A stretch of 64,000 nt of DNA from Chloroflexota bacterium (GTDB taxonomy: Bacteria; Chloroflexota; Anaerolineae; VGOG01). The notes beneath the pieces are model-generated. The model worked only from the letters and a program-made list of their open reading frames with translations. It searched no databases and was not told where the DNA came from. Location of the stretch: the NCBI GenBank assembly GCA_030611885.1, contig JAUWOY010000003.1:1-64000 (forward strand), written 5' to 3'. Below are positions 1 through 64,000 of this stretch, in pieces. Position numbers and translations under genes: made by a program. How positions within the stretch are numbered: position 1 is the stretch's first letter; each line of letters opens with the position of its first letter.

Positions 1-4
1 GGCT

Positions 5-117
5 CTTTGGGATTTCGCAGGGTCACAGTATCGGAGTCCCCAACTCGTTGGGGGTGCGGCGCGGCAAACCTCAACAAGTTGAGGACTCCAGCCTGCTATT
101 CACGCCAATTCCCAAAG
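5..117. repeat. Nested palindromic element (REP/BIME-like)
   Basis: Outer arms CTTTGGGA (5-12) and TCCCAAAG (110-117) enclose arms GGAGTCC (33-39) and GGACTCC (83-89). Inside are two tight hairpins, CCCCAAC/GTTGGGG (38-53) and CCTCAAC/GTTGAGG (69-84). The downstream 'agcctgctatt' tail is echoed near 38945, next to another inverted repeat, so this is probably a dispersed family. No gene lies here. Confidence 0.6.
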
Positions 118-166
118 ACCCAAATAAATTAGTGAAAATTCGTGTAATTCGTGGCAAAGACATGGG

Positions 167-586
167 ATGTTGATGGCTATCATAGTTCAGACCTTGCGTC
201 AGTTGCCGTTCTTCGCCGGGCTCGACGAAGGCGACTTGCTGGAGATCGCGCCCTACATCCACGAGCGCACGTTCTCGCCTGGTCAGATGGTCGTCTCGGA
301 AGGCGAACCCTGCCAGGCGGTGTACTTTGTCGCCCGGGGTGTGGTGCGGATCCGCCGGCTGTCGCTAGAAGGGCGCGAGCAGGTGCTGGCTTATCTAGGA
401 CCCGGCAAGTCCTTTAACCTTGTACCCGTGCTCGACGGCGGACCCAATCCGGCCACCGTGGACGCTCTGACGGAGGCAGCGCTCTACACCATCTCCTGCC
501 AGCGCTTCCATCAGATCGTGCGCGACCGCCACGAGGTGGCCCTCTGGGGCCAACGCTGCCGGCCTTTATCTCGTCCAACGTCTTGA
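167..586 (+). pseudogene. Truncated Crp/Fnr-family regulator (HcpR-like), cNMP-binding domain only
   Basis: The reading frame encodes an N-terminal cyclic-nucleotide-binding-type beta-roll (about residues 8-120: 'LPFFAGLDEGDLLEIAPY', 'GEPCQAVYFVARGVVRI', '[14 protein letters not shown]'). This is typical of Crp/Fnr transcription factors that sense small molecules or redox state. Family members are about 220 residues long and end in a winged HTH. Here homology stops at 'RDRHEVAL' (about residue 126), and the frame then runs out of phase into the 3' end of a hybrid-cluster protein gene. Without the HTH it cannot bind DNA in the usual way. Crp/Fnr proteins of the HcpR type are known regulators of hcp genes, so the two broken genes were probably neighbours before a deletion. 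The start is uncertain (ATG 167 or 173) and no clear ribosome site is visible. Confidence 0.75.
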
Positions 587-666
587 AGGTGCTGGTCGAG
601 AACTTTGACATCAAGCCCATCGCCACCGTCGAGGAAGATTTGGCCGCGATTATGGCCGGCAAGTAG
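544..666 (+). pseudogene. hcp: 3' remnant of hybrid-cluster protein (hydroxylamine reductase) gene
   Basis: In the frame one base off the Crp frame, this stretch reads '[20 protein letters not shown]' and goes on to '[20 protein letters not shown]' and a TAG stop at 664. That matches the conserved C-terminus of Hcp, a Fe-S/oxo hybrid-cluster enzyme of nitric oxide/hydroxylamine metabolism, in which 'LGPTLPAF' is a signature. About 500 upstream residues, including the cluster ligands, are absent. The join with the Crp gene falls at about 541-546. This is either a real deletion or a mis-assembly. Confidence 0.8.
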
Positions 667-710
667 ACTGGATCCGGTCGTTATCAAGGGTTATCCCAGG
701 GAGGAAGTCA

Positions 711-1151
711 ATGACAAAGAAACATCGTCCCGCACTGGCACCGATGTGCTTTCGCAAGCTCAAAGAGGTTGACCCGGAATTGGGAAAAGTCACCGGCCAG
801 TTCTGGGCGACCGTTTGGGGAACAGAGCGCGCCTTGCCACCCAGATACAAGTACCTGATCGCGTTCGGGATGGCGATGGCGGTGGGCCGCGATCGTCAGG
901 CGACTCGCGAGATGATCAAGGCCTACGGCGCGGGTGCAACGCTGGACGAGTTACGCGAGACGTTCATGCTCATCCCCTGGAATTTCGGCGTCTCGTACTT
1001 CTGCTCAGAGGTCAGCACCGGCACGCCAATGCGTGCCTTTGAGCTGATCGTCGAGTTGGAGGGAGTGGGCATGGCACGAGGGAAAGTCGTCGAGCAGTTG
1101 AAAACGCAGTTACAATCGCAGATCGGTTTTGAGGCCCCCGAGTCGCAATGA
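711..1151 (+). CDS. Carboxymuconolactone decarboxylase (AhpD-like) family protein
   Basis: This 146-residue protein has the compact all-helical CMD/AhpD layout: 'TGQFWATVWGTERALPPRYK', then 'LIAFGMAMAVGRDRQATREM' and 'GATLDELRETFMLIPWNFGV'. The CxxC pair of peroxidase-active AhpD proteins is missing; the cysteines present (in 'APMCF' and 'YFCSE') are isolated. It is therefore probably not a classical alkylhydroperoxidase, and its substrate cannot be told. The start follows a good ribosome site (GGGAGGAAG, 700-708). It lies 45 bases after the broken hcp remnant and just before the DUF166 gene, and may be co-transcribed with it. Confidence 0.7.
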   Translation: MTKKHRPALAPMCFRKLKEVDPELGKVTGQFWATVWGTERALPPRYKYLIAFGMAMAVGRDRQATREMIKAYGAGATLDELRETFMLIPWNFGVSYFCSEVSTGTPMRAFELIVELEGVGMARGKVVEQLKTQLQSQIGFEAPESQ

Positions 1152-1173
1152 GAAAGGCGAAGGAGTGAGTGAT

Positions 1174-1935
1174 ATGCGCATCCTGGCAGTCATCTCAGGC
1201 GAGTACGGGCAACGGCACGTGGAGAACATCCGCGCCCACGGCCCCGCGGATTGGACGGTCGAGGTCTGGCGAGCGCCGTCGGTGCTGCCGCCGGTGATAG
1301 ACTATCCGGAGGATCACCTGCCCGACACGCTCCCGCCAGCCGACCTGATCCTGTCCTTCGGCGAGCACCCCGGCGTGGCGGAACTGCTCCCCGACATCGC
1401 GCGGATGACCGGCGCCCAGGCCGTGGTTGTGGCGGTGGACAGCGAGGCCTGGCTGCCGCGTGGACTGGCCCGGCAGTTACGGGGCTGGCTCGACGACATG
1501 GGCGTGGTGTGCGTCACGCCCAAGCCCCTGTGTTCGCTGACCGACACGCACTACAGCATTGGCCGCCGCCAGCGGATCGAGTACGACGATCCATTCATCG
1601 CCGAATTCGCGCGCTACTTTGGCCAGCCAGACCTGCGCCTCACCGTGGACCCCGAATCGCGACTCATCACCTCCGCCGAGGTGCTGCGCGACTCCGTCTG
1701 CGGCTGTGCGCGCTACGTGGCCGTGCGGTTGGGGGGAGTTTCGGCGGACGATGCCGAGCAGGAGGCCGGCCTGCTGCACCATCACTACCCCTGCCTGGCC
1801 ACCATGGGAGTGGACACCGACTACGGAGACACCCTGATGCACATCTCCGGCAATCTCTTGAAAAACAACGTCCTCGCCCAGGTCAAGCCGTTCAAGCACG
1901 TACGCTACCTGAGAACGGCGGCGCGGAGCGAGTAG
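1174..1935 (+). CDS. DUF166 family protein
   Basis: The 253-residue protein matches the uncharacterised DUF166 family, found mainly in archaea and anaerobic bacteria. Conserved features seen here are the N-terminal 'ILAVISGEYGQRHVENI', 'LILSFGEHPGVAELLP', a central 'VTPKPLCSLTD', a Cys pair in 'RDSVCGCARYVA' and 'HHHYPCLATMGVD' near residue 210. The Cys- and His-rich blocks suggest metal or Fe-S binding (inference). The reaction is unknown. ATG 1174 is chosen because AAGGAGTGAG precedes it; an upstream in-frame start at 1129 would overlap the preceding gene. A strong terminator follows 17 bases after the stop. Confidence 0.75.
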   Translation: MRILAVISGEYGQRHVENIRAHGPADWTVEVWRAPSVLPPVIDYPEDHLPDTLPPADLILSFGEHPGVAELLPDIARMTGAQAVVVAVDSEAWLPRGLARQLRGWLDDMGVVCVTPKPLCSLTDTHYSIGRRQRIEYDDPFIAEFARYFGQPDLRLTVDPESRLITSAEVLRDSVCGCARYVAVRLGGVSADDAEQEAGLLHHHYPCLATMGVDTDYGDTLMHISGNLLKNNVLAQVKPFKHVRYLRTAARSE

Positions 1936-1952
1936 TTTGACTGAATAGACCG

Positions 1953-1989
1953 AAAAAGCCACCTGCCCAGTTAACACAGGTGGCTTTTT
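1953..1989 (+). terminator. Rho-independent terminator (bidirectional) after the DUF166 gene
   Basis: Perfect 13-bp arms AAAAAGCCACCTG (1953-1965) and CAGGTGGCTTTTT (1977-1989) with an 11-base loop. The A-run and T-run make it usable from both strands. It is also the first part of the segment repeated at 15018. Confidence 0.85.
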
Positions 1990-2046
1990 CAATGCCAGGA
2001 GAAAGTGGCTTTTGTCATAGACAGGCCATCATTCTGATGATGTAAC
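1953..2046 (+). repeat. Left copy of the island-flanking direct repeat (terminator plus decayed promoter)
   Basis: This stretch aligns with 15018-15110 over its whole length with one 1-base indel and roughly 70% identity by hand alignment. Both contain the GCCACC/GGTGGC hairpin, a 'GAGAAAGTG.CTTTT' block and a promoter at the same spacing. Here the promoter reads TAGACA (2018-2023), 17 bases, TGTAAC (2041-2046), so it is damaged relative to the right copy (TTGACA-17-TATAAT). Confidence 0.65.
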
Positions 2047-2449
2047 TGATGGTCGCTTGCTGTGGTTGACAGATGAGGAGGTCGTGGCTCAGTTGAGAGG
2101 GGAAAGGATGACGCGTGGTTGAACGCACAAACGAGGAATGGCTGGCCGAGTTGGACTTCGGGAGGCTGGGTGTCGAGGAGGGGGGCGGAGGGTTGGAGGT
2201 TGGGGGGAGGATTGCTGGTGGTGGTTTTCATGGTTGGGGTTGTGGCTTTGTCGCCAACTGAGCACGGCGTTTGCGTTCTTCCTCAAATGCCCTGGGGATA
2301 GCTCTACATTGGCTTGGCCTCAAGCTTCAACACGAGCGATCTGGGCCAGACGATCTGTGCCTGTCCTGAGCACTTCGACTGCGCTCAGTGTAAACTCCGC
2401 CGAAGGGCCGATGGCCGCGCGTAGAAAGCGTGATTGGCCTACTCATGAG
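2047..2449. other. Gene-poor junction with a G-rich tract
   Basis: No convincing gene is seen on either strand. Bases 2160-2225 are G-rich on the plus strand with repeated GGGGG and GGTTGG runs, which could form G-quadruplexes or reflect slippage. Around 2362-2410 is a short dispersed-repeat-like 'CCTGTCCTGAGCACTTCGAC' segment. This is the 3' edge of the minus-strand defence island. Confidence 0.5.
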
Positions 2450-2854
2450 TCAAATCCACAGTGGGGCTGCGAGCCAGTCATTTGCTTTCTGATACAACCG
2501 GCCACCGAAGATGGCGCTCAGGTTGATGAAGTCCCCGCTGGGCTGCCGCACCTCGAATATCTTGTGCTTTCCCTGCTCGATCTTCCCTTTGACGACGAAT
2601 TGCACTGTCTGTCGGCGGTTGGTCATCAGATTGGTCACGTCCTGGAGGGTGTTCCGAATGAACCGAGCTCCCTGGACCCGTTCATCAGGCGGAATGCTGG
2701 CTAGCAGGGTGTCCAGCCCAGTGACGGTGATCTCCCGCGCTGGCGGCGGCTCCTCGCGCCAGGCCAGGCGCAGGAACTCAATGATGCTCAGCGTGGTCGG
2801 ATAAGGTGGATAGGCTGCCGATTTCTCGACGATGTTGTAGGCTCCTGCTTCCAT
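2450..2854 (-). CDS. Unknown small protein, last gene of the defence island
   Basis: A 134-residue protein I do not recognise. It starts 'MEAGAYNIVEKSAAYPPYP', has a mixed helical middle ('PPDERVQGARFIRNTLQDVT') and a probable beta-rich C-terminal half ('RQTVQFVVKGKIEQGKHKIF', 'GDFINLSAIFGGRLYQKAND'). Its ATG shares one base with the stop of the DUF1156 methylase (TGATG), so translation is almost certainly coupled and the two products probably act together. The position resembles that of small partner proteins seen beside DUF499/DUF1156 genes (for example DUF3780), but I cannot match it to that family. No nuclease or ATPase motif is visible. Confidence 0.6.
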   Translation of the reverse strand: MEAGAYNIVEKSAAYPPYPTTLSIIEFLRLAWREEPPPAREITVTGLDTLLASIPPDERVQGARFIRNTLQDVTNLMTNRRQTVQFVVKGKIEQGKHKIFEVRQPSGDFINLSAIFGGRLYQKANDWLAAPLWI

Positions 2855-5370
2855 CAGAACGCTGCCTCCACGATTTTATCGTAGACGGTATCACCGGTCA
2901 CTTCGGCCAGGTAGCGGCACAATTCGTCCAATGCCTGGGAACGCCAGCGTTCACGGACTTGCCGGAAGTTGGCACCGTAGCGGTATTCGGCGTAGAGGTA
3001 GTGCACCTTGTCAATGTCCCGCAACGTCCCCCCACGCTCCATTTTTGCTTCGATATGGTTGGTTCGCTTGACCGGCTCCACCACCCGCGCCGTCTTGCCG
3101 TCCATCTCGACTAAGTGCTCATCGCTGAAGATGCTGGTGCTCAGGCCCCGGTGCCGTAGGGCCATGTTCAATTCACTGAAGTCCATCTCCCGGCGGCCAG
3201 CCAGGGTGATGGTGTAGGCTTTGGTGACCTCGTCCAGGTCGGTCGGCAAACGGCTCACCACCTCCTCCGTGGCCAGGGAGTCAATGATGCCCCACAGCCG
3301 GACGACGGCTTCTTCTACACTCACGGGCTGGTCCCCCTCCATCACGTTAGGATGGTGCTTGGAGTAGAGCTCCAGGCACTTGCCCAGGACGATGACGGAG
3401 ACGTCGGCTCGGCTCAGGCCCTGGCCAGTGGTCTGCAACTGGTGCAGGGTCTCAGCGGCTTGAAAGTGGATCTGATCCTCCAGTTGCTCCCAACTGATGT
3501 GGCCGTCGCCCGTGCGCTTGCGGCAGACGATAACCGAATCGTACTCGATGGCTTCCTGATCACGGATGTGGATCGAGGTCGGTTGCTCGGCGTGAACAGG
3601 ATAGATAGCGCTGACGTAGAAGCCAGCGTCGAGCACCGCGCCCATAACACTGCTCCACGCCTCGGGCTCTCTGTGGTGAAAGGTGAAAACCATCAGCCCT
3701 TCGTCCTTCAGCACCCGCCGTGCTTCGCCGAAGACCTGGGTCAATCCCGACAGGAAGAAATCCTGGTCTTTGCCGGCCTTCTCGTTCTTGACGATCTCGG
3801 CTATCTTGGGCGTGTGCTCGGCGGCGAAGAAAGGGTAGCGGTCTTTGAGAAACTGCCGCAGCCAGACGTGGTAGAAGTCGGATAGCTCACCGTACATCAC
3901 GTTGTCGAAATAAGGGGGATCGGTGATCACGGCATCCACGCTGCGGTCGGGTAAGGGTAGATCCTGGGACGATTGGCACAGGAGCAGCGCGTTTTTCTCC
4001 GTGTCTGTCAGCGCGTCAAAGTTCCCGGCCAGCCGGCCGTCTACTCGCTCCCCTGGGATCGGCACAGCCTTGGTGGTTGAGGACGATCGGGGTGTCAACC
4101 GTCGCTCGAAAGGTTGCTGGCGATACTCATAGGCTTTCAAAGTATCCCTGAACAATGAGGGAAAGGTTCCCGAACGGCGTTCATTCCCCCATGGGTTGTT
4201 CTCCACGCCTTCTTTTGGTGGAATGAAAGCATGGTAAGTAAATATGCCCGCTACAGAGGAGATTCTCGTAGGCCGCGTTATGCAGAATATTGAAGTGTAG
4301 TTGACGAGATAAGAGAATGCAGTAATGAACGTATCTTGTACTTCTGGCGATAAGTCCCGAATTGCCTCAATCAGCCAACCCAGGGCCAGCAACTGACGTG
4401 GAGTGAACATCTGGTGCCAGTAAGTATAGCCATATTGCAACAGCGTATCGGTCTTCAGCCCGGATGGGATGGATTGGGTAGGTAGGACGAGCGAATGCCC
4501 TGTTTGCTCAAACGTTCGCACGGCGTCAAGATAGGCAACACGATCTTCATCGCTCACGCTCTTGATATCCCAGCCGTGGACAGGGCACTCGTAGACCACG
4601 GCGTACATCTCGAACCGGGGCGGTTTTCCTTCTGGCTGTGCCTCTAGCACCGACTGGCGCTGTCCACAATTGGGAGTCGGGCAGGTGAAGTAGCCGCCTC
4701 GGGCCACGCCATCTCTGGGCACAAAATGTTTGCCACAGGATGGGCAGTGATGCGGCTCGTTGGGTTTGTACGTTTTGAAGACCTCGCCGCAATCGGGACA
4801 GAAGATGGCATACTCCTTACCACGCTGGCCCAGCACGTAGTTGCCGTGCATCCGAACTTGTTTCCCGCACGCTTTGCAGGGCACCACCTTGACCCAGCGG
4901 ATGTGTACGACGTCGGCTGGCCGGCCGCAGGTGGGGCAACGGGTCTGGTATAGATTGCGGATACGTCGTCCTACCGCATCATCCAGTTGTCGAAAGGCAT
5001 TCCACAGAGCCCGGTCGCTCTCCGGCTGCTCAATGGCCGCCTTCACCGTCCACCAAGCAACGGGGTTAACATCGCAGCCCACCACTTTGCAGCCCAGGCG
5101 CAGCGCCTCGAAGACAGTCGTGCCGCCGCCCATGAAGGGATCGAGGATGATCTTGCCGCCAAAGTCGGTGTGCTGGTAGTGATGATCCCAGGCATTCTCC
5201 TCCGGCGGCAGGAAGGTGGCCAGGATGATGGAGCGGAAGACGGAGCCGAAGCGCCGCGCCCACCACTTGTGCAGGTAGAGTGGCGGGCGCGAGTAGTAAT
5301 TGAGCTCCACCCGTGCCAGAGCGCTGAGTTCGTTGACTGGGAAATGACGTTCGATGCTGGTTTGAGTCAC
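2854..5370 (-). CDS. DUF1156 Zn-ribbon adenine-specific DNA methylase (COG1743, PglXI-like)
   Basis: An 838-residue SAM-dependent DNA methylase. The N-terminus carries the DUF1156 signature 'PPLYLHKWWARRFGSVFR', then the SAM-binding motif 'ILDPFMGGGTTVFEALRLG' (about residue 75). Next come several Zn-ribbon knuckles (about 140-240: 'CPTCGRP', 'CKACGK', 'CPDCGE', 'CPSCGK'), and the catalytic 'DAVITDPPYFDNVMYGEL' at about 470. DPPY-type methylases usually make N6-methyladenine. This architecture is COG1743, the methylase of type 3 BREX and of DUF499-linked systems. The start is GTG 5370 with AGAGGA upstream. It follows the AlbA-type gene by 30 bases. In this island it is the likely self-marking enzyme. 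Confidence 0.88.
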   Translation of the reverse strand: MTQTSIERHFPVNELSALARVELNYYSRPPLYLHKWWARRFGSVFRSIILATFLPPEENAWDHHYQHTDFGGKIILDPFMGGGTTVFEALRLGCKVVGCDVNPVAWWTVKAAIEQPESDRALWNAFRQLDDAVGRRIRNLYQTRCPTCGRPADVVHIRWVKVVPCKACGKQVRMHGNYVLGQRGKEYAIFCPDCGEVFKTYKPNEPHHCPSCGKHFVPRDGVARGGYFTCPTPNCGQRQSVLEAQPEGKPPRFEMYAVVYECPVHGWDIKSVSDEDRVAYLDAVRTFEQTGHSLVLPTQSIPSGLKTDTLLQYGYTYWHQMFTPRQLLALGWLIEAIRDLSPEVQDTFITAFSYLVNYTSIFCITRPTRISSVAGIFTYHAFIPPKEGVENNPWGNERRSGTFPSLFRDTLKAYEYRQQPFERRLTPRSSSTTKAVPIPGERVDGRLAGNFDALTDTEKNALLLCQSSQDLPLPDRSVDAVITDPPYFDNVMYGELSDFYHVWLRQFLKDRYPFFAAEHTPKIAEIVKNEKAGKDQDFFLSGLTQVFGEARRVLKDEGLMVFTFHHREPEAWSSVMGAVLDAGFYVSAIYPVHAEQPTSIHIRDQEAIEYDSVIVCRKRTGDGHISWEQLEDQIHFQAAETLHQLQTTGQGLSRADVSVIVLGKCLELYSKHHPNVMEGDQPVSVEEAVVRLWGIIDSLATEEVVSRLPTDLDEVTKAYTITLAGRREMDFSELNMALRHRGLSTSIFSDEHLVEMDGKTARVVEPVKRTNHIEAKMERGGTLRDIDKVHYLYAEYRYGANFRQVRERWRSQALDELCRYLAEVTGDTVYDKIVEAAF

Positions 5371-5400
5371 TGGGTTCCTCTGTTTGAATTACTTGCAAGC

Positions 5401-6588
5401 CTACTCGTGAAATTCATCGTATCGCCTTGAATAAATGGTCACTTTTAGATCATTTCCTATCATGGTGAAATCGGGTTCGCGAATGTCGTTGAGCCGGCAT
5501 AATCTAATCATTCGGGGCACCCCCAGGCCGTCTCCCTCCCAGTAGCCATAGGCTCGCAGATAGCGCACGATGGTTGGGTTGCGGGTGATCTGGACACCGT
5601 AGCGCATTCTTTCCACTGTCACTCCATTGGGCAACGGACCAGGACTGCGTATCTCAATCCGGTCATCGAATATGGAGACATGAATGCGCGAGCCACGGCG
5701 CACATAATTGCGGTGGGCGATGGCGTTCACCAATGCCTCTCGCGCCACTTCCTCAATGTACTCGGCTTTCTGCACGCGCTTTAGTCCCCTCACCTCCTCG
5801 ACCACAGTGTAAAGCTTGATGTACTCCATTGCTTCCTTGATGGCCTGGGGAACAGGTGCGTCAATCTCTTTGCCAGGGTGCCACTCATCGGTAGTGAGCC
5901 CTTTGAAACGTTTGAGCCACAGACGCGCCTGGGGCAGAAAGTCGCCGGGCTGGTCGCCGAAAAAGAGCATCCCGGTGAGGCTTACCTTGCGCTCTCCCTC
6001 TCGCTCAACGAGGATTTTCCAGCTCATTAATTGCTGAGTCAGGTCAATGAGAAGTTCGTCCAGGCCGATGCCCAGTTTGCTGCGGGTGTATTCCTCTATG
6101 ATGTCCATATTCAGGTCGGCCAGCGTGGCTCTGGGTACGGGTGAGAGGTCGAAGTCGAGCATGCCACCCTCTTGATAGAGGCTGCCAATCTCCTCGCGGG
6201 TGGCAGGGCGACTGGTTGTGCTATGACGGATGTAGACGGTGCATTTGTGCTCGCCTTCGCGGACGCAATGGGGCTTGTGAGGTCCATGAGGTACGTGCAC
6301 CACCAGCACGGTCTTATCCTGTACAGTCCCTTCTTCGCAAGTCAATGGAAGCGGCGGGTCAATCGTCTGTGCGCCCACGTTGGCGATCCACTCTTCGTAG
6401 CCCGGTTGCAGCGTCACGCCATAGACGGTGTGGTCGTCATCTACGCCGATGAGCACGATCCCGCCCTGCCGGTTGGCTAGCGCCACGAACTCTCTTGCCA
6501 ACCGCTCGGCCCGATCCATTTCTCGCTTGAACTCTACTGTCTCCGATTCGCCCGCGGCGATCAGACTCAGCAACTCAATCTCGGTCAT
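5401..6588 (-). CDS. AlbA_2/Schlafen-type ATP-binding regulator-like protein
   Basis: 395 residues. The N-terminal domain (about 1-130) is an AlbA_2/Schlafen fold ('ESETVEFKREMDRAERLARE', 'ALANRQGGIVLIGVDDD'). The C-terminal part has a GHKL-type ATPase signature ('EVAREALVNAIAHRNYVRRG', 'IEIRSPGPLPNGVT'). Such proteins are annotated as putative transcriptional regulators and are common inside defence islands, where roles in sensing or RNA cleavage have been proposed. ATG 6588 is preceded by GGAGGAGGGAAG. The stop lies 30 bases before the methylase start, in the same transcription unit. It may control the island or be an extra effector; the sequence does not decide. Confidence 0.8.
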   Translation of the reverse strand: MTEIELLSLIAAGESETVEFKREMDRAERLAREFVALANRQGGIVLIGVDDDHTVYGVTLQPGYEEWIANVGAQTIDPPLPLTCEEGTVQDKTVLVVHVPHGPHKPHCVREGEHKCTVYIRHSTTSRPATREEIGSLYQEGGMLDFDLSPVPRATLADLNMDIIEEYTRSKLGIGLDELLIDLTQQLMSWKILVEREGERKVSLTGMLFFGDQPGDFLPQARLWLKRFKGLTTDEWHPGKEIDAPVPQAIKEAMEYIKLYTVVEEVRGLKRVQKAEYIEEVAREALVNAIAHRNYVRRGSRIHVSIFDDRIEIRSPGPLPNGVTVERMRYGVQITRNPTIVRYLRAYGYWEGDGLGVPRMIRLCRLNDIREPDFTMIGNDLKVTIYSRRYDEFHE

Positions 6589-6778
6589 CTTGCTTCCCTC
6601 CTCCGTCTGTCAAAAGCTGTACTTCGTAGATGGACTTGTTGTCCAGTGAATCCTCGCTGGTTTGCGTCACCGGGTTTCCTCGCTTCAGAGTGCTATGGTC
6701 CTCCTGCTCGGCGAGTTGGTTGAGTTGGAGCAGGGGGAAGGTTTGTTCGATGTTGAGGGGGGTTTGGGGTTGGTTCAC
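6575..6778 (-). pseudogene. N-terminal remnant of a second DUF1156-type methylase
   Basis: A 67-codon frame beginning GTG 6778 reads 'NIEQTFPLLQLNQLAEQE', which resembles the extreme N-terminus of DUF1156 methylases (compare 'SIERHFPVNELSALARVE' in the intact gene). It then breaks off before the HKWWARR motif. The following 'RGNPVTQTS' comes from a copy of the intact methylase's start region: GAGGAAACCCGGTGACGCAA here against GAGGAACCCAGTGACTCAAA at its own start. This looks like a recombination scar between two methylase genes. The frame runs 14 bases into the AlbA-type gene. Confidence 0.5.
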
Positions 6779-6900
6779 CTCATCCTTCTTCCCATCCAGC
6801 GATTGAACTGGGTGTCCAGCACCGGTTCGACGTAGCCGGGCGGACCTAGCAACACCTTGTCTTTGTTGAACCAGGCGAGTTCAAGTTTGGTGAGAATCAC
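6775..6900 (-). pseudogene. Short ORF fragment between helicase and methylase remnant
   Basis: GTG 6900 to TGA 6775 encodes 41 residues ('ILTKLELAWFNKDKVLLGPP' then 'GYVEPVLDTQFNRWMGRRMR'). It starts 11 bases after the helicase stop and overlaps the next frame as GTGA, which suggests a once-coupled operon gene. The first residues faintly resemble the 'KLELTWIGKDKRP' opening of type III-like methylases and the rest matches nothing I know. Probably debris of a deleted gene. Confidence 0.35.
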
Positions 6901-6911
6901 TATCTATTACG

Positions 6912-9900
6912 TCAGAAAGGCAGGGGTGGTGGAATGTGTACCAGCAGGCGACGGTTTGGATGACGTGAAGCGGGATATATCCGTTCGACATAGCAGCTAA
7001 ATTGCCAGCCCTCGTCATAAAGAGTGGATAACACGAAGGCTTTGCTACTGCGGATGTAACCGAGTTTCTGACCCGCGTTAGTGTAGACTGCCATTGCATA
7101 TGGATCGAAAGCGTTGTCTGGCTCACGAACAAGTTTAAGTTCATCTCCCTCGTTGACTTGCGACAGATACTCTAATCTGTTTTCGTACTGTAGGCCGACT
7201 ACATAGGTCCTGAACTCAATCGTGTTTGGGTTAGTGAGATAGTCAACGGGGCGGGCACCGAATTTGTATCGGCGTAGAATAGACATCACTTCCTGAACAA
7301 GCTGGTGGTCTTGAAGAATTGGCAATAGATCTTCAAAGGTCAGGCCTTGTACCCATTCCTGGAAATCTTCCACAGACGACAGTAGTGCTAGGTTCACCTC
7401 TTGGTAGTAGTAGTCTGCCATTGTGCAGGCTATTCCCCTGTCACTGATGCCCATACCGCTGACATAAGCCGCCACAGGGGTATTTACGCCGTACTTCACA
7501 TACGATGGAAGCAACCCGATTTCGGGGTCAAACTCCAGGCACTCTTCATCTCGCAGATACATCAGTATCTTCACCACCGAATTCAATGCCCACGGCGCAT
7601 CGTTCACAAAACGCCGGTAAATCAGGTCAGATACGAATAGGGGGTTTTGGAATGTTGCATCTGTTTCCCCATATTTAGCCACTAACTCGCTCAGATCAGC
7701 GAAGTCAATCCATCGTATTATTGCCTGGACCAAATCTACAGGCCCTGCGTATTTTCCTCGGGTCTCTTGGGGGATCGAAACCAGGTGTAAGATACGTGCT
7801 AGTATTTCGTTGTCAAGCGATTCAGTGAAAGGATCTCGCAATCTTGTGAAGATGCCTTCTGCCGCCAGGCGACGAATTTCGTTTTCCAAATCCTGGCAGC
7901 TTCGTAGAGAGAAGCCAGTTTTATAAAAAGCCTTCTTCTGCGCTTGTGATTGAAATCTAGCAACGATGTACCGAACCTGCTGCTTGCTGTATTCGACGAG
8001 TGGTTCATAGTAGGTGCGATTGCGCTCGCACTGAACACCGAACAACATCTGGGCAAGGGCATCCTGCACTGTGTTTGGGTCAGTTTCATCGAGGAGCTCC
8101 TCGTACAGCAAAGCAAGAATCTGTGTCTGGAAAGCTGTGTCTAGCTTGTTGCCCGGTTCAAGGTCCTTGTCCGTGAAGGCTATTGTTTGAGGATTCGCAA
8201 GGAACTCCTTCAGAGAAATGCCTAACTTACGCTGGATCAATTGCTCATACAACTTGAACAAGACACTCTGAACTGATTCTGTTCTGTCATCCCGCAGATA
8301 ACGATACATTTGAGCGACCAGCCACTTGGATTGTGTCTTTTGGACAAAGATGACCTGACCCTCTGTCTCGTGCAACGCCCGCCCGGCTCGCCCCGCAATG
8401 TTACGAAAGTCTCTGACCAGGAATGGTGCGCTACCGCCTCTCTCAAGATTCGCAACGATCATCAGGTGCACAGGCAAATTGACACCTTGAGCCAACGTCG
8501 GGGTCGCAATCAAAACAGGAATATGCCCTTGACGGAAGGCTTTCTCTATGACGCGCCTCAAGTCATCCGGAAGCTGGCCGTGATGATAGGCAAATCCTTC
8601 CCGTATGTAAGCTGCCAGGGGGAATTCGGGCCCTAGACGCCGCTCCACTTTGCTTGCAAGGCGGCTCAGTTCCTCTTTGCTGCCTGGTGCCAAGTGGAAA
8701 TCCTTGTTGGAAGTTCTGAGTTCTTGAATACGGCGCTGAAGATTCCTGGCAATGCTATCCACGTGTGCGCGCACAGCAGTGAATAGAATAGTAGGGCTAG
8801 CTTTCAGGAAATCAAGGGCTAACTCGATAGCGATATCGTACTTGGTATCAGGGTAGCATTTGGGCTTTTTCAACCGCTTTTCCGGCTTGTTCTTGTAGAA
8901 TTCCTGAGTAATCCGTCTTTCCAGATTCGTTACGAGCACTAACCCATCATCAGGATAGCGAATTCTGCCTTTCCAATCGGGTCCCCAGTAAAAGATGCCT
9001 TGTCGCAGCTTGGTGGGCTTCCACTTGGAGTCAACGACAACTGGCTCGCCTTGTGTTAGCCAGATTGCAATTTCCTCGCTATTGGGCACTACGGCAGAAA
9101 GGAATAATAGCTGCAATCCCTGATCGGCGAAGGCTCGCCGTAACCGTTGAAGCAAGATTTCGAGCCGAAGTCCCCGCACGTCGTTGTCAAGCAAGTGCCC
9201 CTCATCCACGACAATGAGCTTCACAGTATTGAAGAAATCCTTGTCCTGGCGAAGCAAATAGTCGAGCTTCTCTGGTGTTATGACCAGTACATCGCTCTGC
9301 TCGACCAGAAAATCTTCAAACTCTACGCTCTCATAACTGCCAAACACTGACGTAACGCGGTATCCAACTTTGGCAAGGTAATAATCAAGCGACTCTTCAA
9401 CCTGCGCAGCCAACGATTTGAAAGGTGCAATGTAGATGCATCGCACGGGTTCAGAGCTGGTGGCTAGCGTATGCGCGATCTTGAATTCCGCAACTCTCGT
9501 CTTCCCGGCGCTGGTAGGCATCTGAAGGACAACTGCACTGCTATCACTGAGAGTATCTGGCAATGCCTCAATCTGCGATTGCCACAGTTCATAGATGGGA
9601 CACTTGTCGGTCGTCAGCACCCGGATGTAGCGGGTCAGAATAGAATTCTTGCGAAAGCCATAAAGGTCTCCCAATTGGTGCCACAGACTGGAGAAGTGCA
9701 TTTGACGGATGAGAAGGGAGATGAGTTGCGTTAGAACAAAGTTGTCGGGGTCTCTAATAGCATTGAAGATTTGCAATGAGTGCCCAATCTTGCTCCTGGC
9801 AACTTCGTAGCGCTCATCTTGTCCTGTCCGCAAATATCGGGCAAAGTTGAGAATCGCTTCCAGAGTGATGAAGTGCGCAATCTCTTCCAGCGCTCCGTCT

Positions 9901-10484
9901 CTATCCAAATCACCTGAAGCAACCCTCTGCTGGACAGTTTCTTCAACGACAGCTTTTGTTTGGCCAAGGTCGGATAGTTCTTCTTCCAAATCTGTGAGAT
10001 TGCGCAGGAGCAGCAGGAACGTGGACCTTAGCACTCGAGAATGGCCATCATTTTCAAACTGAAAGCGTCCCATCACTTTCCGGGCCAACACAGTTGCATT
10101 GGCTTGAGACTCTCCGAGAGAAAAGTCCACAGCACTATGAAGATACAAATCCAGATGGACACGGCGGCTGGGAATGGACTGTGCCTCTGCCAGTTGCTCG
10201 AACAGCTTGGCAGCCTCCTCAAAGGCTTCCTTCGCTTGTTCTCGATACTGCATTCCGCGCTCATCATCGGTCCAAAGTCTGATAGCAATCTGCTCGATGC
10301 GAAAGGCAATCGAGATGAGATCATCAACGCTGGCAGTCGCTGTTCGTTCAAATTCTTCCTCAATTTGAGTCAGCAGACTGTCCCCCGATAATGAGCGCCT
10401 CGCGTCCGTGAATCCGGGGGCTTTGAGGATTCCTCGAAATTGTTCCAGGATGCTTATGAGGTATTCGTGATTAGCCAATTTCAT
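6912..10484 (-). CDS. Ski2-like DExH helicase with C-terminal HIRAN domain (HamB-like)
   Basis: About 1190 residues. A helical N-terminal region of about 300 residues precedes a superfamily 2 core: Walker A 'QMPTSAGKTRVAEFK' (about 330), DEGH box 'LIVVDEGHLLDND', motif III 'FLSAVVPN', and motifs V-VI 'IATPTLAQGVNLP' and 'NIAGRAGRAL'. PTSAGKT is characteristic of Ski2/Hel308-type helicases. The last 90 residues ('DELKLVREPDNAFDPYAMAV', 'GQKLGYIRSSKAF') are a HIRAN domain, known from Rad5/HLTF to bind DNA 3' ends or damaged DNA. Start ATG 10484 overlaps the upstream nuclease gene by 14 bases; a TTG at 10514 is the other option. The overlap with a DUF1837 nuclease is the Hachiman (HamA-HamB) arrangement. 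Confidence 0.85.
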   Translation of the reverse strand: MKLANHEYLISILEQFRGILKAPGFTDARRSLSGDSLLTQIEEEFERTATASVDDLISIAFRIEQIAIRLWTDDERGMQYREQAKEAFEEAAKLFEQLAEAQSIPSRRVHLDLYLHSAVDFSLGESQANATVLARKVMGRFQFENDGHSRVLRSTFLLLLRNLTDLEEELSDLGQTKAVVEETVQQRVASGDLDRDGALEEIAHFITLEAILNFARYLRTGQDERYEVARSKIGHSLQIFNAIRDPDNFVLTQLISLLIRQMHFSSLWHQLGDLYGFRKNSILTRYIRVLTTDKCPIYELWQSQIEALPDTLSDSSAVVLQMPTSAGKTRVAEFKIAHTLATSSEPVRCIYIAPFKSLAAQVEESLDYYLAKVGYRVTSVFGSYESVEFEDFLVEQSDVLVITPEKLDYLLRQDKDFFNTVKLIVVDEGHLLDNDVRGLRLEILLQRLRRAFADQGLQLLFLSAVVPNSEEIAIWLTQGEPVVVDSKWKPTKLRQGIFYWGPDWKGRIRYPDDGLVLVTNLERRITQEFYKNKPEKRLKKPKCYPDTKYDIAIELALDFLKASPTILFTAVRAHVDSIARNLQRRIQELRTSNKDFHLAPGSKEELSRLASKVERRLGPEFPLAAYIREGFAYHHGQLPDDLRRVIEKAFRQGHIPVLIATPTLAQGVNLPVHLMIVANLERGGSAPFLVRDFRNIAGRAGRALHETEGQVIFVQKTQSKWLVAQMYRYLRDDRTESVQSVLFKLYEQLIQRKLGISLKEFLANPQTIAFTDKDLEPGNKLDTAFQTQILALLYEELLDETDPNTVQDALAQMLFGVQCERNRTYYEPLVEYSKQQVRYIVARFQSQAQKKAFYKTGFSLRSCQDLENEIRRLAAEGIFTRLRDPFTESLDNEILARILHLVSIPQETRGKYAGPVDLVQAIIRWIDFADLSELVAKYGETDATFQNPLFVSDLIYRRFVNDAPWALNSVVKILMYLRDEECLEFDPEIGLLPSYVKYGVNTPVAAYVSGMGISDRGIACTMADYYYQEVNLALLSSVEDFQEWVQGLTFEDLLPILQDHQLVQEVMSILRRYKFGARPVDYLTNPNTIEFRTYVVGLQYENRLEYLSQVNEGDELKLVREPDNAFDPYAMAVYTNAGQKLGYIRSSKAFVLSTLYDEGWQFSCYVERIYPASRHPNRRLLVHIPPPLPF

Positions 10485-11316
10485 CTCCCACTTTGGCAGC
10501 CATCTCGTATGCAACTCGTACCGCTTCTTCCAGATCGCCGATCAAGAAGACGCAGAGCACTACACGGTCGGGATCGAGTTTGTCAAGCACTATCCCATCC
10601 AGGGCGTCTTCTCCCCAGGTTTGCTTGTCACGCACCAGAAAGGGGAAAAATGTCTCGACATAGTGAGGGTTGGTGTAGCAATCAAGGAAGCGATAGATAC
10701 GTTTCTCGAGTTCACACTGTTGCTGCTCAAAAAGGCGCTCACTGACAAATCGAACGGCATTCCGCATCTTCTGCTTGATCTCTGACTGTCCCTCGGCTAC
10801 GAGTAACTCTATCTCTTCGAATACTTTCTTAACCCCATAACCTTTGGTCTTCGATGCCTTAACCTCTGCAAAGACGACAGTGTCTTTTTGTGGGTCCTTG
10901 TCGTGTAATCGAAATGCGATTATGTCTACGCCAAAGCTTGCTTTCTCCCAGTTTGTCTTGTAACGAATTTTGAAAACAGGTATCGTGAGGCCAAAAAGGT
11001 CCTGGAGCACTATATGCCCGACCACTTCGCCAAAGTCGCCAGTGCGCACCGAAAAGGGGTTGTCTTTAGATGGGAACTTCTCTTCCAAGAGCTTTGCTAC
11101 TCCGGAGAAGCCCTCTCTCTCGAACACTGACGCCAAATACTCAGGGTCAACGTAAGCCTCTCGCAATGCCTCACCGGCATAGGCGTGAAACTTCTGGCAC
11201 TGGTCGTCATCAACTTCCAAATCATACTGGTGACATCCTATCGACGGGTGCCGCCTGTGCTTGGTAGACGTTGGTGTCAAAATGTTCTTTAAGGTCAACG
11301 TTGACGGCTTGGACAT
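10471..11316 (-). CDS. DUF1837 / HamA-like PD-(D/E)XK nuclease
   Basis: 281 residues. The middle of the protein shows the nuclease core: 'VRTGDFGEVVGHIVLQDLFG' (helix with Glu), 'WEKASFGVDIIAFRL' (catalytic Asp) and 'TVVFAEVKASKTKGYG' (ExK). This order is that of HamA/DUF1837, the effector nuclease of Hachiman, normally held in check by its helicase partner. Here the partner gene follows with an overlap. The C-terminal half is helical. ATG 11316 has AAGGTGAAGGT just upstream and lies 4 bases after the PglZ-like stop, so it belongs to the same operon. It is the most obvious DNA-destroying component of the island. Confidence 0.8.
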   Translation of the reverse strand: MSKPSTLTLKNILTPTSTKHRRHPSIGCHQYDLEVDDDQCQKFHAYAGEALREAYVDPEYLASVFEREGFSGVAKLLEEKFPSKDNPFSVRTGDFGEVVGHIVLQDLFGLTIPVFKIRYKTNWEKASFGVDIIAFRLHDKDPQKDTVVFAEVKASKTKGYGVKKVFEEIELLVAEGQSEIKQKMRNAVRFVSERLFEQQQCELEKRIYRFLDCYTNPHYVETFFPFLVRDKQTWGEDALDGIVLDKLDPDRVVLCVFLIGDLEEAVRVAYEMAAKVGDEIG

Positions 11317-11320
11317 ACCT

Positions 11321-12265
11321 TCACCTTCTCACCCGCCGCACCACCAGCCACGGCGTCAGGCACTCCATCAGCGACAGCCCTCGATGAAGGTAGACTCCGC
11401 CAAAGTCGCCGGTGTAGCGTCCTTTGACCAAAAAATGTCCTTCGTGGACTACAATCACGCCTTTTTCCAGCAAAGCCCGCGTTTTCTTGTCGTCGCTGAT
11501 CAGTGCGGTACGCGCTCCCATCACGTCCTTCAGATAGCCGTAGTAAGGCTGAGGCGTCGGCCAGGCCATCCCCGCCTTCACGCTGAGATAGCCGTGATCC
11601 GACGAGATGATGATCTCGTCGTGGCCCTTGATGCGCTCCAGAATACCCAACAGCATCGCCTCGGTCTTCAGGTAGATTTCGGCTGGTGGGATGTACTCGG
11701 TTTTGCCGCTGTGAGCGGGATGCCAAAACCAATCGGGATACTGGCCCCAGACGATGAGCCGGTCATGGCGTAACTCGTCCAGCGGCGGCGCGTCGGCCCG
11801 TACGTAGACAAAGCGGGGATCGTTCACCGCCGACGGTGCGCTTGCCTCAAAGTGACGTTGGCAGAAAGCCTCCGTCTCAGCAGGGATTTCACTGAAAGCG
11901 TAGTCGAAGGCCAGTACCTCATAGCCGTGCGCCGGTAGTCGTTGCTTCAGCAGACAGACTTCGCGCAGGCTGAGGCTGTCCATCAACACCAGGGCGTGGC
12001 GGGGCTGCGCCAGCAACTCAGCAACCTGGCGGCTGTCCACCTGGGGCAGGAGCACGTCGGTCAGAAACTCGTCGTAGACCTGCTCCAGGGTCCAGGTTAG
12101 ACGGCGAGTAGCTTTCTCGCGCTCGTCGTAGTAGTCATTGAGCAGAGCATCGTCCACATCGGCGGCGTCCCACAAGTCCACCAGCCAGTGGAACAGAGTC
12201 GCCACCGGATCATCGCTCTTGACCAACTCAACAACTCGCGCCGCGTTCAGTTCACTCGATGACAC
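11321..12265 (-). CDS. Short PglZ-like alkaline-phosphatase-superfamily protein
   Basis: 314 residues. 'ALVLMDSLSLREVCLLKQRL' supplies the metal-binding Asp and the nucleophile region of the alkaline phosphatase fold, and 'DEIIISSDHGYLSVKAG' the later Asp-His metal site. The C-terminus 'YLHRGLSLMECLTPWLVV' is typical of PglZ domains. PglZ is present in every BREX type and is usually about 700-900 residues, so this is a much reduced version consisting mainly of the phosphatase domain. GTG 12265 overlaps the DUF499 gene by 14 bases, indicating tight coupling with that ATPase, as for BrxC/PglY and PglZ in BREX. Confidence 0.8.
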   Translation of the reverse strand: MSSSELNAARVVELVKSDDPVATLFHWLVDLWDAADVDDALLNDYYDEREKATRRLTWTLEQVYDEFLTDVLLPQVDSRQVAELLAQPRHALVLMDSLSLREVCLLKQRLPAHGYEVLAFDYAFSEIPAETEAFCQRHFEASAPSAVNDPRFVYVRADAPPLDELRHDRLIVWGQYPDWFWHPAHSGKTEYIPPAEIYLKTEAMLLGILERIKGHDEIIISSDHGYLSVKAGMAWPTPQPYYGYLKDVMGARTALISDDKKTRALLEKGVIVVHEGHFLVKGRYTGDFGGVYLHRGLSLMECLTPWLVVRRVRR

Positions 12266-14867
12266 GATCCACCTCGGCTATGACGTACAGACTGCCGCCG
12301 GGTGTGGCTGGCAGGTGCAGCAGTTGCTGCAGAAAAGGTCCCTTCTCCAAAGGTCCCGACCACTCCAGGGTCAGGCCCAACTTCAGGCCCTCGGGCGAGA
12401 AGCCCAGGTCTTTCACCACCCGTTCCAGTTTGTCCGACTTTCCACTGATGCTGAAATCGTTGCTGATCTCCACCTGCACGTGCTGGATCACGTCGGTCTC
12501 ACGCAGGCTGGCCTCGAACTTGCCGGCCACAGTACGCGGGTGCTTGCCGCCTTCCTCAAAGTGCTTCTGCTCCACGATTCTGGCCGGTGTGGGTTCAACC
12601 TCCTCAACGGCTTTCTCCAGATCTGGCTCTTTATATGTCACACCAGGTGCCTTGCCCTCGCGGTAGACGATTTTTACCTTCTCCGCCTCGCCGGTTGGCC
12701 CCCGCTCGACCTGAGCAAAGTCAGCGTGGTAGAGCACGGCTTTGGATTGCTCATCAAGGCCGTAGGGTGTCTCGCCGAAGAAGTTGCGCCCTTTGTGACC
12801 TTCGATGTAGATTTGCTCGGCCTTGCAAAGTTCCTTCAAGGCCGCCGTAACCTGCGAGGCATCGGACACCGTCGGATAGCGACGCATGGTGTAAAAGTCG
12901 TCGTAGAGCACGTCGGCCCGTAGCCCCTTTGGCCCCCGCTCGTGCAGCACATCCAGGATCTTCTCTTTGACTCGAGCCATATCGCTGATCGCCCGTTCCA
13001 GCAGCTTCGCCGTGTCAGCTTCCACCTGAATCTTGCGTACAGCCTCCCGCTCAATCCGCTGCCCGTCCGGCCCTTCACTGACCATGACCGATACCTTGGG
13101 CCAGAACCCGAAGCGAGCTTGGAGACGTTCTTTCAGCTCCTTGAGCTCTTCGTCAATGATGGCCTGCACTTTGGCAGCGCGTTCTTTGCTCACGTCCTGT
13201 TTGATTTCCTCTCCGCCGATGATCCGTTTGGCCTTGTCAATCAGGCTCTGATCTTTGCGCAGGTCGCCAGTCAGGGGAGCAAGCACCACCATACGGTTCT
13301 GGCGGCGGTGGCCGCGATAGATGTCGTACACGTCCTGGTCGGTGTCCAGCGCACGCAGCGAAACCACGACCTTCAAATGGCGATCGTCAGGAATTTCATC
13401 GTCAATCTCGTACACGTAGGTATTGCCCCCCAGAACCTTCTTGGCCAGCACCTGGGCGATGCGTTCGATGGCCACCGTCTCGGAGATGTCACGGGCGCGG
13501 TTTTGCACCACAGCGAAGACGTTTTCCTCAATGCGCACTGCGTACTGTCCGTTGAGCTTGTGCAGATGCCATGCCTGGCCCAGCAGCCGGTTTAGACCTA
13601 GTAGCACATCGTTGGGATTGATCTCCGGCGTGGCCACCCCCATCACGATATCGGTCTCATCTGCCCCGATCTGCTGCTCCCGGTTGATGGAATACAGCAG
13701 CACAGCGGACAGAATCTCGCGGCCATAATCAATGTGGCCCACCCGCTCAATGTCGCGGACCGTGGCCTCGACCAGAGGACGGTCCAGGACCACCAACTGG
13801 TCATCAAAGCGAGCTGCGTCCACAGCCGAAGCGAGCAAAATGGGAACGTTGGCTACCTGTTCACGCAAGATAGTGGCTAGCAGATACAGGATGCCCCGGG
13901 TGTTGGCGTAGTTGGAAGCGGTACTGTAGCGCTCGAACAGCACCCGGAGCAATTCGGGATGTAGAGGATAGACCCTGGTCATGCGGGTGCGATAGCTCTC
14001 ATAATCGCCCATGGGTACAGCGATCTGCCGCTCCCGGTACATCTCAATGAAGCGATCCACTACCTGGGCCGCCTTGTTTTGATTCACTTGCTCAAACAGG
14101 CGATACAGCAGAATCTCCTCGCGGTCAGCAGCCGTACTCAGGTTGATAGAGATAGGCCCGGTGCGATCAATCACATCTACGATGTCGGGGTTCTCGCGTA
14201 TCAGCGAGAACAACACCATCAGGGGCACATCGGGCTCATTGCTCACCTCCAGCAAGTGCTGGAGAAAGGTGCGATTAGCAGCCCGTGAGGTCTCAGCCGT
14301 GCTAACCCGTTGGGGCAGGATCGTCTCGTACCAGTTCTCGATCTCGTCAATGATGATCACAACCGGGCGGCTGCCCAGGGCCTGGCGAATCTGGGGAATG
14401 GTGGGGTAGCGTTTGACCTGGCGCAGTACGTCCTCGGCTCCGAGTTGCTGAAAGATGGGTTCCCACAGGTTGTCGTAGTCAACCCGCGCCGTGTGCAACA
14501 CAATCACGACGAGGTCGTCGGGTGTGGGCAGCGGCTCATCGTATCCGTGCCCTCCCAACCATTGAGCCGCCAGGTCGGGATGAGTCAGCGTGTGGTACAG
14601 GGCCAGCAACTGGTGGGACTTGCCGGAGCCATAGCCGCCGGTGAAGACCAGGCCGCCGCGCTGATCCTGGCCGGTCAGTTTGTAGCGGACCTGATCCAGC
14701 GCCGTCCTCAGCGCATCGGTGAGATAGGTGCGGGCGAAGACGTCAGCCGGGTTTTTCTCCAGAGCCGGTCTGTCTTCCAGCACCTTGTACAACTGGACGA
14801 CGCCGTAGACCTGGCCGCTCTTCACCTCCTCACTTAAGGTAGCGATGTCTGCAATAGTTGGCAGCAT
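12252..14867 (-). CDS. DUF499 P-loop ATPase (BrxC/PglY-related)
   Basis: About 871 residues. The N-terminal AAA-type domain has Walker A 'VFTGGYGSGKSHQLLALYHT' (about residue 75) and Walker B 'PVVIIIDEIENWYE' (about 170). It is followed by a long helical region and a C-terminal half with a coiled stretch ('ERAAKVQAIIDEELKELKER') and winged-helix-like segments. DUF499 proteins are the large ATPases of BREX-like and helicase-methylase-ATPase defence loci. Two in-frame ATGs exist. The second (14867) lies 8 bases after AGGAG and is preferred over 14873, which is only 2 bases away. It is the first gene of the minus-strand operon, transcribed from the promoter at 14985-15013. Confidence 0.85.
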   Translation of the reverse strand: MLPTIADIATLSEEVKSGQVYGVVQLYKVLEDRPALEKNPADVFARTYLTDALRTALDQVRYKLTGQDQRGGLVFTGGYGSGKSHQLLALYHTLTHPDLAAQWLGGHGYDEPLPTPDDLVVIVLHTARVDYDNLWEPIFQQLGAEDVLRQVKRYPTIPQIRQALGSRPVVIIIDEIENWYETILPQRVSTAETSRAANRTFLQHLLEVSNEPDVPLMVLFSLIRENPDIVDVIDRTGPISINLSTAADREEILLYRLFEQVNQNKAAQVVDRFIEMYRERQIAVPMGDYESYRTRMTRVYPLHPELLRVLFERYSTASNYANTRGILYLLATILREQVANVPILLASAVDAARFDDQLVVLDRPLVEATVRDIERVGHIDYGREILSAVLLYSINREQQIGADETDIVMGVATPEINPNDVLLGLNRLLGQAWHLHKLNGQYAVRIEENVFAVVQNRARDISETVAIERIAQVLAKKVLGGNTYVYEIDDEIPDDRHLKVVVSLRALDTDQDVYDIYRGHRRQNRMVVLAPLTGDLRKDQSLIDKAKRIIGGEEIKQDVSKERAAKVQAIIDEELKELKERLQARFGFWPKVSVMVSEGPDGQRIEREAVRKIQVEADTAKLLERAISDMARVKEKILDVLHERGPKGLRADVLYDDFYTMRRYPTVSDASQVTAALKELCKAEQIYIEGHKGRNFFGETPYGLDEQSKAVLYHADFAQVERGPTGEAEKVKIVYREGKAPGVTYKEPDLEKAVEEVEPTPARIVEQKHFEEGGKHPRTVAGKFEASLRETDVIQHVQVEISNDFSISGKSDKLERVVKDLGFSPEGLKLGLTLEWSGPLEKGPFLQQLLHLPATPGGSLYVIAEVDRVIE

Positions 14868-14984
14868 TGTCATCTCTCCTGTTCTACGGTCAATATCCCT
14901 TCAATCTCCTCATATCGCCAGCAACGCCCGCTGTCCACCTGTTCGCCGCCAACCGCGTGGTGCTGTCAGCTTGGCTGCTAGATA

Positions 14985-15013
14985 AGTATACCAGATTTCG
15001 CTTCCTTTGGCAA
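14985..15013 (-). promoter_or_regulatory. Sigma-70 promoter of the defence operon
   Basis: On the minus strand TTGCCA (15013-15008), a 17-base spacer and TATACT (14990-14985), about 120 bases before the DUF499 start. It is placed back-to-back with the promoter at 15082. Confidence 0.7.
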
Positions 15014-15017
15014 TAAC

Positions 15018-15110
15018 AAAAAGCCACCGTGCGGTTGACGCAGGTGGCTTCTTGCAAACCAAGAGAAAGTGACTTTTATCGTTGACAAACGACTGACCTG
15101 ATGATATAAT
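15018..15110 (+). repeat. Right copy of the island-flanking repeat (hairpin plus intact promoter)
   Basis: Counterpart of 1953-2046. The hairpin AAGCCACC/GGTGGCTT (15021-15050) stands between two divergent promoters, where a terminator has no obvious use. This fits the idea that it was carried over from the end of the DUF166 gene when the island inserted. AAAGTGACTTT (15066-15076), an odd palindrome next to the -35 box, is a possible operator and is nearly kept in the left copy (AAAGTGGCTTT). The 350-base gap 14874-15225 holds only this and the two promoters. Confidence 0.65.
15082..15110 (+). promoter_or_regulatory. Consensus sigma-70 promoter of the superoxide reductase operon
   Basis: TTGACA (15082-15087), 17 bases, TATAAT (15105-15110): a perfect match to both boxes. 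A second TATAAT at 15198-15203, just before the gene, lacks a clear -35 box. The palindrome AAAGTGACTTT ends 5 bases before the -35 box and could bind a repressor. Confidence 0.85.
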
Positions 15111-15225
15111 AGACAGCGTGGGTTAGGAGGGCAGGGTCTTCGCTAAAGGCGTTGCTCAAATAGCTGACGGCCACTGGCGAATTCTGAGGTTCTGTTGTAT
15201 AATAATGGTGAAGGAGGTGAATATC

Positions 15226-15621
15226 ATGACAGAGTTAAGCGAACGCATCCAGAAAGCTGACTGGAAAAAGGAGAAGCACGTGCCGGTCATCGAGTGTGCG
15301 GACCGGGTGAAGGCGGACGAGTTCTTCGAGGTGAAGGTCAGCCTGGGGAAAGAGGTCGCCCATCCCAATACCACCGAGCATCACATCAGTTGGATCACCC
15401 TCTACTTCCACCCGGAGGGGGCGAAGTTCAGCCACCAGGTGGGCCACTTCGAGTTCTCCGCCCACGGTGAGTCCACCGCCGGTCCGAACCAGGGTCCCGT
15501 CTACACCCACCACGAGGTGACCACCTCGCTGAAAGTCAGCAAGCCTGGCACGCTGCACGCCCTGGCCCTGTGCAACATCCACGGGCTGTGGGAGAGCAGC
15601 AAGGAGATTGGCGTGAAATGA
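15226..15621 (+). CDS. Superoxide reductase, neelaredoxin type
   Basis: A 131-residue class II superoxide reductase. It reduces superoxide to hydrogen peroxide at a mononuclear iron, with electrons from rubredoxin, in the cytoplasm. Active-site pieces are visible: 'EKHVPVIE' (N-terminal Glu/His region), 'NTTEHHISWITLYF' (two His) and 'LALCNIHGLWESS' (Cys and His ligands near the C-terminus). The N-terminal desulforedoxin domain of class I enzymes is absent. ATG 15226 is chosen over 15205 because AAGGAGGTG lies 7 bases upstream of it. It is the first gene of an operon with rubrerythrin, ferritin-like genes, rubredoxin and its reductase. Confidence 0.92.
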   Translation: MTELSERIQKADWKKEKHVPVIECADRVKADEFFEVKVSLGKEVAHPNTTEHHISWITLYFHPEGAKFSHQVGHFEFSAHGESTAGPNQGPVYTHHEVTTSLKVSKPGTLHALALCNIHGLWESSKEIGVK

Positions 15622-15634
15622 AAGGAGAGAAACA

Positions 15635-16141
15635 ATGCACGAGATGACAGCAAGCAATCTGAGGAGCGCTTTCGCTGGCGAGAGCCAGGCCCACATGCGC
15701 TATCTCATCTTCGCCGCTAAGGCGGAGCAGGAAGGGTTCCCCAACGTGGCGCGACTTTTCAAGGCCATCGCCTACGCCGAGCAGGTGCACGCCAGCAATC
15801 ACTTCAAGGTGTTGAAGAACCTGGGCCAGACGGCGGACAACCTGGGAGCCGCCATCGCTGGCGAGACCTACGAGGTCGAGGAGATGTATCCGGCCTTCGT
15901 GGCCGTGGCCGAGCTGCAGGGGGAGAAAGCCGCTGTCCGTTCCAGCAACTGGGCGCTGGAGGCGGAGAAGATCCACGCCGAGATGTACAGCGCGGCCAAG
16001 GCCGCCGTGGAGGACGGAAACGATGCCGAGGGGGGCTCGGTCTACGTCTGCTCCGTCTGCGGCCACACCGTGGAGGGCGAGACCCCCGACCGTTGCCCTG
16101 TTTGCAACGCCAAGCGGGAAAAGTACCGCGAGTTTAACTAA
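15635..16141 (+). CDS. rbr: Rubrerythrin
   Basis: 168 residues: a di-iron four-helix domain followed by a C-terminal rubredoxin domain. Iron ligands appear in 'AGESQAHMRYLIFAAKAE', 'AYAEQVHASNHFKV', 'GETYEVEEMYP' and 'ALEAEKIHAEMY'. The rubredoxin knuckles are 'YVCSVCGHTVEG' and 'DRCPVCNAKREKY'. It reduces hydrogen peroxide to water, so it removes the product of the superoxide reductase encoded 13 bases upstream. Electrons probably come from the rubredoxin and reductase further along the operon. The ribosome site GAGAGAAAC precedes ATG 15635. Confidence 0.93.
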   Translation: MHEMTASNLRSAFAGESQAHMRYLIFAAKAEQEGFPNVARLFKAIAYAEQVHASNHFKVLKNLGQTADNLGAAIAGETYEVEEMYPAFVAVAELQGEKAAVRSSNWALEAEKIHAEMYSAAKAAVEDGNDAEGGSVYVCSVCGHTVEGETPDRCPVCNAKREKYREFN

Positions 16142-16173
16142 AATAGCTGTAAAAAATCAGAGGAGGTAAGAAA

Positions 16174-16485
16174 ATGCCAGAGTTCGTCAATCCATTCAGT
16201 GGAAAGGTGCCAGATCGCAAACTTACTACCGAGGAGTTGGTCCGGGCGATTCGCCTGAACCTCGCCGCCGAGCACGAGGCGGTTCATCTCTACATGGCTC
16301 ACGCCGACGCCACCGACCATCCCCTGGCCAAGAAGGTGCTCATTGACATCGCCAACGAAGAGCGGGTTCACGCCGGTGAATTCTCTCGTCTGCTGGAGAT
16401 CCTGACCGGCGATGAGGACAAATGGCTGGCGGAGGGCGCGGAGGAAGTGGACGAGATGGTCGCTGAGCTCAGTGCGACCGAGTAG
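16174..16485 (+). CDS. Small ferritin-like (encapsulated-ferritin/demi-ferritin type) protein
   Basis: 103 residues with a half-ferritin signature: 'LNLAAEHEAVHLYMAHADAT' and 'VLIDIANEERVHAGEFSRLL', i.e. ExxH-like ligand pairs on two helices. A ferroxidase centre would have to form by dimerisation. Length and motifs fit the encapsulated-ferritin/rubrerythrin-like family, often found next to or fused with encapsulin shells, but no encapsulin is visible here. It probably oxidises or stores iron, matching the Fe-dependent enzymes beside it. ATG 16174 follows AGGAGG by 8 bases. Confidence 0.75.
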   Translation: MPEFVNPFSGKVPDRKLTTEELVRAIRLNLAAEHEAVHLYMAHADATDHPLAKKVLIDIANEERVHAGEFSRLLEILTGDEDKWLAEGAEEVDEMVAELSATE

Positions 16486-16523
16486 GCCGGCGGGTGAGAG
16501 GGGCCAGCCGCAAGCCATCTGCG

Positions 16524-16597
16524 TTCTGGTAGTTGGTAGACTGGTAGATTGGTGACGTCTGTTCAATCTACCAGTTTACCAGTTCACCAATCCACCA
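16524..16597. repeat. Short text-like tandem and inverted repeat
   Basis: Eight-base-period units such as GGTAGACT, GGTAGATT, GGTGACGT are followed by their complements AATCTACC, AGTTTACC, AGTTCACC, AATCCACC. The stretch can fold into an imperfect hairpin between the ferritin-like and the MbfA-like genes. Similar low-complexity repeats recur at 26312, 32097 and 52540. Confidence 0.6.
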
Positions 16598-16614
16598 TCG
16601 GAGGAAGCGGGAAA

Positions 16615-17487
16615 ATGGATATCAGCCAGGAGCTTCGAGAGCAACTGCTGGTCTATCAGAGAAACGAGATCACTGAGCATCACATCTACCAGAGGCTGGC
16701 CAGGGCGGTCAAATCCCCTGAAAACAGGCGGGTTCTGGGGAAGATCGCCGCTGACGAGCTTCGGCACTACCGAGCCTGGCGAAGCTACACCCAGCAGGAC
16801 GTCGAACCCGACAGGCTGAAGATCTGGCGGTATTACTTGATCAGTCGCATCTTCGGCTTCACCTTCGGGATCAAGCTGATGGAGGCAGGCGAGGAAGATG
16901 CTCAGGATAGTTACGAGCAACTGCCGGGGACGATCCCGGAAGCCGAGGCCATTATCCGCGATGAGAACGAACACGAGAACGCGCTGATCGAGCTTCTGGA
17001 CGAAGAACGGCTTCGCTACATAGGTTCCATCGTGTTGGGTCTGAACGATGCGCTGGTGGAGCTAACCGGCGCCCTGGCCGGCCTCACCCTGGCGCTTCAA
17101 GACACGAAGCTGATTGCCCTGACCGGTTCGATTACGGGCATCGCTGCCGCCTTATCCATGGGAGCATCGGAATACCTCTCCACAAAGTCGGAAGAGACCG
17201 CCAAGAACCCGGTGAGAGCTTCGATCTATACAGGCGGGGCCTATGTCGTGACCGTACTCATTCTCATCCTGCCGTATCTGATATTGGAGAACTTCTACGT
17301 TTGCTTGGGCTGCACGTTGACTGCTGCGGTGTTGATCATCGCTTTTTTCAACTACTACATCTCCGTGGCCCAGGACGTGCCATTCAAGAGGCGTTTTCTG
17401 GAGATGGCTGGACTGAGTCTTGGGGTGACAGCGTTGAGCTTCTTGGTCGGCTTGCTCATCCGCACTTTTCTGGGAGTTGACGTGTGA
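16615..17487 (+). CDS. Ferritin-domain VIT1/CCC1 transporter (MbfA-like iron/manganese exporter)
   Basis: About 290 residues. The N-terminal third is a rubrerythrin-like domain ('YQRNEITEHHIYQRLARAV', 'IAADELRHYRAWRSY', 'AIIRDENEHENALIELLDEE') with the expected Glu/His ligands. The rest is a VIT1/CCC1 transporter with about five membrane helices ('GLNDALVELTGALAGLTLAL', 'ITGIAAALSMGASEYLSTKS', 'YVVTVLILILPYLILENFYV'). This fusion is the membrane-bound ferritin MbfA design, which exports iron to limit peroxide damage. ATG 16615 is chosen for GGAGGAAGCGGG upstream; an earlier start would run through the repeat. The role fits the peroxide-handling operon. Confidence 0.85.
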   Translation: MDISQELREQLLVYQRNEITEHHIYQRLARAVKSPENRRVLGKIAADELRHYRAWRSYTQQDVEPDRLKIWRYYLISRIFGFTFGIKLMEAGEEDAQDSYEQLPGTIPEAEAIIRDENEHENALIELLDEERLRYIGSIVLGLNDALVELTGALAGLTLALQDTKLIALTGSITGIAAALSMGASEYLSTKSEETAKNPVRASIYTGGAYVVTVLILILPYLILENFYVCLGCTLTAAVLIIAFFNYYISVAQDVPFKRRFLEMAGLSLGVTALSFLVGLLIRTFLGVDV

Positions 17488-17623
17488 AGGTGCGGCAATG
17501 TCACTTAGCTTTTGGGATGCTAAAGTTCAGCGTTGGTCATCGTCATTGGAGCAGTGGACTAGGGTCCGCTGCGAGCACAAGGTGAGCAGATACGCGGAAC
17601 TTGTCGGAGGGTGATTCAGGAAG

Positions 17624-18328
17624 ATGACAGGCACCGTGATGAACGTGATCGCCGTGGTAGCAGGCGGCACTTTGGGCACGCTGTTGGGCGAGAGACTGCC
17701 TTCCCGTATCCGTCACATCATTATGCAGGGAGTGGGCCTGGTTACTCTGGCGGTGGGGATGAGCATGGCCATCACCACGGAGAATTTCCTGCTGGTGTTG
17801 GTGAGCATCGTCATCGGCGGCATACTGGGGGAGTGGTGGCGGCTGGAGGAGCGGCTGGACAGGGCCGGGGAGTGGCTGGAGGCTAAAGCTAGCCGGTTCC
17901 CCTTCCTGGCGCGGGGTGAATTCACCAAGGGCTTTGTCACTGCCAGCCTGGTCTTTTGCGTGGGGCCGATGACCGTCCTGGGCTCCATTCAGGATGGCCT
18001 GTCAGGAGACTACACCCTGCTGGCTATCAAGAGCGTGCTGGATGGTTTCTCCTCGCTGGCCTTCGCCGCCTCGATGGGCATGGGGGCGACCTTCTCCGCC
18101 ATCACGGTGCTCGTTTACCAGGGGATTCTGACCCTGGGCGCCTCCCTCTTCCAAACCGTTCTCAGCGACGCCATGATAACGGAGATGACGGCCACCGGCG
18201 GGGTCATGATTCTGGGGATTGGCCTTTTGCTCCTGGAGATAAAGCGGGTCCGGGTAGCCAACTTCCTGCCCGCCCTGGCCATTGCCCCGCTCCTGGTGGT
18301 CCTGTGGGAAATGTGGGGGCCTCGTTGA
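17624..18328 (+). CDS. DUF554 family membrane protein
   Basis: 234 residues and about six to seven membrane helices. Glycine-rich signatures typical of DUF554 (YdfK/YqgA-like) are 'NVIAVVAGGTLGTLLGERLP', 'SIVIGGILGEWWRLEERLD', 'FCVGPMTVLGSIQDGLSGD' and 'KSVLDGFSSLAFAASMGMG'. The function of the family is unsettled (putative transporter). ATG 17624 follows GGAGGGTGATTCAGGAAG. The preceding 136 bases hold no gene, so it may be read through from the transporter upstream. Confidence 0.85.
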   Translation: MTGTVMNVIAVVAGGTLGTLLGERLPSRIRHIIMQGVGLVTLAVGMSMAITTENFLLVLVSIVIGGILGEWWRLEERLDRAGEWLEAKASRFPFLARGEFTKGFVTASLVFCVGPMTVLGSIQDGLSGDYTLLAIKSVLDGFSSLAFAASMGMGATFSAITVLVYQGILTLGASLFQTVLSDAMITEMTATGGVMILGIGLLLLEIKRVRVANFLPALAIAPLLVVLWEMWGPR

Positions 18329-18364
18329 GTGAGTTGTATATTGCGAGAAGAAAGGAGAACAAAA

Positions 18365-18526
18365 ATGGACAAGTGGGAATGTTTGGTCTGCGGGTACGTT
18401 TACGACCCTGCTGTGGGCGATCCCGATAGCGACATACCGCCGGGTATGCCCTTCGAGGATCTGCCCGACGACTGGGTCTGCCCCGACTGTGGGGCCGAAA
18501 AAGACATGTTCGAGAAGCTCGAATGA
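18365..18526 (+). CDS. Rubredoxin
   Basis: A 53-residue rubredoxin with both Cys knuckles, '[16 protein letters not shown]' and '[17 protein letters not shown]', which bind one Fe(Cys)4. It is a soluble one-electron carrier. Here it likely takes electrons from the reductase encoded next, with which it overlaps by ATGA, and delivers them to superoxide reductase and rubrerythrin. ATG 18365 has AAAGGAGAAC upstream. Confidence 0.95.
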
Positions 18527-19725
18527 AAAGGCGCTTTGTGATCATCGGCAACGGCGTGGCTGGCATCACCGCGGCCAGGGCTCTCTCCGGGTCAGGGAAT
18601 GAGGTCGAGATCTACACTCAAGAGACGCATCACTACTACCCCAGACCACGCCTCCAGAAATTCCTGGCAGGGGAGATTGAGCTGGCGGAGCTGCCTCTCT
18701 ATCCCCCGTCCTGGTACGAGAGGCGAGGCATCACCGTGCACCTGGGAACTGAGGTGGTGGGGCTCGATCCCAGGGCGAAGCGGATCGCCCTGGCCGATGG
18801 CCGCCAGGTTTCCTATGACCGGCTGCTCCTGGCCACTGGTAGCCGCCCCTTCATCCCGCCCATTGAGGGCATGGACAAAGGCGGCGTCTTCACCCTCCGC
18901 ACCATCGAGGATGCCCTGGCCATCAAGCGGTGGGCCGAAGGGGCAGAGCGAGCCGTGATCGTGGGCGGTGGGCTGCTGGGATTGGAGGCGGCCAGGGCTC
19001 TCACGGTGCTGGGCCTGGGGGTGACCGTTCTGGAGCGCGGGCCGTATCTTCTCCGCCGCCAGCTCGATGCCGAGGGAGGGGGCCTGATGAGGGAGTTGAT
19101 AGAGGCTATGGGTATCGGGGTGATCCTGGAGGCATCCTCGCAGGCCATCCTGGGCGACGGGCAGGCCAGCGGGGTTCTGCTGCAGGACGGGCGGAGGATA
19201 GAGGGTGATCTGATCCTCATCTCGGCTGGCGTCCGCTGCAACGTAGCGCTGGCCCAGGAGGCTGGGCTGGAGGTCAGCCGGGGCGTGGTGGTGGATGAGC
19301 ACCTGCGTACCAGCGCCGGGGACATCTACGCCGCCGGCGACGTGGCCGAGTGCCAGGGTCGGGTCTACGGCATCATCCCTGCCTCGTTGGAGCAAGCGAA
19401 GACAGCGGCGCTTAACATGCTTGGTGAGGATGCAGCTTACCAGGGCACCATCCCCTCCAACGTCTTGCAGGTGGTGGGCATTGACTGCGCCTCCATCGGG
19501 GTAGTCCATCCTCCAGAAGGCGAAGACTACCAGGAATTGAGGAAGTCCGGGGCCGGCGTCTACAAGAAGCTGGTGCTAAAGGACGGGCGGCTGGTGGGGG
19601 CCATCCTGCTGGGCGATAGGAAGGACGTGGCGCCGATAAGCCGGTTGATCCGGATGGGGACTGACGTCTCTCGCTACGTCGAGAGGCTGTTGGATGACGA
19701 CTTCGATTGGAAGGGATTGCTTTAG
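18523..19725 (+). CDS. NAD(P)H:rubredoxin oxidoreductase-like FAD protein
   Basis: 400 residues. FAD-binding motif '[18 protein letters not shown]' at the N-terminus, NAD-binding '[19 protein letters not shown]' near residue 150 and the second FAD motif '[17 protein letters not shown]' near 270. A C-terminal domain of the rubredoxin-reductase/nitrite-reductase type follows. The four-base overlap with the rubredoxin gene supports the redox pairing. It completes an NADH to rubredoxin to superoxide reductase/rubrerythrin chain within one operon. Related enzymes reduce ferredoxin or nitrite reductase partners, so the partner is inferred from context. Confidence 0.87.
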
Positions 19726-19727
19726 AG

Positions 19728-21734
19728 ATGACTCAGCAAACGGAACTGGATCAACTATGCGTTAACACCATTCGCACCTTAGCCATGGATGGGGTGCAGA
19801 AAGCCAACTCTGGCCATCCGGGGTTGCCCATGGGCGCGGCGGCTATGGCCTACGTGCTGTGGATGCGCTTCCTGCGGCATAACCCGACCAATCCAGCCTG
19901 GCCAGACCGGGATCGGTTCGTCCTCTCGGCGGGGCACGGCTCCATGATGTTGTACAGCCTGCTGCACCTCACCGGCTACGATCTCCCGCTGGAGGAGCTG
20001 CAGAGTTTCCGGCAGTGGGGCAGCCGCACTCCCGGCCATCCTGAGTACGGCCTGGCACCGGGGGTGGAGACCACCACCGGCCCGCTGGGGCAGGGCTTCA
20101 CCAACGGTGTGGGCATGGCCATCGCCGAGGCCTACCTGGCCGCCTATTTCAATCGCCCCGGCCACAAAATCGTTGACCATTACGTCTACGCCATCGTCAG
20201 CGACGGCGACCTGATGGAGGGGGTGGCATCGGAGGCTGCGTCGCTGGCCGGCCACCTGCGCCTGGGCAAGCTGATGTACCTGTACGACGACAACCGCATC
20301 ACCATCGAGGGCAGCACTGACCTGGCCTTCACCGAGGATCGGGGTCAGCGCTTCGAGGCCTACAGTTGGCACGTCCAGCACGTGGACGGGTACGACCTGG
20401 AGGGCATCGCCGCCGCCATCGGTGCCGCGCAGGCCGACCCTCGTCCTTCGCTGATCATCGCCCGTACCCACATCGGCTACGGCAGCCCGAACAAGCAGGA
20501 TACAGCAGAAGTCCACGGCTCGCCGCTGGGCGAAGAAGAGTTGCGGCTTACCAAGGAGAACCTGGGCTGGCCCACTGAGCCGCCGTTTCTCATCCCCGGC
20601 CAGGCCCTGGCCCATTTCCGTGAGGCTCTGGAGAGGGGAAGTTCGTGGGAGGCGGAATGGCAGGCTCGTTTCCAGGCCTACGCTGCCGAGTATCCCGACC
20701 TGGCCGAGGAGTGGCGCATGGTGATGGCTGGCGAGCTGCCCGCGGGCTGGGATGCGGACCTGCCCGTTTTCGGGCCGGATGATGGATCACTGGCCACCCG
20801 CGTCGCCTCGGGCAAGGTGCTCAATGCCATCGCTCCCCATCTGCCTACCCTGATCGGCGGCTCGGCGGACCTGGCCCCGTCCTGCAAAACCTACCTGAAC
20901 GGCTGCGGCGACTTCTCCGCCGACGACCCTGGCGGCCGCAACTTCCATTTCGGGGTGCGGGAGCACGCCATGGGCGGCATCCTGAGCGGCATGGCCCTGC
21001 ACGGCGGGGTGATTCCGTTTGGCAGCACCTTCCTCGTCTTCTCCGACTACATGCGCCCCAGCATCCGCCTGGCGGCGATGATGGAGATACCCGTCGTCTA
21101 CGTCTTCACCCACGACAGCATAGGCATCGGCGAGGACGGGCCGACCCACCAGCCGATAGAGCAATTGGCCGCGCTGCGAGCCATTCCTCATCTCACCGTG
21201 ATCCGCCCCGCCGACGCGAACGAGACGGTCGTCGCCTGGCGCGTGGCCCTGGAGCATCGCGAAGGGCCGGTGGCGCTGCTCTTCACCCGGCAAAAGCTGC
21301 CCGTGCTGGATCGCGCCACCTTGGCCCCCGCCGACGGGCTGACGCGCGGCGCCTACGTCCTGGCCGAGGCCGAGGGAGGGCGGCCCGACGTCATCCTGAT
21401 CGCCACCGGCTCCGAGGTGCCCGTCGCCCTCGCGGCGCGGGAGCGGTTGGCTCAGCAGGGGGTGAGGGCCCGCGTGGTGAACATGCCCAGTTGGGAGCTC
21501 TTCGAGCGGCAGCCCCAGTCCTACCGTGACGAAGTGTTGCCTCCTGAGGTGACCGCTCGCCTGGCCATCGAAGCCGGCGTGCCGCAGGGCTGGCATCGCT
21601 ACGTCGGTGACGGGGGTGATGTGATCGGCATCGAACGCTTTGGGGCCTCGGCGCCGTACAAAGTGCTGTGGGAGAAGTACGGTTTCACGGCCGAGAACGT
21701 CGCCGCCCGTGCTTTGGAGATGCTGGAATACTGA
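19728..21734 (+). CDS. tkt: Transketolase
   Basis: About 668 residues, full length. It is a thiamine-diphosphate enzyme of the non-oxidative pentose phosphate pathway, moving two-carbon units between sugar phosphates. Seen: '[20 protein letters not shown]', the ThDP/Mg site '[20 protein letters not shown]' and '[15 protein letters not shown]', '[20 protein letters not shown]', and the pyrimidine-domain motif '[20 protein letters not shown]'. ATG 19728 is two bases after the reductase stop; a TTG at 19707 is the alternative. Placement at the end of a redox operon suggests support of NADPH or precursor supply, but that is inference. Confidence 0.95.
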
Positions 21735-21787
21735 TTATGGTTCATGGCCGATGGAGAGCTTGTCTGCGACCTGGGCTGCTTGACATA

Positions 21788-21955
21788 GACACTACAACGA
21801 ATTTAGAAAGAAACGAATTCTGGACTTTGGCCATTTTCCTCGTAGTGGCGACTTTGGGCATCTTCCCGTAGTGGCGACTTCAGTCGCTCTCCACGGGGTC
21901 AGAGCGACTAAAGTCGCTACTACAATTCGTTTTATTCCCAACTCGCCGTAGTGTT
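21788..21955. mobile_element. MITE-like element with 8-bp target duplication and nested hairpin
   Basis: Terminal inverted arms at 21789-21819 (ACACTACAACGAATTTAGAA...) and 21924-21955 (...TTCCCAACTCGCCGTAGTGTT) bound a 168-bp element with no gene. It is flanked on both sides by TTGACATA (21780-21787 and 21956-21963), a clean 8-bp target duplication. Inside is a REP-like hairpin, 21868-21890 against 21901-21923, with 21 of 23 pairs, plus a half copy GTAGTGGCGACTTT at 21842. A second, shorter member lies at 33663-33736. It fills the 300-base gap between transketolase and the site-2 protease gene. Confidence 0.7.
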
Positions 21956-21968
21956 TTGACATAAACCC

Positions 21969-21997
21969 TTGACGAACGCGGTTAAATTTGGTAGAAT
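21969..21997 (+). promoter_or_regulatory. Sigma-70 promoter of the site-2 protease gene
   Basis: TTGACG (21969-21974), 17 bases, TAGAAT (21992-21997), 46 bases before the start codon. It lies immediately outside the MITE-like element and its right-hand target duplication. Confidence 0.75.
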
Positions 21998-22042
21998 ATG
22001 AGGGATTGTTTGATCCCTGAAAACTCAACCTGAGGGAGTGAC

Positions 22043-23164
22043 ATGATGAGAACTACCTGGCGTATCGGGAAGATCTTTGGCATAGACATCAACATAGATT
22101 CCAGTTGGCTTATCATCTTTGCCTTGGTCATCTGGACCCTGGCCGGGTCCTATTTCCCACAGCAATATCCCCGCTGGCCGACCTGGCTACATTGGACGGT
22201 GGGCGTGGTTACCAGCCTGCTCTTCTTTGGCTCGGTGTTGGGCCACGAGTTGGCCCACTCCGTGGTGGCCATCGGCCAGGGAGAGGAGGTGCGTAGTATC
22301 ACCCTCTTCATCTTCGGCGGTGTGGCCAGGATCGCCGAGGAGCCGGACGAGCCGCTCAAGGAACTGCTCATGGCCATCGTGGGGCCCCTCTTCAGCCTGG
22401 TCATCGGGGTGGCCTTCGGCGTCCTCTGGTTTTTGACTCGAAGTCTCTCTCAGCCTTTGAGTGCTTTAGCTCGCTATCTGGCCATGATCAACGTTACTCT
22501 GGCCCTTTTCAACCTCATCCCTGGCTTCCCGTTGGATGGGGGGCGAGTGCTGCGGGCATTGATCTGGGGCCTCAGTGGAAACCTGAAGCTGGCCACCCGG
22601 CTGGCCACTTGGGCTGGTCAGGGGATAGCCTTCCTCTTCATGCTGGGGGGTACCTGGCAGATCTTCGGAGGCCGATGGCTCGATGGACTTTGGATCATCT
22701 TCATCGGCTGGTTTCTGCACAGTGCGGCCAGCAGCGGCTATCGCCAGGTGCTGGTCAGAGAGATGCTGGGGGAGGTCAGAGCTGGCGATCTCATGAGCGC
22801 GGACTTCGCCACGGTGAGCGGGGATCTCACCCTGGAGCAGTTAGTGGACGAGTACGTATTGCGCCGCCGCGAGCACTCCTTTCCCGTGGCCGATGGCGGC
22901 CTGCTGCAGGGCATCGTCTGCTTGCACGACGTCAAAACTGTTCCTCGGGAGAAGTGGGCCTACACGCGGGTAAGCGAGGTCATGACCCCCTGGGCGGAGT
23001 TGGAGACCGTTTCCCCTGGGGATGATGGCAGTACCATCCTGGCGCGTCTGAACGCTCGTGACGTCCGCCAGCTTCCGGTAGTGGAGGGGGGAAGGTTAAT
23101 AGGCTTGCTGCGCCGCAGCGATGTGCTCCACTATTTGGAGGTGCGGACGGCGTTGGGAACCTGA
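22043..23164 (+). CDS. Site-2 protease family (M50) with CBS pair
   Basis: 373 residues. Membrane segments surround the zinc-protease motif 'GSVLGHELAHSVVAIGQG' (HExxH-type) and the second motif 'NLIPGFPLDGGRVLRALIWG', whose Asp is the third zinc ligand. The C-terminal 120 residues form two CBS domains ('VREMLGEVRAGDLMSADFAT', 'VSEVMTPWAELETVSP'), which probably sense adenine nucleotides. Such M50-CBS proteins cleave substrates within the membrane, often anti-sigma factors or membrane regulators; the substrate is unknown. ATG 22043 follows GAGGGAGTGAC, with its own promoter just upstream. Confidence 0.9.
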   Translation: MMRTTWRIGKIFGIDINIDSSWLIIFALVIWTLAGSYFPQQYPRWPTWLHWTVGVVTSLLFFGSVLGHELAHSVVAIGQGEEVRSITLFIFGGVARIAEEPDEPLKELLMAIVGPLFSLVIGVAFGVLWFLTRSLSQPLSALARYLAMINVTLALFNLIPGFPLDGGRVLRALIWGLSGNLKLATRLATWAGQGIAFLFMLGGTWQIFGGRWLDGLWIIFIGWFLHSAASSGYRQVLVREMLGEVRAGDLMSADFATVSGDLTLEQLVDEYVLRRREHSFPVADGGLLQGIVCLHDVKTVPREKWAYTRVSEVMTPWAELETVSPGDDGSTILARLNARDVRQLPVVEGGRLIGLLRRSDVLHYLEVRTALGT

Positions 23165-23200
23165 GGGGACTAATTTAGAAGGTGGAGGTATTGTAACAAA

Positions 23201-23539
23201 ATGTATCCTGAGAGCGAGATCTTGTTTCCACCCCGCTGTATCCCAGGCCTCAAGGGTTTGAGGGATGAGCAATGGGATGAGTTAGTAGAGCGAGTTTCTG
23301 CTTTGCCAGAGACTCACGAGGACAGTTTAGCTTTCTGTTTTATGATGATCAAGCTGTGTAAATGTCTGAGATGCGATCTTGGCAGCTACAGGGCTTCTCT
23401 TGGTTGTTGCACCTGTGCGCAGCGGGCCATCAAAGGCTTTAAGAGGTCTGACAGAGCCTTGTTGCGCTATTATGCCAGGGCCAGGAGGGAGGTGCTGAGG
23501 TATTTAGAGAGCGTCAGTGAAAAGAAAAAAGCAGCTTGA
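23201..23539 (+). CDS. Unknown Cys-rich small protein
   Basis: 112 residues, not recognised. The middle contains a dense cysteine cluster ('MMIKLCKCLRCDLGSYRASL', 'GCCTCAQRAIKGF') that could bind a metal or Fe-S cluster. The rest is charged and helical. GGAGGT lies 12 bases before ATG 23201. A terminator follows at 23556, so it may be transcribed with the protease gene 36 bases upstream. No partner suggests a role. Confidence 0.65.
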   Translation: MYPESEILFPPRCIPGLKGLRDEQWDELVERVSALPETHEDSLAFCFMMIKLCKCLRCDLGSYRASLGCCTCAQRAIKGFKRSDRALLRYYARARREVLRYLESVSEKKKAA

Positions 23540-23555
23540 ACATGGTGAGTATCGC

Positions 23556-23600
23556 AAGGGTTCACCCCATGCAGTTCGTTAGGGTGAGCCCTTTTCTTTT
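23556..23600 (+). terminator. Rho-independent terminator
   Basis: GGGTTCACCC (23558-23567) pairs with GGGTGAGCCC (23582-23591), allowing one G-T pair, and a T-rich tail TTTTCTTTT follows. Confidence 0.75.
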
Positions 23601-23614
23601 GGGTGAGGTGTGTC

Positions 23615-23643
23615 TTGTCACCCTGGTGCCAATGTGGTATAAT
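23615..23643 (+). promoter_or_regulatory. Sigma-70 promoter of the PAS-domain gene
   Basis: TTGTCA (23615-23620), 17 bases, TATAAT (23638-23643). Transcription would begin near 23650, which argues for the GTG 23670 or ATG 23688 start rather than any start further up. Confidence 0.75.
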
Positions 23644-23669
23644 TGGAGGCGTGGAGGTGCCAAAGAACA

Positions 23670-23999
23670 GTGATTGACGCTACACTCATGGCCGCCATAC
23701 TGGACAGCCTCAAAGACCCCGTGTTGTTTGCTAACACGGAGCACATTATCCGCTACATGAACAAGGCCGCTATCGCTCACTACAGCGAGGGGGAGAGCCT
23801 GATCGGCCGCTCGCTGCTGGATTGTCACAATGAGCAATCGCAGCAGCAGATCATCGAGATCCTGGCCGCTATGCAGGCTGGGGAAGAGGAGCGGCTCATC
23901 ACTGACAATGAGGAGCACCGGATTTACATGCGGGCGGTTCGCGGCGCGGACGGCCAGGTTCTGGGTTACTATGAGCGGTATGAGCCACCGGCGGAGTGA
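23670..23999 (+). CDS. Stand-alone PAS-domain protein
   Basis: About 109 residues forming a single PAS sensor domain: 'AAILDSLKDPVLFANTEHII', 'RYMNKAAIAHYSEGESLIGR', 'LLDCHNEQSQQQIIEIL' and a closing strand 'GQVLGYYERYEPP'. The 'DCHNEQS' block resembles PAS domains of the DUF438/heme-sensing kind. No kinase or output domain is attached, so it must work by binding a partner or ligand. GTG 23670 has GGAGGT 11 bases upstream. A decayed copy of its 3' end lies at 28229-28320. Confidence 0.78.
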   Translation: MIDATLMAAILDSLKDPVLFANTEHIIRYMNKAAIAHYSEGESLIGRSLLDCHNEQSQQQIIEILAAMQAGEEERLITDNEEHRIYMRAVRGADGQVLGYYERYEPPAE

Positions 24000-24072
24000 G
24001 GGCTTTGCTATTAGGCCGCCACCGTTGAGTACGGGCGGAAGTGGAAACGGATGAGTTGAAGGAGGGAGAAGT

Positions 24073-25095
24073 ATGACTTTCCTTGATGCAGCGCACCAGA
24101 TTCTCAAACTGGCTGAACAGCCCCTACACTACCGGGAGATCGCCAAACAAGCTCTCGAACAAGGGCTCATCGAGAGCAGGGGAAAGACGCCAGAGGCCAC
24201 TATGAACGCTCAACTGGCCACCAACATCAAACGGGCAGAGGAGGGCGGTTCGCCGTCTCGATTCGTGCGCATTGGCCGGGGCGTCTTCGGTCTGAGGGAG
24301 TGGGGAAGAACTGGGCCGACAGCGCCGACCATTGAGGAGCAACCTCAACCGTCGTACCTCACCTACAAAAAGGCGGCGTTGCGGGTGCTGCGGGAAGCCG
24401 GTCAGCCTCTCAGCGCCCAGGGGATCACCCAGCGGGCCGTCGAGCAAGAGCTGATCAATCCTCTGGGCCTCACCCCAGACGCAACGATGGCTGCCCAACT
24501 CTATACTGACATCAATAGGCGGAGAGCGGAGTCCCTTTTCCGCAAGGAGGGACGCAACCTATTCGGCCTGGCTGAGTGGGAGAAGGGCGTCAGCGACATC
24601 GCACGGCTGGCGGCACGCCAGCGTCAGGAGGTCAAGCACAGGCTGCACGAGCGGCTCTTGACCATGCATCCGTCCGAATTTGAGCAGCTCATCGGCCGCT
24701 TGCTGGGAGCAATGGGCTATGAAAATGTCACGGTGACCGGACGGAGCGGCGATAGGGGCATTGACGTAGTGGCCGACATCGAGATCGGCATCCTTCAGTT
24801 GCGGACAGCGGTGCAGGTCAAGCGCATGAAGGGCAACGTCCAGCGTCCGGTGGTCGCCCAACTGCGAGGGGACATGGCCCTGTTGGATGTAGATCAGGGA
24901 ATAATTATCACTACCAGCGGTTTCGCTCAGGGTGCCAAGGACGTGGCCCGGGTGCGCAACGTGACCCCCATCACCCTCATTGATGGTGACCACCTGACCG
25001 ACCTGCTCATCGAGCAAGGCATTGGTGTGCATCAAGAAACGGTTGAGGTATTGAGATTTGACGAGGCGGGGTTGTATGGCGAGGAAGCAATGTAG
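24073..25095 (+). CDS. Mrr-type restriction endonuclease with two HARE-HTH domains
   Basis: 340 residues. Two similar winged-helix HARE-HTH domains (about 1-75 and 95-170: 'AAHQILKLAEQPLHYREIAK' and 'AALRVLREAGQPLSAQGITQ', each ending near 'GLREWG' or 'GLAEWE'). They precede a C-terminal Mrr_cat nuclease (about 200-320) with 'PSEFEQLIGRLLGAMGYENV', 'TGRSGDRGIDVVADI' (catalytic Asp) and 'RTAVQVKRMKGNVQ' (QxK variant of the ExK motif). Mrr proteins cut modified DNA, and HARE-HTH domains are thought to recognise modified cytosine or chromatin-like states. It overlaps the next gene by 20 bases. No methylase is adjacent, which fits a type IV-like role. Confidence 0.87.
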   Translation: MTFLDAAHQILKLAEQPLHYREIAKQALEQGLIESRGKTPEATMNAQLATNIKRAEEGGSPSRFVRIGRGVFGLREWGRTGPTAPTIEEQPQPSYLTYKKAALRVLREAGQPLSAQGITQRAVEQELINPLGLTPDATMAAQLYTDINRRRAESLFRKEGRNLFGLAEWEKGVSDIARLAARQRQEVKHRLHERLLTMHPSEFEQLIGRLLGAMGYENVTVTGRSGDRGIDVVADIEIGILQLRTAVQVKRMKGNVQRPVVAQLRGDMALLDVDQGIIITTSGFAQGAKDVARVRNVTPITLIDGDHLTDLLIEQGIGVHQETVEVLRFDEAGLYGEEAM

Positions 25096-25405
25096 CAAGA
25101 CCAAGACTCTCAGCGACATTCCCAGCGGCCTGTGGCCGCACTTCCAAGAGTATGACGTTCGAACCCTGGACCTCGACCGCGACGCCAATCTGATCATTCA
25201 GCGCACGCTGGAATATGGCACCTGGGACGAGGTGCGCTGGCTCTTCGGCACCTACGGTGGCCCACGCATCTGCACCTTCGTGCGAGAACGAGGCGAACGC
25301 CTCTTGTCCAGTGTCACCTTCAACTATTGGCGCAAGCTGTTGGAGATACACCAATGGCGGCGTTCACCATTTCCCACGGCAAAGGGGGAAGTATGGGACA
25401 GATAA
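25076..25405 (+). CDS. DUF6922-like small protein coupled to the Mrr gene
   Basis: 109 residues. 'IPSGLWPHFQEYDVRTLDLD', 'IIQRTLEYGTWDEVRWLFGT' and 'LLSSVTFNYWRKLLEI' resemble the DUF6922 family, small proteins often found upstream of nucleotidyltransferase-type toxins. Here no such toxin follows. ATG 25076 lies inside the 3' end of the Mrr gene, so the two are translationally coupled. It may be an antitoxin-like or accessory partner of the nuclease; the sequence does not show which. Confidence 0.6.
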   Translation: MARKQCSKTKTLSDIPSGLWPHFQEYDVRTLDLDRDANLIIQRTLEYGTWDEVRWLFGTYGGPRICTFVRERGERLLSSVTFNYWRKLLEIHQWRRSPFPTAKGEVWDR

Positions 25406-25481
25406 CCCTGGCCAATCCCCATTGGGAAGCGCTTACACCCGAAATGCAAAGGAATGACCATCTTCAAGAGGAGAGGAAGAC

Positions 25482-26315
25482 ATGGACTTTCACAACCAAC
25501 ACGCCATCATCACCGGCGGCTCCAGCGGCATCGGTCGGGCCACGGCCCGCTTGCTGACCCGGCGCGAGGCCCACGTGTCCATTATCGCCCGCCGCCAGGA
25601 GTTACTGGACGAGGCACTGTCCGAGCTGGAGGCTTTGCGCGATAATCCAGCCCAGCGCCTGCGGACCTACTCTGCGGACGTGACGGACTGGGAGCAGACG
25701 CAGCAGGCCATCGCTGCCCTCACCGCCGATGGTTACCCACCCGACATTCTGATCAACGCCGCCGGCTTTGCCCACCCCGGCTACTTCGAGGAACTGCCCC
25801 TCGATATCTTCCGCTACACGATGGACGCGGACTATTTTGGCACGCTGCACCCCATCAAGGCTGTCCTGCCCACGATGATGGAGCGGCACGGCGGTCACAT
25901 CGTCAACTTCTCGTCGGTGGCCGGGTTCCTGGGGGTGTTCGGCTACACTGCCTACGGCGCGGCCAAGTTCGCCGTGCGCGGTTTTTCGGACGTGTTGCGC
26001 CAGGAGATGAGGCCCTACGGCATCCACGTTTCGGTCATCTTCCCACCCGATACCGACACGCCCCAGCTTCACTACGAGAACCAGTTCAAGCCCCTGGAAA
26101 CCCGCCGCATCGCCGGGGCGGCCAAGGCGCTTACGGCCGATCAGGTGGCCCAGGCTCTGGTGCGCGGCATCGAGCGACGGCAGGTGTACATCTTGCCCAG
26201 TCTCGACACTCGGCTCTACTTCCTGCTTTCCAACGGCTTCACCGGTCTCTTTCGTTGGTACTTTGACCGCATCATCGCCAAAGCGCGTCGGGAGCGAGAG
26301 GGAAAAAAACAATAA
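25482..26315 (+). CDS. Short-chain dehydrogenase, 3-ketodihydrosphingosine reductase-like
   Basis: 277 residues, a Rossmann-fold SDR with 'AIITGGSSGIGRATARLL' (cofactor site), 'LINAAGFAHPGYFEELPL', the catalytic Ser in 'IVNFSSVAGFLGVFG' and YxxxK in 'YTAYGAAKFAVRG'. The 'SVIFPPDTDTPQLHYENQFK' segment and the hydrophobic C-terminus with basic tail closely resemble 3-ketodihydrosphingosine reductases, which reduce the keto group of the sphingoid base precursor. No serine palmitoyltransferase is nearby, so a sphingolipid role is only suggested. ATG 25482 follows GAGGAGAGGAAG. Confidence 0.82.
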   Translation: MDFHNQHAIITGGSSGIGRATARLLTRREAHVSIIARRQELLDEALSELEALRDNPAQRLRTYSADVTDWEQTQQAIAALTADGYPPDILINAAGFAHPGYFEELPLDIFRYTMDADYFGTLHPIKAVLPTMMERHGGHIVNFSSVAGFLGVFGYTAYGAAKFAVRGFSDVLRQEMRPYGIHVSVIFPPDTDTPQLHYENQFKPLETRRIAGAAKALTADQVAQALVRGIERRQVYILPSLDTRLYFLLSNGFTGLFRWYFDRIIAKARREREGKKQ

Positions 26316-26350
26316 CCAATATCCAATATCCAATATTTAGTAACCAATTC
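26312..26350. repeat. Heptamer text-like repeat
   Basis: Three CCAATAT-type units in tandem followed by 'ttagtaaccaattccca'. Same style as 32097 and 52540. No spacers, no hairpin, no gene. Confidence 0.6.
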
Positions 26351-26379
26351 CCAGGTAGAGCAAGCAAGGAGGTCATTTT

Positions 26380-26790
26380 ATGAAGTTCGGCAGCATGGAG
26401 TACATGGAGGAGGTCAAGCGGCGCAGCAACGCCGACGAGGAGTACCAACGCCTGGCTAAGGACGAGAGTGACTCTTACTTGATGATCATCAAGGCCGAGC
26501 CCGACAGAGGCATTCCAGGGACGCTGACCATCGGCTACGCCGCCGACCACGGCACCATCACCGAGGCCTGGATCGGGGAGCGCAAGACCGACTTCGTCCT
26601 GCAGGGGTCATACGGCGTGTGGGTGCGGATTCTGACCGGCAAGCTCGACCCCAATAAGGCGATGATGATGCGCAAGCTCAAGGTCAAAGGGAACCTGCTG
26701 CAACTGCTCAGGACGGCCGACGCCACCATCCGCTGGCTGCAGGTGCTGCAGACCATCCCCACCGAGTTCGAAGGGGATTACGCGGATTAG
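26380..26790 (+). CDS. SCP2-like sterol/lipid-binding domain protein
   Basis: 136 residues with the SCP2 fold pattern: an N-terminal helix ('MEEVKRRSNADEEYQRL'), beta strands 'TLTIGYAADHGTITEAWIGE' and 'DFVLQGSYGVWVRILTGKLD', and the C-terminal 'MMRKLKVKGNLLQLLRT'. Family members bind lipids or acyl-CoA in a hydrophobic tunnel. It sits between two SDR genes, so a small lipid or steroid-like redox cluster is plausible. ATG 26380 follows AAGGAGGTC at optimal spacing. Confidence 0.8.
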   Translation: MKFGSMEYMEEVKRRSNADEEYQRLAKDESDSYLMIIKAEPDRGIPGTLTIGYAADHGTITEAWIGERKTDFVLQGSYGVWVRILTGKLDPNKAMMMRKLKVKGNLLQLLRTADATIRWLQVLQTIPTEFEGDYAD

Positions 26791-26817
26791 GGTTTCGCTG
26801 GAACGGAGGGATGAGCG

Positions 26818-27709
26818 ATGACTGAGAACACGATAGACCTGAGCGGCAAGACCGCGATCATCACTGGCGGGGGCTCCGGCATCGGGGCCGGCGTCGCCGC
26901 GCACGTTCGGCGCACTGGGCGCTAACCTGGTCATCGGCGACGTCGAGATGGAGACCGCCGAGGAGGTCGCCGCCGAATTGGAGCAGGCCGGCTACCCGGT
27001 CCTGCTGGTGCAGGTGGACGTGCAGAACGCCGAACAGGTGGATGCGCTGGTCGAGCAGACCGTTGCCCGCTTCGGTGGAGTGGACATCCTGGTCAATTCG
27101 GCCGGCGTGGGCACTCTGTCGTCCATCGTGGACATGCTGGAGGAGGAATGGGATTGGGTGCTGGGGGTGAATCTCAAAGGCACTTTCCTCTGCACCCGCG
27201 CCGTCGTTCGCTGGTGGCTTCAGAACGGACGGCGGGGTAAGATCATCAACCTTTCCTCCATCAACGAGGCCGTTCCGCTGGCGGGCGAGTCCCACTATTG
27301 CGCCTCTAAAGGCGGCGTGATGATGTTCACCCGCTCGGCCGCGCTGGAACTGGCCCCCTACGGCATCCACGTCAACGCCATCGCTCCCGGCATGATTGAG
27401 ACTCCGATGACCGAGGAGGTGATCGTCGTCCCCGAGCTCCACGCCGCCCACCAGAAGCAGGTTCCTTTCAGGCGCTTCGGGCAGCCGGAGGACGTGGCGA
27501 AGGTGGCCGCCTTCCTGGCCTCTCCCTGGTCGGACTGGATCACCGGCGCCAGCATCCCCGTGGATGGGGGGATGCACCTGATCGGCGAGGAGAGCTACAT
27601 CTGGGCCATCGAGCGGGCCATGGGCCACCACGACCAGATCCCCAAAGTGCCGATGTGCTGGCCGCCCGGTGCGCTGGAGGAAGAGAGCAAGAAGGAGGAA
27701 ACCGAATGA
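26818..27709 (+). pseudogene. Short-chain dehydrogenase interrupted by a one-base frameshift
   Basis: From ATG 26818 (GGAGGGATGAGCG upstream) the frame gives 'DLSGKTAIITGGGSGIGAGV', the SDR cofactor site, and then stops at 26936. Reading on in the +1 frame from about 26900 continues as 'FGALGANLVIGDVEMETAEE' and a complete SDR: 'VDILVNSAGVGTLSSIVDM', 'IINLSSINEAVPLAGESHYC' with catalytic Ser and Tyr, 'ASKGGVMM', 'GMIETPMTEEVIVV'. One extra C in GCCGCGCACG (26896-26905) would explain it. This is either a recent inactivation or a sequencing/assembly error; all catalytic residues are otherwise kept. The downstream gene overlaps its stop (ATGA). Confidence 0.8.
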
Positions 27710-28140
27710 AACGCCCCACAGGTCTAATCGTCACTGCCGTGCTGATGCTGCTGACCGCCGTCGGCACCATCTTGTTCTGGATCACCTTCTTCGCCGACCT
27801 GGAAGCCCAGCGCGGCGGCTACCTGGCCTCCCAGTGCGCCGCCTGGTTCGCCTGGGAGATGTCCTTTCCCCTGGCCGACGGCTGGATGGCCGCGACCGCC
27901 ATCCTGGGTGCAGTGGGGTTGTGGCGCATGCGGCCGACTGGACTCCTGTTCGGGCTGGTGAGCGGAGGCGCGATGGTGTTCCTGGGATTGATGGACGTCC
28001 TGTTTTTCCTGCAGAACGGCCTCTATCTCCCCCTGAATAGCGAGGTGGCGGTGGAACTGTTCATTCATATCTGGACGGCGATCTTCGGCTTGTTTGCCAT
28101 CGCCTACGTCTGGACCAGGCGCGTGCTGCTCAGCCGCTGA
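27706..28140 (+). CDS. Unknown four-helix membrane protein
   Basis: 144 residues with about four hydrophobic segments: 'GLIVTAVLMLLTAVGTILFW', 'GWMAATAILGAVGLWRM', 'LLFGLVSGGAMVFLGLMDVL' and 'IWTAIFGLFAIAYVWTRRVL'. No charged catalytic pattern is visible and I do not recognise the family. ATG 27706 overlaps the SDR stop by four bases, so it belongs to the same operon, after SCP2 and SDR genes. Confidence 0.65.
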   Translation: MKRPTGLIVTAVLMLLTAVGTILFWITFFADLEAQRGGYLASQCAAWFAWEMSFPLADGWMAATAILGAVGLWRMRPTGLLFGLVSGGAMVFLGLMDVLFFLQNGLYLPLNSEVAVELFIHIWTAIFGLFAIAYVWTRRVLLSR

Positions 28141-28228
28141 GAACTAGAATGGGGCCGAATCACCAATCGAGAATACCGCTTTATCCGAGGTGGCTACCTC
28201 TGATAAATCTCTGGATTACCTCTGGAAA

Positions 28229-28320
28229 GAAGAGCGACTCATCACCGATAGTGAGGAGCACTGCATCTACATGCGGGCGGCCAGGTTCTGGGCTACTATG
28301 AGCGGTATGAGCCGCCGGCA
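28229..28320 (+). pseudogene. Decayed 3' fragment of the PAS-domain gene
   Basis: Nearly identical to the 3' end of the gene at 23670: 'GAAGAGCGACTCATCACCGA' against GAGGAGCGGCTCATCACTGA, then a shared 'TACATGCGGGCGG' and 'CCAGGTTCTGGG.TACTATGA'. A 16-base deletion after GCGGGCGG breaks the frame and no start or full domain exists. It is the trace of a duplication 4.3 kb away. Confidence 0.75.
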
Positions 28321-28325
28321 GGGGG

Positions 28326-28395
28326 AACAACGGACTCAAAGAAGTGAACGGACGTTTCAATCAGAGATGTCCGTTCAATCCTCAAGTCCGTTGTT
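28326..28395. repeat. Nested inverted repeat upstream of the M42 peptidase
   Basis: Perfect outer arms AACAACGGACT (28326-28336) and AGTCCGTTGTT (28385-28395) and inner arms GAACGGAC (28346-28353) and GTCCGTTC (28369-28376). Together with the pseudogene and the promoter at 28402 it accounts for the 330-base gap 28141-28472. No T-tract follows, so it is more like a MITE remnant than a terminator. Confidence 0.65.
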
Positions 28396-28401
28396 ACAGG
28401 C

Positions 28402-28430
28402 TGGACAAAAAGTCCGATCTGGTGTATTAT
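28402..28430 (+). promoter_or_regulatory. Sigma-70 promoter of the M42 peptidase gene
   Basis: TGGACA (28402-28407), 17 bases, TATTAT (28425-28430) with TG two bases before the -10 box. It supports the TTG 28473 start of the next gene. Confidence 0.65.
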
Positions 28431-28472
28431 ATGCCCCAGTTTGTGTCGGCATTGAAAGGGAAGGAGACAAAG

Positions 28473-29543
28473 TTGGATCAAACAGAAGCTCTGCTTAAAG
28501 AGATCACCGAAGCACCAGGAGTGCCCGGCTACGAGGGCGAGGTGCGGGCTGTGATCCGCCGCCATCTAGAGGGGATCACCACTGTCGAGCAGGATAAGAT
28601 GGGCAGCATCATCTGCAAAAAAGCGGGGCTGGCCGACTCGCCCAAGGTGATGCTGGCCGGACACATGGACGAGGTCGGCTTCATGGTCAGGCTCATCACC
28701 ACGGAGGGCTTCGTCAAGTTCGTCCCCCTGGGCGGTTGGTGGGATCAGGTGATGCTGGCCCAGCGCGTGGTCATCAAAACCGCTCAGGGCGATGTCCTCG
28801 GCGTCACCGGGGCCAAACCGCCCCACATGCTGCCGCCCGAAGAGCGGAAGAAGATGGTCCCCAAGAAGGACATGTACATTGACATCGGGGCCAGCAGCGA
28901 GGAGGAGGTGAAGGAGCGAGGGGTCCGCCCCGGCGATCCTATCATCCCCGTCAGCGAGTTCGCTGTCCTGGCCAATCCCAGGACCTACATGTCCAAAGCC
29001 TGGGACGATCGGGTCGGCTGCGCTCTCTTCATCCAGGCCATCCAACGCCTGGCCCAGGAGCGTCATCCTAACACTGTCTACGGGGTGGGCACCGTTCAAG
29101 AGGAAGTGGGACTCAGGGGGGCCAAGACCAGCGCGCACATCGTCTCGCCCGACGTGGCCATTATCCTGGAGGTGGACATCGCGGGCGACGTGCCGGGAAT
29201 CAAGCCTGAGGAATCGGCCATCAAAATGGGCAAAGGCCCTACCCTGCTCGTTTACGACAGGCGCATGATCCCCAACCTCAAGCTGCGGGACCTGGTGATC
29301 GAGACGGCCCAAGAATTGGAGATTCCCTTGCAGTTCTCGGCCGCAGAGGGCGGGGCCACTGATGGCGGGATGATCCACATTCACGCCGGCGGGGTACCCA
29401 CAGTGGTCATCGGTGTGCCCACCCGCCACATTCACAGCCACGTAGGCATCATGCACCGGGATGACTACGACCATGCTCTGGAGTTGATCGTGGCCCTGGT
29501 CAAGAAGCTGGATCAGGCCACGGTACAGGGGTTGACGGTTTGA
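28473..29543 (+). CDS. M42 family metallopeptidase (glutamyl/deblocking aminopeptidase-like)
   Basis: About 356 residues. A two-metal aminopeptidase: 'VMLAGHMDEVGFMVRLI' (His-x-Asp metal ligand), 'KAWDDRVGCALFIQAI' (bridging Asp), 'GTVQEEVGLRGAKTSAH' (catalytic Glu-Glu), 'AIILEVDIAGD' (Asp ligand) and 'RHIHSHVGIMHRDDYDHA' (last His). M42 enzymes form large tetrahedral complexes that trim peptides in the cytosol. TTG 28473 is preferred: AAGGAG lies 7 bases upstream and the promoter fits. ATG 28431 overlaps the -10 region. Confidence 0.88.
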   Translation: MDQTEALLKEITEAPGVPGYEGEVRAVIRRHLEGITTVEQDKMGSIICKKAGLADSPKVMLAGHMDEVGFMVRLITTEGFVKFVPLGGWWDQVMLAQRVVIKTAQGDVLGVTGAKPPHMLPPEERKKMVPKKDMYIDIGASSEEEVKERGVRPGDPIIPVSEFAVLANPRTYMSKAWDDRVGCALFIQAIQRLAQERHPNTVYGVGTVQEEVGLRGAKTSAHIVSPDVAIILEVDIAGDVPGIKPEESAIKMGKGPTLLVYDRRMIPNLKLRDLVIETAQELEIPLQFSAAEGGATDGGMIHIHAGGVPTVVIGVPTRHIHSHVGIMHRDDYDHALELIVALVKKLDQATVQGLTV

Positions 29544-29557
29544 CCCGACTACAGAAC

Positions 29558-29586
29558 TTGCGCTTTAGCCATAACCCGTGTATACT
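29558..29586 (+). promoter_or_regulatory. Sigma-70 promoter of mreB
   Basis: TTGCGC (29558-29563), 17 bases, TATACT (29581-29586), about 70 bases before the mreB start. Confidence 0.65.
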
Positions 29587-29655
29587 ATTTGATGAGGTAA
29601 GTTTGACCCACGAGGAACAGGGAGAGAAATATCATCAAAATGGAGAGCGTGATTA

Positions 29656-30660
29656 ATGCTTGAAAAACATATAGGTGTGGATTTGGGCACGGTCAACGTA
29701 TTGGTCTACGTTAAAGGGAAGGGCATTGTCCTGCAAGAGCCCTCGATGGTCGCCATCTCGGTGGACGAGAACAAGATTGTGGCTGTGGGCGAAGAAGCTC
29801 GCGCTATGATGGGGCGTACCCCTGAGAACATCGAAGTGATGCGGCCCATGCGCGATGGCGTCATCGCCAATTACGTCGTAACCGAGGCCATGCTGCGCTA
29901 TTTTATCACCAAGGTCTGCGGGCGGTTTCGCCTCTTCCGTCCAGTGGTGATGGTCACCGTGCCCGTCGGTGTCACCAGTGTGGAGAGACGGGCTGTGCAC
30001 GAGGCCGCCGTTCAGGCTGGCGGGAAGGAGGCATTTCTTATTCCCGAGCCCCTGGCGGCGGCCATTGGGGCCGGCTTGCCCATCGGCACCCCAACAGGCA
30101 ACATGGTGGTTAACGTCGGCGGCGGAACATCCGAATCGGCGGTTATCTCCATGAACGGCATCGTGGTATCCAGCTCAATTCGCATCGGCGGAGACGAGAT
30201 GAACGAGGCCATCATGTCTTATGTCAGAAAAAAGTACAACCTGGTGATAGGGGAGCCGACGGCCGAGGAGATAAAGTTCCAAATCGGCAGCGCGATGCCG
30301 CTGGAAGAGGAGCTGACCATGAATGTGCAGGGCAGGGATCACGTGGCTGGCCTGCCTAAGACCATCCAAATCAGTTCGGGCGAGGTGACGGAGGCCATCG
30401 CCGAGGCCCTGGCTGCCATCGTGGGAGTGGTCAGAGCCGTGCTGAGGGATACTCCCCCTGAGTTGTCTTCGGACATTATAGATCGGGGGATGGTGTTGGT
30501 CGGAGGGGGAGCGCTGTTGCGCAACATGGATCGGCTGCTGACCAAGGAAACGGGGGTGCCTTGTTCCGTAGCCGAGGATGCCATGTCGTGTGTGGCTAAG
30601 GGTGCTGGCAGGGCTCTGGAGAACTATCATGTTTTGAAGAGGAGCCTGGCTTTGCTCTAA
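29656..30660 (+). CDS. mreB: MreB/Mbl-type rod-shape protein with unusual phosphate-2 loop
   Basis: 334 residues, full-length bacterial actin. Phosphate-1 loop '[20 protein letters not shown]', '[19 protein letters not shown]', '[20 protein letters not shown]' and adenosine motif '[19 protein letters not shown]' are all present. In the phosphate-2 loop the usual 'VDIGGGTTE' reads '[14 protein letters not shown]': the Asp that helps hold Mg-ATP is Asn. MreB polymerises under the membrane and guides wall synthesis. No mreC or mreD follows; a terminator does. It may be a paralog with altered ATPase activity. Confidence 0.9.
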
Positions 30661-30675
30661 TTTTTGGTTCTACTG

Positions 30676-30747
30676 AAAAAAGCTCCCGCAGCCGTCCCCG
30701 GGTGCGGAAATCGGCCCGAGGACGGGCCTCAGAGCAGGCTTTTTTTC
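30676..30747 (+). terminator. Terminator after mreB
   Basis: A branched stem begins in AAAAAAGC and closes with GCTTTTTTT at 30738-30746, with internal GCCCG/CGGGC pairing around 30713-30726. The long T-run supports Rho-independent termination. Confidence 0.65.
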
Positions 30748-30787
30748 AGGGGAGTCATCTTTGGTTTGTTTGTTGTGTCAACTTATA

Positions 30788-30821
30788 AGCCGCTATGGAG
30801 GTCGGAGCCTTCATAGCGGCT
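30788..30821 (+). promoter_or_regulatory. Leader hairpin before obg
   Basis: Perfect 10-bp arms AGCCGCTATG (30788-30797) and CATAGCGGCT (30812-30821) end 11 bases before the obg start codon. There is no T-tract. It could act on translation initiation of the next gene or be a small repeat. Confidence 0.45.
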
Positions 30822-30829
30822 ATTGCTAG

Positions 30830-32096
<1,267 letters not shown>

Positions 32097-32098
<2 letters not shown>

Positions 32099-32132
32099 CC
32101 AATATCCAGTCTCCAATATCTAATATCCAGTT
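32097..32132. repeat. Text-like repeat between obg and nadD
   Basis: Units CCAATATC, CAGTCTC, CAATATC, TAATATC, CAG in a row, of the same kind as those at 26312 and 52590. No gene or spacer structure. Confidence 0.55.
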
Positions 32133-32145
32133 ATGAGGGTTGAGC

Positions 32146-32754
32146 ATGCGTGTGGGGGTTCTGGGCGGCACTTTTGACCCAATTCACATCGGGCATCTGG
32201 TGGCGGCGGAGGAAGTCAGGGCACAGTTGGATCTGGATCGGGTGGTCTTCGTGCCCGCTGGGCTGCCGCCCCACAAGCTCACTGATGACGTCTTGCCGGC
32301 AGACCATCGGCTGGACATGGTGAAGCTGGCCATCGCCAGCAACCCTTACTTCACCGTCTCCCGCGTGGACATTGACCGCTTCGGTCCCTGCTACACGGTT
32401 GATACCATCGAGCTTCTGCGGGACGAATGGGGGGGCGATGTCGAGTTGTATTTCATCATGGGATCGGATTCCCTGGCCGATATCGTTACCTGGCACCAGC
32501 CGGAGCGCTTGGTCAGGCTGTGCCGCCTGGCGATCATGGAGCGGCCCGGCTATCGGGTGGATGTGGAGGAGTTGGAGCGGCTGCTGCCTGGTATCACCTC
32601 GCGGATACATTTCATCAATTCGCCCCAGTTGGACATCTCGTCCACCGACATCCAAAGGCGGGTGCGCCAGGGGCTGCCCATCAAGTACCAGGTGCCCGAG
32701 GCGGTGGAGGACTACATCTACGAGCACGGGCTTTACACGGGAAGAGAAGTTTGA
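32146..32754 (+). CDS. nadD: Nicotinate-nucleotide adenylyltransferase
   Basis: 202 residues. Nucleotidyltransferase motif 'VGVLGGTFDPIHIGHLVAAE' at the N-terminus and the C-terminal 'QLDISSTDIQRRVRQGLPIK' (ISSTxIR motif). It joins nicotinate mononucleotide with ATP to make deamido-NAD in NAD synthesis. ATG 32146 follows GAGGG; a TTG two codons earlier is possible. Confidence 0.95.
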   Translation: MRVGVLGGTFDPIHIGHLVAAEEVRAQLDLDRVVFVPAGLPPHKLTDDVLPADHRLDMVKLAIASNPYFTVSRVDIDRFGPCYTVDTIELLRDEWGGDVELYFIMGSDSLADIVTWHQPERLVRLCRLAIMERPGYRVDVEELERLLPGITSRIHFINSPQLDISSTDIQRRVRQGLPIKYQVPEAVEDYIYEHGLYTGREV

Positions 32755-32779
32755 ACTTTGAGCTTTGGACTTTGAACTT

Positions 32780-33601
32780 ATGGAATTAAGTCTGTCCACG
32801 GGCTGCATTTACATCTATCCTCTGCGCTCCATCTTTAACATAGCGAAGGAGTCCGGCTTCGCGGGGGTGGAGTTGGTGGTCAGTCCTGAGGTGGAGTTGA
32901 GGGGCGGGGGATACGTCCACCGCCTGGCTGAGAGCTACGGGCTGACCATTTTCAGCCTCCACCCGCCCATCCTGCCCTTCCCCGGCTGGGCCGACTACCG
33001 AACTACCGTCTCCAGGTTGATTGACTTGGCGCTGGAGACTGGCGCGAGGTACGTCGTCCTGCATACTCCCAACGCTCGCAGCCTGGCCGATGATCGAGGT
33101 CGGAGCTACGTGGAGGCTTTGACCGAGGGTTTGCGGCGGATAGAAGGCACCGATGTGCGCATTGCGATAGAGAACCGGGCCTTCTTCCGCTCCGGGGATC
33201 AGGACTATGTTCTGAGCGACCTGCGGGAACTGCGCGCCTTTGCCGACGAGCTTGACCTGCCCCTCGTCCTGGACACCTCTCACGCCGCCACTTCGAGCTA
33301 CAGCCTGGCCGAGGCCTACCATATCGTCGCTGACCGGTTGGTGAACGTCCACTTTAGCGACCTGCGTTCTCCCCCCTGGCCTCTGCGCACTCCCTACCTG
33401 CACACCTACCTCAAGCACCACCAGATACCCGGCGATGGCCAACTGCCGCTGGCCGATCTACTGGGGCGTCTGGCTGCCGACGGATACTGTGGCCCCATCA
33501 CCTTCGAGATCAGCCCCATTGCCCTGCGCATCTGGTGGCCTCCTGGCATCAAACACCGGTTGGCCCGCTGTGTGGCCTACGTGCGCCGAGCCTTCAACTG
33601 A
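32780..33601 (+). CDS. Sugar phosphate isomerase/epimerase-like TIM barrel (AP_endonuc_2)
   Basis: About 273 residues. A TIM barrel of the xylose-isomerase-like/AP endonuclease 2 superfamily: 'IAKESGFAGVELVV', 'TIFSLHPPILPFPG' (His), 'GARYVVLHTPNARS' (His), 'VRIAIENRAFF' (Glu), 'LPLVLDTSHAATSS' (Asp/His), 'NVHFSDLR' (His) and 'GPITFEISP' (Glu). These metal-ligand positions fit either an epimerase or an endonuclease IV-like enzyme, and the substrate cannot be told. Start ATG 32780 is preceded by a 'ttgaactttgagctttggac' low-complexity repeat and no strong ribosome site. Confidence 0.75.
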   Translation: MELSLSTGCIYIYPLRSIFNIAKESGFAGVELVVSPEVELRGGGYVHRLAESYGLTIFSLHPPILPFPGWADYRTTVSRLIDLALETGARYVVLHTPNARSLADDRGRSYVEALTEGLRRIEGTDVRIAIENRAFFRSGDQDYVLSDLRELRAFADELDLPLVLDTSHAATSSYSLAEAYHIVADRLVNVHFSDLRSPPWPLRTPYLHTYLKHHQIPGDGQLPLADLLGRLAADGYCGPITFEISPIALRIWWPPGIKHRLARCVAYVRRAFN

Positions 33602-33662
33602 TCCGAACCTCACCTGCACAACCTGCTTCCACCTGATTGACAACTTGGCGTGGCCGCTGACC

Positions 33663-33736
33663 AACACTACATCGGATTGAGAAAGGAACGGATGTTTTGC
33701 TCCTGATCCGTTTTATTCCCAATCCGTTGTAGTGTT
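33663..33736. mobile_element. Second MITE-like hairpin of the 21788 family
   Basis: Arms 33663-33693 (AACACTACATCGGATTGAGA...) and 33706-33736 (...TTCCCAATCCGTTGTAGTGTT) pair at about 26 of 31 positions, leaving a 12-base loop. Ends and 'TTTTATTCCCAA' core match the element at 21788-21955. No flanking target duplication is seen here. Confidence 0.65.
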
Positions 33737-33768
33737 CTGGCAGATCCAACAATGCCAGGCAAGTGCCC

Positions 33769-33797
33769 TTGTGGAAATGCGTCTTGTGTGGTAAAAT
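33769..33797 (+). promoter_or_regulatory. Sigma-70 promoter of the restriction-modification cluster
   Basis: TTGTGG (33769-33774), 17 bases, TAAAAT (33792-33797), 74 bases before the methylase start and directly after the MITE-like hairpin. Confidence 0.6.
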
Positions 33798-33871
33798 AGA
33801 TGGCAGAACGGACAGCTTGAACATATTTGTCCGGGAAGGGTGTTCGAGTAGTTGGGAGAGGGAGAAAGAAG

Positions 33872-34732
33872 ATGGATTTTGTCAACAAGATTATCCAGGG
33901 TGATTGCGAGCAAGTCCTGAAAGGGTTCCCTGACAACTCTATTGACCTGATTTTCACTTCGCCGCCCTATGCAGACCAGAGGAAAACAACCTATGGCGGC
34001 GTGAGGCCTGCTGAATATGTGGATTGGTTTTTGCCAAAAGCGGAGCAATTCTTGCGAGTGCTGAAGCCTACTGGAACTTTCATTTTGAATATCAAGGAGA
34101 GAGCTGTAAATGGAGAGAGACACACTTACGTCATTGAATTGATATTGAAGATGAGAGAGCGGGGGTGGCTGTGGACTGAGGAGTTTATGTGGCACAAGAA
34201 GAACGCTTACCCTGGAAAGTGGCCTAATAGGTTCAGGGATTCTTGGGAGAGATTGCTTCAGTTCAACAAGCGACGAAAATTCAATATGTATCAAGAGGCG
34301 GTCATGGTTCCTGTAGGGGATTGGGCTCAAGGCCGCTTACGCAATCTCAGCGAGACAGACAAAATCAGGGACGAGTCAAAAGTCGGGAGTGGGTTTGGCA
34401 AAAACATCTCGAAATGGGTTGGCCGTGATAAGGTCTATCCGACCAATGTGATTCACATGGCTACAGAGTGCTCAAACAGGCAGCATAGTGCAGCCTTCCC
34501 TGTAGGTTTGCCTATCTGGTTTATCAAGTTGTTCACGGATAGCAATAGTATTGTTCTAGACCCGTTCATTGGCTCAGGAACGACAGCGGCGGCGGCAAAG
34601 CAGCTTGGGCGCAAGTATGTAGGCATTGACATCAATGAGGAATACTGCCAAATAGCGAGGCAAAGGCTTACGCAGGTACAACCGCGATTACTGGAAGAGC
34701 TTGAAGAATACGAAGTGAGGGCAATGCAATGA
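33872..34732 (+). CDS. Type II DNA methylase (SPPY, beta-class order)
   Basis: About 286 residues. The catalytic motif 'IDLIFTSPPYADQRKTTYGG' lies near the N-terminus and the SAM motif 'IVLDPFIGSGTTAAAAKQLG' near residue 235, the beta-class order. SPPY is typical of N4-cytosine methylases. The middle has a recognition-type region with 'WHKKNAYPGKWPNRFRDSWE'. It protects host DNA from the partner endonucleases. ATG 33872 has GGGAGAGGGAGAAAGAAG upstream. Its stop overlaps the next gene (ATGA). Base composition here is lower in GC than in the flanking housekeeping genes. Confidence 0.88.
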   Translation: MDFVNKIIQGDCEQVLKGFPDNSIDLIFTSPPYADQRKTTYGGVRPAEYVDWFLPKAEQFLRVLKPTGTFILNIKERAVNGERHTYVIELILKMRERGWLWTEEFMWHKKNAYPGKWPNRFRDSWERLLQFNKRRKFNMYQEAVMVPVGDWAQGRLRNLSETDKIRDESKVGSGFGKNISKWVGRDKVYPTNVIHMATECSNRQHSAAFPVGLPIWFIKLFTDSNSIVLDPFIGSGTTAAAAKQLGRKYVGIDINEEYCQIARQRLTQVQPRLLEELEEYEVRAMQ

Positions 34733-35496
34733 AGTCGTTAGATTTAGGCCAGGTCCGCGAGTACGTGAATGAGAATATTGTTGATTTTCATCAGTGGAGA
34801 ATCAGGTTGTTAGAAGACCTGAAGATCAGAGACCTGCTGAAGAAAAATCCGTACTTGTTCAGGGCGAAGAACATAACCAAGGCCCAGGATTTGGTAGAGG
34901 GTTTGTTGGACGCGCGGCTTTCTTCGTCCGAGGAAAGGCTTTTTGGGGATTTTCTTGAGGATTTGGCCATTTTCATCGTAGGCCAAACATGTGGGGGACA
35001 TAAATCCACGGCGCAAGGTGTTGATCTGGAATTTATGAATGTAGGTATCCACTACGTGGTCTCTGTGAAATCGGGGCCAAACTGGGGCAATAGCTCTCAG
35101 CAAAAGAAGCTTGCCCAGGACTTGAGAGATGCCGTGATCAGAGTGAGGCAATCGAGAGTCGCAGCGAAGGTTGAGCCTGTGCTTGGAATCTGCTACGGCA
35201 AGACTCGAACAACATATACGAAAAGGGGCTACCTAAAAGTCGTTGGTCAGAACTTCTGGTACCTGATCAGTGAAAGCCAAAATCTGTACACCGACATCAT
35301 TGAGCCGATTGGTTATAGGGCGAAAGAGCATAATGATGCGTTCTACAAGCAGAAAGACAGAGTTGTAAACAGGTTCACCAAGCAGTTTCTGGACGAGTTT
35401 TGCGATGGCACAGGCGCGATAGATTGGGTAGAGCTTGTCGAGTTCAACAGTGGCAATTACGATTTGGACAAGTTCCTTCCCCAGGGACCTCGATGA
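34729..35496 (+). CDS. PmeII-family type II restriction endonuclease
   Basis: 255 residues. 'RLFGDFLEDLAIFIVGQTCG', 'GVDLEFMNVGIHYVVSVKSG' and 'PNWGNSSQQKKLAQDLRDAV' match PmeII-family restriction enzymes. The D...(S/V)xK arrangement ('GVDLEF', 'VSVKSG') is a PD-(D/E)XK-type active site. It overlaps the methylase gene by four bases upstream and the next endonuclease gene by four bases downstream. It should cut the sequence that the methylase protects; the recognition site cannot be read from here. Confidence 0.82.
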   Translation: MKSLDLGQVREYVNENIVDFHQWRIRLLEDLKIRDLLKKNPYLFRAKNITKAQDLVEGLLDARLSSSEERLFGDFLEDLAIFIVGQTCGGHKSTAQGVDLEFMNVGIHYVVSVKSGPNWGNSSQQKKLAQDLRDAVIRVRQSRVAAKVEPVLGICYGKTRTTYTKRGYLKVVGQNFWYLISESQNLYTDIIEPIGYRAKEHNDAFYKQKDRVVNRFTKQFLDEFCDGTGAIDWVELVEFNSGNYDLDKFLPQGPR

Positions 35497-36209
35497 TGAT
35501 CAACGAAGAAACCAGGAGAACTATCAAAGCATACCTTGGTGGATTCATTCAGGGCTTGATAGAACACCATTGCTTTGAGTCCAGGCATACGATGACGACG
35601 AGGGAGGCGAGTGCAGTCTATGCCTCGTTCGAGGAGTGTGCCCGCCTCATTGCCCTGCAAACCTATGATGTAGCTGAGCGAGGCTACAAAGCTAGCGGCA
35701 ACATGCCTACCGCTGCTGCCGCTAAAATCGAGGAAATCGTCAGTCGTATCAACGAGGGGCAGACTCCCGACTTTCCAGCCTTGATCGCCGAGGTTCTACA
35801 GGTCAGCGACGAGGAATGGGTGGAGAGACCCGCCATTGCCGATCTGTACCTCAAAGACAGGATTAGTCACGAGTACTTTTTTGAGATCAAATCCCCCAGG
35901 CCGAACAAGGGGCAATGCCTGGAAGTTGCCGAGCGGTTGCTGCGTATCCATGCCATCAAGCAGAAAAACAGACCCCAGGTCAACGCCTACTTCGCAATGG
36001 CTTACAATCCCTATGGCACGCGCCTCGAAGACTATCGCCACAGTTTCAGCCTGCAGTATCTGGATATGCAAAATGAGGTGCTCCTGGGTGCGGATTTCTG
36101 GGAGTTGATTGGCGGTGAGGGAACGTATGAAGAACTACTGGAGATCTACCAAGAGGTGGGGAGAGAGAAGGGCAAAGCGATGATAGATGCCCTGGCGTTT
36201 GGCTTCTAA
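35493..36209 (+). CDS. TdeIII-family type II restriction endonuclease
   Basis: About 238 residues. 'SHEYFFEIKSPRPNKGQCLE' and 'VAERLLRIHAIKQKNRPQV' are the signature of the TdeIII family, and 'EIKSP' with an upstream Asp ('AIADLYLKD') forms the likely PD-(D/E)XK site. Members recognise GGNCC-like sites in characterised cases. It starts with ATGATG overlapping the stop of the PmeII-like gene, so three genes (one methylase, two endonucleases) are read as one coupled unit. Which endonuclease is matched to the methylase is unclear. Confidence 0.82.
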   Translation: MMINEETRRTIKAYLGGFIQGLIEHHCFESRHTMTTREASAVYASFEECARLIALQTYDVAERGYKASGNMPTAAAAKIEEIVSRINEGQTPDFPALIAEVLQVSDEEWVERPAIADLYLKDRISHEYFFEIKSPRPNKGQCLEVAERLLRIHAIKQKNRPQVNAYFAMAYNPYGTRLEDYRHSFSLQYLDMQNEVLLGADFWELIGGEGTYEELLEIYQEVGREKGKAMIDALAFGF

Positions 36210-36245
36210 TTTGCTAGACAGCGAAGGGCACGAAAGGAGATTCCT

Positions 36246-36521
36246 ATGCATTGGGCAGAGGTTCGCGAACAATATCCTGATCAGTGGCTTGTCATAGATG
36301 CGCTGAAGGCCCACACCGAGGGTGATCGCCGGAAACTGGACCAGATAACCGTGGTCGAAATTTGCCCGGACGGGGCCGAGGCGTTCCAGCGATACCGCGA
36401 GTTACACCGGCAGCATCCCCTGCGCGAGTTTTACTTTGTGCATACAACTCGCGAGGAGTTGGACATTCGAGAAAGGTACTGGTTGGGACTGCGGAGGAAC
36501 TATGCGGCTAACCCTGCGTGA
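36246..36521 (+). CDS. Unknown small protein paired with retropepsin-like protease
   Basis: 91 residues, not recognised. It is rich in charged and aromatic residues ('WAEVREQYPDQWLVIDALKA', 'LREFYFVHTTREELDIRERY'). Similar small frames often stand directly before retroviral-type aspartyl protease genes in bacteria, and here the two overlap by 20 bases. The tight coupling suggests a partner or toxin-antitoxin-like pair (inference). ATG 36246 follows AAAGGAG. Confidence 0.6.
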   Translation: MHWAEVREQYPDQWLVIDALKAHTEGDRRKLDQITVVEICPDGAEAFQRYRELHRQHPLREFYFVHTTREELDIRERYWLGLRRNYAANPA

Positions 36522-36888
36522 TGACCTGATCGTGGTCCCCGTAACGGTGGCGTACCAAGGTCGAGAAGTCGAAGTGCCGAACATGGTGGTTGATACTGGA
36601 TCGGCTACCACTATGCTTTCCACCGACGTCGTTGCCCAAATTGGGATTGTTCCGGAACTCCACGACGTTTTGCATGTTGTCCGTGGCGTTGGAGGAACAG
36701 AGGTCGTCTTTTCCCGCCGTGTGGATCGTTTACAAGTCGGGCCACGAGCCGTTGAGCAATTTGAGATCGAGGTGGGTGGAATAGATAAAGCTTTTGACAT
36801 CAATGGCATTCTAGGGCTGGATTTCCTCTTGCGTGCCGGCGCGATTATCAACCTAGGCACGCTACAGCTTGGCTTTGGGGAGCTGTGA
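36502..36888 (+). CDS. Retropepsin-like aspartic protease
   Basis: 128 residues, the length of a single-lobe retroviral-type protease. The catalytic motif is 'PNMVVDTGSATTMLSTDVVA' (DTGS), followed by flap-like 'RGVGGTEVVFSRRV' and the second conserved turn 'FDINGILGLDFLLRAGAIIN'. Two copies must pair to form the active site. No signal peptide is seen, so it is cytoplasmic, and its substrate is unknown. ATG 36502 follows GGAGG. Its TGA shares a base with the mutL ATG. Confidence 0.82.
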   Translation: MRLTLRDDLIVVPVTVAYQGREVEVPNMVVDTGSATTMLSTDVVAQIGIVPELHDVLHVVRGVGGTEVVFSRRVDRLQVGPRAVEQFEIEVGGIDKAFDINGILGLDFLLRAGAIINLGTLQLGFGEL

Positions 36889-38600
36889 TGCCCATCAGGG
36901 TACTGTCCGAGGAAGTAGCAGCTAAGATCGCGGCGGGCGAGGTGGTGGAGCGACCGGCCTCCGTGGTTAAAGAGCTGGTCGAGAACTCTATAGACGCGGG
37001 GGCCAGGGAGATCAAGGTCGAGGTGCGCCGGGGGGGACGCCGCCTGATGCGGGTGATTGACGACGGGACGGGAATCCCCGCTGCCGAGGTCGAGCTGGCC
37101 TTTGCCCGCCACGCCACCAGTAAGATCGCCAGCGTGGAGGAGCTGGCCTCTATCGCCACGCTGGGCTTTCGGGGCGAGGCTCTAGCCAGCATCGCCGCCG
37201 TGAGCCAGTTGACCATTGTGACCAGGGCAGCCGAGGAGGATGTTGGCACTCTGTTGCGTTTGGAGGGCGGCAAGGTCACCCATCGTCAAAAGAAGGGCTG
37301 CCCTCAGGGTACGGTGATCACGGTGGAGAACCTCTTCTACAACGTCCCCGCTCGCCTGAAATTCCTGCGCGCTGAAACCACCGAGCGCAAGCACATTGAC
37401 GGCCTGGTCTACCGCTACGGTATGGCCTACCCTCACCTGCGCTTCAGCCTCTTGAACGACGGACGGCTGACCTTTCAATCCCTGGGCAGCGGCGAGCTGT
37501 ACGACGTGCTCATCGAGGTTTATGGGTTGGAAGTGGCGCAGCAGATGATCGAAGTCCGAAGTTCTGAAACAAATGACTTAGGACTGGTAGACGTCCACGG
37601 CTACATCAGCCCCCCCTCTCTGCACCGAGCCAACCGCAGCTACCTGACCTTCTTCGTCAATGGCCGCTGGGTGAAGGATCGCATGCTCAGTTATGCGGTG
37701 AGCGAAGCCTATCGTACACTGCTGCCCACGGGCCGTCACCCGATCGTCGTTCTCCGCCTGGAGCTGGACCCCTCCCAGGTTGACATCAACGTTCACCCTA
37801 CCAAGAGCGAGATCAGATTTCTCGATAGCAACGCGGTTTTCGCCGCCGTCCAGAAGGCGGTGCGTCGCACTCTGGTTGATCAGGCGCCCATCCCCAGGAT
37901 GATGGGCCGCCCCTCGCAGCAGCCCGTACTGGATATGGAGAGGTGGCGTAGGCTGGTGGAGGTGGGCACTCAGGCGAGAGCGGTCGGGATCGAAGCGCCA
38001 TCGGCCTTTGAGTTCCCTGAGTCCGCCAAACTTCCGCCCTTGCGGGTGTTGGGGCAGGTGGCTCAGACGTACATCATCGCCGAGGGGCCCGAAGGGCTGT
38101 ACCTCATTGACCAGCACGCGGCCCACGAGCGGGTGCTCTACGAGCGGCTTCTGGCCGAGCGGGCTAAGATGGCCGTCGCCTCGCAATCGCTGCTGGAACC
38201 GTTGACCATTGAGTTGCCCTTCCAGCCGGGGATAGCTGGTGGGGAAAGCCTGGAGTTCTTAAACCACCTGGGCTTCGACATCGAGCCTTTTGGTGGGGAG
38301 ACATATCTGGTGCGAGCTGTGCCGACCATGCTGGCCACGGGTGACATCGGCCAGGCCATCGCCGAGATAGTTGATGGGTTGACCGAAGGGGAGGCGGTGG
38401 GAGCGGGGGAGGAGAGAGCGCTGATCAGCCTGGTCTGCCACAGCGCAGTTCGGGCTGGGAAGACCCTCTCCCAGAGCGAGATGCGCGACCTGATCCGCCA
38501 GTTGGAGGCGACAACCATGCCGCGCACCTGTCCCCACGGCCGCCCGACCATGATTCATTTGAGTGCGGCACAACTGGCGCGGGAATTTGGTCGGAGGTGA
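36888..38600 (+). CDS. mutL: DNA mismatch repair protein MutL
   Basis: 570 residues. The N-terminal GHKL ATPase has 'VVKELVENSIDAGAREIKVE', 'VIDDGTGIPAAEVELAFARH', 'TSKIASVEELASIATLGFRG' and 'EALASI'. The C-terminal dimerisation part has 'LYLIDQHAAHERVLYERLL' and 'MPRTCPHGRPTMIHLSAAQL'. The C-terminus shows no clear DQHA(x)2E(x)4E metal-nuclease motif beyond 'DQHAAHERVLYE', which does fit that pattern, so endonuclease activity is plausible. MutS is not in the window. ATG 36888 overlaps the protease stop, and a strong terminator follows. Confidence 0.95.
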   Translation: MPIRVLSEEVAAKIAAGEVVERPASVVKELVENSIDAGAREIKVEVRRGGRRLMRVIDDGTGIPAAEVELAFARHATSKIASVEELASIATLGFRGEALASIAAVSQLTIVTRAAEEDVGTLLRLEGGKVTHRQKKGCPQGTVITVENLFYNVPARLKFLRAETTERKHIDGLVYRYGMAYPHLRFSLLNDGRLTFQSLGSGELYDVLIEVYGLEVAQQMIEVRSSETNDLGLVDVHGYISPPSLHRANRSYLTFFVNGRWVKDRMLSYAVSEAYRTLLPTGRHPIVVLRLELDPSQVDINVHPTKSEIRFLDSNAVFAAVQKAVRRTLVDQAPIPRMMGRPSQQPVLDMERWRRLVEVGTQARAVGIEAPSAFEFPESAKLPPLRVLGQVAQTYIIAEGPEGLYLIDQHAAHERVLYERLLAERAKMAVASQSLLEPLTIELPFQPGIAGGESLEFLNHLGFDIEPFGGETYLVRAVPTMLATGDIGQAIAEIVDGLTEGEAVGAGEERALISLVCHSAVRAGKTLSQSEMRDLIRQLEATTMPRTCPHGRPTMIHLSAAQLAREFGRR

Positions 38601-38606
38601 GAAATG

Positions 38607-38640
38607 AGACCCTTGGGGTTTCAAAAAACCCCAAGGGTCT
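38607..38640 (+). terminator. Terminator after mutL
   Basis: Perfect 15-bp arms AGACCCTTGGGGTTT (38607-38621) and AAACCCCAAGGGTCT (38626-38640) with a 4-base loop. Only a weak T-run follows, so it may also be a repeat-type hairpin. Confidence 0.7.
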
Positions 38641-38661
38641 GAATGCTTACCGCCCCGTGAC

Positions 38662-38690
38662 TTGCAAAATTGCTCTGCTGGCAGTATAAT
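38662..38690 (+). promoter_or_regulatory. tRNA operon promoter
   Basis: TTGCAA (38662-38667), 17 bases, TATAAT (38685-38690), 16 bases before the tRNA-Leu. Confidence 0.8.
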
Positions 38691-38706
38691 ATCTTTGGAG
38701 GTCAGC

Positions 38707-38792
38707 GGGGAAGTGTCGGAATTGGCAGACGAGCGTGATTTAGGATCACGTGGGCCTAGCCCGTGAGAGTTCGAATCTCTCCTTCCCCACCA
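38707..38792 (+). tRNA. tRNA-Leu (anticodon UAG)
   Basis: Acceptor GGGGAAG/CTTCCCC, anticodon arm CGTGA-TTTAGGA-TCACG with TAG at positions 34-36, the long class II variable arm TGGGCCTAGCCCG, T arm GAGAGTTCGAATCTCTC, and an encoded CCA end. Confidence 0.95.
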
Positions 38793-38813
38793 ATACATCA
38801 ACTAGCAGGTCGA

Positions 38814-38885
38814 GCGGAAGTGGCTCAGTGGTAGAGCATCTCCTTGCCAAGGAGAAAGTCACGGGTTCGAATCCCGTCTTCCGCT
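38814..38885 (+). tRNA. tRNA-Gly (anticodon GCC)
   Basis: Acceptor GCGGAAG/CTTCCGC, D arm with GTGGTAGAGC, anticodon arm CTCCT-TGCCA-AGGAG region with GCC, and T arm ACGGGTTCGAATCCCGT. The 3' CCA is not encoded. It lies 21 bases after tRNA-Leu, probably in one transcript. Confidence 0.95.
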
Positions 38886-38906
38886 CCTTGCATAGTCAGC
38901 AGAGGC

Positions 38907-38942
38907 GGCTCCCACGCCGCCGGATAGCCGGGCATGGGAGCC
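38907..38942. repeat. Inverted repeat after tRNA-Gly
   Basis: GGCTCCCA (38907-38914) and TGGGAGCC (38935-38942) flank GCCGCCGG-rich sequence. The following 'cggcctgctatt' echoes the tail of the element at 5-117. It may end the tRNA transcript. Confidence 0.5.
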
Positions 38943-38970
38943 CGGCCTGCTATTTTCGAGGGGATGATTG

Positions 38971-40050
38971 ATGATGCGTGCAGGGGAGGGCAGCCGGGTC
39001 GTAGTGGCTATAAGTGGCGGGGTGGACAGCTCCACCACGGCGGCCCTTCTGGTGGAGCGGGGCTACGACGTGATCGGGGTCATGATGCGCCTCTGGGCCG
39101 AGGAGGGCCAGGGCGGCTCAACCAATCGCTGCTGCTCCATCGAAGCTATAGAAGACGCGCGCCGCGTCTGCGACACTCTGGGAGTCCCTTTTCACCTGAT
39201 CAACTATGAGCGGGAATTCAAGAGGGAAGTCGTTGACCTCTTCGTCGCCGAATACGCTCGCGGGCGCACTCCCAACCCCTGCCTGGCCTGCAATCGCCGC
39301 ATCAAGTTCGATCTCCTGCTCTGTCGAGCCCTGGCCCTGGATGCCCAATATCTGGCCACGGGGCACTATGCCAGAGTGCGGCAGGTGAACGGGCGTTATC
39401 AGCTTCTCAAGGGCTGCGACAGTGGGAAGGATCAATCCTACGTGCTCTACATGCTGGGTCAGCAGGAGCTTCGGCATCTCCTGTTGCCTCTGGGCGACTA
39501 CACCAAGGGGCAGGTACGGGCTATGGCTCGTCAGCGGGGTCTATCCGTGGCCGACAGGGCTGAAAGTCAGGACCTCTGCTTCCTCGTGGATAACGATTAC
39601 CGCCGTTTTCTGCGGGGCCAGGCGCCGGAGAGCATTCGGCCTGGGCCCATCCTGGACACGGCGGGGCGTACTATCGGTCAGCACAAGGGGTTGCCCTTCT
39701 ACACCATCGGCCAGCGGGAGGGCCTGGGTATCGCTGCCTCGGAGGCGCTCTACGTCATGCAGATTGACGTGGCTGGCAACGCGCTGGTGGTGGGCACCAA
39801 AGCCGAGCTAGGACGACGGGAGTTGGTGGCCACAGAGGTCAATTACATCTCCGGGCAAATTCCTCAGGAGCCTCTGGAGATCACGGCCAAGATCCGCTAC
39901 CAGGCCATTGAGTCCGAAGCCCTCCTCACCCCGCTCGAAGATGGCCGGGCGCGAGTGACATTCGCCCAACTGCAGCGGGACATCACACCGGGGCAGGGCG
40001 TCGTCTTTTATCAAGGTGAGATCGTAGTCGGTGGGGGGATAATCGGTTAA
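38971..40050 (+). CDS. mnmA: tRNA-specific 2-thiouridylase MnmA
   Basis: 359 residues. PP-loop ATP site 'VVVAISGGVDSSTTAALLVE', the first catalytic Cys region 'GRTPNPCLACNRRIKFDLLL', the second Cys in 'RAESQDLCFLVDNDYRRFL', and the C-terminal beta-barrel ('YTIGQREGLGIAASEALYVM'). It thiolates U34 of tRNA-Lys, Glu and Gln. ATG 38971 follows GAGGGG; the gene directly follows two tRNA genes. Confidence 0.95.
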   Translation: MMRAGEGSRVVVAISGGVDSSTTAALLVERGYDVIGVMMRLWAEEGQGGSTNRCCSIEAIEDARRVCDTLGVPFHLINYEREFKREVVDLFVAEYARGRTPNPCLACNRRIKFDLLLCRALALDAQYLATGHYARVRQVNGRYQLLKGCDSGKDQSYVLYMLGQQELRHLLLPLGDYTKGQVRAMARQRGLSVADRAESQDLCFLVDNDYRRFLRGQAPESIRPGPILDTAGRTIGQHKGLPFYTIGQREGLGIAASEALYVMQIDVAGNALVVGTKAELGRRELVATEVNYISGQIPQEPLEITAKIRYQAIESEALLTPLEDGRARVTFAQLQRDITPGQGVVFYQGEIVVGGGIIG

Positions 40051-40051
40051 A

Positions 40052-40312
40052 ATGCAGATACTCCTTTCTCCTCCTTTGATTCTGTCCCTGATCATCGCCA
40101 GTGCCTACGCTGCCTTTTTCAACCTGTGGCAGGGAGGGAGCGCCAGGGACCTGCTGATCTATCTGCTGGCCTGCTGGCTAGGCTTCGCTATCGGCGAGCT
40201 GGTGGGAGATTTCGTGGGCCTGGACATCCTGATGATCGGCGAGATCCACATCTTGGAAGGAACTGTCGGATCTCTAGTTCTCCTGTTCCTGGCCAAGTGG
40301 TTAAAGGCGTGA
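40052..40312 (+). CDS. Unknown small membrane protein
   Basis: 86 residues, with three probable membrane segments ('LSPPLILSLIIASAYAAFFN', 'LIYLLACWLGFAIGELVGDF', 'ILEGTVGSLVLLFLAKWL'). It starts one base after the mnmA stop, so it is co-transcribed. I do not know the family. Confidence 0.65.
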   Translation: MQILLSPPLILSLIIASAYAAFFNLWQGGSARDLLIYLLACWLGFAIGELVGDFVGLDILMIGEIHILEGTVGSLVLLFLAKWLKA

Positions 40313-40328
40313 TAGTTTTGATCTCGTC

Positions 40329-40357
40329 TTGACTATCTGGTGGGCGTGTGATATAAT
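40329..40357 (+). promoter_or_regulatory. Sigma-70 promoter
   Basis: TTGACT (40329-40334), 17 bases, TATAAT (40352-40357), upstream of the DUF948/YtxH-like pair. Confidence 0.8.
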
Positions 40358-40393
40358 GGTGCGTAGTCCAGTGCCAATAAAGGAGAGAGCAAC

Positions 40394-40816
40394 GTGAACG
40401 AGTCCAAGAAGAAGAACTTCCAGATAGCCCTTATCGGTATCCTGGTGGTCGTGGTAGTGTTATTGGCGGTGATGTGCTATTTCCTCTTTATCTCACCAGG
40501 GCCAACGGCCGTCATTAAAGACATCTCCATCATCATCCTCGCCCTGGAGTCCATCGTGGTGCTGCTGCTCCTGGGAGTGGTCATCGGCATGTTGTGGTGG
40601 TTGATCCAGACCCTGGAGAAAAAGATAACGCCGATCCTCGACACCACGAGCGAGACGGTCAACAACGTGAGTGAGACGGTCAACACCGTGCGAGGAACGA
40701 CCACTTTTGTGAGCGACACCGTGGTCTCGCCGATAATCAAGGTGGTCAGTTATGCATCTGGAGTGAAGAAGGCGATACAAACGCTGACCAAATGGCGAAG
40801 CATGCGCAGCGACTAG
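40394..40816 (+). CDS. Two-helix membrane protein, DUF948-like
   Basis: 140 residues. Two hydrophobic helices ('IALIGILVVVVVLLAVMCYF' and 'ESIVVLLLLGVVIGMLWWL') precede a soluble tail with a repeated Thr/Val pattern ('TSETVNNVSETVNTVRGTTT') likely to be coiled or amphipathic. It resembles DUF948-type proteins that often sit beside YtxH-domain proteins, as it does here. The role is thought to be in envelope stress or structure, but is not established. GTG 40394 has AAAGGAGAGAGC upstream. Confidence 0.65.
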   Translation: MNESKKKNFQIALIGILVVVVVLLAVMCYFLFISPGPTAVIKDISIIILALESIVVLLLLGVVIGMLWWLIQTLEKKITPILDTTSETVNNVSETVNTVRGTTTFVSDTVVSPIIKVVSYASGVKKAIQTLTKWRSMRSD

Positions 40817-40855
40817 AGAGCACAACTAAATTCTTAGAGACAGGAGGGATTGACA

Positions 40856-41188
40856 ATGGCTAACGACAAGGGGAGTGGCTGGTTTGTAGCCGGATTTATC
40901 ATCGGCGGGTTGGTGGGGTTCGCGGCAGGCTTGCTCATGGCCCCTCAATCCGGTGAGGAGACTCAGGCGCAACTCAGGGAGAAGGGCATCGAGCTCAAGG
41001 GTAGGGCCGAGGAACTGGCAGAAGAGCTTCGGGAGAAGGGCCAGGTTATCCTGGAGGAGAAGAAGGTGCAAATCGAGGAGGCCATCGCCGAAGGCAAGGA
41101 GGCAATGGCCGAGAAAAAAGAGGAGATGATGGCCAAGCTGGAAGAGGAAAGAGGCAAGGGCAAGGCTGAAGCTGAAGCCGAGGTCTAA
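40856..41188 (+). CDS. YtxH domain protein
   Basis: 110 residues. One N-terminal membrane helix, 'WFVAGFIIGGLVGFAAGLLM', ending in the 'APQSGEETQAQLREKG' YtxH signature, then a long Glu/Lys/Ala-rich coiled coil ('ELAEELREKGQVILEEKKVQ', 'EKKEEMMAKLEEERGKGKAE'). Family members are general-stress, apolipoprotein-like proteins. The start at 40856 follows AGGAGG. It is co-transcribed with the DUF948-like gene. Confidence 0.85.
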   Translation: MANDKGSGWFVAGFIIGGLVGFAAGLLMAPQSGEETQAQLREKGIELKGRAEELAEELREKGQVILEEKKVQIEEAIAEGKEAMAEKKEEMMAKLEEERGKGKAEAEAEV

Positions 41189-41619
41189 TGTCTTAGCCCC
41201 CTCGACTATTTGCTGGCTTCTCATTTGAATGGTCTCCCGCTTGGGTGTTGTTGAACCATTGCCGGGTTGTTGGAAGGGCAAAGGACCCTAAAAGCGCCCT
41301 AAAGCTGAGCGTCCTTCAGGGAGCTTTGCCCTTTCAGCCCGATGGCGCTTGTCCTGAGGTCGCTCCGCTTACGGTCGAAGGGTTAGTATCGGACTACCAT
41401 TGGCATAGTGACAGGGTTCAAGAGGGAGACTATCTTGTTGCTGCCCCTGCCAACCCGGGCGGTCAAGCTTGGCCATGTAGGTTTCAAAGTCACTAGCAAC
41501 GTCTTTGTAGGCGAAGTGCTTCGTCTGCAAGTGAGATGCGCCGAACCGCGTCCTTGGTCAAAAAGGATTCTGTCAGCCTGCCAAGCTGAGCTCAGGCGTT
41601 AGGTAGATTAGATTTCGTC
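41189..41619. other. Gene-free stretch with inverted and direct repeats
   Basis: It holds an inverted repeat AAGGGCAAAG (41274-41283) / CTTTGCCCTT (41324-41333) with a T/A-poor loop, and the left copy (41374-41413) of a 40-base direct repeat whose partner is at 42352-42391. A small frame at 41245-41496 has no domain and is not called. Confidence 0.55.
41374..41413 (+). repeat. Direct repeat, left copy, flanking a two-gene cassette
   Basis: Begins GTCGAAGGGTTAGTATCGGA and matches 42352-42391 (GTCGAAGGGTTAGCATCGAA...) at 35 of 40 positions by eye. The pair encloses the two small genes at 41620-42310. Confidence 0.65.
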
Positions 41620-41946
41620 ATGGGCGAGAAATTCTGGATACAAGACTTTGAAACAGGACTAGACCGCTTGCGAGTTCATTTCACGACTGAGCGTGGGGAG
41701 GTTAGATCAATCTTCGTAATCCAGTATGAGGCCTACATTGATGGCAAATGGCGAGCAATAGTACGATTCGATGAAGCTCACGGTTTCTTCCACAAAGACA
41801 TAATATCACCTACAGGAGAGCAACGAAAAATTGCTCAGCCAGTGCTCGACAAGAAACTTGCTCTAACAGAAGCCATTGAGGATATCAAGCGACACTGGCG
41901 TTCTTATCGCAAGGCATATGAGGACAAATATCATGGGAAAAAATAA
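41620..41946 (+). CDS. DUF7718-like small protein (possible toxin-antitoxin member)
   Basis: 108 residues. 'RSIFVIQYEAYIDGKWRAIV' and 'RFDEAHGFFHKDIISPTGEQ' resemble the DUF7718 family (conserved RxDxAHGxxHxD), followed by a helical C-terminus 'AIEDIKRHWRSYRKAYED'. Conserved His/Asp residues could be catalytic. It overlaps the next small gene by 14 bases, lies on low-GC DNA and is framed by direct repeats, features common in toxin-antitoxin cassettes. The function is not known. Confidence 0.55.
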   Translation: MGEKFWIQDFETGLDRLRVHFTTERGEVRSIFVIQYEAYIDGKWRAIVRFDEAHGFFHKDIISPTGEQRKIAQPVLDKKLALTEAIEDIKRHWRSYRKAYEDKYHGKK

Positions 41947-42310
41947 TCAGGTCAGCTTAACAGACAAGAATTTAGATCGCTTGGCTGAATTTCTGAACCG
42001 TGAACTAGAACATCCAGCCTTGGCTGCACAAATACCAAATGGAGCACATATTTTCCAGGGTTCGTACAACGATACGGCTTTGACTCGAGCTAACCTCCAA
42101 CTAGTCAGCAAAATATTGCTAGGTATGACCCTTGGCTATGTAGAAAACGCACCATTGGTTATGGTGTTTGAATACAAACCTGGTAGGCAAACGGTGATTA
42201 ATTTATCTGACGAGGTACGGAAAGGGAAAGTGCGAACGTTCGTTGAACGGTTCCAGGAGCAAAGCCGGCACGAAATGGTTGTTGAAATCAATGAATTGGT
42301 GTCAGCTTAA
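41933..42310 (+). CDS. DUF5647-like small protein paired with the preceding gene
   Basis: 125 residues. 'LAEFLNRELEHPALAAQIPN' and 'GAHIFQGSYNDTALTRANLQ' resemble the small DUF5647 family (helix, then 'IPNGA'). The C-terminus is charged. ATG 41933 lies within the previous gene, so expression is coupled. Probably the second member of a toxin-antitoxin-like pair; which is the toxin cannot be told. Confidence 0.5.
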   Translation: MGKNNQVSLTDKNLDRLAEFLNRELEHPALAAQIPNGAHIFQGSYNDTALTRANLQLVSKILLGMTLGYVENAPLVMVFEYKPGRQTVINLSDEVRKGKVRTFVERFQEQSRHEMVVEINELVSA

Positions 42311-42351
42311 GGCAAGGATGACTGCTTCTGGTTTGCATGGTCTGCCGAGGG

Positions 42352-42391
42352 GTCGAAGGGTTAGCATCGAACTACCATCGGCATAGCGGCA
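42352..42391 (+). repeat. Direct repeat, right copy
   Basis: Partner of 41374-41413, 42 bases after the end of the second cassette gene. Confidence 0.65.
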
Positions 42392-42448
42392 ACACTCTAG
42401 AGGGGTGCTACCATAAGGAGTGTTAGGTGCGGAGCAGCGTGCCGTGAT

Positions 42449-42793
42449 ATGATGTCATGCGAGGTGATGCAAGTGGGAACGCAAACAGCTTTTCAGCCAT
42501 CCATATACGAACAGGCACTCATCAGCATCGTGCGAACACTGCCTATTGAGCGTGTAGTGCAAATATTAGACTATGCCCACTACATCCAGTCACAGGCCGT
42601 CGAAGACTTTGGTTTTCTGGATGACGACGAGACCGAAGAAGAAATCCTTGCTGACGAAGCGCACTGGGACGCTCAGTTTGCTGCCACGCAGGATGGTTTG
42701 GAGCAGATGGCAGATAAAGTGCGGGCAGACATTCAGGCGGGGCTTACTGCGCCGATGGTCTTTACAAAAGATGGGAGAATCGCACCAGGATGA
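42449..42793 (+). CDS. DUF2281-like antitoxin without a visible toxin
   Basis: 114 residues. 'YEQALISIVRTLPIERVVQI' and 'LDYAHYIQSQAVEDFGFLDD' follow the short helix pattern of DUF2281/VapB-like antitoxins, and the acidic 'DDDETEEEILADEAHWDAQF' stretch also fits. No toxin gene follows; a terminator comes at once. It could be an orphan antitoxin. The start may be 42449 or the ATG at 42467. Confidence 0.5.
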   Translation: MMSCEVMQVGTQTAFQPSIYEQALISIVRTLPIERVVQILDYAHYIQSQAVEDFGFLDDDETEEEILADEAHWDAQFAATQDGLEQMADKVRADIQAGLTAPMVFTKDGRIAPG

Positions 42794-42823
42794 AATCGCG
42801 CACCGTTTTAGCCAGAACAGTTG

Positions 42824-42853
42824 AGCCATCCTGGAAACAGGATGGCTCTTTTG
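42824..42853 (+). terminator. Rho-independent terminator
   Basis: AGCCATCCTG, GAAA loop, CAGGATGGCT, then CTTTTG. It also lies close to the 3' end of the convergent nnr gene. Confidence 0.85.
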
Positions 42854-42889
42854 CATTCAGTCGGTTTCTCCCCCAGAAAACTCTCCCCC

Positions 42890-44587
42890 CTACCCGCCCT
42901 CACGCAGAAGTTTGATGGTCTTGGGCAGCATTGGCAAAAGGTCGCCGGCCACCATGCCCGCCCCTCCTAGCTCCTTTCGGACCAGCTCCCCTGCCAGTCC
43001 ATGAACGTAGGTCCCGACCAGGGCGGCATCGTCCGCCTCCAGGCCCTGGGCCAGGAAGCCGACGATGGCCCCCGCCAACACGTCGCCGCTGCCCGCCGTG
43101 GCCAGGCCCGGATTGGCGAAGGGGTTGATGACCACCCTTCCCTCAGGGTCGGCGATAACGGTGTAGGCCCCTTTCAGGATTACGACCTGACGCCACTTCT
43201 CAGCCATCTGCCGCGCTACCCCTGGCCTGTCGGCCTCGATTTCACCTACCGTGAGCCCGGTCAGTCGGGACATCTCGCCGGGGTGAGGGGTGAGGATGCT
43301 CGGCCCTTTGAGCTGTTCCCACCAGTGGGGGGTATCGGCCAGAGCGTTCAGGCCATCGGCATCCACGACCAGCAGCGGCAGCGAGAGCTTCCCCTCTGCG
43401 ACCTCTTCGCTCGCCAGGAAACCGATGCGGCCCCTTTTGCCTGGTTCCACATTTAGCAACTGCTGGACGAACTGTACTGTCTCCTTCTCGCGGCCCAGGC
43501 CCGGCCCCAGGAGGAGGGCATCGTAATCCTGGATCTTCTCACCTAGCACTTTGATGGCATCGGGGATGAGGACGCCCAGGTTCTGGGGCAGGAGGAGGAA
43601 GGTGACCTCGCTGAGCTTGGAGGCCAGGATGGGATGGATGCTCTCCGCCAGGGCCAGAGTGACCAGGCCCGTGCCCACCCGCGTGGCCGCAGCGCTGGCC
43701 AGATACGCCGCCCCAGTATAGTTGACCGAGCCGGCCACCACCAGGGCCTTGCCGAAGGTGCCCTTGTGAGCTCCCAAGGGACGGGGAGGCAGGAGCTCCC
43801 TCACCATTTCAGGTGTTGCCAACTCCACCTGGACATCGTCGGCCAAATGCGGCGGTATCTCGATGTCGGCGACGATCAACTGGCCCACGTACTCAGCGCC
43901 GGGGAAGAGGAACTGGCCTCGCTTGGGGAAGCCGAATGTTACCGTCAGATCAGCAGGTACGGCCGCTGGATCTATGGCTCCCGTGTCGCAATCGAGCCCC
44001 GTGGGGACGTCCACAGCGACGAGGCAAGGGAAAGAGGGCAAAGCAGCAAATGAGGGAAGTGAGGGCGAGAAAAGGGCCTCTTTCCTCTCTGTTTCCCTTC
44101 TTCTTCTGATTTCCTCCTCGACTACGGTCAATATCTCCCTGAGCGATCCGCCTATCGGCCGAGAGACCCCCGTGCCCAGCAGGGCATCAATGATCACGTC
44201 GGACTCGCCCAGAAGGCGGCGCAGCGTGGCAAAGCCATCGTCTTCTTCGGCCCAGAGGGTGGGAATGTCCCTTTCAGTTGCCAGGCGAAAATTCTCGTCG
44301 TCCTCGGTGCGACGCTTCCAGACGTAGAAGGTGACATGAGCGCCAGCATCGTGCAAATATCGGCCGGCCACCAGCCCATCGCCTCCGTTATTGCCGGGGC
44401 CAACTAGCACCAGTATCCGTTTGTCCGTTGCCCCCCCTCTTTCCCCCCCAACTTTGAGGGGGATGAAGGGGGGGCAGGCCTCGGCCACGGCTCGCCCGGC
44501 GTTTTCCATCATCGTGGCGTAAGTTAGCCCTCCCGCATCGGCTTCCCTCTCAATGCGGCGCATTTCCTCTGTCGTCACTACTTTCAT
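42890..44587 (-). CDS. nnr: Bifunctional NAD(P)H-hydrate repair enzyme Nnr (epimerase plus dehydratase)
   Basis: About 565 residues. The N-terminal epimerase domain has 'MKVVTTEEMRRIEREADAGG' and 'LVGPGNNGGDGLVAGRYLHD'. The C-terminal ADP/ATP-dependent dehydratase domain has 'LLPPRPLGAHKGTFGKALVV', 'GPSILTPHPGEMSRLTGLTV' and 'GLATAGSGDVLAGAIVGFLA'. Together they repair hydrated NADH and NADPH. Two low-complexity insertions stand out: 'PFIPLKVGGERGGATDKR' after residue 35, encoded by a C/G-run palindrome (about 44440-44476), and 'RRRRETERKEALFSPSLPSF' near 160. ATG 44587 is chosen for its position after AGGC-rich 'GGCTGAGGCAC'. Confidence 0.92.
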   Translation of the reverse strand: MKVVTTEEMRRIEREADAGGLTYATMMENAGRAVAEACPPFIPLKVGGERGGATDKRILVLVGPGNNGGDGLVAGRYLHDAGAHVTFYVWKRRTEDDENFRLATERDIPTLWAEEDDGFATLRRLLGESDVIIDALLGTGVSRPIGGSLREILTVVEEEIRRRRETERKEALFSPSLPSFAALPSFPCLVAVDVPTGLDCDTGAIDPAAVPADLTVTFGFPKRGQFLFPGAEYVGQLIVADIEIPPHLADDVQVELATPEMVRELLPPRPLGAHKGTFGKALVVAGSVNYTGAAYLASAAATRVGTGLVTLALAESIHPILASKLSEVTFLLLPQNLGVLIPDAIKVLGEKIQDYDALLLGPGLGREKETVQFVQQLLNVEPGKRGRIGFLASEEVAEGKLSLPLLVVDADGLNALADTPHWWEQLKGPSILTPHPGEMSRLTGLTVGEIEADRPGVARQMAEKWRQVVILKGAYTVIADPEGRVVINPFANPGLATAGSGDVLAGAIVGFLAQGLEADDAALVGTYVHGLAGELVRKELGGAGMVAGDLLPMLPKTIKLLREGG

Positions 44588-44627
44588 GTGCCTCAGCCCT
44601 TTCTTCTGTTTGAATCTTTGCCCCAGA

Positions 44628-44656
44628 AGTATAGCACAGGAAGCCGTTTGAGGCAA
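44628..44656 (-). promoter_or_regulatory. Sigma-70 promoter of nnr
   Basis: On the minus strand TTGCCT (44656-44651), 17 bases, TATACT (44633-44628), 40 bases before the nnr start. Confidence 0.75.
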
Positions 44657-44676
44657 CAAGAGCCGGTCTGGCGCTC

Positions 44677-44705
44677 TTGACATCAAACCCACCTTGTGCT
44701 ATCCT
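44677..44705 (+). promoter_or_regulatory. Sigma-70 promoter of the TPR operon
   Basis: TTGACA (44677-44682), 17 bases, TATCCT (44700-44705), divergent from the nnr promoter. Confidence 0.65.
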
Positions 44706-44776
44706 TACGGAACAGCAAACGCAAACTTAACGTAAATCCAACGTAAAAGCAAATTTGTTTGTGAGGTAAAAGGCAA

Positions 44777-45445
44777 GTGGCAAAATCGAAAAAGAGACGC
44801 AAGCGCAAACGCAAGAGCCAGGGCAAATCCAGAAGCAGACCCCCGGCGCCGGTCGGTACGCGAAAAAAGCTGGCACAAGCCGGTCCTGGACTTCAAATTC
44901 GGGCTTTTGAGATCTCGGACGAGGTGAAAGATATCTACAAGCCGGGCATCACGGATGAGATCGCCGAGGCAACTATCCTGTTGAAGGAGGGCCACCTGGG
45001 CGAAGCGAAGGCTGCATCTCGACGCATCATCGAGCGCGAGCCACGAGCCAAGGAAGCGTACTCGAACCTGGCCGTGGCCTATAAGCTGTCGGGCGACGAG
45101 GAAGCAGCCGAGGCCCTTTTCCGGGAGACAATGGAGAAGTTCCCACGGTATGTCTTTCCCCGCACTAATTTGGCCCAAACCTGCCTGGAGCGTGGTCAGG
45201 TTGAGGAGGCGGAGCAGTTGTTGATCCCCTTGGATAAGTTACGGAAGTTCACGTCGGGGGAATTCCGGTTCTACGCCTTGACGTGGAGTGACATCCTGGC
45301 TGCCCGGGGCAACTACGAGGCTGCACTCTCCTGGCTGCGCATGCTCTCTGAAGCGCTGCCAGACTCGCCCGGAGTGAGCGAACGGCGGGTACGGTATCGG
45401 ATCGGTCAGTTGTCTCACGGAAGGCAGCGAGGGGAGCAGAAATGA
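44777..45445 (+). CDS. TPR protein with Lys/Arg-rich N-terminus
   Basis: 222 residues. A very basic start ('AKSKKRRKRKRKSQGKSRSR') suggests nucleic-acid or ribosome contact. Then tetratricopeptide repeats appear: 'ATILLKEGHLGEAKAASRRI', 'AYSNLAVAYKLSGDEEAAEA' and 'TNLAQTCLERGQVEEAEQLL'. TPRs form protein-binding scaffolds. The next gene overlaps by ATGA. A partner is not evident. GTG 44777 follows GAGGTAAAAGGC. Confidence 0.75.
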   Translation: MAKSKKRRKRKRKSQGKSRSRPPAPVGTRKKLAQAGPGLQIRAFEISDEVKDIYKPGITDEIAEATILLKEGHLGEAKAASRRIIEREPRAKEAYSNLAVAYKLSGDEEAAEALFRETMEKFPRYVFPRTNLAQTCLERGQVEEAEQLLIPLDKLRKFTSGEFRFYALTWSDILAARGNYEAALSWLRMLSEALPDSPGVSERRVRYRIGQLSHGRQRGEQK

Positions 45446-45768
45446 TAACGACGGCCCTGCCATGCGGCCAGGAACGTCTGCGCGCCATCGTCAAACAAGC
45501 CATAGACCAGGCTGACCCCATTGGCCTGCTGGCCATCGGCTGTCCAGACGACGAGTACGACCCGGAAATCAACCAGGTGCTGACTTATGTGACTGCCTAC
45601 ACTGATCCGGCGTCCCTCGGACAGCGGATCCACCAGAGTTTCGTCAAGATGTTCGACGAGAGGATCGCCGGTCCGCCAGAAGTCTACCATCGCATCGCCC
45701 ATCAGATTCTCGAAGGACTGGGGGGACGAGGTGAACTACCAAAAACAGGAGTTACTTGTGGCCAATAA
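45442..45768 (+). CDS. Small DUF1871-like protein
   Basis: 108 residues. 'AIDQADPIGLLAIGCPDDEY' and 'DPEINQVLTYVTAYTDPASL' fit the DP(I/L)GL...DEYD pattern of the DUF1871 family, compact helical proteins of unknown role often linked to contact-dependent or immunity-type loci. It overlaps the TPR gene by four bases. The ribosome site lies inside that gene's end (AGGGGAGCAG). Confidence 0.55.
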   Translation: MITTALPCGQERLRAIVKQAIDQADPIGLLAIGCPDDEYDPEINQVLTYVTAYTDPASLGQRIHQSFVKMFDERIAGPPEVYHRIAHQILEGLGGRGELPKTGVTCGQ

Positions 45769-45850
45769 TCACCTGCCCGCCGACGCCGCGTGGCTGTTTC
45801 CAGAATATGACTTTGAGATTGCTTGACCTTTTTGAGGGGAGGATTGGACA

Positions 45851-46720
45851 ATGATTGACATCACCATACCACGCGAATGCATCTATCAGGAGTTTGAGGG
45901 ACAACCTGGCCCCTGCCCCCGGTGCGGCGGCCCTTTGCAGCAAAGCAGCCAGACATACCTGGTCATTACCCAGCGCGGGGAAGATATGGCCGATAGCTTC
46001 ATGATCGGCGGCGATATAGGGTGGTTCTGTGCCCGCTGTCCTACGGTGGTCATCAGCCCGGAAGAGGTGACCAAATTTCTCATGCAGCCTTTGCCTCACT
46101 GGGACATCGGCGAGGAGTTTACCTTAGTGGGTATCGTTGACCTGGACGCTATCCCCGAAGAGAAGCACGACTTGCCGCTAGGAGACGAAGACAACCCCAT
46201 CCCGATAGTGGAATTCACCAACGTCTCTGACGAGACAGCGCACAGAGAACCTGAGGAAGAGCAGCCCCAACTAATAGTGCGGCCCGATATTGAGCGGAGG
46301 GACCCGAGCTTGCCATTCGAGGAGCGCTACCAGGACGTCCTGCAGAACATTGAGTTCGGCATCATCCGGGTGTACCAGAACCATCCCGAGATGACTGACT
46401 GGGAAGCTCTGGCAGCCATCGAGGCTCTGAGCCGCGTTTATAACGCTGAGGCGAAGGGTCGCGAGATGACACCGCCATCCTTGGGTCCTCTGTCTGAGGA
46501 AGTCTATGATTTCGTCGAGTCAATGTGCGAATGGCGGCTAGGGCGCGAGATGCCATTCTCCAACAAGGAAGGTGAGCCGGTAGAGTTTGGCATGGGATCC
46601 TCCATTACCCTGGACGAGATCATCGCCTGCCTGAAGCGCGTCCGCAAATCCATCGAGCGCTGGACCCGGCAAGGTGGTCGGCAGGGGTACCTCACCTTCG
46701 TCAGCCAATTTGTCCGATAA
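45851..46720 (+). CDS. Unknown protein with N-terminal zinc ribbon
   Basis: 289 residues. The N-terminus has two CxxC pairs, 'GPCPRCGGPLQQSSQTYLV' and 'GWFCARCPTVVISPEEV', forming a likely zinc ribbon. The remainder is mostly helical and acidic ('FEERYQDVLQNIEFGIIRVY', 'LDEIIACLKRVRKSIERWTR'). The combination matches uncharacterised proteins I cannot name. It follows the TPR and DUF1871-like genes on the same strand and may belong to their unit. Confidence 0.6.
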   Translation: MIDITIPRECIYQEFEGQPGPCPRCGGPLQQSSQTYLVITQRGEDMADSFMIGGDIGWFCARCPTVVISPEEVTKFLMQPLPHWDIGEEFTLVGIVDLDAIPEEKHDLPLGDEDNPIPIVEFTNVSDETAHREPEEEQPQLIVRPDIERRDPSLPFEERYQDVLQNIEFGIIRVYQNHPEMTDWEALAAIEALSRVYNAEAKGREMTPPSLGPLSEEVYDFVESMCEWRLGREMPFSNKEGEPVEFGMGSSITLDEIIACLKRVRKSIERWTRQGGRQGYLTFVSQFVR

Positions 46721-46732
46721 GCGGGCAGGTAT

Positions 46733-47812
46733 CTAGTACGTCCTCTCGACCAGAAAGGCGGCTAGCTCTCTCAAATCGTCTTGGGCCTCGTTTTCCACCC
46801 CCGTGGCGTCGAGTTCGGCCAGGGCTTGCTGGTAGTAGTCGTTGGCCATAATCTCCGCGTAGCGGCGCGCCTCCAGGTTCTCCAGGATACTGAGCGCCGC
46901 CTCCACAGCCTCCTCGTCAATTGCCTCCTGCTGATAAATCCCTTTCAGACCTTTGCCTCCAGTTCTCCGCTCCTCCTCCAGGGCCCGTACGATGGGCAGT
47001 GTCTTTTTGCGCTGCCGGATGTCGTCGGCGGCCGGTTTGCCCGTCACCTGAGGATCGCCCCAGATGCCCAGGACGTCGTCCACGATCTGGAAGGCCTGGC
47101 CCAGGTTCTGGCCGAAACGCCGATAGCGACCGATGGATTCGGCGTCGTCCCTAGCGACGAGGGCCCCCAATTGCGCAGCCGCGCTGAACAGGGCGGCCGT
47201 CTTGCCTCGGATCATGGAGAGGTATTGCTCCACGTCAACATCCAGCCGGGTCTCGAAGCTCAGGTCCAGGTATTGGCCTTCGGTGAGGGCCAGGCAAGCC
47301 TGGTCTAGAATCTCCAAGGCGGTGAGCACGCGCTGAGGAGGAACCCCCCTATCGGCCAGGCGTTGCATGGCCAGGTGGGCCAGGGCGAACAGGCCGTCGC
47401 CCGCGTTGATGGCCTGGGGCACGCCCCAGACTTTCCAGACGGTGGGGCGGCCCCGCCGCAGAGGACTCTTGTCCTCGATGTCGTCGTGGACCAGGGAGAA
47501 GTTGTGCACCAGTTCGATGGCTGCGGCAGCCGGCAGGGCCTGCTCATGATCGCCGCCGCTCGCCTGGCAGGTCAGGAGGCACAAAACGGGCCGCAGTCGC
47601 TTGCCGGCGCCGCCCGTGGTGGGAGCAAAGTCCTTGTCAACCCAGCCCAGGTGATATTGCATCATGCCGTAGAAGGATGTGAGTTGGGGATGGGGGTGCG
47701 CGAGGGTTTTCCGCAGTTCCGCCTCAATGAGGGGCAGGTATCTTTCAAAAGCACTTTTCAAGCTCACGGTGGGGTTGTTCCTAATTTGTATGGAGAAACC
47801 AGTTTTTTTCAT
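46733..47812 (-). CDS. Polyprenyl diphosphate synthase (geranylgeranyl/farnesyl type)
   Basis: 359 residues, trans-prenyltransferase. First Asp-rich motif 'LVHNFSLVHDDIEDKSPLRR', then 'GRPTVWKVWG', 'GKTAALFSAAAQLGALVA' and the second Asp-rich region 'QIVDDVLGIWGD'. It elongates allylic diphosphates with isopentenyl diphosphate. The idi gene immediately upstream on the same strand supplies its substrate, so the two form an isoprenoid pair. The start is uncertain: the N-terminal 'KKTGFSIQIRNNP' overlaps a dispersed repeat (GAAACCAG...CTGGTTTC), and a GTG about 15 codons further in is possible. Confidence 0.92.
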   Translation of the reverse strand: MKKTGFSIQIRNNPTVSLKSAFERYLPLIEAELRKTLAHPHPQLTSFYGMMQYHLGWVDKDFAPTTGGAGKRLRPVLCLLTCQASGGDHEQALPAAAAIELVHNFSLVHDDIEDKSPLRRGRPTVWKVWGVPQAINAGDGLFALAHLAMQRLADRGVPPQRVLTALEILDQACLALTEGQYLDLSFETRLDVDVEQYLSMIRGKTAALFSAAAQLGALVARDDAESIGRYRRFGQNLGQAFQIVDDVLGIWGDPQVTGKPAADDIRQRKKTLPIVRALEEERRTGGKGLKGIYQQEAIDEEAVEAALSILENLEARRYAEIMANDYYQQALAELDATGVENEAQDDLRELAAFLVERTY

Positions 47813-47891
47813 CTATCTGAGCGAGTAGATCGTTGCTTTCAGGGTCTACGGGCTGCAAAACGGCATCTTATCAGCCTAAAAACCTGGTTTC

Positions 47892-48899
47892 TTACAGGGG
47901 GACACTCTTGAGCTCCTGGAGGTTTCTGGCGCCGACACAGAACATGGCCGTGCGCAGTTCCTTCAGTATTTCCCCGATCTTTTCACCTACCGCTTCGGGG
48001 GAGACGGTGGCTGGCTTCAGGAAGGGCGTGGCCAGGGCAACAGTGTCGGTGCCCAAGGCGATGGCTTTGGCGGCCTCCACGCCGGTGCGGATGCCCCCGC
48101 TGGCGATCAAGGTCACATCAGGAGCGGCTCGCCGAACCATCTGGATGGATTCAGCGGTAGGGATGCCCCAATCGGCGAAGGCGGCAGCGATACGACGGGA
48201 GCTCTCGCTGACGGCCCGGTGCATCTCCACCTCGCTCCAGGAGGTGCCCCCAGCTCCAGCCACGTCTATGGCGGCCACGCCGGCGTCCGCCAGTCTGCGG
48301 GCCACCTCAGTGGAGATGCCCCAGCCCACCTCTTTGACGATCACAGGCACCGATAGCCCCCGGCAGACCTCCTCGATCTTGGCCAGCAGCCCTGAGAAGT
48401 CGGTGTTGCCCTCTGGCTGGAGAGCCTCCTGCAGCGGGTTCAGGTGTAGGATCAGGCCGTCGGCTTCGATCATCTCCACAGCCCTCTGGCAATGCTCGAC
48501 GCCGTAGCCATAGTTCAACTGCACAGCGCCCAGGTTAGCCAGGAGCAGGATGTTGGGAGCCACGTCTCGCACCTGGTAGGTGTGGGACAGACTTGGCTCT
48601 TCCAGGGCCGTGCGCTGCGAACCGACGCCCATGCCCAGACCATGAATTTGCGCTGCCAGGGCCAGGTTCTTGTTGATCGTCTCGGCCTCCTCAGTGCCGC
48701 CCGTCATGGAGGAGATGATCAGAGGCGCGCTCAAGTCTTTGCCTAGCAAACTGGTGGAAAGGTCAATGTGGTCGCGGTTTATCTCTGGCAGGGCCTGATG
48801 AACGAAGCGATACCTCTCCAGGCCCGTGGTCAGATTTCGGAAGCGCACGTCTTCTTTTAGCAGGATGCGCAGGTGCTCCGATTTTCGTTGGTTGTGCAT
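47892..48899 (-). CDS. fni: Type 2 isopentenyl-diphosphate delta-isomerase
   Basis: About 335 residues. An FMN-dependent TIM barrel: '[20 protein letters not shown]', '[19 protein letters not shown]', '[20 protein letters not shown]', '[19 protein letters not shown]' and '[20 protein letters not shown]'. It interconverts isopentenyl and dimethylallyl diphosphate. The type 2 enzyme is found in archaea and a subset of bacteria, including Chloroflexota. ATG 48899 follows GGAGGTTTCAG; an earlier start at 48941 has no ribosome site. Confidence 0.94.
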
Positions 48900-48999
48900 G
48901 GGCTGAAACCTCCGTAACTTTTTACCACCGACGGTGTTCAAATGAATAGGCCATTTTACGCAATATTACCAGCGGTGACGATTCTTGTCAAATGGATTT

Positions 49000-49028
49000 T
49001 TGACTATATCGGCCAAGACTGGTAAAAT
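49000..49028 (+). promoter_or_regulatory. Sigma-70 promoter of acpP
   Basis: TTGACT (49000-49005), 17 bases, TAAAAT (49023-49028). Confidence 0.75.
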
Positions 49029-49062
49029 AGGGGCCAATTATTATCATTGAGGAGGTGAGAGA

Positions 49063-49299
49063 ATGTCGGTATTCGAGGATGTAAAAGCCATCATCGTCGA
49101 GGTGCTGGGCGTTGACCCGGATGAAGTCACCCCTGAGGCCAACTTCCGCGAGGATCTGGAGGCTGATTCCCTCGACCTGGTGGAACTGATCATGGCCTTC
49201 GAGGACAAGTTCGGAGCAGAGATTCCCGACGACGATGCTCAGCAGATCACCACGGTTGGGGCGGCAGTCGCCTACGTCGAGAAGCGCATGGCCGGATAA
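49063..49299 (+). CDS. acpP: Acyl carrier protein
   Basis: 78 residues. The phosphopantetheine attachment Ser lies in '[20 protein letters not shown]' (DSLD), with the usual acidic helices '[20 protein letters not shown]'. It carries acyl chains in fatty acid synthesis. No fab genes are adjacent. ATG 49063 follows GAGGAGGTGAG. Confidence 0.95.
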
Positions 49300-49404
49300 C
49301 GGGCCTGCGGATGGAAATTCGCAGACTAAAAGCCAAAGTCGGCTGAGTAGGGGCAAACGGCCATTCGCCCCTAATTGAGTGCGCCTTGGCGCACTTGAGC
49401 TTTT

Positions 49405-49438
49405 AGCATGGGGATTTCCATCCCCATGCTTTCTTTTT
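49405..49438 (+). terminator. Terminator after acpP
   Basis: AGCATGGGGAT (49405-49415), TTCC loop, ATCCCCATGCT (49420-49430), then TTCTTTTT. A second hairpin, AGTGCGCC/GGCGCACT, stands just before it. Confidence 0.85.
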
Positions 49439-49535
49439 CCCTGGGAAGGAGGTGATGGAATCGAGGACTCTGAGGGATAGCTGGCGAGAGCCAGAGTTTA
49501 TCAAAGCTTATAGCATGACTAAAGGAGGTCAGAAA

Positions 49536-50531
49536 ATGACGCGCAATAGATTTGCTTTGGGAGCGGCTTTTGTAGCCCTGTTGGTTCTCCTCTGGGCCAC
49601 GGGAGGGGCAGTGGCCGGCCCACCCCTTGAAGGGCCTGAGGGAGATGTCTCCATCGCCGCCACGGCGGGCAGCAAGATCAGCTACCAGGGCGTGCTGAAG
49701 GAGAACGGCAACCCGGTGACCGGTAGCCGGGATATGACCTTCCGCCTCTATTCCGATGATACCTGCTCCACTCAGGTGGGCGGCGATATCCTCAAGAGTG
49801 GCGTGCAGGTGACCAGCGGCCTCTTCAGCGTGGACCTGGACGTGGACCATAGCGACTTCAACGGCCAGGGGCTGTGGCTGGAGGTGGAGGTAGGCGGCAC
49901 CAAAATCGGCTGCGAAGAGATCCTGCCTGCGCCCTACGCGCTCAGTCTGCGGCCGGGGGCGGTCATCAGCGACACTACCAGTTACGTGGAACTGAATCGC
50001 TACTACAGGACGGGGGGGATGATTCCAATCACGAGTAAGTACGGGGTGTATGCCAAATCCGAGGGAGGGAGTTTGTTCAACCCTCGTTTTGGCCTGTATG
50101 GCTCAAGCAGCGGCCCCTACGGTTATGGTGTCGTTGGCGACAGTGACAGCGGGTATGGCGTGTACGGCCAGAGCAGCACCGGCGCCGCCATCTATGCCCA
50201 GGGGGATGCCAAGCAGAACCTAGCCGGTAATGGCCTGGTTAAGGCGGCCGTTTTTGCCTATTGCCATAGCTCAGGGTCCACAATCAACCGCTACTTCAAC
50301 AACGTCAATTCCAACCCTGTTACCATCACTAATGGATCGAGCGCTGGAGAGTGCACCATAGACTTTGACTTCGACATAAGCGATCGCTACTGGGTTGCTA
50401 CGGCAGTGTACTTTGGACCCCGCTTTGTCACTTGCCAGAAGTCGAGCAGCAGTGACAACAAGCTTGTCTGCTACCGCTTTTCTGCAGACGGGCACGGCCA
50501 GGGTGGCGACATCATGGTGCTGGTGTACTAG
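49536..50531 (+). CDS. Secreted surface protein, Gly/Tyr/Ser-rich
   Basis: About 331 residues with a signal peptide ('FALGAAFVALLVLLWATGGA' ending at 'AVAGP'). An N-terminal beta domain 'ISYQGVLKENGNPVTGSRDM' and 'TFRLYSDDTCSTQVGGDILK' is a common secreted-protein module. A central Gly/Tyr repeat follows ('PRFGLYGSSSGPYGYGVVGD'), and then a C-terminal beta domain with Cys pairs. It is likely exported and surface-bound or part of an extracellular structure. ATG 49536 lies 8 bases after AAAGGAGG. The next gene also encodes a secreted protein. Confidence 0.7.
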   Translation: MTRNRFALGAAFVALLVLLWATGGAVAGPPLEGPEGDVSIAATAGSKISYQGVLKENGNPVTGSRDMTFRLYSDDTCSTQVGGDILKSGVQVTSGLFSVDLDVDHSDFNGQGLWLEVEVGGTKIGCEEILPAPYALSLRPGAVISDTTSYVELNRYYRTGGMIPITSKYGVYAKSEGGSLFNPRFGLYGSSSGPYGYGVVGDSDSGYGVYGQSSTGAAIYAQGDAKQNLAGNGLVKAAVFAYCHSSGSTINRYFNNVNSNPVTITNGSSAGECTIDFDFDISDRYWVATAVYFGPRFVTCQKSSSSDNKLVCYRFSADGHGQGGDIMVLVY

Positions 50532-50571
50532 CCGGTGACCTGCCACGTGCAGTGCGAAAGGAGATGAAGTG

Positions 50572-51036
50572 ATGAACAAGCGAAAGATAGCCGCGCTGGC
50601 GGTGGCCCTTCTCTGCTTGCTGGTGGTGGCGGGCATGGCCTGGGCCAACGGCACGCCCAGCATCAACTGGTGGGTCATCGGAGGAGGGGGAAGGCACGCT
50701 GAAGCGGGCATCTACACCTTAGATGCCACCATAGGTCAGGCAGCGGTGGGAGTGGACACAGACGGGGACTACGAACTCTGCTCCGGCTTCTGGTGCGGAG
50801 TGGTGGAAGCAGCCACACCCACAACACCAACAGCCACGCCGACCAGCACGGCGACGCCCACTAGCACAGCCACGCCTACCAGCACGGACACCCCCACAGC
50901 CACACCGACTACCACGGCTACCTCTACGGCAACGCCCACAGCGACATCAACTAGCACGCCCACGGCGACACCGACGGGCACGGTCCCGCCAAGTTACTTG
51001 ATCTACCTGCCTATCACCGTGAAGAACTATCCGTAG
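50572..51036 (+). CDS. Secreted protein with Thr-Pro linker and C-terminal YLPITVKN motif
   Basis: 154 residues. Signal peptide 'ALAVALLCLLVVAGMAWANG', a short globular part ('GIYTLDATIGQAAVGVDTDG'), about 50 residues of TPT/TAT repeats, and the final 'PPSYLIYLPITVKNYP'. This Thr-Pro linker plus 'YLPxxxKN' ending is common in Chloroflexota secreted proteins and may be a surface-sorting or anchoring signal (inference from pattern). The repeat is mirrored in DNA as GCCACxCC-type units at 50815-50985. AAAGGAGATG lies before ATG 50572. Confidence 0.75.
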   Translation: MNKRKIAALAVALLCLLVVAGMAWANGTPSINWWVIGGGGRHAEAGIYTLDATIGQAAVGVDTDGDYELCSGFWCGVVEAATPTTPTATPTSTATPTSTATPTSTDTPTATPTTTATSTATPTATSTSTPTATPTGTVPPSYLIYLPITVKNYP

Positions 51037-51069
51037 AGGGACAAAGAGGGAGGTAAGCGTTCAGCCTCA

Positions 51070-51207
51070 GTGCGATCACGCGGGTTGATTAGACCTTTGG
51101 TCTTATCTAAACAAAGTGATCGCACGAGTGGGCGGCAAAATCGCGCCAGCGGTGGGCCAAACGTGGTTTCGATACGCCCTTTCAGGGCTACTCAACCGAC
51201 GTTTGGC
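51070..51207. repeat. Two adjacent cruciform-type inverted repeats
   Basis: First: GTGCGATCAC (51070-51079) / GTGATCGCAC (51116-51125), perfect, enclosing AGACCTTTGGTCT (51091-51103). Second: GCCAAACGT (51156-51164) / ACGTTTGGC (51199-51207), perfect, enclosing GCCCTTTCAGGGC (51176-51188). They lie in the leader of the flavoprotein gene and could be a structured RNA leader, a terminator pair or a mobile repeat. Confidence 0.6.
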
Positions 51208-51241
51208 TTCCCCCCTGACTGTTTACAAAGGGAGAAGGCCG

Positions 51242-52531
51242 GTGATAAAAGTCAAGGTTGATCGCTGCGGCTATTGCGGTGCTTGTGTTGGGGTTTGTCC
51301 TGTGGGAGCCATCGAGCTGGCGGAGACGCGCCTGCTCATCAGCGAGGCGTGTGTTGACTGCGGCTTGTGTCTGGCTGCCTGCCCGGTTGGGGCTTTGCAG
51401 GCGGAAGGCTATGCTGAGACCGACGCGGTTCCTCTCCGACGGCGCTACGATGTGGTGGTCGTGGGGGCGGGGCCAGGCGGATCGGTAGCGGCGAGGGAAG
51501 CTGCCAGGCTGGGCCTCTCGGTTCTGCTGCTGGAGAAACGCCAGGAAGTTGGCTCGCCGGTGCGCTGCGCGGAGGGGATAGCGCATGAGTTGCTTGCCCC
51601 CTTCATCGAGCCAGACCCCCGCTGGATCTCGGCTGAGGTGAGCAAGGCCCAGATCGAGGTCGTCGGGGATGGGACAACGGTGGCCAGGCAGGCTGAGGGG
51701 GGCAAGGGTTACGTCCTGGAGCGGCGCGTCTTCGACCGCGTCCTGGCCGAGGAGGCGGCCCAAGCCGGAGCTCAGGTGATGGTCAAGACCGCCGCCACAG
51801 GGCTCTTGCTGGAAGACGGTGTTGTGCGGGGCGTCGTCGCTCGTGGGCCTGCCGGGACCATGGAGATAGAGTGTGCGGTAGTCATCGGCGCCGATGGCGT
51901 GGAGTCGCAGGTAGGCCCCTGGGCTGGGCTGGACACCACCTTGCCCTTGAGAGATGTCATGGCCTGCGCCCAGTACCTGTTGGCGGGCATCGAAATTGAT
52001 CCCGCGCGCTGCTATTACTACGTGGGCCAGGGAGTGGCTCCCGGCGGCTACGCCTGGGTTTTCCCCAAGGGAGAGGGCAAGGCCAACGTGGGCCTGGGCG
52101 TCCAGGCCGACCTGGCGGCGGACTCGGCCCTGAACTACCTCACCCGTTTCATCGAGAGCCAACCTAATCTCGCTCAAGGCAGCCCTGTGACCCTGATGGT
52201 CGGTGGCGTGCCCGTGGCCGCGCCGCTCCCGCGCCTGGTGGCCAGCGGGCTGATGCTGGTGGGCGATGCCGCTCGCCAGGTGGATCCCCTGACCGGCGGG
52301 GGGATCGCCAACGCCATGCTCGCTGGCCGCTTGGCCGCTGAGGTGGCGGCCCAGGCCATCGCGGCCGGCGATACCTCGGCTGAGGCTCTAGCCCCGTACG
52401 AGGAGTGCTGGATGGCCAGTCGAGGCCGCAAGATGGCTCGCAACTATCGCCTCAAGGAGCGCTTCGGCCCCGACGAGCGGACTTCACCGGACTTCTGGCG
52501 TGTTTTCACAGTGGCGATAGGAGCGATCTGA
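51242..52531 (+). CDS. Ferredoxin-fused geranylgeranyl-reductase-family flavoprotein
   Basis: About 429 residues. The N-terminal 2[4Fe-4S] ferredoxin domain ('CGYCGACVGVCPVGAIELAE', 'CVDCGLCLAACPVGALQA') precedes a GGR-type FAD domain: 'YDVVVVGAGPGGSVAAREAA', 'EKRQEVGSPVRCAEGIAHEL', 'VVIGADGVESQVGPWAGLD' and 'LVGDAARQVDPLTGGGIANA'. GGR enzymes saturate isoprenoid double bonds using electrons from ferredoxin or NAD(P)H, and here the ferredoxin is built in. With Idi-2 and polyprenyl synthase in the region, a role in reduced isoprenoid chains is plausible. GTG 51242 follows GGGAGAAGG. Confidence 0.87.
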   Translation: MIKVKVDRCGYCGACVGVCPVGAIELAETRLLISEACVDCGLCLAACPVGALQAEGYAETDAVPLRRRYDVVVVGAGPGGSVAAREAARLGLSVLLLEKRQEVGSPVRCAEGIAHELLAPFIEPDPRWISAEVSKAQIEVVGDGTTVARQAEGGKGYVLERRVFDRVLAEEAAQAGAQVMVKTAATGLLLEDGVVRGVVARGPAGTMEIECAVVIGADGVESQVGPWAGLDTTLPLRDVMACAQYLLAGIEIDPARCYYYVGQGVAPGGYAWVFPKGEGKANVGLGVQADLAADSALNYLTRFIESQPNLAQGSPVTLMVGGVPVAAPLPRLVASGLMLVGDAARQVDPLTGGGIANAMLAGRLAAEVAAQAIAAGDTSAEALAPYEECWMASRGRKMARNYRLKERFGPDERTSPDFWRVFTVAIGAI

Positions 52532-52539
52532 TTCCCTGA

Positions 52540-52602
52540 TTGGAAATTGGAGGTTGGAAGTTGGAAGTTGGATATCCAATCTCCAATCTCTAATCTCCAG
52601 AA
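52540..52602. repeat. Heptamer text-like inverted repeat
   Basis: TTGGAAAT, TGGAGGT, TGGAAGT, TGGAAGT, TGGATATCCA and then CCAATCTCCAATCTCTAATC: tandem heptads followed by their complements, folding around TGGATATCCA. Same family as 26312 and 32097. Confidence 0.65.
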
Positions 52603-52616
52603 AAAAGGAGCGTATC

Positions 52617-53480
52617 ATGCCCATAGTCGGCGTATTAACAGACAGTTGTGCCAGCATCCCTGAGAAGTTGATCGGGGAGTTGAACATCAAGGTCGTCCCC
52701 TACTATCTCCACAAGGGCCAGGAAACCCTGCGCGATTTGGTGGACGTGCAGCGGGAGGAGTTCTTCCGTTGGCTTGCTACGGCCAAGGAGTTGCCCAAGA
52801 CGGCCAACCCTGGACCCGGGGACTATTTGGAGACCTTCAAGGAGCTGGCTCAGGAAGTACAAGAGATCGTCAGCATCCACATGACCTCCCTCGGCAGCGG
52901 GGCCTATCAAGCGGCGGTGATGGCCAGGGAGATGGCCGAGGAAGCCTTGCCCGATCTGCGCATCGAGGTCATTGACACCCGCAACGTGTCCCTCTGTCAG
53001 GGTTGGATGGTCATCGAGGCGGCGCGGGCGGCCCTGGCCGGCCAGGATTTGGGCGAAATCGTGGCTTTGGTCAGGGACATGATCCCCATCACCAGGATGA
53101 TCCAGACGGCCGACACGCTGCGCTATCTCTACATGGGGGGACGCATCGGCAAGGCCCAACACCTGCTGGGCTCGCTCCTCAACATCAAACCTCTGATCGG
53201 CATGGAGGACGGGGTCATCGTCCCCCTGGGGCAGGCTCGCAGCCGGTTGGGGGCCTATCGCAAGATTGTGGAGATGATGGAGAAGGACGTCGGCCACCTG
53301 GGGCGGGTCAAGGTAGCCTTCGTCCACGCTGCGGCCCTGGAGGAGGTGCAAAAGCTGCGGGCCATGGTGGAGGAGCGGCTGACTTGCGTGGAGGTGCTGA
53401 TGGCGGAGCTTTCGCCGGCCCTGGGCGTCCACACTGGCCCTGGCACAGCAGGGGTGTGCTATTTTCCTGTGACGGGGTGA
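52617..53480 (+). CDS. DegV family fatty-acid-binding protein
   Basis: 287 residues. 'VGVLTDSCASIPEKLIGELN' and 'IVSIHMTSLGSGAYQAAVM' (lipid-carboxylate site), then 'TRNVSLCQGWMVIEAARAAL' and the C-terminal 'SPALGVHTGPGTAGVCYFP'. DegV/FakB proteins hold a fatty acid for fatty acid kinase FakA. No fakA is adjacent. ATG 52617 follows AAAAGGAGC. Confidence 0.92.
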   Translation: MPIVGVLTDSCASIPEKLIGELNIKVVPYYLHKGQETLRDLVDVQREEFFRWLATAKELPKTANPGPGDYLETFKELAQEVQEIVSIHMTSLGSGAYQAAVMAREMAEEALPDLRIEVIDTRNVSLCQGWMVIEAARAALAGQDLGEIVALVRDMIPITRMIQTADTLRYLYMGGRIGKAQHLLGSLLNIKPLIGMEDGVIVPLGQARSRLGAYRKIVEMMEKDVGHLGRVKVAFVHAAALEEVQKLRAMVEERLTCVEVLMAELSPALGVHTGPGTAGVCYFPVTG

Positions 53481-53591
53481 TGAGTAACGAGGAACGAGTA
53501 AGGCCAACACCGTTGGCACGTCAACGTGGGCGGGAGAGATGGGTTTCCTCTCCCGCGCTCTTTGTTTAGAGAGGACGCTGGATGACAACGA

Positions 53592-53621
53592 TTAGACAGA
53601 GATTGGCTTTTGCGATATACT
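53592..53621 (+). promoter_or_regulatory. Possible sigma-70 promoter of mobA
   Basis: TTAGAC (53592-53597), 18 bases, TATACT (53616-53621). The transcript would start only a few bases before ATG 53631, so the mRNA may be nearly leaderless. Confidence 0.45.
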
Positions 53622-53630
53622 ATTGGGGAG

Positions 53631-54242
53631 ATGGGTAAGAGTGAGATTCGACGTCCTATCAGTTGCATCGTGTTGGCTGGGGGAGAGGGCAAGCGTCTGG
53701 ACACCGACAAAGCCTTCCTCAGAATAGGCGGCCGGGTGCTCATCGAGGGAATCGTGGAGAAAATGGCGCGAATCGGCGACGAAGTGATCATCGTCACCAA
53801 CTCCCCCCAGAAGTACGGCCATCTGGAGGCGAGGCTGGTGGGCGATATCTATCCTGGCAAAGGAGCTCTGGGGGGTATCTATTCCGGGCTCAGGGCAGCC
53901 CGCAGCGATTACGGCCTGGTGGTGGCCTGCGACATGCCCTTTCTGGACCTCAGGCTCCTGCGCTATATGATCCTCTTGTCCCCTGGTCAGGACGTGGTCA
54001 TCCCCAGGGTTGGTGAGTTGACAGAACCATTGCACGCCATCTATTCCAAGGAATGTCTCCAGCCTATGGAGCGACTGTTATCGGCTGGCCGTCTCAAGAT
54101 CATTGACTTTTTCCCTGAGGTGCGAGTGCGCTACGTCGAAGAGCAGGAGATAAAATTGTTCGATCCCCAGTGCCTTTCGTTTTTCAACATCAACACGCCC
54201 GCCGATTTGCAGAAAGCTCGGAACCTGGCGGGGAAGGAGTGA
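53631..54242 (+). CDS. mobA: Molybdenum cofactor guanylyltransferase MobA
   Basis: About 203 residues. GTP-binding 'CIVLAGGEGKRLDTDKAFLR', the second motif 'GDEVIIVTNSPQKYG' and 'LVVACDMPFLDLRLLRYMIL'. It attaches GMP to molybdopterin to make the bis-MGD cofactor of formate dehydrogenases and relatives. fdhD follows with a TGATG overlap, so the pair prepares the cofactor and sulfur ligand for a formate dehydrogenase encoded elsewhere. Confidence 0.9.
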   Translation: MGKSEIRRPISCIVLAGGEGKRLDTDKAFLRIGGRVLIEGIVEKMARIGDEVIIVTNSPQKYGHLEARLVGDIYPGKGALGGIYSGLRAARSDYGLVVACDMPFLDLRLLRYMILLSPGQDVVIPRVGELTEPLHAIYSKECLQPMERLLSAGRLKIIDFFPEVRVRYVEEQEIKLFDPQCLSFFNINTPADLQKARNLAGKE

Positions 54243-55009
54243 TGGTTATAGCCAGTCGGAGCTTGACCTATAGCAGTTATACTGCCACTGACATGACAAC
54301 TGTGGAGAAGGAGGTAGTGCGGGAGGTCCCCGTGACGGTGTACGTCAACGGCAGGGAGTTGATCACCTTCCTCTGCACTCCCCACAATCTGCGATACCTG
54401 GTGTTGGGTTTCCTCTATCTGGAGGGCATCATCGGTGGCCTGGACGAGGTCGCGCTGCTGCGGGTCTGCGACGAGGAGGAGATGGTCGAAGTGCGCTTGA
54501 CCCGCGACGTCGAGCTGCCGACCAGGCGCGTGCTCACCTCCGGCTGTGGGGGTGGCACTACCTTCGCCGATCTGACTGCGCAGACTGGCCGGATTGATTC
54601 AACTCTGAAAGTGACACCGTCCCAGATACTGGGCCTGATGCGCCGGCTTTATCGTCAGTCTGAGCTCTACCGCACCACGGGCGGCGTCCACACCTCGGCC
54701 CTCAGCGACGGCCAGAAGCTGCTGGTCGTGGCCTCGGACGTGGGCAGGCATAACACTCTGGACAAGATCCAGGGGCAGTGTTTGCTGGGGGGAATTGACA
54801 CCAGGGATCGCATACTTTTGACCACGGGGCGACTCTCGGCGGAGATGTTGAACAAGGCGGCCAGAATGCAGGTGCCCGTGTTGGTCTCGCGCACCTCGCC
54901 CACTGATCTGGCTGTGGAGCTGGCCAAAGCCTGGAACATCACCCTCATCGGGTATGCCCGTGGCGGGCAGATGCACGTCTACAGCGGTGAGGAACGAGTG
55001 AAGCTATAA
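54242..55009 (+). CDS. fdhD: Formate dehydrogenase accessory sulfurtransferase FdhD
   Basis: 255 residues. 'EVPVTVYVNGRELITFLCTP', 'NLRYLVLGFLYLEGIIGGL', 'TTGGVHTSALSDGQKLLVVA' and 'DVGRHNTLDKIQGQCLLGGI' are FdhD signatures. In the flexible loop, E. coli has CxxC, but here it is 'LTSGCGGGTTFADL' with a single Cys, which may still carry the persulfide. It passes sulfur from a cysteine desulfurase to the molybdenum cofactor. The start overlaps the mobA stop. Its 3' end overlaps the opposite-strand gene by six bases. Confidence 0.93.
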   Translation: MVIASRSLTYSSYTATDMTTVEKEVVREVPVTVYVNGRELITFLCTPHNLRYLVLGFLYLEGIIGGLDEVALLRVCDEEEMVEVRLTRDVELPTRRVLTSGCGGGTTFADLTAQTGRIDSTLKVTPSQILGLMRRLYRQSELYRTTGGVHTSALSDGQKLLVVASDVGRHNTLDKIQGQCLLGGIDTRDRILLTTGRLSAEMLNKAARMQVPVLVSRTSPTDLAVELAKAWNITLIGYARGGQMHVYSGEERVKL

Positions 55010-57064
55010 AGGAAAGGACCCTCGACCCACCTCGATAGGGCCAAGCCGTAGAGCATCACTGACAGGCTGGCCCCGTTCGTCCAACACCGAAGCCCTCACT
55101 CCCTCCGGATAGGTGTACATCCCCGTCAGCACCCAATACTCACCGGGTGGGGCGTCGGGAGCGATCGAGATGTCGAACCAACTGACGACCACATCCCCTT
55201 CCCGCCATTGACCGGCGGGGTAGCCGGGGCCATCCTTCTGCCCCCACCTTTGCCCCTCATCGTCAGTCAGATGGTTGAAGAAATGGTAGTTTGCCTCAGG
55301 TACTGTCCCCACTGTCCAATAGAGCGCCAGCCGCAAGGTGCCGCCTGGACTGACCTCTCCGCTCACATCGTAGCCCAGGACCTCCACGCCGTTGTCCAGG
55401 GCGACTGGCGTGTCCCCGTCCGCTAAAGATGCCTTGATGGGAATCAGGGACTCAGCATCGAAGCGGTAGAACCTGAAAGCATCTGGCCCGCCGCGTATAC
55501 TGATCCTCTCATTTGTGAGTTCCTGCGCATACTCATCCAGCACAGAGACGGCAGGAGTATCGCCGGGAGCCAGGAGGTAGAGAGCGTCCGCGCACGGGAA
55601 GACCAACGCCTCCTGATAGTTTATGAAGCGAGGGCTCATCTCAGGCTGGAGCAGGAAGTCGAAGACGGCTGGGGTTTCGTGCCAGGCGGGCACGTCGCCC
55701 TCCGAAAGGATCAGCACTTGCGCTCCCTCGGCCAGACGCTTCAATGACTCTGCCGCCTGGAGGTGGTATTTCACCGGCAGGCCGTGACCTCCAGTTGTGT
55801 CGTTGCGATCCACGAAGTTGTAAAATGCCTCCGTCAGGTGTACCTGCCAGAGAGCCAGGCCAATGATCAGGGCCACCAGGGAAACAGGCACAACCCTGAC
55901 CGCGAGAAGGCGTACTAACGGCGAGGGTTTCAGACTATCGGCCAGGGAACTGGGCCAATCGAGCACCCTGGTCACGAAGATGCCGATGATGATGAATTGC
56001 CCTGGATACAGCAGGATGAAGTAGTGGGGGTACACTGGCGTCGTGTGTCGGACGTAGAAGAGCACGGGCAGCAGTAGCCAGGCCAGCAGGATTGTAAACC
56101 TCGCCGTCTCATCGGAAACCCCGTCCTTTCGCCCACGCTGCCATCCTCTGAGAACCTGCCAGGCCAGATAAGCAGCACCACCGAGAAAGAGCCAGGTTTC
56201 GATGGCGTTTAACCAGGTGAAGTCCACGATCTCAGCCAGAAACCTTTCGAAGGATGCCCCTGCCAGGGCGTGGTAGCCCCGACCAGCGATGATCTGAGCG
56301 GCATATTGCGCGGACTTCAAGTCGAAAGTGCCGGGCCCTCTCGATGCCTCAATAAAAGTCCTGAGATTGGTCCAGCCGTGAGTGGCGTCGTAATAGATGT
56401 ATGGTGCGAAGATCAGCGCGAAGACAAGTAGACCGACCAACAGGGGGACGAGATTGATCCTAGCCTTGAAGACCAGTAGAAGCAAAACAACCAAGGGAAT
56501 GAGGGCCAGAGCCGAAAGGTGGAGTTGAATCAGACAGGCCAGCCAGAGGAGGACCAAGATCAGTTGCCTGGGCTTACGCTTGACTATCGTCGAGAAGATC
56601 GCCGCGAAAAACAGTCCGATGAACGGGGGCAGCAAGTCCTGGGCCCAGATCTTGCGCGAATAGAAGACCGCCCAGGGACTGACTGCGAAGAGCAGAGTTG
56701 CGATCAGCCCGACTTTCTCCCCAAAGTGCTTCCTGGCCAGAAGATAGCAGCCCAGCACCGCTCCCAAGTTGAGCAGGGCCATGAAGCCAGCGATGACAGC
56801 GGGGTTCCTGGAGAGCGAGACGGGGATGGCCATCAGGTAGGTAAAGAGCGGTGGGTTGGCCGCCCCAACTGACGAGCCGATGCCCACCAGCGGCGGACGG
56901 CCGCTGGCAAGAAACTCAGCCGCCCTGCTGCAGACGTGGGCTTCGTCCAGCTTGAATTCCGTCAACTCCAGGTTGCCCAAGCGCAGATAGGCAGCCAGGA
57001 GCATGATCGCAACCAAAGCAACCCTGGTCGTGGTTACCCCTCTTATCACTAACCCCTTTCTCAC
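55004..57064 (-). CDS. GT39-type (ArnT/PMT-like) membrane glycosyltransferase
   Basis: 686 residues. The N-terminus has a first membrane helix and the catalytic loop 'YLRLGNLELTEFKLDEAHVC' (Asp-Glu). About ten further helices follow (for example 'LGCYLLARKHFGEKVGLIAT', 'LVGLLVFALIFAPYIYYD') and a C-terminal soluble beta domain of about 250 residues. The family moves sugars from polyprenyl-phosphate donors to acceptors outside the membrane. The donor and acceptor are unknown. Its own promoter lies at 57128-57156. Confidence 0.8.
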   Translation of the reverse strand: MRKGLVIRGVTTTRVALVAIMLLAAYLRLGNLELTEFKLDEAHVCSRAAEFLASGRPPLVGIGSSVGAANPPLFTYLMAIPVSLSRNPAVIAGFMALLNLGAVLGCYLLARKHFGEKVGLIATLLFAVSPWAVFYSRKIWAQDLLPPFIGLFFAAIFSTIVKRKPRQLILVLLWLACLIQLHLSALALIPLVVLLLLVFKARINLVPLLVGLLVFALIFAPYIYYDATHGWTNLRTFIEASRGPGTFDLKSAQYAAQIIAGRGYHALAGASFERFLAEIVDFTWLNAIETWLFLGGAAYLAWQVLRGWQRGRKDGVSDETARFTILLAWLLLPVLFYVRHTTPVYPHYFILLYPGQFIIIGIFVTRVLDWPSSLADSLKPSPLVRLLAVRVVPVSLVALIIGLALWQVHLTEAFYNFVDRNDTTGGHGLPVKYHLQAAESLKRLAEGAQVLILSEGDVPAWHETPAVFDFLLQPEMSPRFINYQEALVFPCADALYLLAPGDTPAVSVLDEYAQELTNERISIRGGPDAFRFYRFDAESLIPIKASLADGDTPVALDNGVEVLGYDVSGEVSPGGTLRLALYWTVGTVPEANYHFFNHLTDDEGQRWGQKDGPGYPAGQWREGDVVVSWFDISIAPDAPPGEYWVLTGMYTYPEGVRASVLDERGQPVSDALRLGPIEVGRGSFPL

Positions 57065-57127
57065 AGCAGCCTCCAGGCTCCGTACTTACAACGCCGACAG
57101 ACTAACGGCAGATCAACGGCACGGTCT

Positions 57128-57156
57128 ATTATATCAAAGAAATCCGCTTCTGTCCA
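57128..57156 (-). promoter_or_regulatory. Sigma-70 promoter of the GT39 gene
   Basis: On the minus strand TGGACA (57156-57151), 17 bases, TATAAT (57133-57128), 64 bases before the start codon. The rest of 57157-57346 shows a TACAAT at 57287 that may serve the next plus-strand gene. Confidence 0.75.
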
Positions 57157-57346
57157 CATACTGACGGAGCAGCTTAGATCCTCCGCTCCCCCAAGCTGAA
57201 GGGGCTTTCAGGCTTGAGGCGGGTAGCACTCTTGAATCTATATCAAACCTTAACAACTCCTTCATCACCTCTTTATCTTAGTTTGGTACAATAGGGGCAG
57301 GTTAGGAAAGAGCTAACCCAAGTACCAAATGAGAGGAGGTGACAAA

Positions 57347-57883
57347 ATGAAAAAGAGGTTCATGATCCTGGCTGGCGCAGCACTGGCAGTAGTCTTGCTG
57401 GGAGCGGCTGTGGTTGTGCCTACCTTTGCTCAGGAACAGACACCCCCATCTGAAGCGCCATGCGGTGGTCACGGTGGAGGCTTTGGCCTATGGGGTGGCT
57501 CGTGGACGATGTTCGACACCGCGGCTGAGGCCCTGGGGCTGACCCCTGAGGAGTTCTTCGCTGAGTTGCACGCGGGCAGGACTCTGGCCGATATCGCCGA
57601 GGAGCAAAGCGTTGAGGTGGAAGCGGTGCACGATGCCATAAACGCCGTCCGGGTCGAGGCCATGAGAGAGGCCATCGAGCAAGCCGTGGAGGATGGACGC
57701 ATAACCCAGGAGCAGGCCGACTGGTTGCTTGAGGGGCTAGAGCAGGGCTTCTTCCCCATGGGCCGGGGCTCCAGCTTCGGGCATGGCATGAGGGGTGGCT
57801 TCGGGCGCGGGATGAAGGGTGGCTTCGGCGGGTTTGCCCCGCAGCGGGCCCCGTTCGGTGCTCCGAGTTCCTCCACACTCTAA
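57347..57883 (+). CDS. Secreted DUF2680-like protein, Gly-rich tail
   Basis: 178 residues. Signal peptide 'AGAALAVVLLGAAVVVPTFA' with cleavage near 'FAQEQ'. The middle ('AAEALGLTPEEFFAELHAGR', 'TLADIAEEQSVEVEAVHDAI', 'AVEDGRITQEQADWLLEGLE') has the repeated helical pattern of DUF2680-like exported proteins of unknown role. The tail is Gly/Phe/Arg-rich ('GHGMRGGFGRGMKGGFGGF'). ATG 57347 follows GAGAGGAGGTG. A terminator separates it from the HtrA gene. Confidence 0.75.
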   Translation: MKKRFMILAGAALAVVLLGAAVVVPTFAQEQTPPSEAPCGGHGGGFGLWGGSWTMFDTAAEALGLTPEEFFAELHAGRTLADIAEEQSVEVEAVHDAINAVRVEAMREAIEQAVEDGRITQEQADWLLEGLEQGFFPMGRGSSFGHGMRGGFGRGMKGGFGGFAPQRAPFGAPSSSTL

Positions 57884-57937
57884 AGATACGTAGATTATCC
57901 GCCCTGCGGTCGGCTGTGGAGGGCTGGCCGCGCTAGT

Positions 57938-57979
57938 GAGGGGAGCGAGACTCCGGTCTCGTTCCCCTCGTTTCATTTT
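57938..57979 (+). terminator. Terminator between the DUF2680-like gene and htrA
   Basis: GAGGGGAGCGAGAC (57938-57951) pairs with GTCTCGTTCCCCTC (57956-57969) with one mismatch, and GTTTCATTTT follows. It ends 12 bases before the htrA start, so some read-through is likely. Confidence 0.65.
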
Positions 57980-57990
57980 AGGAGAGGTCA

Positions 57991-59151
<1,161 letters not shown>

Positions 59152-59181
59152 ATGAACGTCGAATCTATCGGCCCTATAGCA

Positions 59182-59212
59182 AAAGCGGGAGGCGTTGTAC
59201 ACCTCCCGCTTT
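59182..59212 (+). terminator. Terminator after htrA
   Basis: AAAGCGGGAGG (59182-59192) and CCTCCCGCTTT (59202-59212), then GCTTTTAG. Confidence 0.8.
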
Positions 59213-59274
59213 GCTTTTAGCCCCCGTTTCAGCGAGGACCAAATTGGACCTAATGAGATCAGGGATGTCAAGCG

Positions 59275-59401
59275 GCCTAACGGAATAATCAGCCGCCCGC
59301 TGGTTTAGCAATTCTCCACAATCTGATTATAGTCAATGATTTGCATTTTTCGCGCCGCTTACCATCCGCCGAAGGCGGGTCGGCTACACGCGGAGTTAGC
59401 T
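59275..59401 (-). other. attC-like recombination site 1 (after the HEPN-like cassette)
   Basis: Plus strand GCCTAAC (59275-59281) and GTTAGCT (59395-59401) are the inverted core boxes. GCCGCCCGC (59292-59300) and GCGGGTCGGC (59375-59384) are the inner boxes, pairing with one extra base, as attC sites do. On the minus strand the core reads GTTAGGC. This is the outer limit of the array; sequence below it is the htrA terminator region. Confidence 0.65.
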
Positions 59402-59415
59402 GGCATTCGCGGTTT

Positions 59416-60162
59416 TCAAATAGATGCAAGTAAATCATTTACCGAGGCTTTCAGGACTTCCCAACTTGTCTTACAAGTAGCTTCATCGAAATTAGCTTTA
59501 GATGCAACTTCTACCCAAGGGTGTACTACATTTCTAGACTCACGTAAAGCATGACTGAATTTTCCTCTATCGGTTTTCAACCAATTAAGTTCAACAGCCA
59601 CGTTAATTAGTGTGTTGAGATTCCAGTCGTGAATGGCTATTGATTTACCTTTCTTATCTTTTGGCGCACATTTGGCTTGATAGGATTCCGATGGACTCGT
59701 GGACGCACGAGCTAGAAGAAGTGCTTCAAGAATGCTACCCATGAGAATTATTGAAGCGAGGTAGCTTTCTACATACTGGCATTTTTGAGCTTCAACCCAA
59801 CGATTGTTTATTGAATCTTCCAAATTGGGTATAATCGCTGTTAGTTTTGAAATATCGGGAGCAGGTAATATTCTCTTCTTCTGTTCAATTGCTCCCGAAT
59901 CCAGAAACCTTAGGGCAGATCGACAATAATTCGCTAACGCTTCGAGACGAACACGCCTACTATTTGCCTCGAAATCATTATCACGCCGCATCTCTTCGAG
60001 AAGTTGGGGAGGAAAGCCAGGAGTCCCAAGGAGCATTTTTACTTCACGAACTTTTGCGTCTACATCGCGCAAACTTCCAAACCTATCAATAGCCGCATTG
60101 CCATTTGGATGTTGAATCTCAGATAGTATACGCTTTACGAATTCCTTGGCTTTGTCAGACAT
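59416..60162 (-). CDS. HEPN-like protein in an integron-type cassette
   Basis: 248 residues, AT-rich compared with the chromosome. The N-terminal half is helical ('DVDAKVREVKMLLGTPGFPP'). The C-terminal half has 'ASIILMGSILEALLLARAST', 'LNTLINVAVELNWLKTD' and 'KFSHALRESRNVVHPWVEVA'. The 'RESRNVVH' segment is an Rx6H arrangement as in HEPN ribonucleases, and the layout resembles HEPN/RiboL-PSP-type proteins of toxin or phage-defence systems. The start ATG 60162 is 22 bases inside the cassette; the stop is 15 bases before attC site 1. The function is unproven. Confidence 0.6.
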   Translation of the reverse strand: MSDKAKEFVKRILSEIQHPNGNAAIDRFGSLRDVDAKVREVKMLLGTPGFPPQLLEEMRRDNDFEANSRRVRLEALANYCRSALRFLDSGAIEQKKRILPAPDISKLTAIIPNLEDSINNRWVEAQKCQYVESYLASIILMGSILEALLLARASTSPSESYQAKCAPKDKKGKSIAIHDWNLNTLINVAVELNWLKTDRGKFSHALRESRNVVHPWVEVASKANFDEATCKTSWEVLKASVNDLLASI

Positions 60163-60183
60163 CTTCTATTCTCGAAAACTACC

Positions 60184-60315
60184 AGCTAACGGCTCGCGGT
60201 TCAGCCGCCGCGCGGGTGTGTGAAAGTCACCTTCGCTAACCAACTAACCACAAAGCGGGTGTGACCGCCGATTTGCACGCGCGGAGCGTGGTTGGCTGAT
60301 GCGACTGGTTAGGGC
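60184..60315 (-). other. attC-like recombination site 2 (after the methylase-Mrr cassette)
   Basis: Plus strand core boxes AGCTAAC (60184-60190) and GTTAGGGC (60308-60315). The inner boxes contain TTCAGCC (60200-60206) and GGCTGAT (60294-60300). The central loop is GC-rich with further partial symmetry. It directly follows the stop of the methylase gene (60327). Confidence 0.6.
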
Positions 60316-60326
60316 GGCGTTGTGCA

Positions 60327-61985
60327 TTATATCTCCAGTTTGCGCTGAGTACCTTCCGTCTGTTTAACTTTCTGTGCTTGCTTGAATGTTACCGAGGTGA
60401 AAGGCATCTTCACTTGTTCGCCGCCTAACAATTGCTCAATGGTGAGTATTTGAATCCTGGGGTAGTCGAGTTGCCATCCAGGGGAGTGGTAAAAGCCTGC
60501 CGTAATAGCCTCTTTTTCCATTGCACTCGTGGGCGATTCCAAAGTGATAAGCACGCCGATAGCTGCCTTTTCGCGTTCAACTGTTCCGCGTAAATCACGG
60601 ATGTTAGGACTGCTGACCTTGCCGCTTTTTACCTGCACCAGCACCCGCTTGGGCTTGCGCTTGGCTTCATCAATAAAGGTGATGACGCCGTCAATGCCCC
60701 TGTCGGCACCCTTCTTTCCTCGCTTACTTCCCCTCTGTCCGCCTGTGGGTCTAGCGCGGACGAGGGATAGAGCCCACCATTCAAATTGGAAACGGTTCTG
60801 CTGTGCCAGGTGCTGGGCGGCCGCTACCGACGGCGGCTCCCCAATGACCTTGAAGTTTATCTCAGGGAACATCTGCTTTAGCCGGTACTTCTGCAAGGCG
60901 ATTGCCAAATGGGTAATGTCAATGCCAATCCAGCGGCGGCCCAGCTTTTGTGCGGCAGCGACCGTCGTCCCACAACCACAAAATGGATCTAACACCACAT
61001 CGCCAGGGTTGCTGCTGGCCTGGACAATCCGCTCCAGTAGTGCCAGGGGCTTTTGAGTAGGGTAGCCAAGTCGTTCAGCAGCACGAGAGGAAATAGGCGG
61101 GATGTCGCCCCAGATGTCTTGAAGTGGAACACCTGGCATCTCATCGAGGTATTGCTTGAGACGCGGTGTGCCACTTCTGGTATAGTACAGCCGCCTATCT
61201 CTTTCGAACTTCTCCATATTCTTCTTTGAATAGGCCCAGTAACGACCTTCCGATGGCCTGTGTCCTTTCCACTCATATAGTGTGTCTCCACCTGGCTTGG
61301 CGGCTGTTAGGTCGGTGGATTTGAAACGGCGGTTAGTTCCTTCTTCTACGTATCGGTAGTTTGTGTCAACGTACTCTTGGTCATACGGAGTGTAAACGGT
61401 GTTCCAGGTCCAGTTGCTATCACTCTTCGAGTAAAAGAACAGTACATCGTGGATACGACCCGCCTGCTTGGCCCCTTGCTTCGCATCGCTATGGGCAGAG
61501 GAACGCTTCCAGATGAATTCGTTGCGGAAGTTCTGTGGGCCAAAGATTGTGTCTAGCACGATTTTCAGGTAGTGGCTGGCTGTGGGATCGCAGTGTAGGT
61601 AGAGGTTACCAGTAGACTTGAGAACGCGGTGAAGTTCCACGAGCCGGATCGTCATCATAACCAGGTAAGCCATCATCTGATTTGTGCCAATGAACTCACG
61701 CAGCGCGGCGATCATTCTCGACACATGGTCAGGAGCTTGCGTCACCAACTCGTGGTATGTTTCCTCAGCCGCCCTATTCCAATGCCAAGTATCATCAAAG
61801 GCCGCTATCTGAGCTTCAGATTCCAGGCCACTCTCATCTTTGAATAGCACGTTGTAGGTGCGTTTGGAGTTGAAGGGCGGATCAAGGTATATCAAGTCTA
61901 TGCTCTCATCTGCAATGTATTCGTGCAGAATGGGCAGATTATCGCCATAAAACAAAGTGTTCTCGGTAATCGGTTTTGCTGCCAT
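60327..61985 (-). CDS. DNA methylase fused to an Mrr-like nuclease domain, in a cassette
   Basis: 552 residues. The catalytic motif '[20 protein letters not shown]' is near residue 30 and the SAM motif '[20 protein letters not shown]' near 330, giving the beta-class order; DPPF suggests N6-adenine methylation. After about residue 420 comes an Mrr/restriction-type domain: '[20 protein letters not shown]', '[20 protein letters not shown]' and '[20 protein letters not shown]', with Asp and QxK active-site positions. The two activities in one chain suggest a type IIG-like single-gene restriction-modification enzyme. ATG 61985 follows TAGGAGTG and lies 42 bases after the upstream attC core. Confidence 0.87.
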
Positions 61986-62026
61986 TTGACACTCCTAAGC
62001 ATTTCACCATCAATTTGCAACAAGCC

Positions 62027-62157
62027 ACCTAACGGATGGCACATAAGCCGCCTGCGGGTTTCGCAGTAACACCACCCACGACGCGAAACGCTGCAAAACC
62101 AGAAGTGGCAACAAAAGCATGCTCGATTAGCGGGTCGGCTTCATGTGCGGGTTATGC
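62027..62157 (-). other. attC-like recombination site 3 (after the OLD-type cassette)
   Basis: Plus strand core boxes ACCTAAC (62027-62033) and GTTATGC (62151-62157). Inner boxes CACATAAGCCG (62040-62050) and CGGCTTCATGTG (62136-62147) pair perfectly except for one unpaired C (a G on the minus strand), the extrahelical base that is a hallmark of attC. The stop codon of the OLD-type gene lies inside the core box, as in typical cassettes. Confidence 0.7.
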
Positions 62158-64000
62158 GGCATCACCGTCTTGATCGATTGATGAGCCATTTCCATCTGAA
62201 TCGAGAAGCGAGTTCAGTCTTCCGAAGATTTGGGCGAATTGATCGAGTGCCTCGTCAAGACCCGGAAGTCCTTCTATCTCCTCGTCTGAGAGGCCAAGGA
62301 GATACTCGATCGGCTTGTAGTGATCGAACTCAGGGTATGCTGGCGGAATCACTCCGCAGTGTGCCTCCACTTCTTTAACGACTCGCGTTTTAGCGCCATC
62401 AGGTTTTGAAGATGGGAGCTTATGTGCATCAGTCAGCCCCAAACAGCGATTGACAAGCTCTACATAGAGTTCGCGACCGATGATGTCCTCAATATCACAC
62501 TCTTCGGCATTAGCAAATTCGCTGGTTCGCAAGAGGTGGCCTGGTGCCAACAGACCAGATTCCTCAAGACGATCGATCTTCCCCTTCTGGCCTTCGTGAT
62601 AGTCTGCGAACACAGCGATCTTGAGGCCTCGGCCCGCGAACAGGCTCACGAAACTGCTGATTTTGGATACGCCTTCAGCAGGGCAAACTGCCCACCGCAA
62701 GTCAAGGGCCTCTCGCCCTCCCTTGGCAAGCTGTCGAGAAAACCATTCAAACGTTGCCCGCTCAGTGGGACCTTCAACAACCACAACGTAAGGGCCAACG
62801 AACAGGGTTTGGGCCATGTCGAACCCTAGAATGCCTTGCAACGGGAAAATCGTGTCACGATCCCTGCTCAGGATCCGCTGGCCAACCTTCGTACCCAGTA
62901 TCTCCTCAACTATGTCTCCATTCCGCTTTGAGACCTTTACTACGTCTTCGACAGTACGAAGGGAGAAGATGTTCTCAACGTCGATCAGGAAGGGGGAGTG
63001 AGCCGTATAGATCACTTGATGATAAGGACGGAGACGCTCATTGATGTACCTAATAAGATCCTGTTGTGCACGACCATGCAGGGGAAGACCGGGTTCATCA
63101 AGAAGGAGAATTAGAGCCTCACCATACTGCCGTTTCACCTGAGAAAACCACACAAGAAATGAGAAAAACCATATGAAGCCATGACTACGATCCTCGAAGC
63201 TCACTGTTGCCCGATGCCTTGTGTTGAAGATACGGGTATTGAATACGAAACCCTCGTTCAGAGGCGCAGGGTCGTTGGGCTTCGCGTGGTCGTACCGAAA
63301 ACGCACTTCGAGATGCCGATTCTGGGACCAGTATTGCTTGATTTCGTCGGTCAGCGCAGCCTCTACGGACTCAAGCTCCATCACGAGCTTCTCAAGTTGG
63401 TCGATGCGCTGGATATCTTCAATGCTCGTGCTCGTCATTTCCAAGAGTGAGAGAAACACTTTGTGTTTGAAATCAAGTCGATTCTCCTGTACTCTCCGCC
63501 TAAGATCGTCCAGGCCAACTCGGCCTGGCAATTGGTGATAGGTTGAGAAATAGACAAAATGAGGTAGCCTGCCGGATAAGATGCTTTCAACTGCAGCACT
63601 AACGTCACCATCAGGGAATGCACTCCAAACTTCATTTAGGAGGGTGTCTTGCTTTTCTGTAGGGGATTCGATGGCCTCAATCCTATCTATCAAATCTTGT
63701 ATGGAAGTAGCCTTTGCTAGTGGTGCCTTCTCCACAGCATTCAGGTTAGCTTCCCCTAGAAACCGAGCAACGAGCTCCTTATCATCGAGGTCAAAAGCCC
63801 AGTGAGTTCTATTGTTGTAGCCCTTGGTGACCACGACCTTATGACTGGCAAGAGTAGCCGGGCTGATGCGCTCTTCGACGGTGGAGACATCGTCATCATC
63901 AAGTTCCCAGGTAGTAGACAAGACGTTGGCTGGTTCACGTTGACTTCTCTCACGATATGTGGCAAGATGGCGACGCGGGAACTCGTTCTCATCAAAATCT
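62152..64000 (-). CDS. OLD-family ATPase/TOPRIM nuclease, 5' end beyond the window
   Basis: The frame is open from the window edge (64000) to the TAA at 62152, at least 615 residues. The visible part starts after the Walker A region. ABC-type signature 'SFEDRSHGFIWFFSFLVWFS', Walker B 'LILLLDEPGLPLHGRAQQDL', H-loop 'QVIYTAHSPFLIDVENIFSL', then a TOPRIM-like domain 'YVVVVEGPTERATFEWFSRQ' and 'GLKIAVFADYHEGQKGKIDR'. OLD/Gabija GajA-like proteins are ATP-regulated DNA nucleases in phage defence. No GajB-like helicase follows; an attC site does. The acidic, Ser/Asp-rich end 'DSDGNGSSIDQDGDAA' is unusual. Confidence 0.83.
   Translation of the reverse strand, partial: DFDENEFPRRHLATYRERSQREPANVLSTTWELDDDDVSTVEERISPATLASHKVVVTKGYNNRTHWAFDLDDKELVARFLGEANLNAVEKAPLAKATSIQDLIDRIEAIESPTEKQDTLLNEVWSAFPDGDVSAAVESILSGRLPHFVYFSTYHQLPGRVGLDDLRRRVQENRLDFKHKVFLSLLEMTSTSIEDIQRIDQLEKLVMELESVEAALTDEIKQYWSQNRHLEVRFRYDHAKPNDPAPLNEGFVFNTRIFNTRHRATVSFEDRSHGFIWFFSFLVWFSQVKRQYGEALILLLDEPGLPLHGRAQQDLIRYINERLRPYHQVIYTAHSPFLIDVENIFSLRTVEDVVKVSKRNGDIVEEILGTKVGQRILSRDRDTIFPLQGILGFDMAQTLFVGPYVVVVEGPTERATFEWFSRQLAKGGREALDLRWAVCPAEGVSKISSFVSLFAGRGLKIAVFADYHEGQKGKIDRLEESGLLAPGHLLRTSEFANAEECDIEDIIGRELYVELVNRCLGLTDAHKLPSSKPDGAKTRVVKEVEAHCGVIPPAYPEFDHYKPIEYLLGLSDEEIEGLPGLDEALDQFAQIFGRLNSLLDSDGNGSSIDQDGDAA

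Follow-up and report, generated by a model that had tools for sequence, protein, structure and literature searches.

The 168-bp element at 21788–21955 is a real, dispersed and layered repeat, both layers of which are of known kinds. It lies in the window, the whole 64-kb stretch of DNA that was analysed (G000:C48:1-64000), which is part of a 3.4-Mb assembly (G000, hereafter the own genome); its features are collected in Table 1. The outer layer is most probably a copy of a non-autonomous dispersed palindromic repeat with a core of about 75–80 bp that can be folded as one long hairpin, the loop of which has been replaced by a REPIN-like repeat in this copy. An earlier note, made from the letters of the window, had described a MITE-like element with a nested REP hairpin, and this description was largely right because the outer family is dispersed, orthologous sites without the core are found and the inner hairpin is REPIN-like; the element is also non-coding and absent in relatives, but a clean duplication and ACACTAC as the general terminus were not upheld. 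The outer family, which appears undescribed in the literature searched, is spread through the class and preserves its insertions in layers; what is interesting is that one core is paired with several outer ends (shells).

Table 1. Coordinates of the repeat layers and adjoining features in the window, and the shell ends named in the text
Feature	Position	Strand	Remarks
Remnant of cation-efflux gene 3' end	21738..21788	+	~13 recognisable codons
Left TTGACATA	21780..21787	+	Aligns in frame with TCAACATT of core-free G002 site
Outer palindromic element (core and enlarged loop)	21788..21955	+	168 bp; recognisable shell absent on both sides
Left arm ACACTAC...ACGAATT	21789..21819	+	31 nt
5' tail of nested repeat	21820..21867	+	26–27-bp partial tandem duplication
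Nested REPIN-like double hairpin	21868..21923	+	56 bp; GTAG foot left, CTAC foot right
Right arm AATTCG...GTAGTGT	21924..21954	+	31 nt
Right TTGACATA	21956..21963	+	Aligns with TTAACATA of core-free G002 site
Promoter-like site TTGACG-17-TAGAAT	21969..21997	+	Downstream of element; also at core-free G002 site
Second core of the same family (L035)	33663..33736	+	Lacks nested repeat
Degenerate outer (shell) inverted repeat of the 33663 copy	33744..33762	-	3 mismatches to TANCTTGACATTGTTRNAT
Shell ends named in the analysis			GTAAGCGTTCAGT, GTTAGTGTCACG, TANCTTGACAATGTTANAT

Layout and folding of the two window copies

The element lies between a transketolase gene (19707–21734) and an M50-peptidase/CBS gene (22043–23164; Pfam), and the two TTGACATA copies that flank it are identical. 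The cation-efflux gene, of which a remnant adjoins the element, is located upstream of the M50 gene in the same-family genome G002. The outer arms are 77% complementary, and the nested arms (21868–21890 and 21901–21923, 23 nt) 91% complementary; the folding energy of 21789–21955 as single-stranded DNA was -38.5 kcal/mol, while shuffled sequences averaged -17.8 (z -7.4). The unit outlined in the earlier note, with inverted ACACTAC ends, a flanking 8-bp repeat and a nested hairpin, is therefore real, as judged by its arms, its folding and its copies elsewhere in the own genome. In a comparison with the shell-end consensus, the window copy matched 5 of 14 letters on each side, that is, it has no shell. 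Within the window, TTTTATTCCCAA (at most one mismatch) occurred solely at the 21788 and 33663 elements, where 0.09 occurrences were expected.

The arms of the 33663 copy (31 nt, 84% complementary) gave a folding z of -9.0 as single-stranded DNA. This copy is a relative lacking the nested part, as had been noted, but it does not represent the pre-insertion state, since a remnant of the outer repeat is present on its right side; its right flank is a degenerate outer repeat and the copy is therefore a REPIN-free sibling. Directly 3' of it (33827–35496) are a DNA methylase gene (N6_N4_Mtase) and then a gene that matches the EcoO109I restriction endonuclease family (E 3.5e-70).

The nested GTAG...CTAC hairpin of 56 bp is likewise real, but the unit to which it belongs is larger (about 21820–21923) and includes the 5' tail with its partial tandem duplication. 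The unit was matched at about 38 other places in the own genome (40 of 78 candidates scored), many of the matches carrying a tail like CTGGACACTGGCG, as does the window unit; its closest relatives among the scored candidates were at C30 (93%) and C66 (91%). Two features of a REPIN, paired inverted REPs with GTAG feet and many genome copies, were found.

Distribution of the outer family and its orthologous sites

A genome-wide search for the arms, the check that the earlier note had named, revealed a dispersed family: the right-arm pattern (at most 3 mismatches) gave 32 matches in the own genome and the full-arm pattern 59 arms, with 0 for the reverse-read control in both cases, and at least one arm was present in 31 of 396 sampled genomes of the class, the own genome counted in (control 0). 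The own arms formed 27 pairings spanning 72–318 bp, the longest of which has another pairing inside it, and 12 of the remaining 26 measure at least 86 bp. As in MITEs, the members are short, non-coding and dispersed in many copies, and terminal inverted repeats are represented by the 31-nt arms in both window copies, the arms being internal in shell-bearing units. Exact arm matches in named sequences were of Chloroflexota type in 6 of 7 cases (Chloroflexi, Anaerolineae, Anaerolineales, Caldilineaceae); a sequence labelled Methyloversatilis (L129) carries a single arm. Viral contigs gave one exact arm match, with no second arm in the inspected stretch. At L166 (G223:C400), copies of the core family are arrayed in tandem and separated by partial units. 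Rough gene calls placed 15 of the 27 own copies between tandem genes, 5 between divergent and 0 between convergent genes, with 7 unclassified. By eye, the cores at L031, L036, L021, L051, L088 and L049 lie about 6–25 nt from a -10-like box, a possible preference for promoter DNA.

Ten genomes supplied 25 aligned cores, chosen as paired copies close to standard length; in these, 8 of the 24 predicted pairs were altered on both sides, notably from G-C to A-T in both CGGAT/CGAAT repeats. Such compensatory changes, and the position of several own copies near promoters or gene starts by eye, would suit a conserved RNA structure, an attenuator or a terminator in the regions at gene 5' or 3' ends, the outcome that the earlier note had held to be fatal to a mobile unit. 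However, a DNA palindrome is also expected to show compensatory changes, the Rfam matches were two tRNAs only, a terminator-like site was found at neither the 21788 nor the 33663 element, orthologous sites showed no conservation and 5 of the 20 classifiable copies lie between divergent genes; we regard this explanation as very improbable.

Joined flanks were prepared for 20 sites, of which 13 in full and the greater part of one more were used to query the same-family genomes G001 and G002; for six copies both flanks were located in at least one of the two. None of the 12 site/genome combinations open to comparison, at 7 own insertion sites, had the core (L031, L035, L041, L053 and L089 in both relatives; L037 and the window copy in G002), so that the empty sites typical of MITEs, which the earlier note had suggested looking for, were found. 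The window copy was compared in G002, the G001 contig beginning within the M50 gene. The best arm scores anywhere in these relative loci were 6–9 mismatches of 22, none of them at the site. Intergenic DNA is diverged in these comparisons. At L037, G002 holds about 830 bp of other DNA without a core, and adjacent intergenic DNA is also missing for L089 in G001 and L053 in G002. Since the window copy is absent from the orthologous G002 site, it was gained in G000 or lost in G002; core-free sites alone do not tell gain from loss. A degenerate arm at one gene end is common to G000 and G002 (L049, L122) and therefore not every copy is lineage-specific. The G001 site orthologous to own L031 (L238) holds a different nested palindrome (CACTACCGGACACTTTT...) between two copies of ATGAGGTC, which suggests that this intergenic spot is a shared insertion hot spot.

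Flanking repeats and outer ends

The earlier note had taken the TTGACATA pair for a clean target duplication, which is not supported in that form. The core-free G002 site reads CTGGACCGCTCAACATTTAACATAAACTCTTGACG, in which the octamer is matched nearly twice, by TCAACATT, close to where the cation-efflux frame ends, and by TTAACATA; by our own scoring, alignment to this site scored 98 with both octamer copies kept and 86 with one removed. In a classic MITE, ACACTAC would be a terminus recognised by a transposase, insertion would have duplicated TTGACATA and the REP would have entered later. The exact 8-bp repeat abutting the core agrees with this account, as does L036 in the own genome, where CGCCAAG stands on both sides at 1 nt; direct repeats of at least 7 bp within 3 nt of the ACACTAC ends were thus present in 2 of 76 cores (8 bp in the window copy, 7 bp in L036), and chance alone is an unlikely source of the octamer repeat because the frequency was about 0.17% among 5,700 mismatched flank pairs used as the control. 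Against it stand the near octamers of G002 with the better alignment when both are kept, the 74 of 76 cores without such a repeat, and the 8-bp duplications seen elsewhere, which lie 17–39 nt outside the core; on balance the classic form is unlikely. A fresh duplication fits the aligned sites no better than does insertion between two near repeats, or than an old duplication surviving loss of the element in G002, and a direct repeat of 8 bp next to a palindrome, even an exact one, is not necessarily a target duplication.

When the search was widened to exact direct repeats of at least 8 bp within 40 nt, 10 of 76 cores had one, against 2.3% of control pairs (about 1.7 of 76 expected). Three of the ten were longer repeats and were set aside (two in the L166 tandem array, one at L179) and one was the window copy; the six others are units of 130–145 bp with the core inside and exact 8-bp repeats, from G180, G268, G240, G253, G233 and G368, so that the target site duplication expected of MITEs is found in other members of the family. 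The outer ends of these units differ (GGTAAGCGTTCAGT, GTACACGTTCAGT, GTTAGTGTCACGAAG, CGGGTGCACTTC). ACACTAC, which had been proposed as the transposon end, is therefore not generally one, the core being internal to units with other outer ends in six genomes.

The shell ends also occur around other interiors. In G180, a GTAAGCGTTCAGT element without this core is nested in a core arm with exact GTTACATC on both sides, and GTAMRCGTTCAGT gave 309 exact ends (control 0), with several different palindromes enclosed in the loci read. Across three genomes there were 316 shell-end matches; 30 loci, with some overlap between neighbours, were read and gave a count of 34 ends, and a core lay within 250 nt at 10 of the 34, the sole facing partners found being 156–157 nt away. 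In G049, the outer end TANCTTGACATTGTTRNAT stands on both sides of the core, 59 nt ahead of its left arm and about 26 nt beyond its right arm. Among own copies, at least 9 of 14 shell-end letters were matched on the right side in 11 of 26 and on the left in 0 of 26 (background 0.3%), the consensus having been built partly from these flanks. Matches to the TANCTTGACATTG pattern (3 mismatches) and to its control numbered 18 and 3 in G000, 36 and 4 in G049, 10 and 0 in G001, and 7 and 3 in G002. At L271, L279, L281 and L297 (G001, G049), the TANCTTGACAATGTTANAT end bounds elements with a GTCATTGCGAG...CTCGCAATGAC palindrome interior in place of the ACACTAC core.

The core looks like a shared internal module with a loop that collects other repeats. 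We tentatively consider that it may go further and be a hairpin passenger, passing between shells with unrelated ends and also settling shell-less; its loop would be where REPINs and other repeats land, and layered elements would in this way grow around an extruded hairpin. If one core is truly shared between shells with unrelated ends, the conserved unit is a short hairpin and not the terminal repeats, and MITEs and REPINs would be tied together through single-stranded or cruciform DNA.

Putative movers and known systems

With shells, the core would have moved as a MITE, a proposal that draws on the outer inverted repeats and 8-bp target duplications in other genomes; in the own genome a minority of copies retain the shell end on the right, whereas the 21788 copy retains neither end. 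The 21788 copy lies upstream of the M50-peptidase promoter and was gained here or lost in G002, and the REPIN-like repeat with its 5' tail would then have replaced the hairpin loop, leaving the arms intact, a presumed order of events. The core could be extruded as a hairpin with a loop in which REPINs and other repeats are probably tolerated and to which they may be attracted, the second insertion presumably preferring the loop or single-stranded DNA. Transposases would act in trans, a DDE-type enzyme on the shells and RAYT on the REPIN. For shells starting GTAAGCG an IS66 origin was considered, with regard to the end sequence and 8-bp duplication of IS66. As the shell mover, IS66 was rejected: PF03050 gave no match in G180, G240 and G268, the genomes with these shells, nor in G000, G001 and G049; IS66 matches in G002, G253, G233 and G368 comprised six loci, with no core arm at up to 6 mismatches. 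The screen of the Y1 and IS66 families yielded no transposase gene that has core or shell ends.

Mobilisation of the core itself by RAYT, as a REPIN-like element without need of a shell, would account for the hairpin architecture, the CTAC/GTAG letters within the arms and the lack of a duplication at most cores. Yet the outer 5' foot has no GTAG, a scan of 30 of the 33 Y1 loci and of own L112–L114, L118 and L119 gave no arm at up to 4 mismatches of 22, the three weak matches (5–6 mismatches of 22; L119, L212, L224) include one in an arm-bearing genome, and 2 of 13 arm-bearing genomes (G123, G368) gave no Y1 match; this route is very improbable.

Bacterial MITEs (PMC10969869) are likewise short, non-coding and dispersed with inverted repeats, and the shell+core units share their 8-bp direct repeats, but here the conserved part is the internal hairpin, with several different outer ends, and no parent insertion sequence emerged from the Y1 and IS66 screens. 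Coxiella QMITE2 (PMC10969869), a MITE that carries a GTAG REP and is targeted by IS1111, is by its description a precedent for a REP-containing MITE acting as a landing site; here, however, the REPIN replaces the loop and sibling copies hold other kinds of repeat in loops or arms. GTAG repeats have been reported in Chloroflexi (PMC3733652). The nested unit resembles the GTAG REPs and REPINs of RAYT systems (PMC3733652, PMC6006769) in its two inverted hairpins with GTAG/CTAC feet, its high copy number and the presence of a related family next to a RAYT gene in G004, whereas the own RAYT-like genes are not flanked by the nested family and the repeat sits in the loop of another mobile palindrome.

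In G004, the related REPIN family (GTAGTAACGACTTTAGTCGTT) stands on both sides of the Y1 gene (L228, gene 1348–1947), which scored 22.3 bits in Pfam against a cut-off of 23 and passed with its neighbours in the Y1 locus screen. Three own RAYT-like genes scored 83.2, above the NCBIfam cut-off of 80, and 75.8 and 67.6, below it; the inner REPIN family flanks 0 of these 3. The first (83.2) is flanked by CCCAACTTGTTGGGG repeats, and the same repeats occur inside the L036 core. Of the 27 own cores (2,870 bp), 7 contained CTTCGAC...CTCAG repeats, compared with 9 matches in the 64-kb window.
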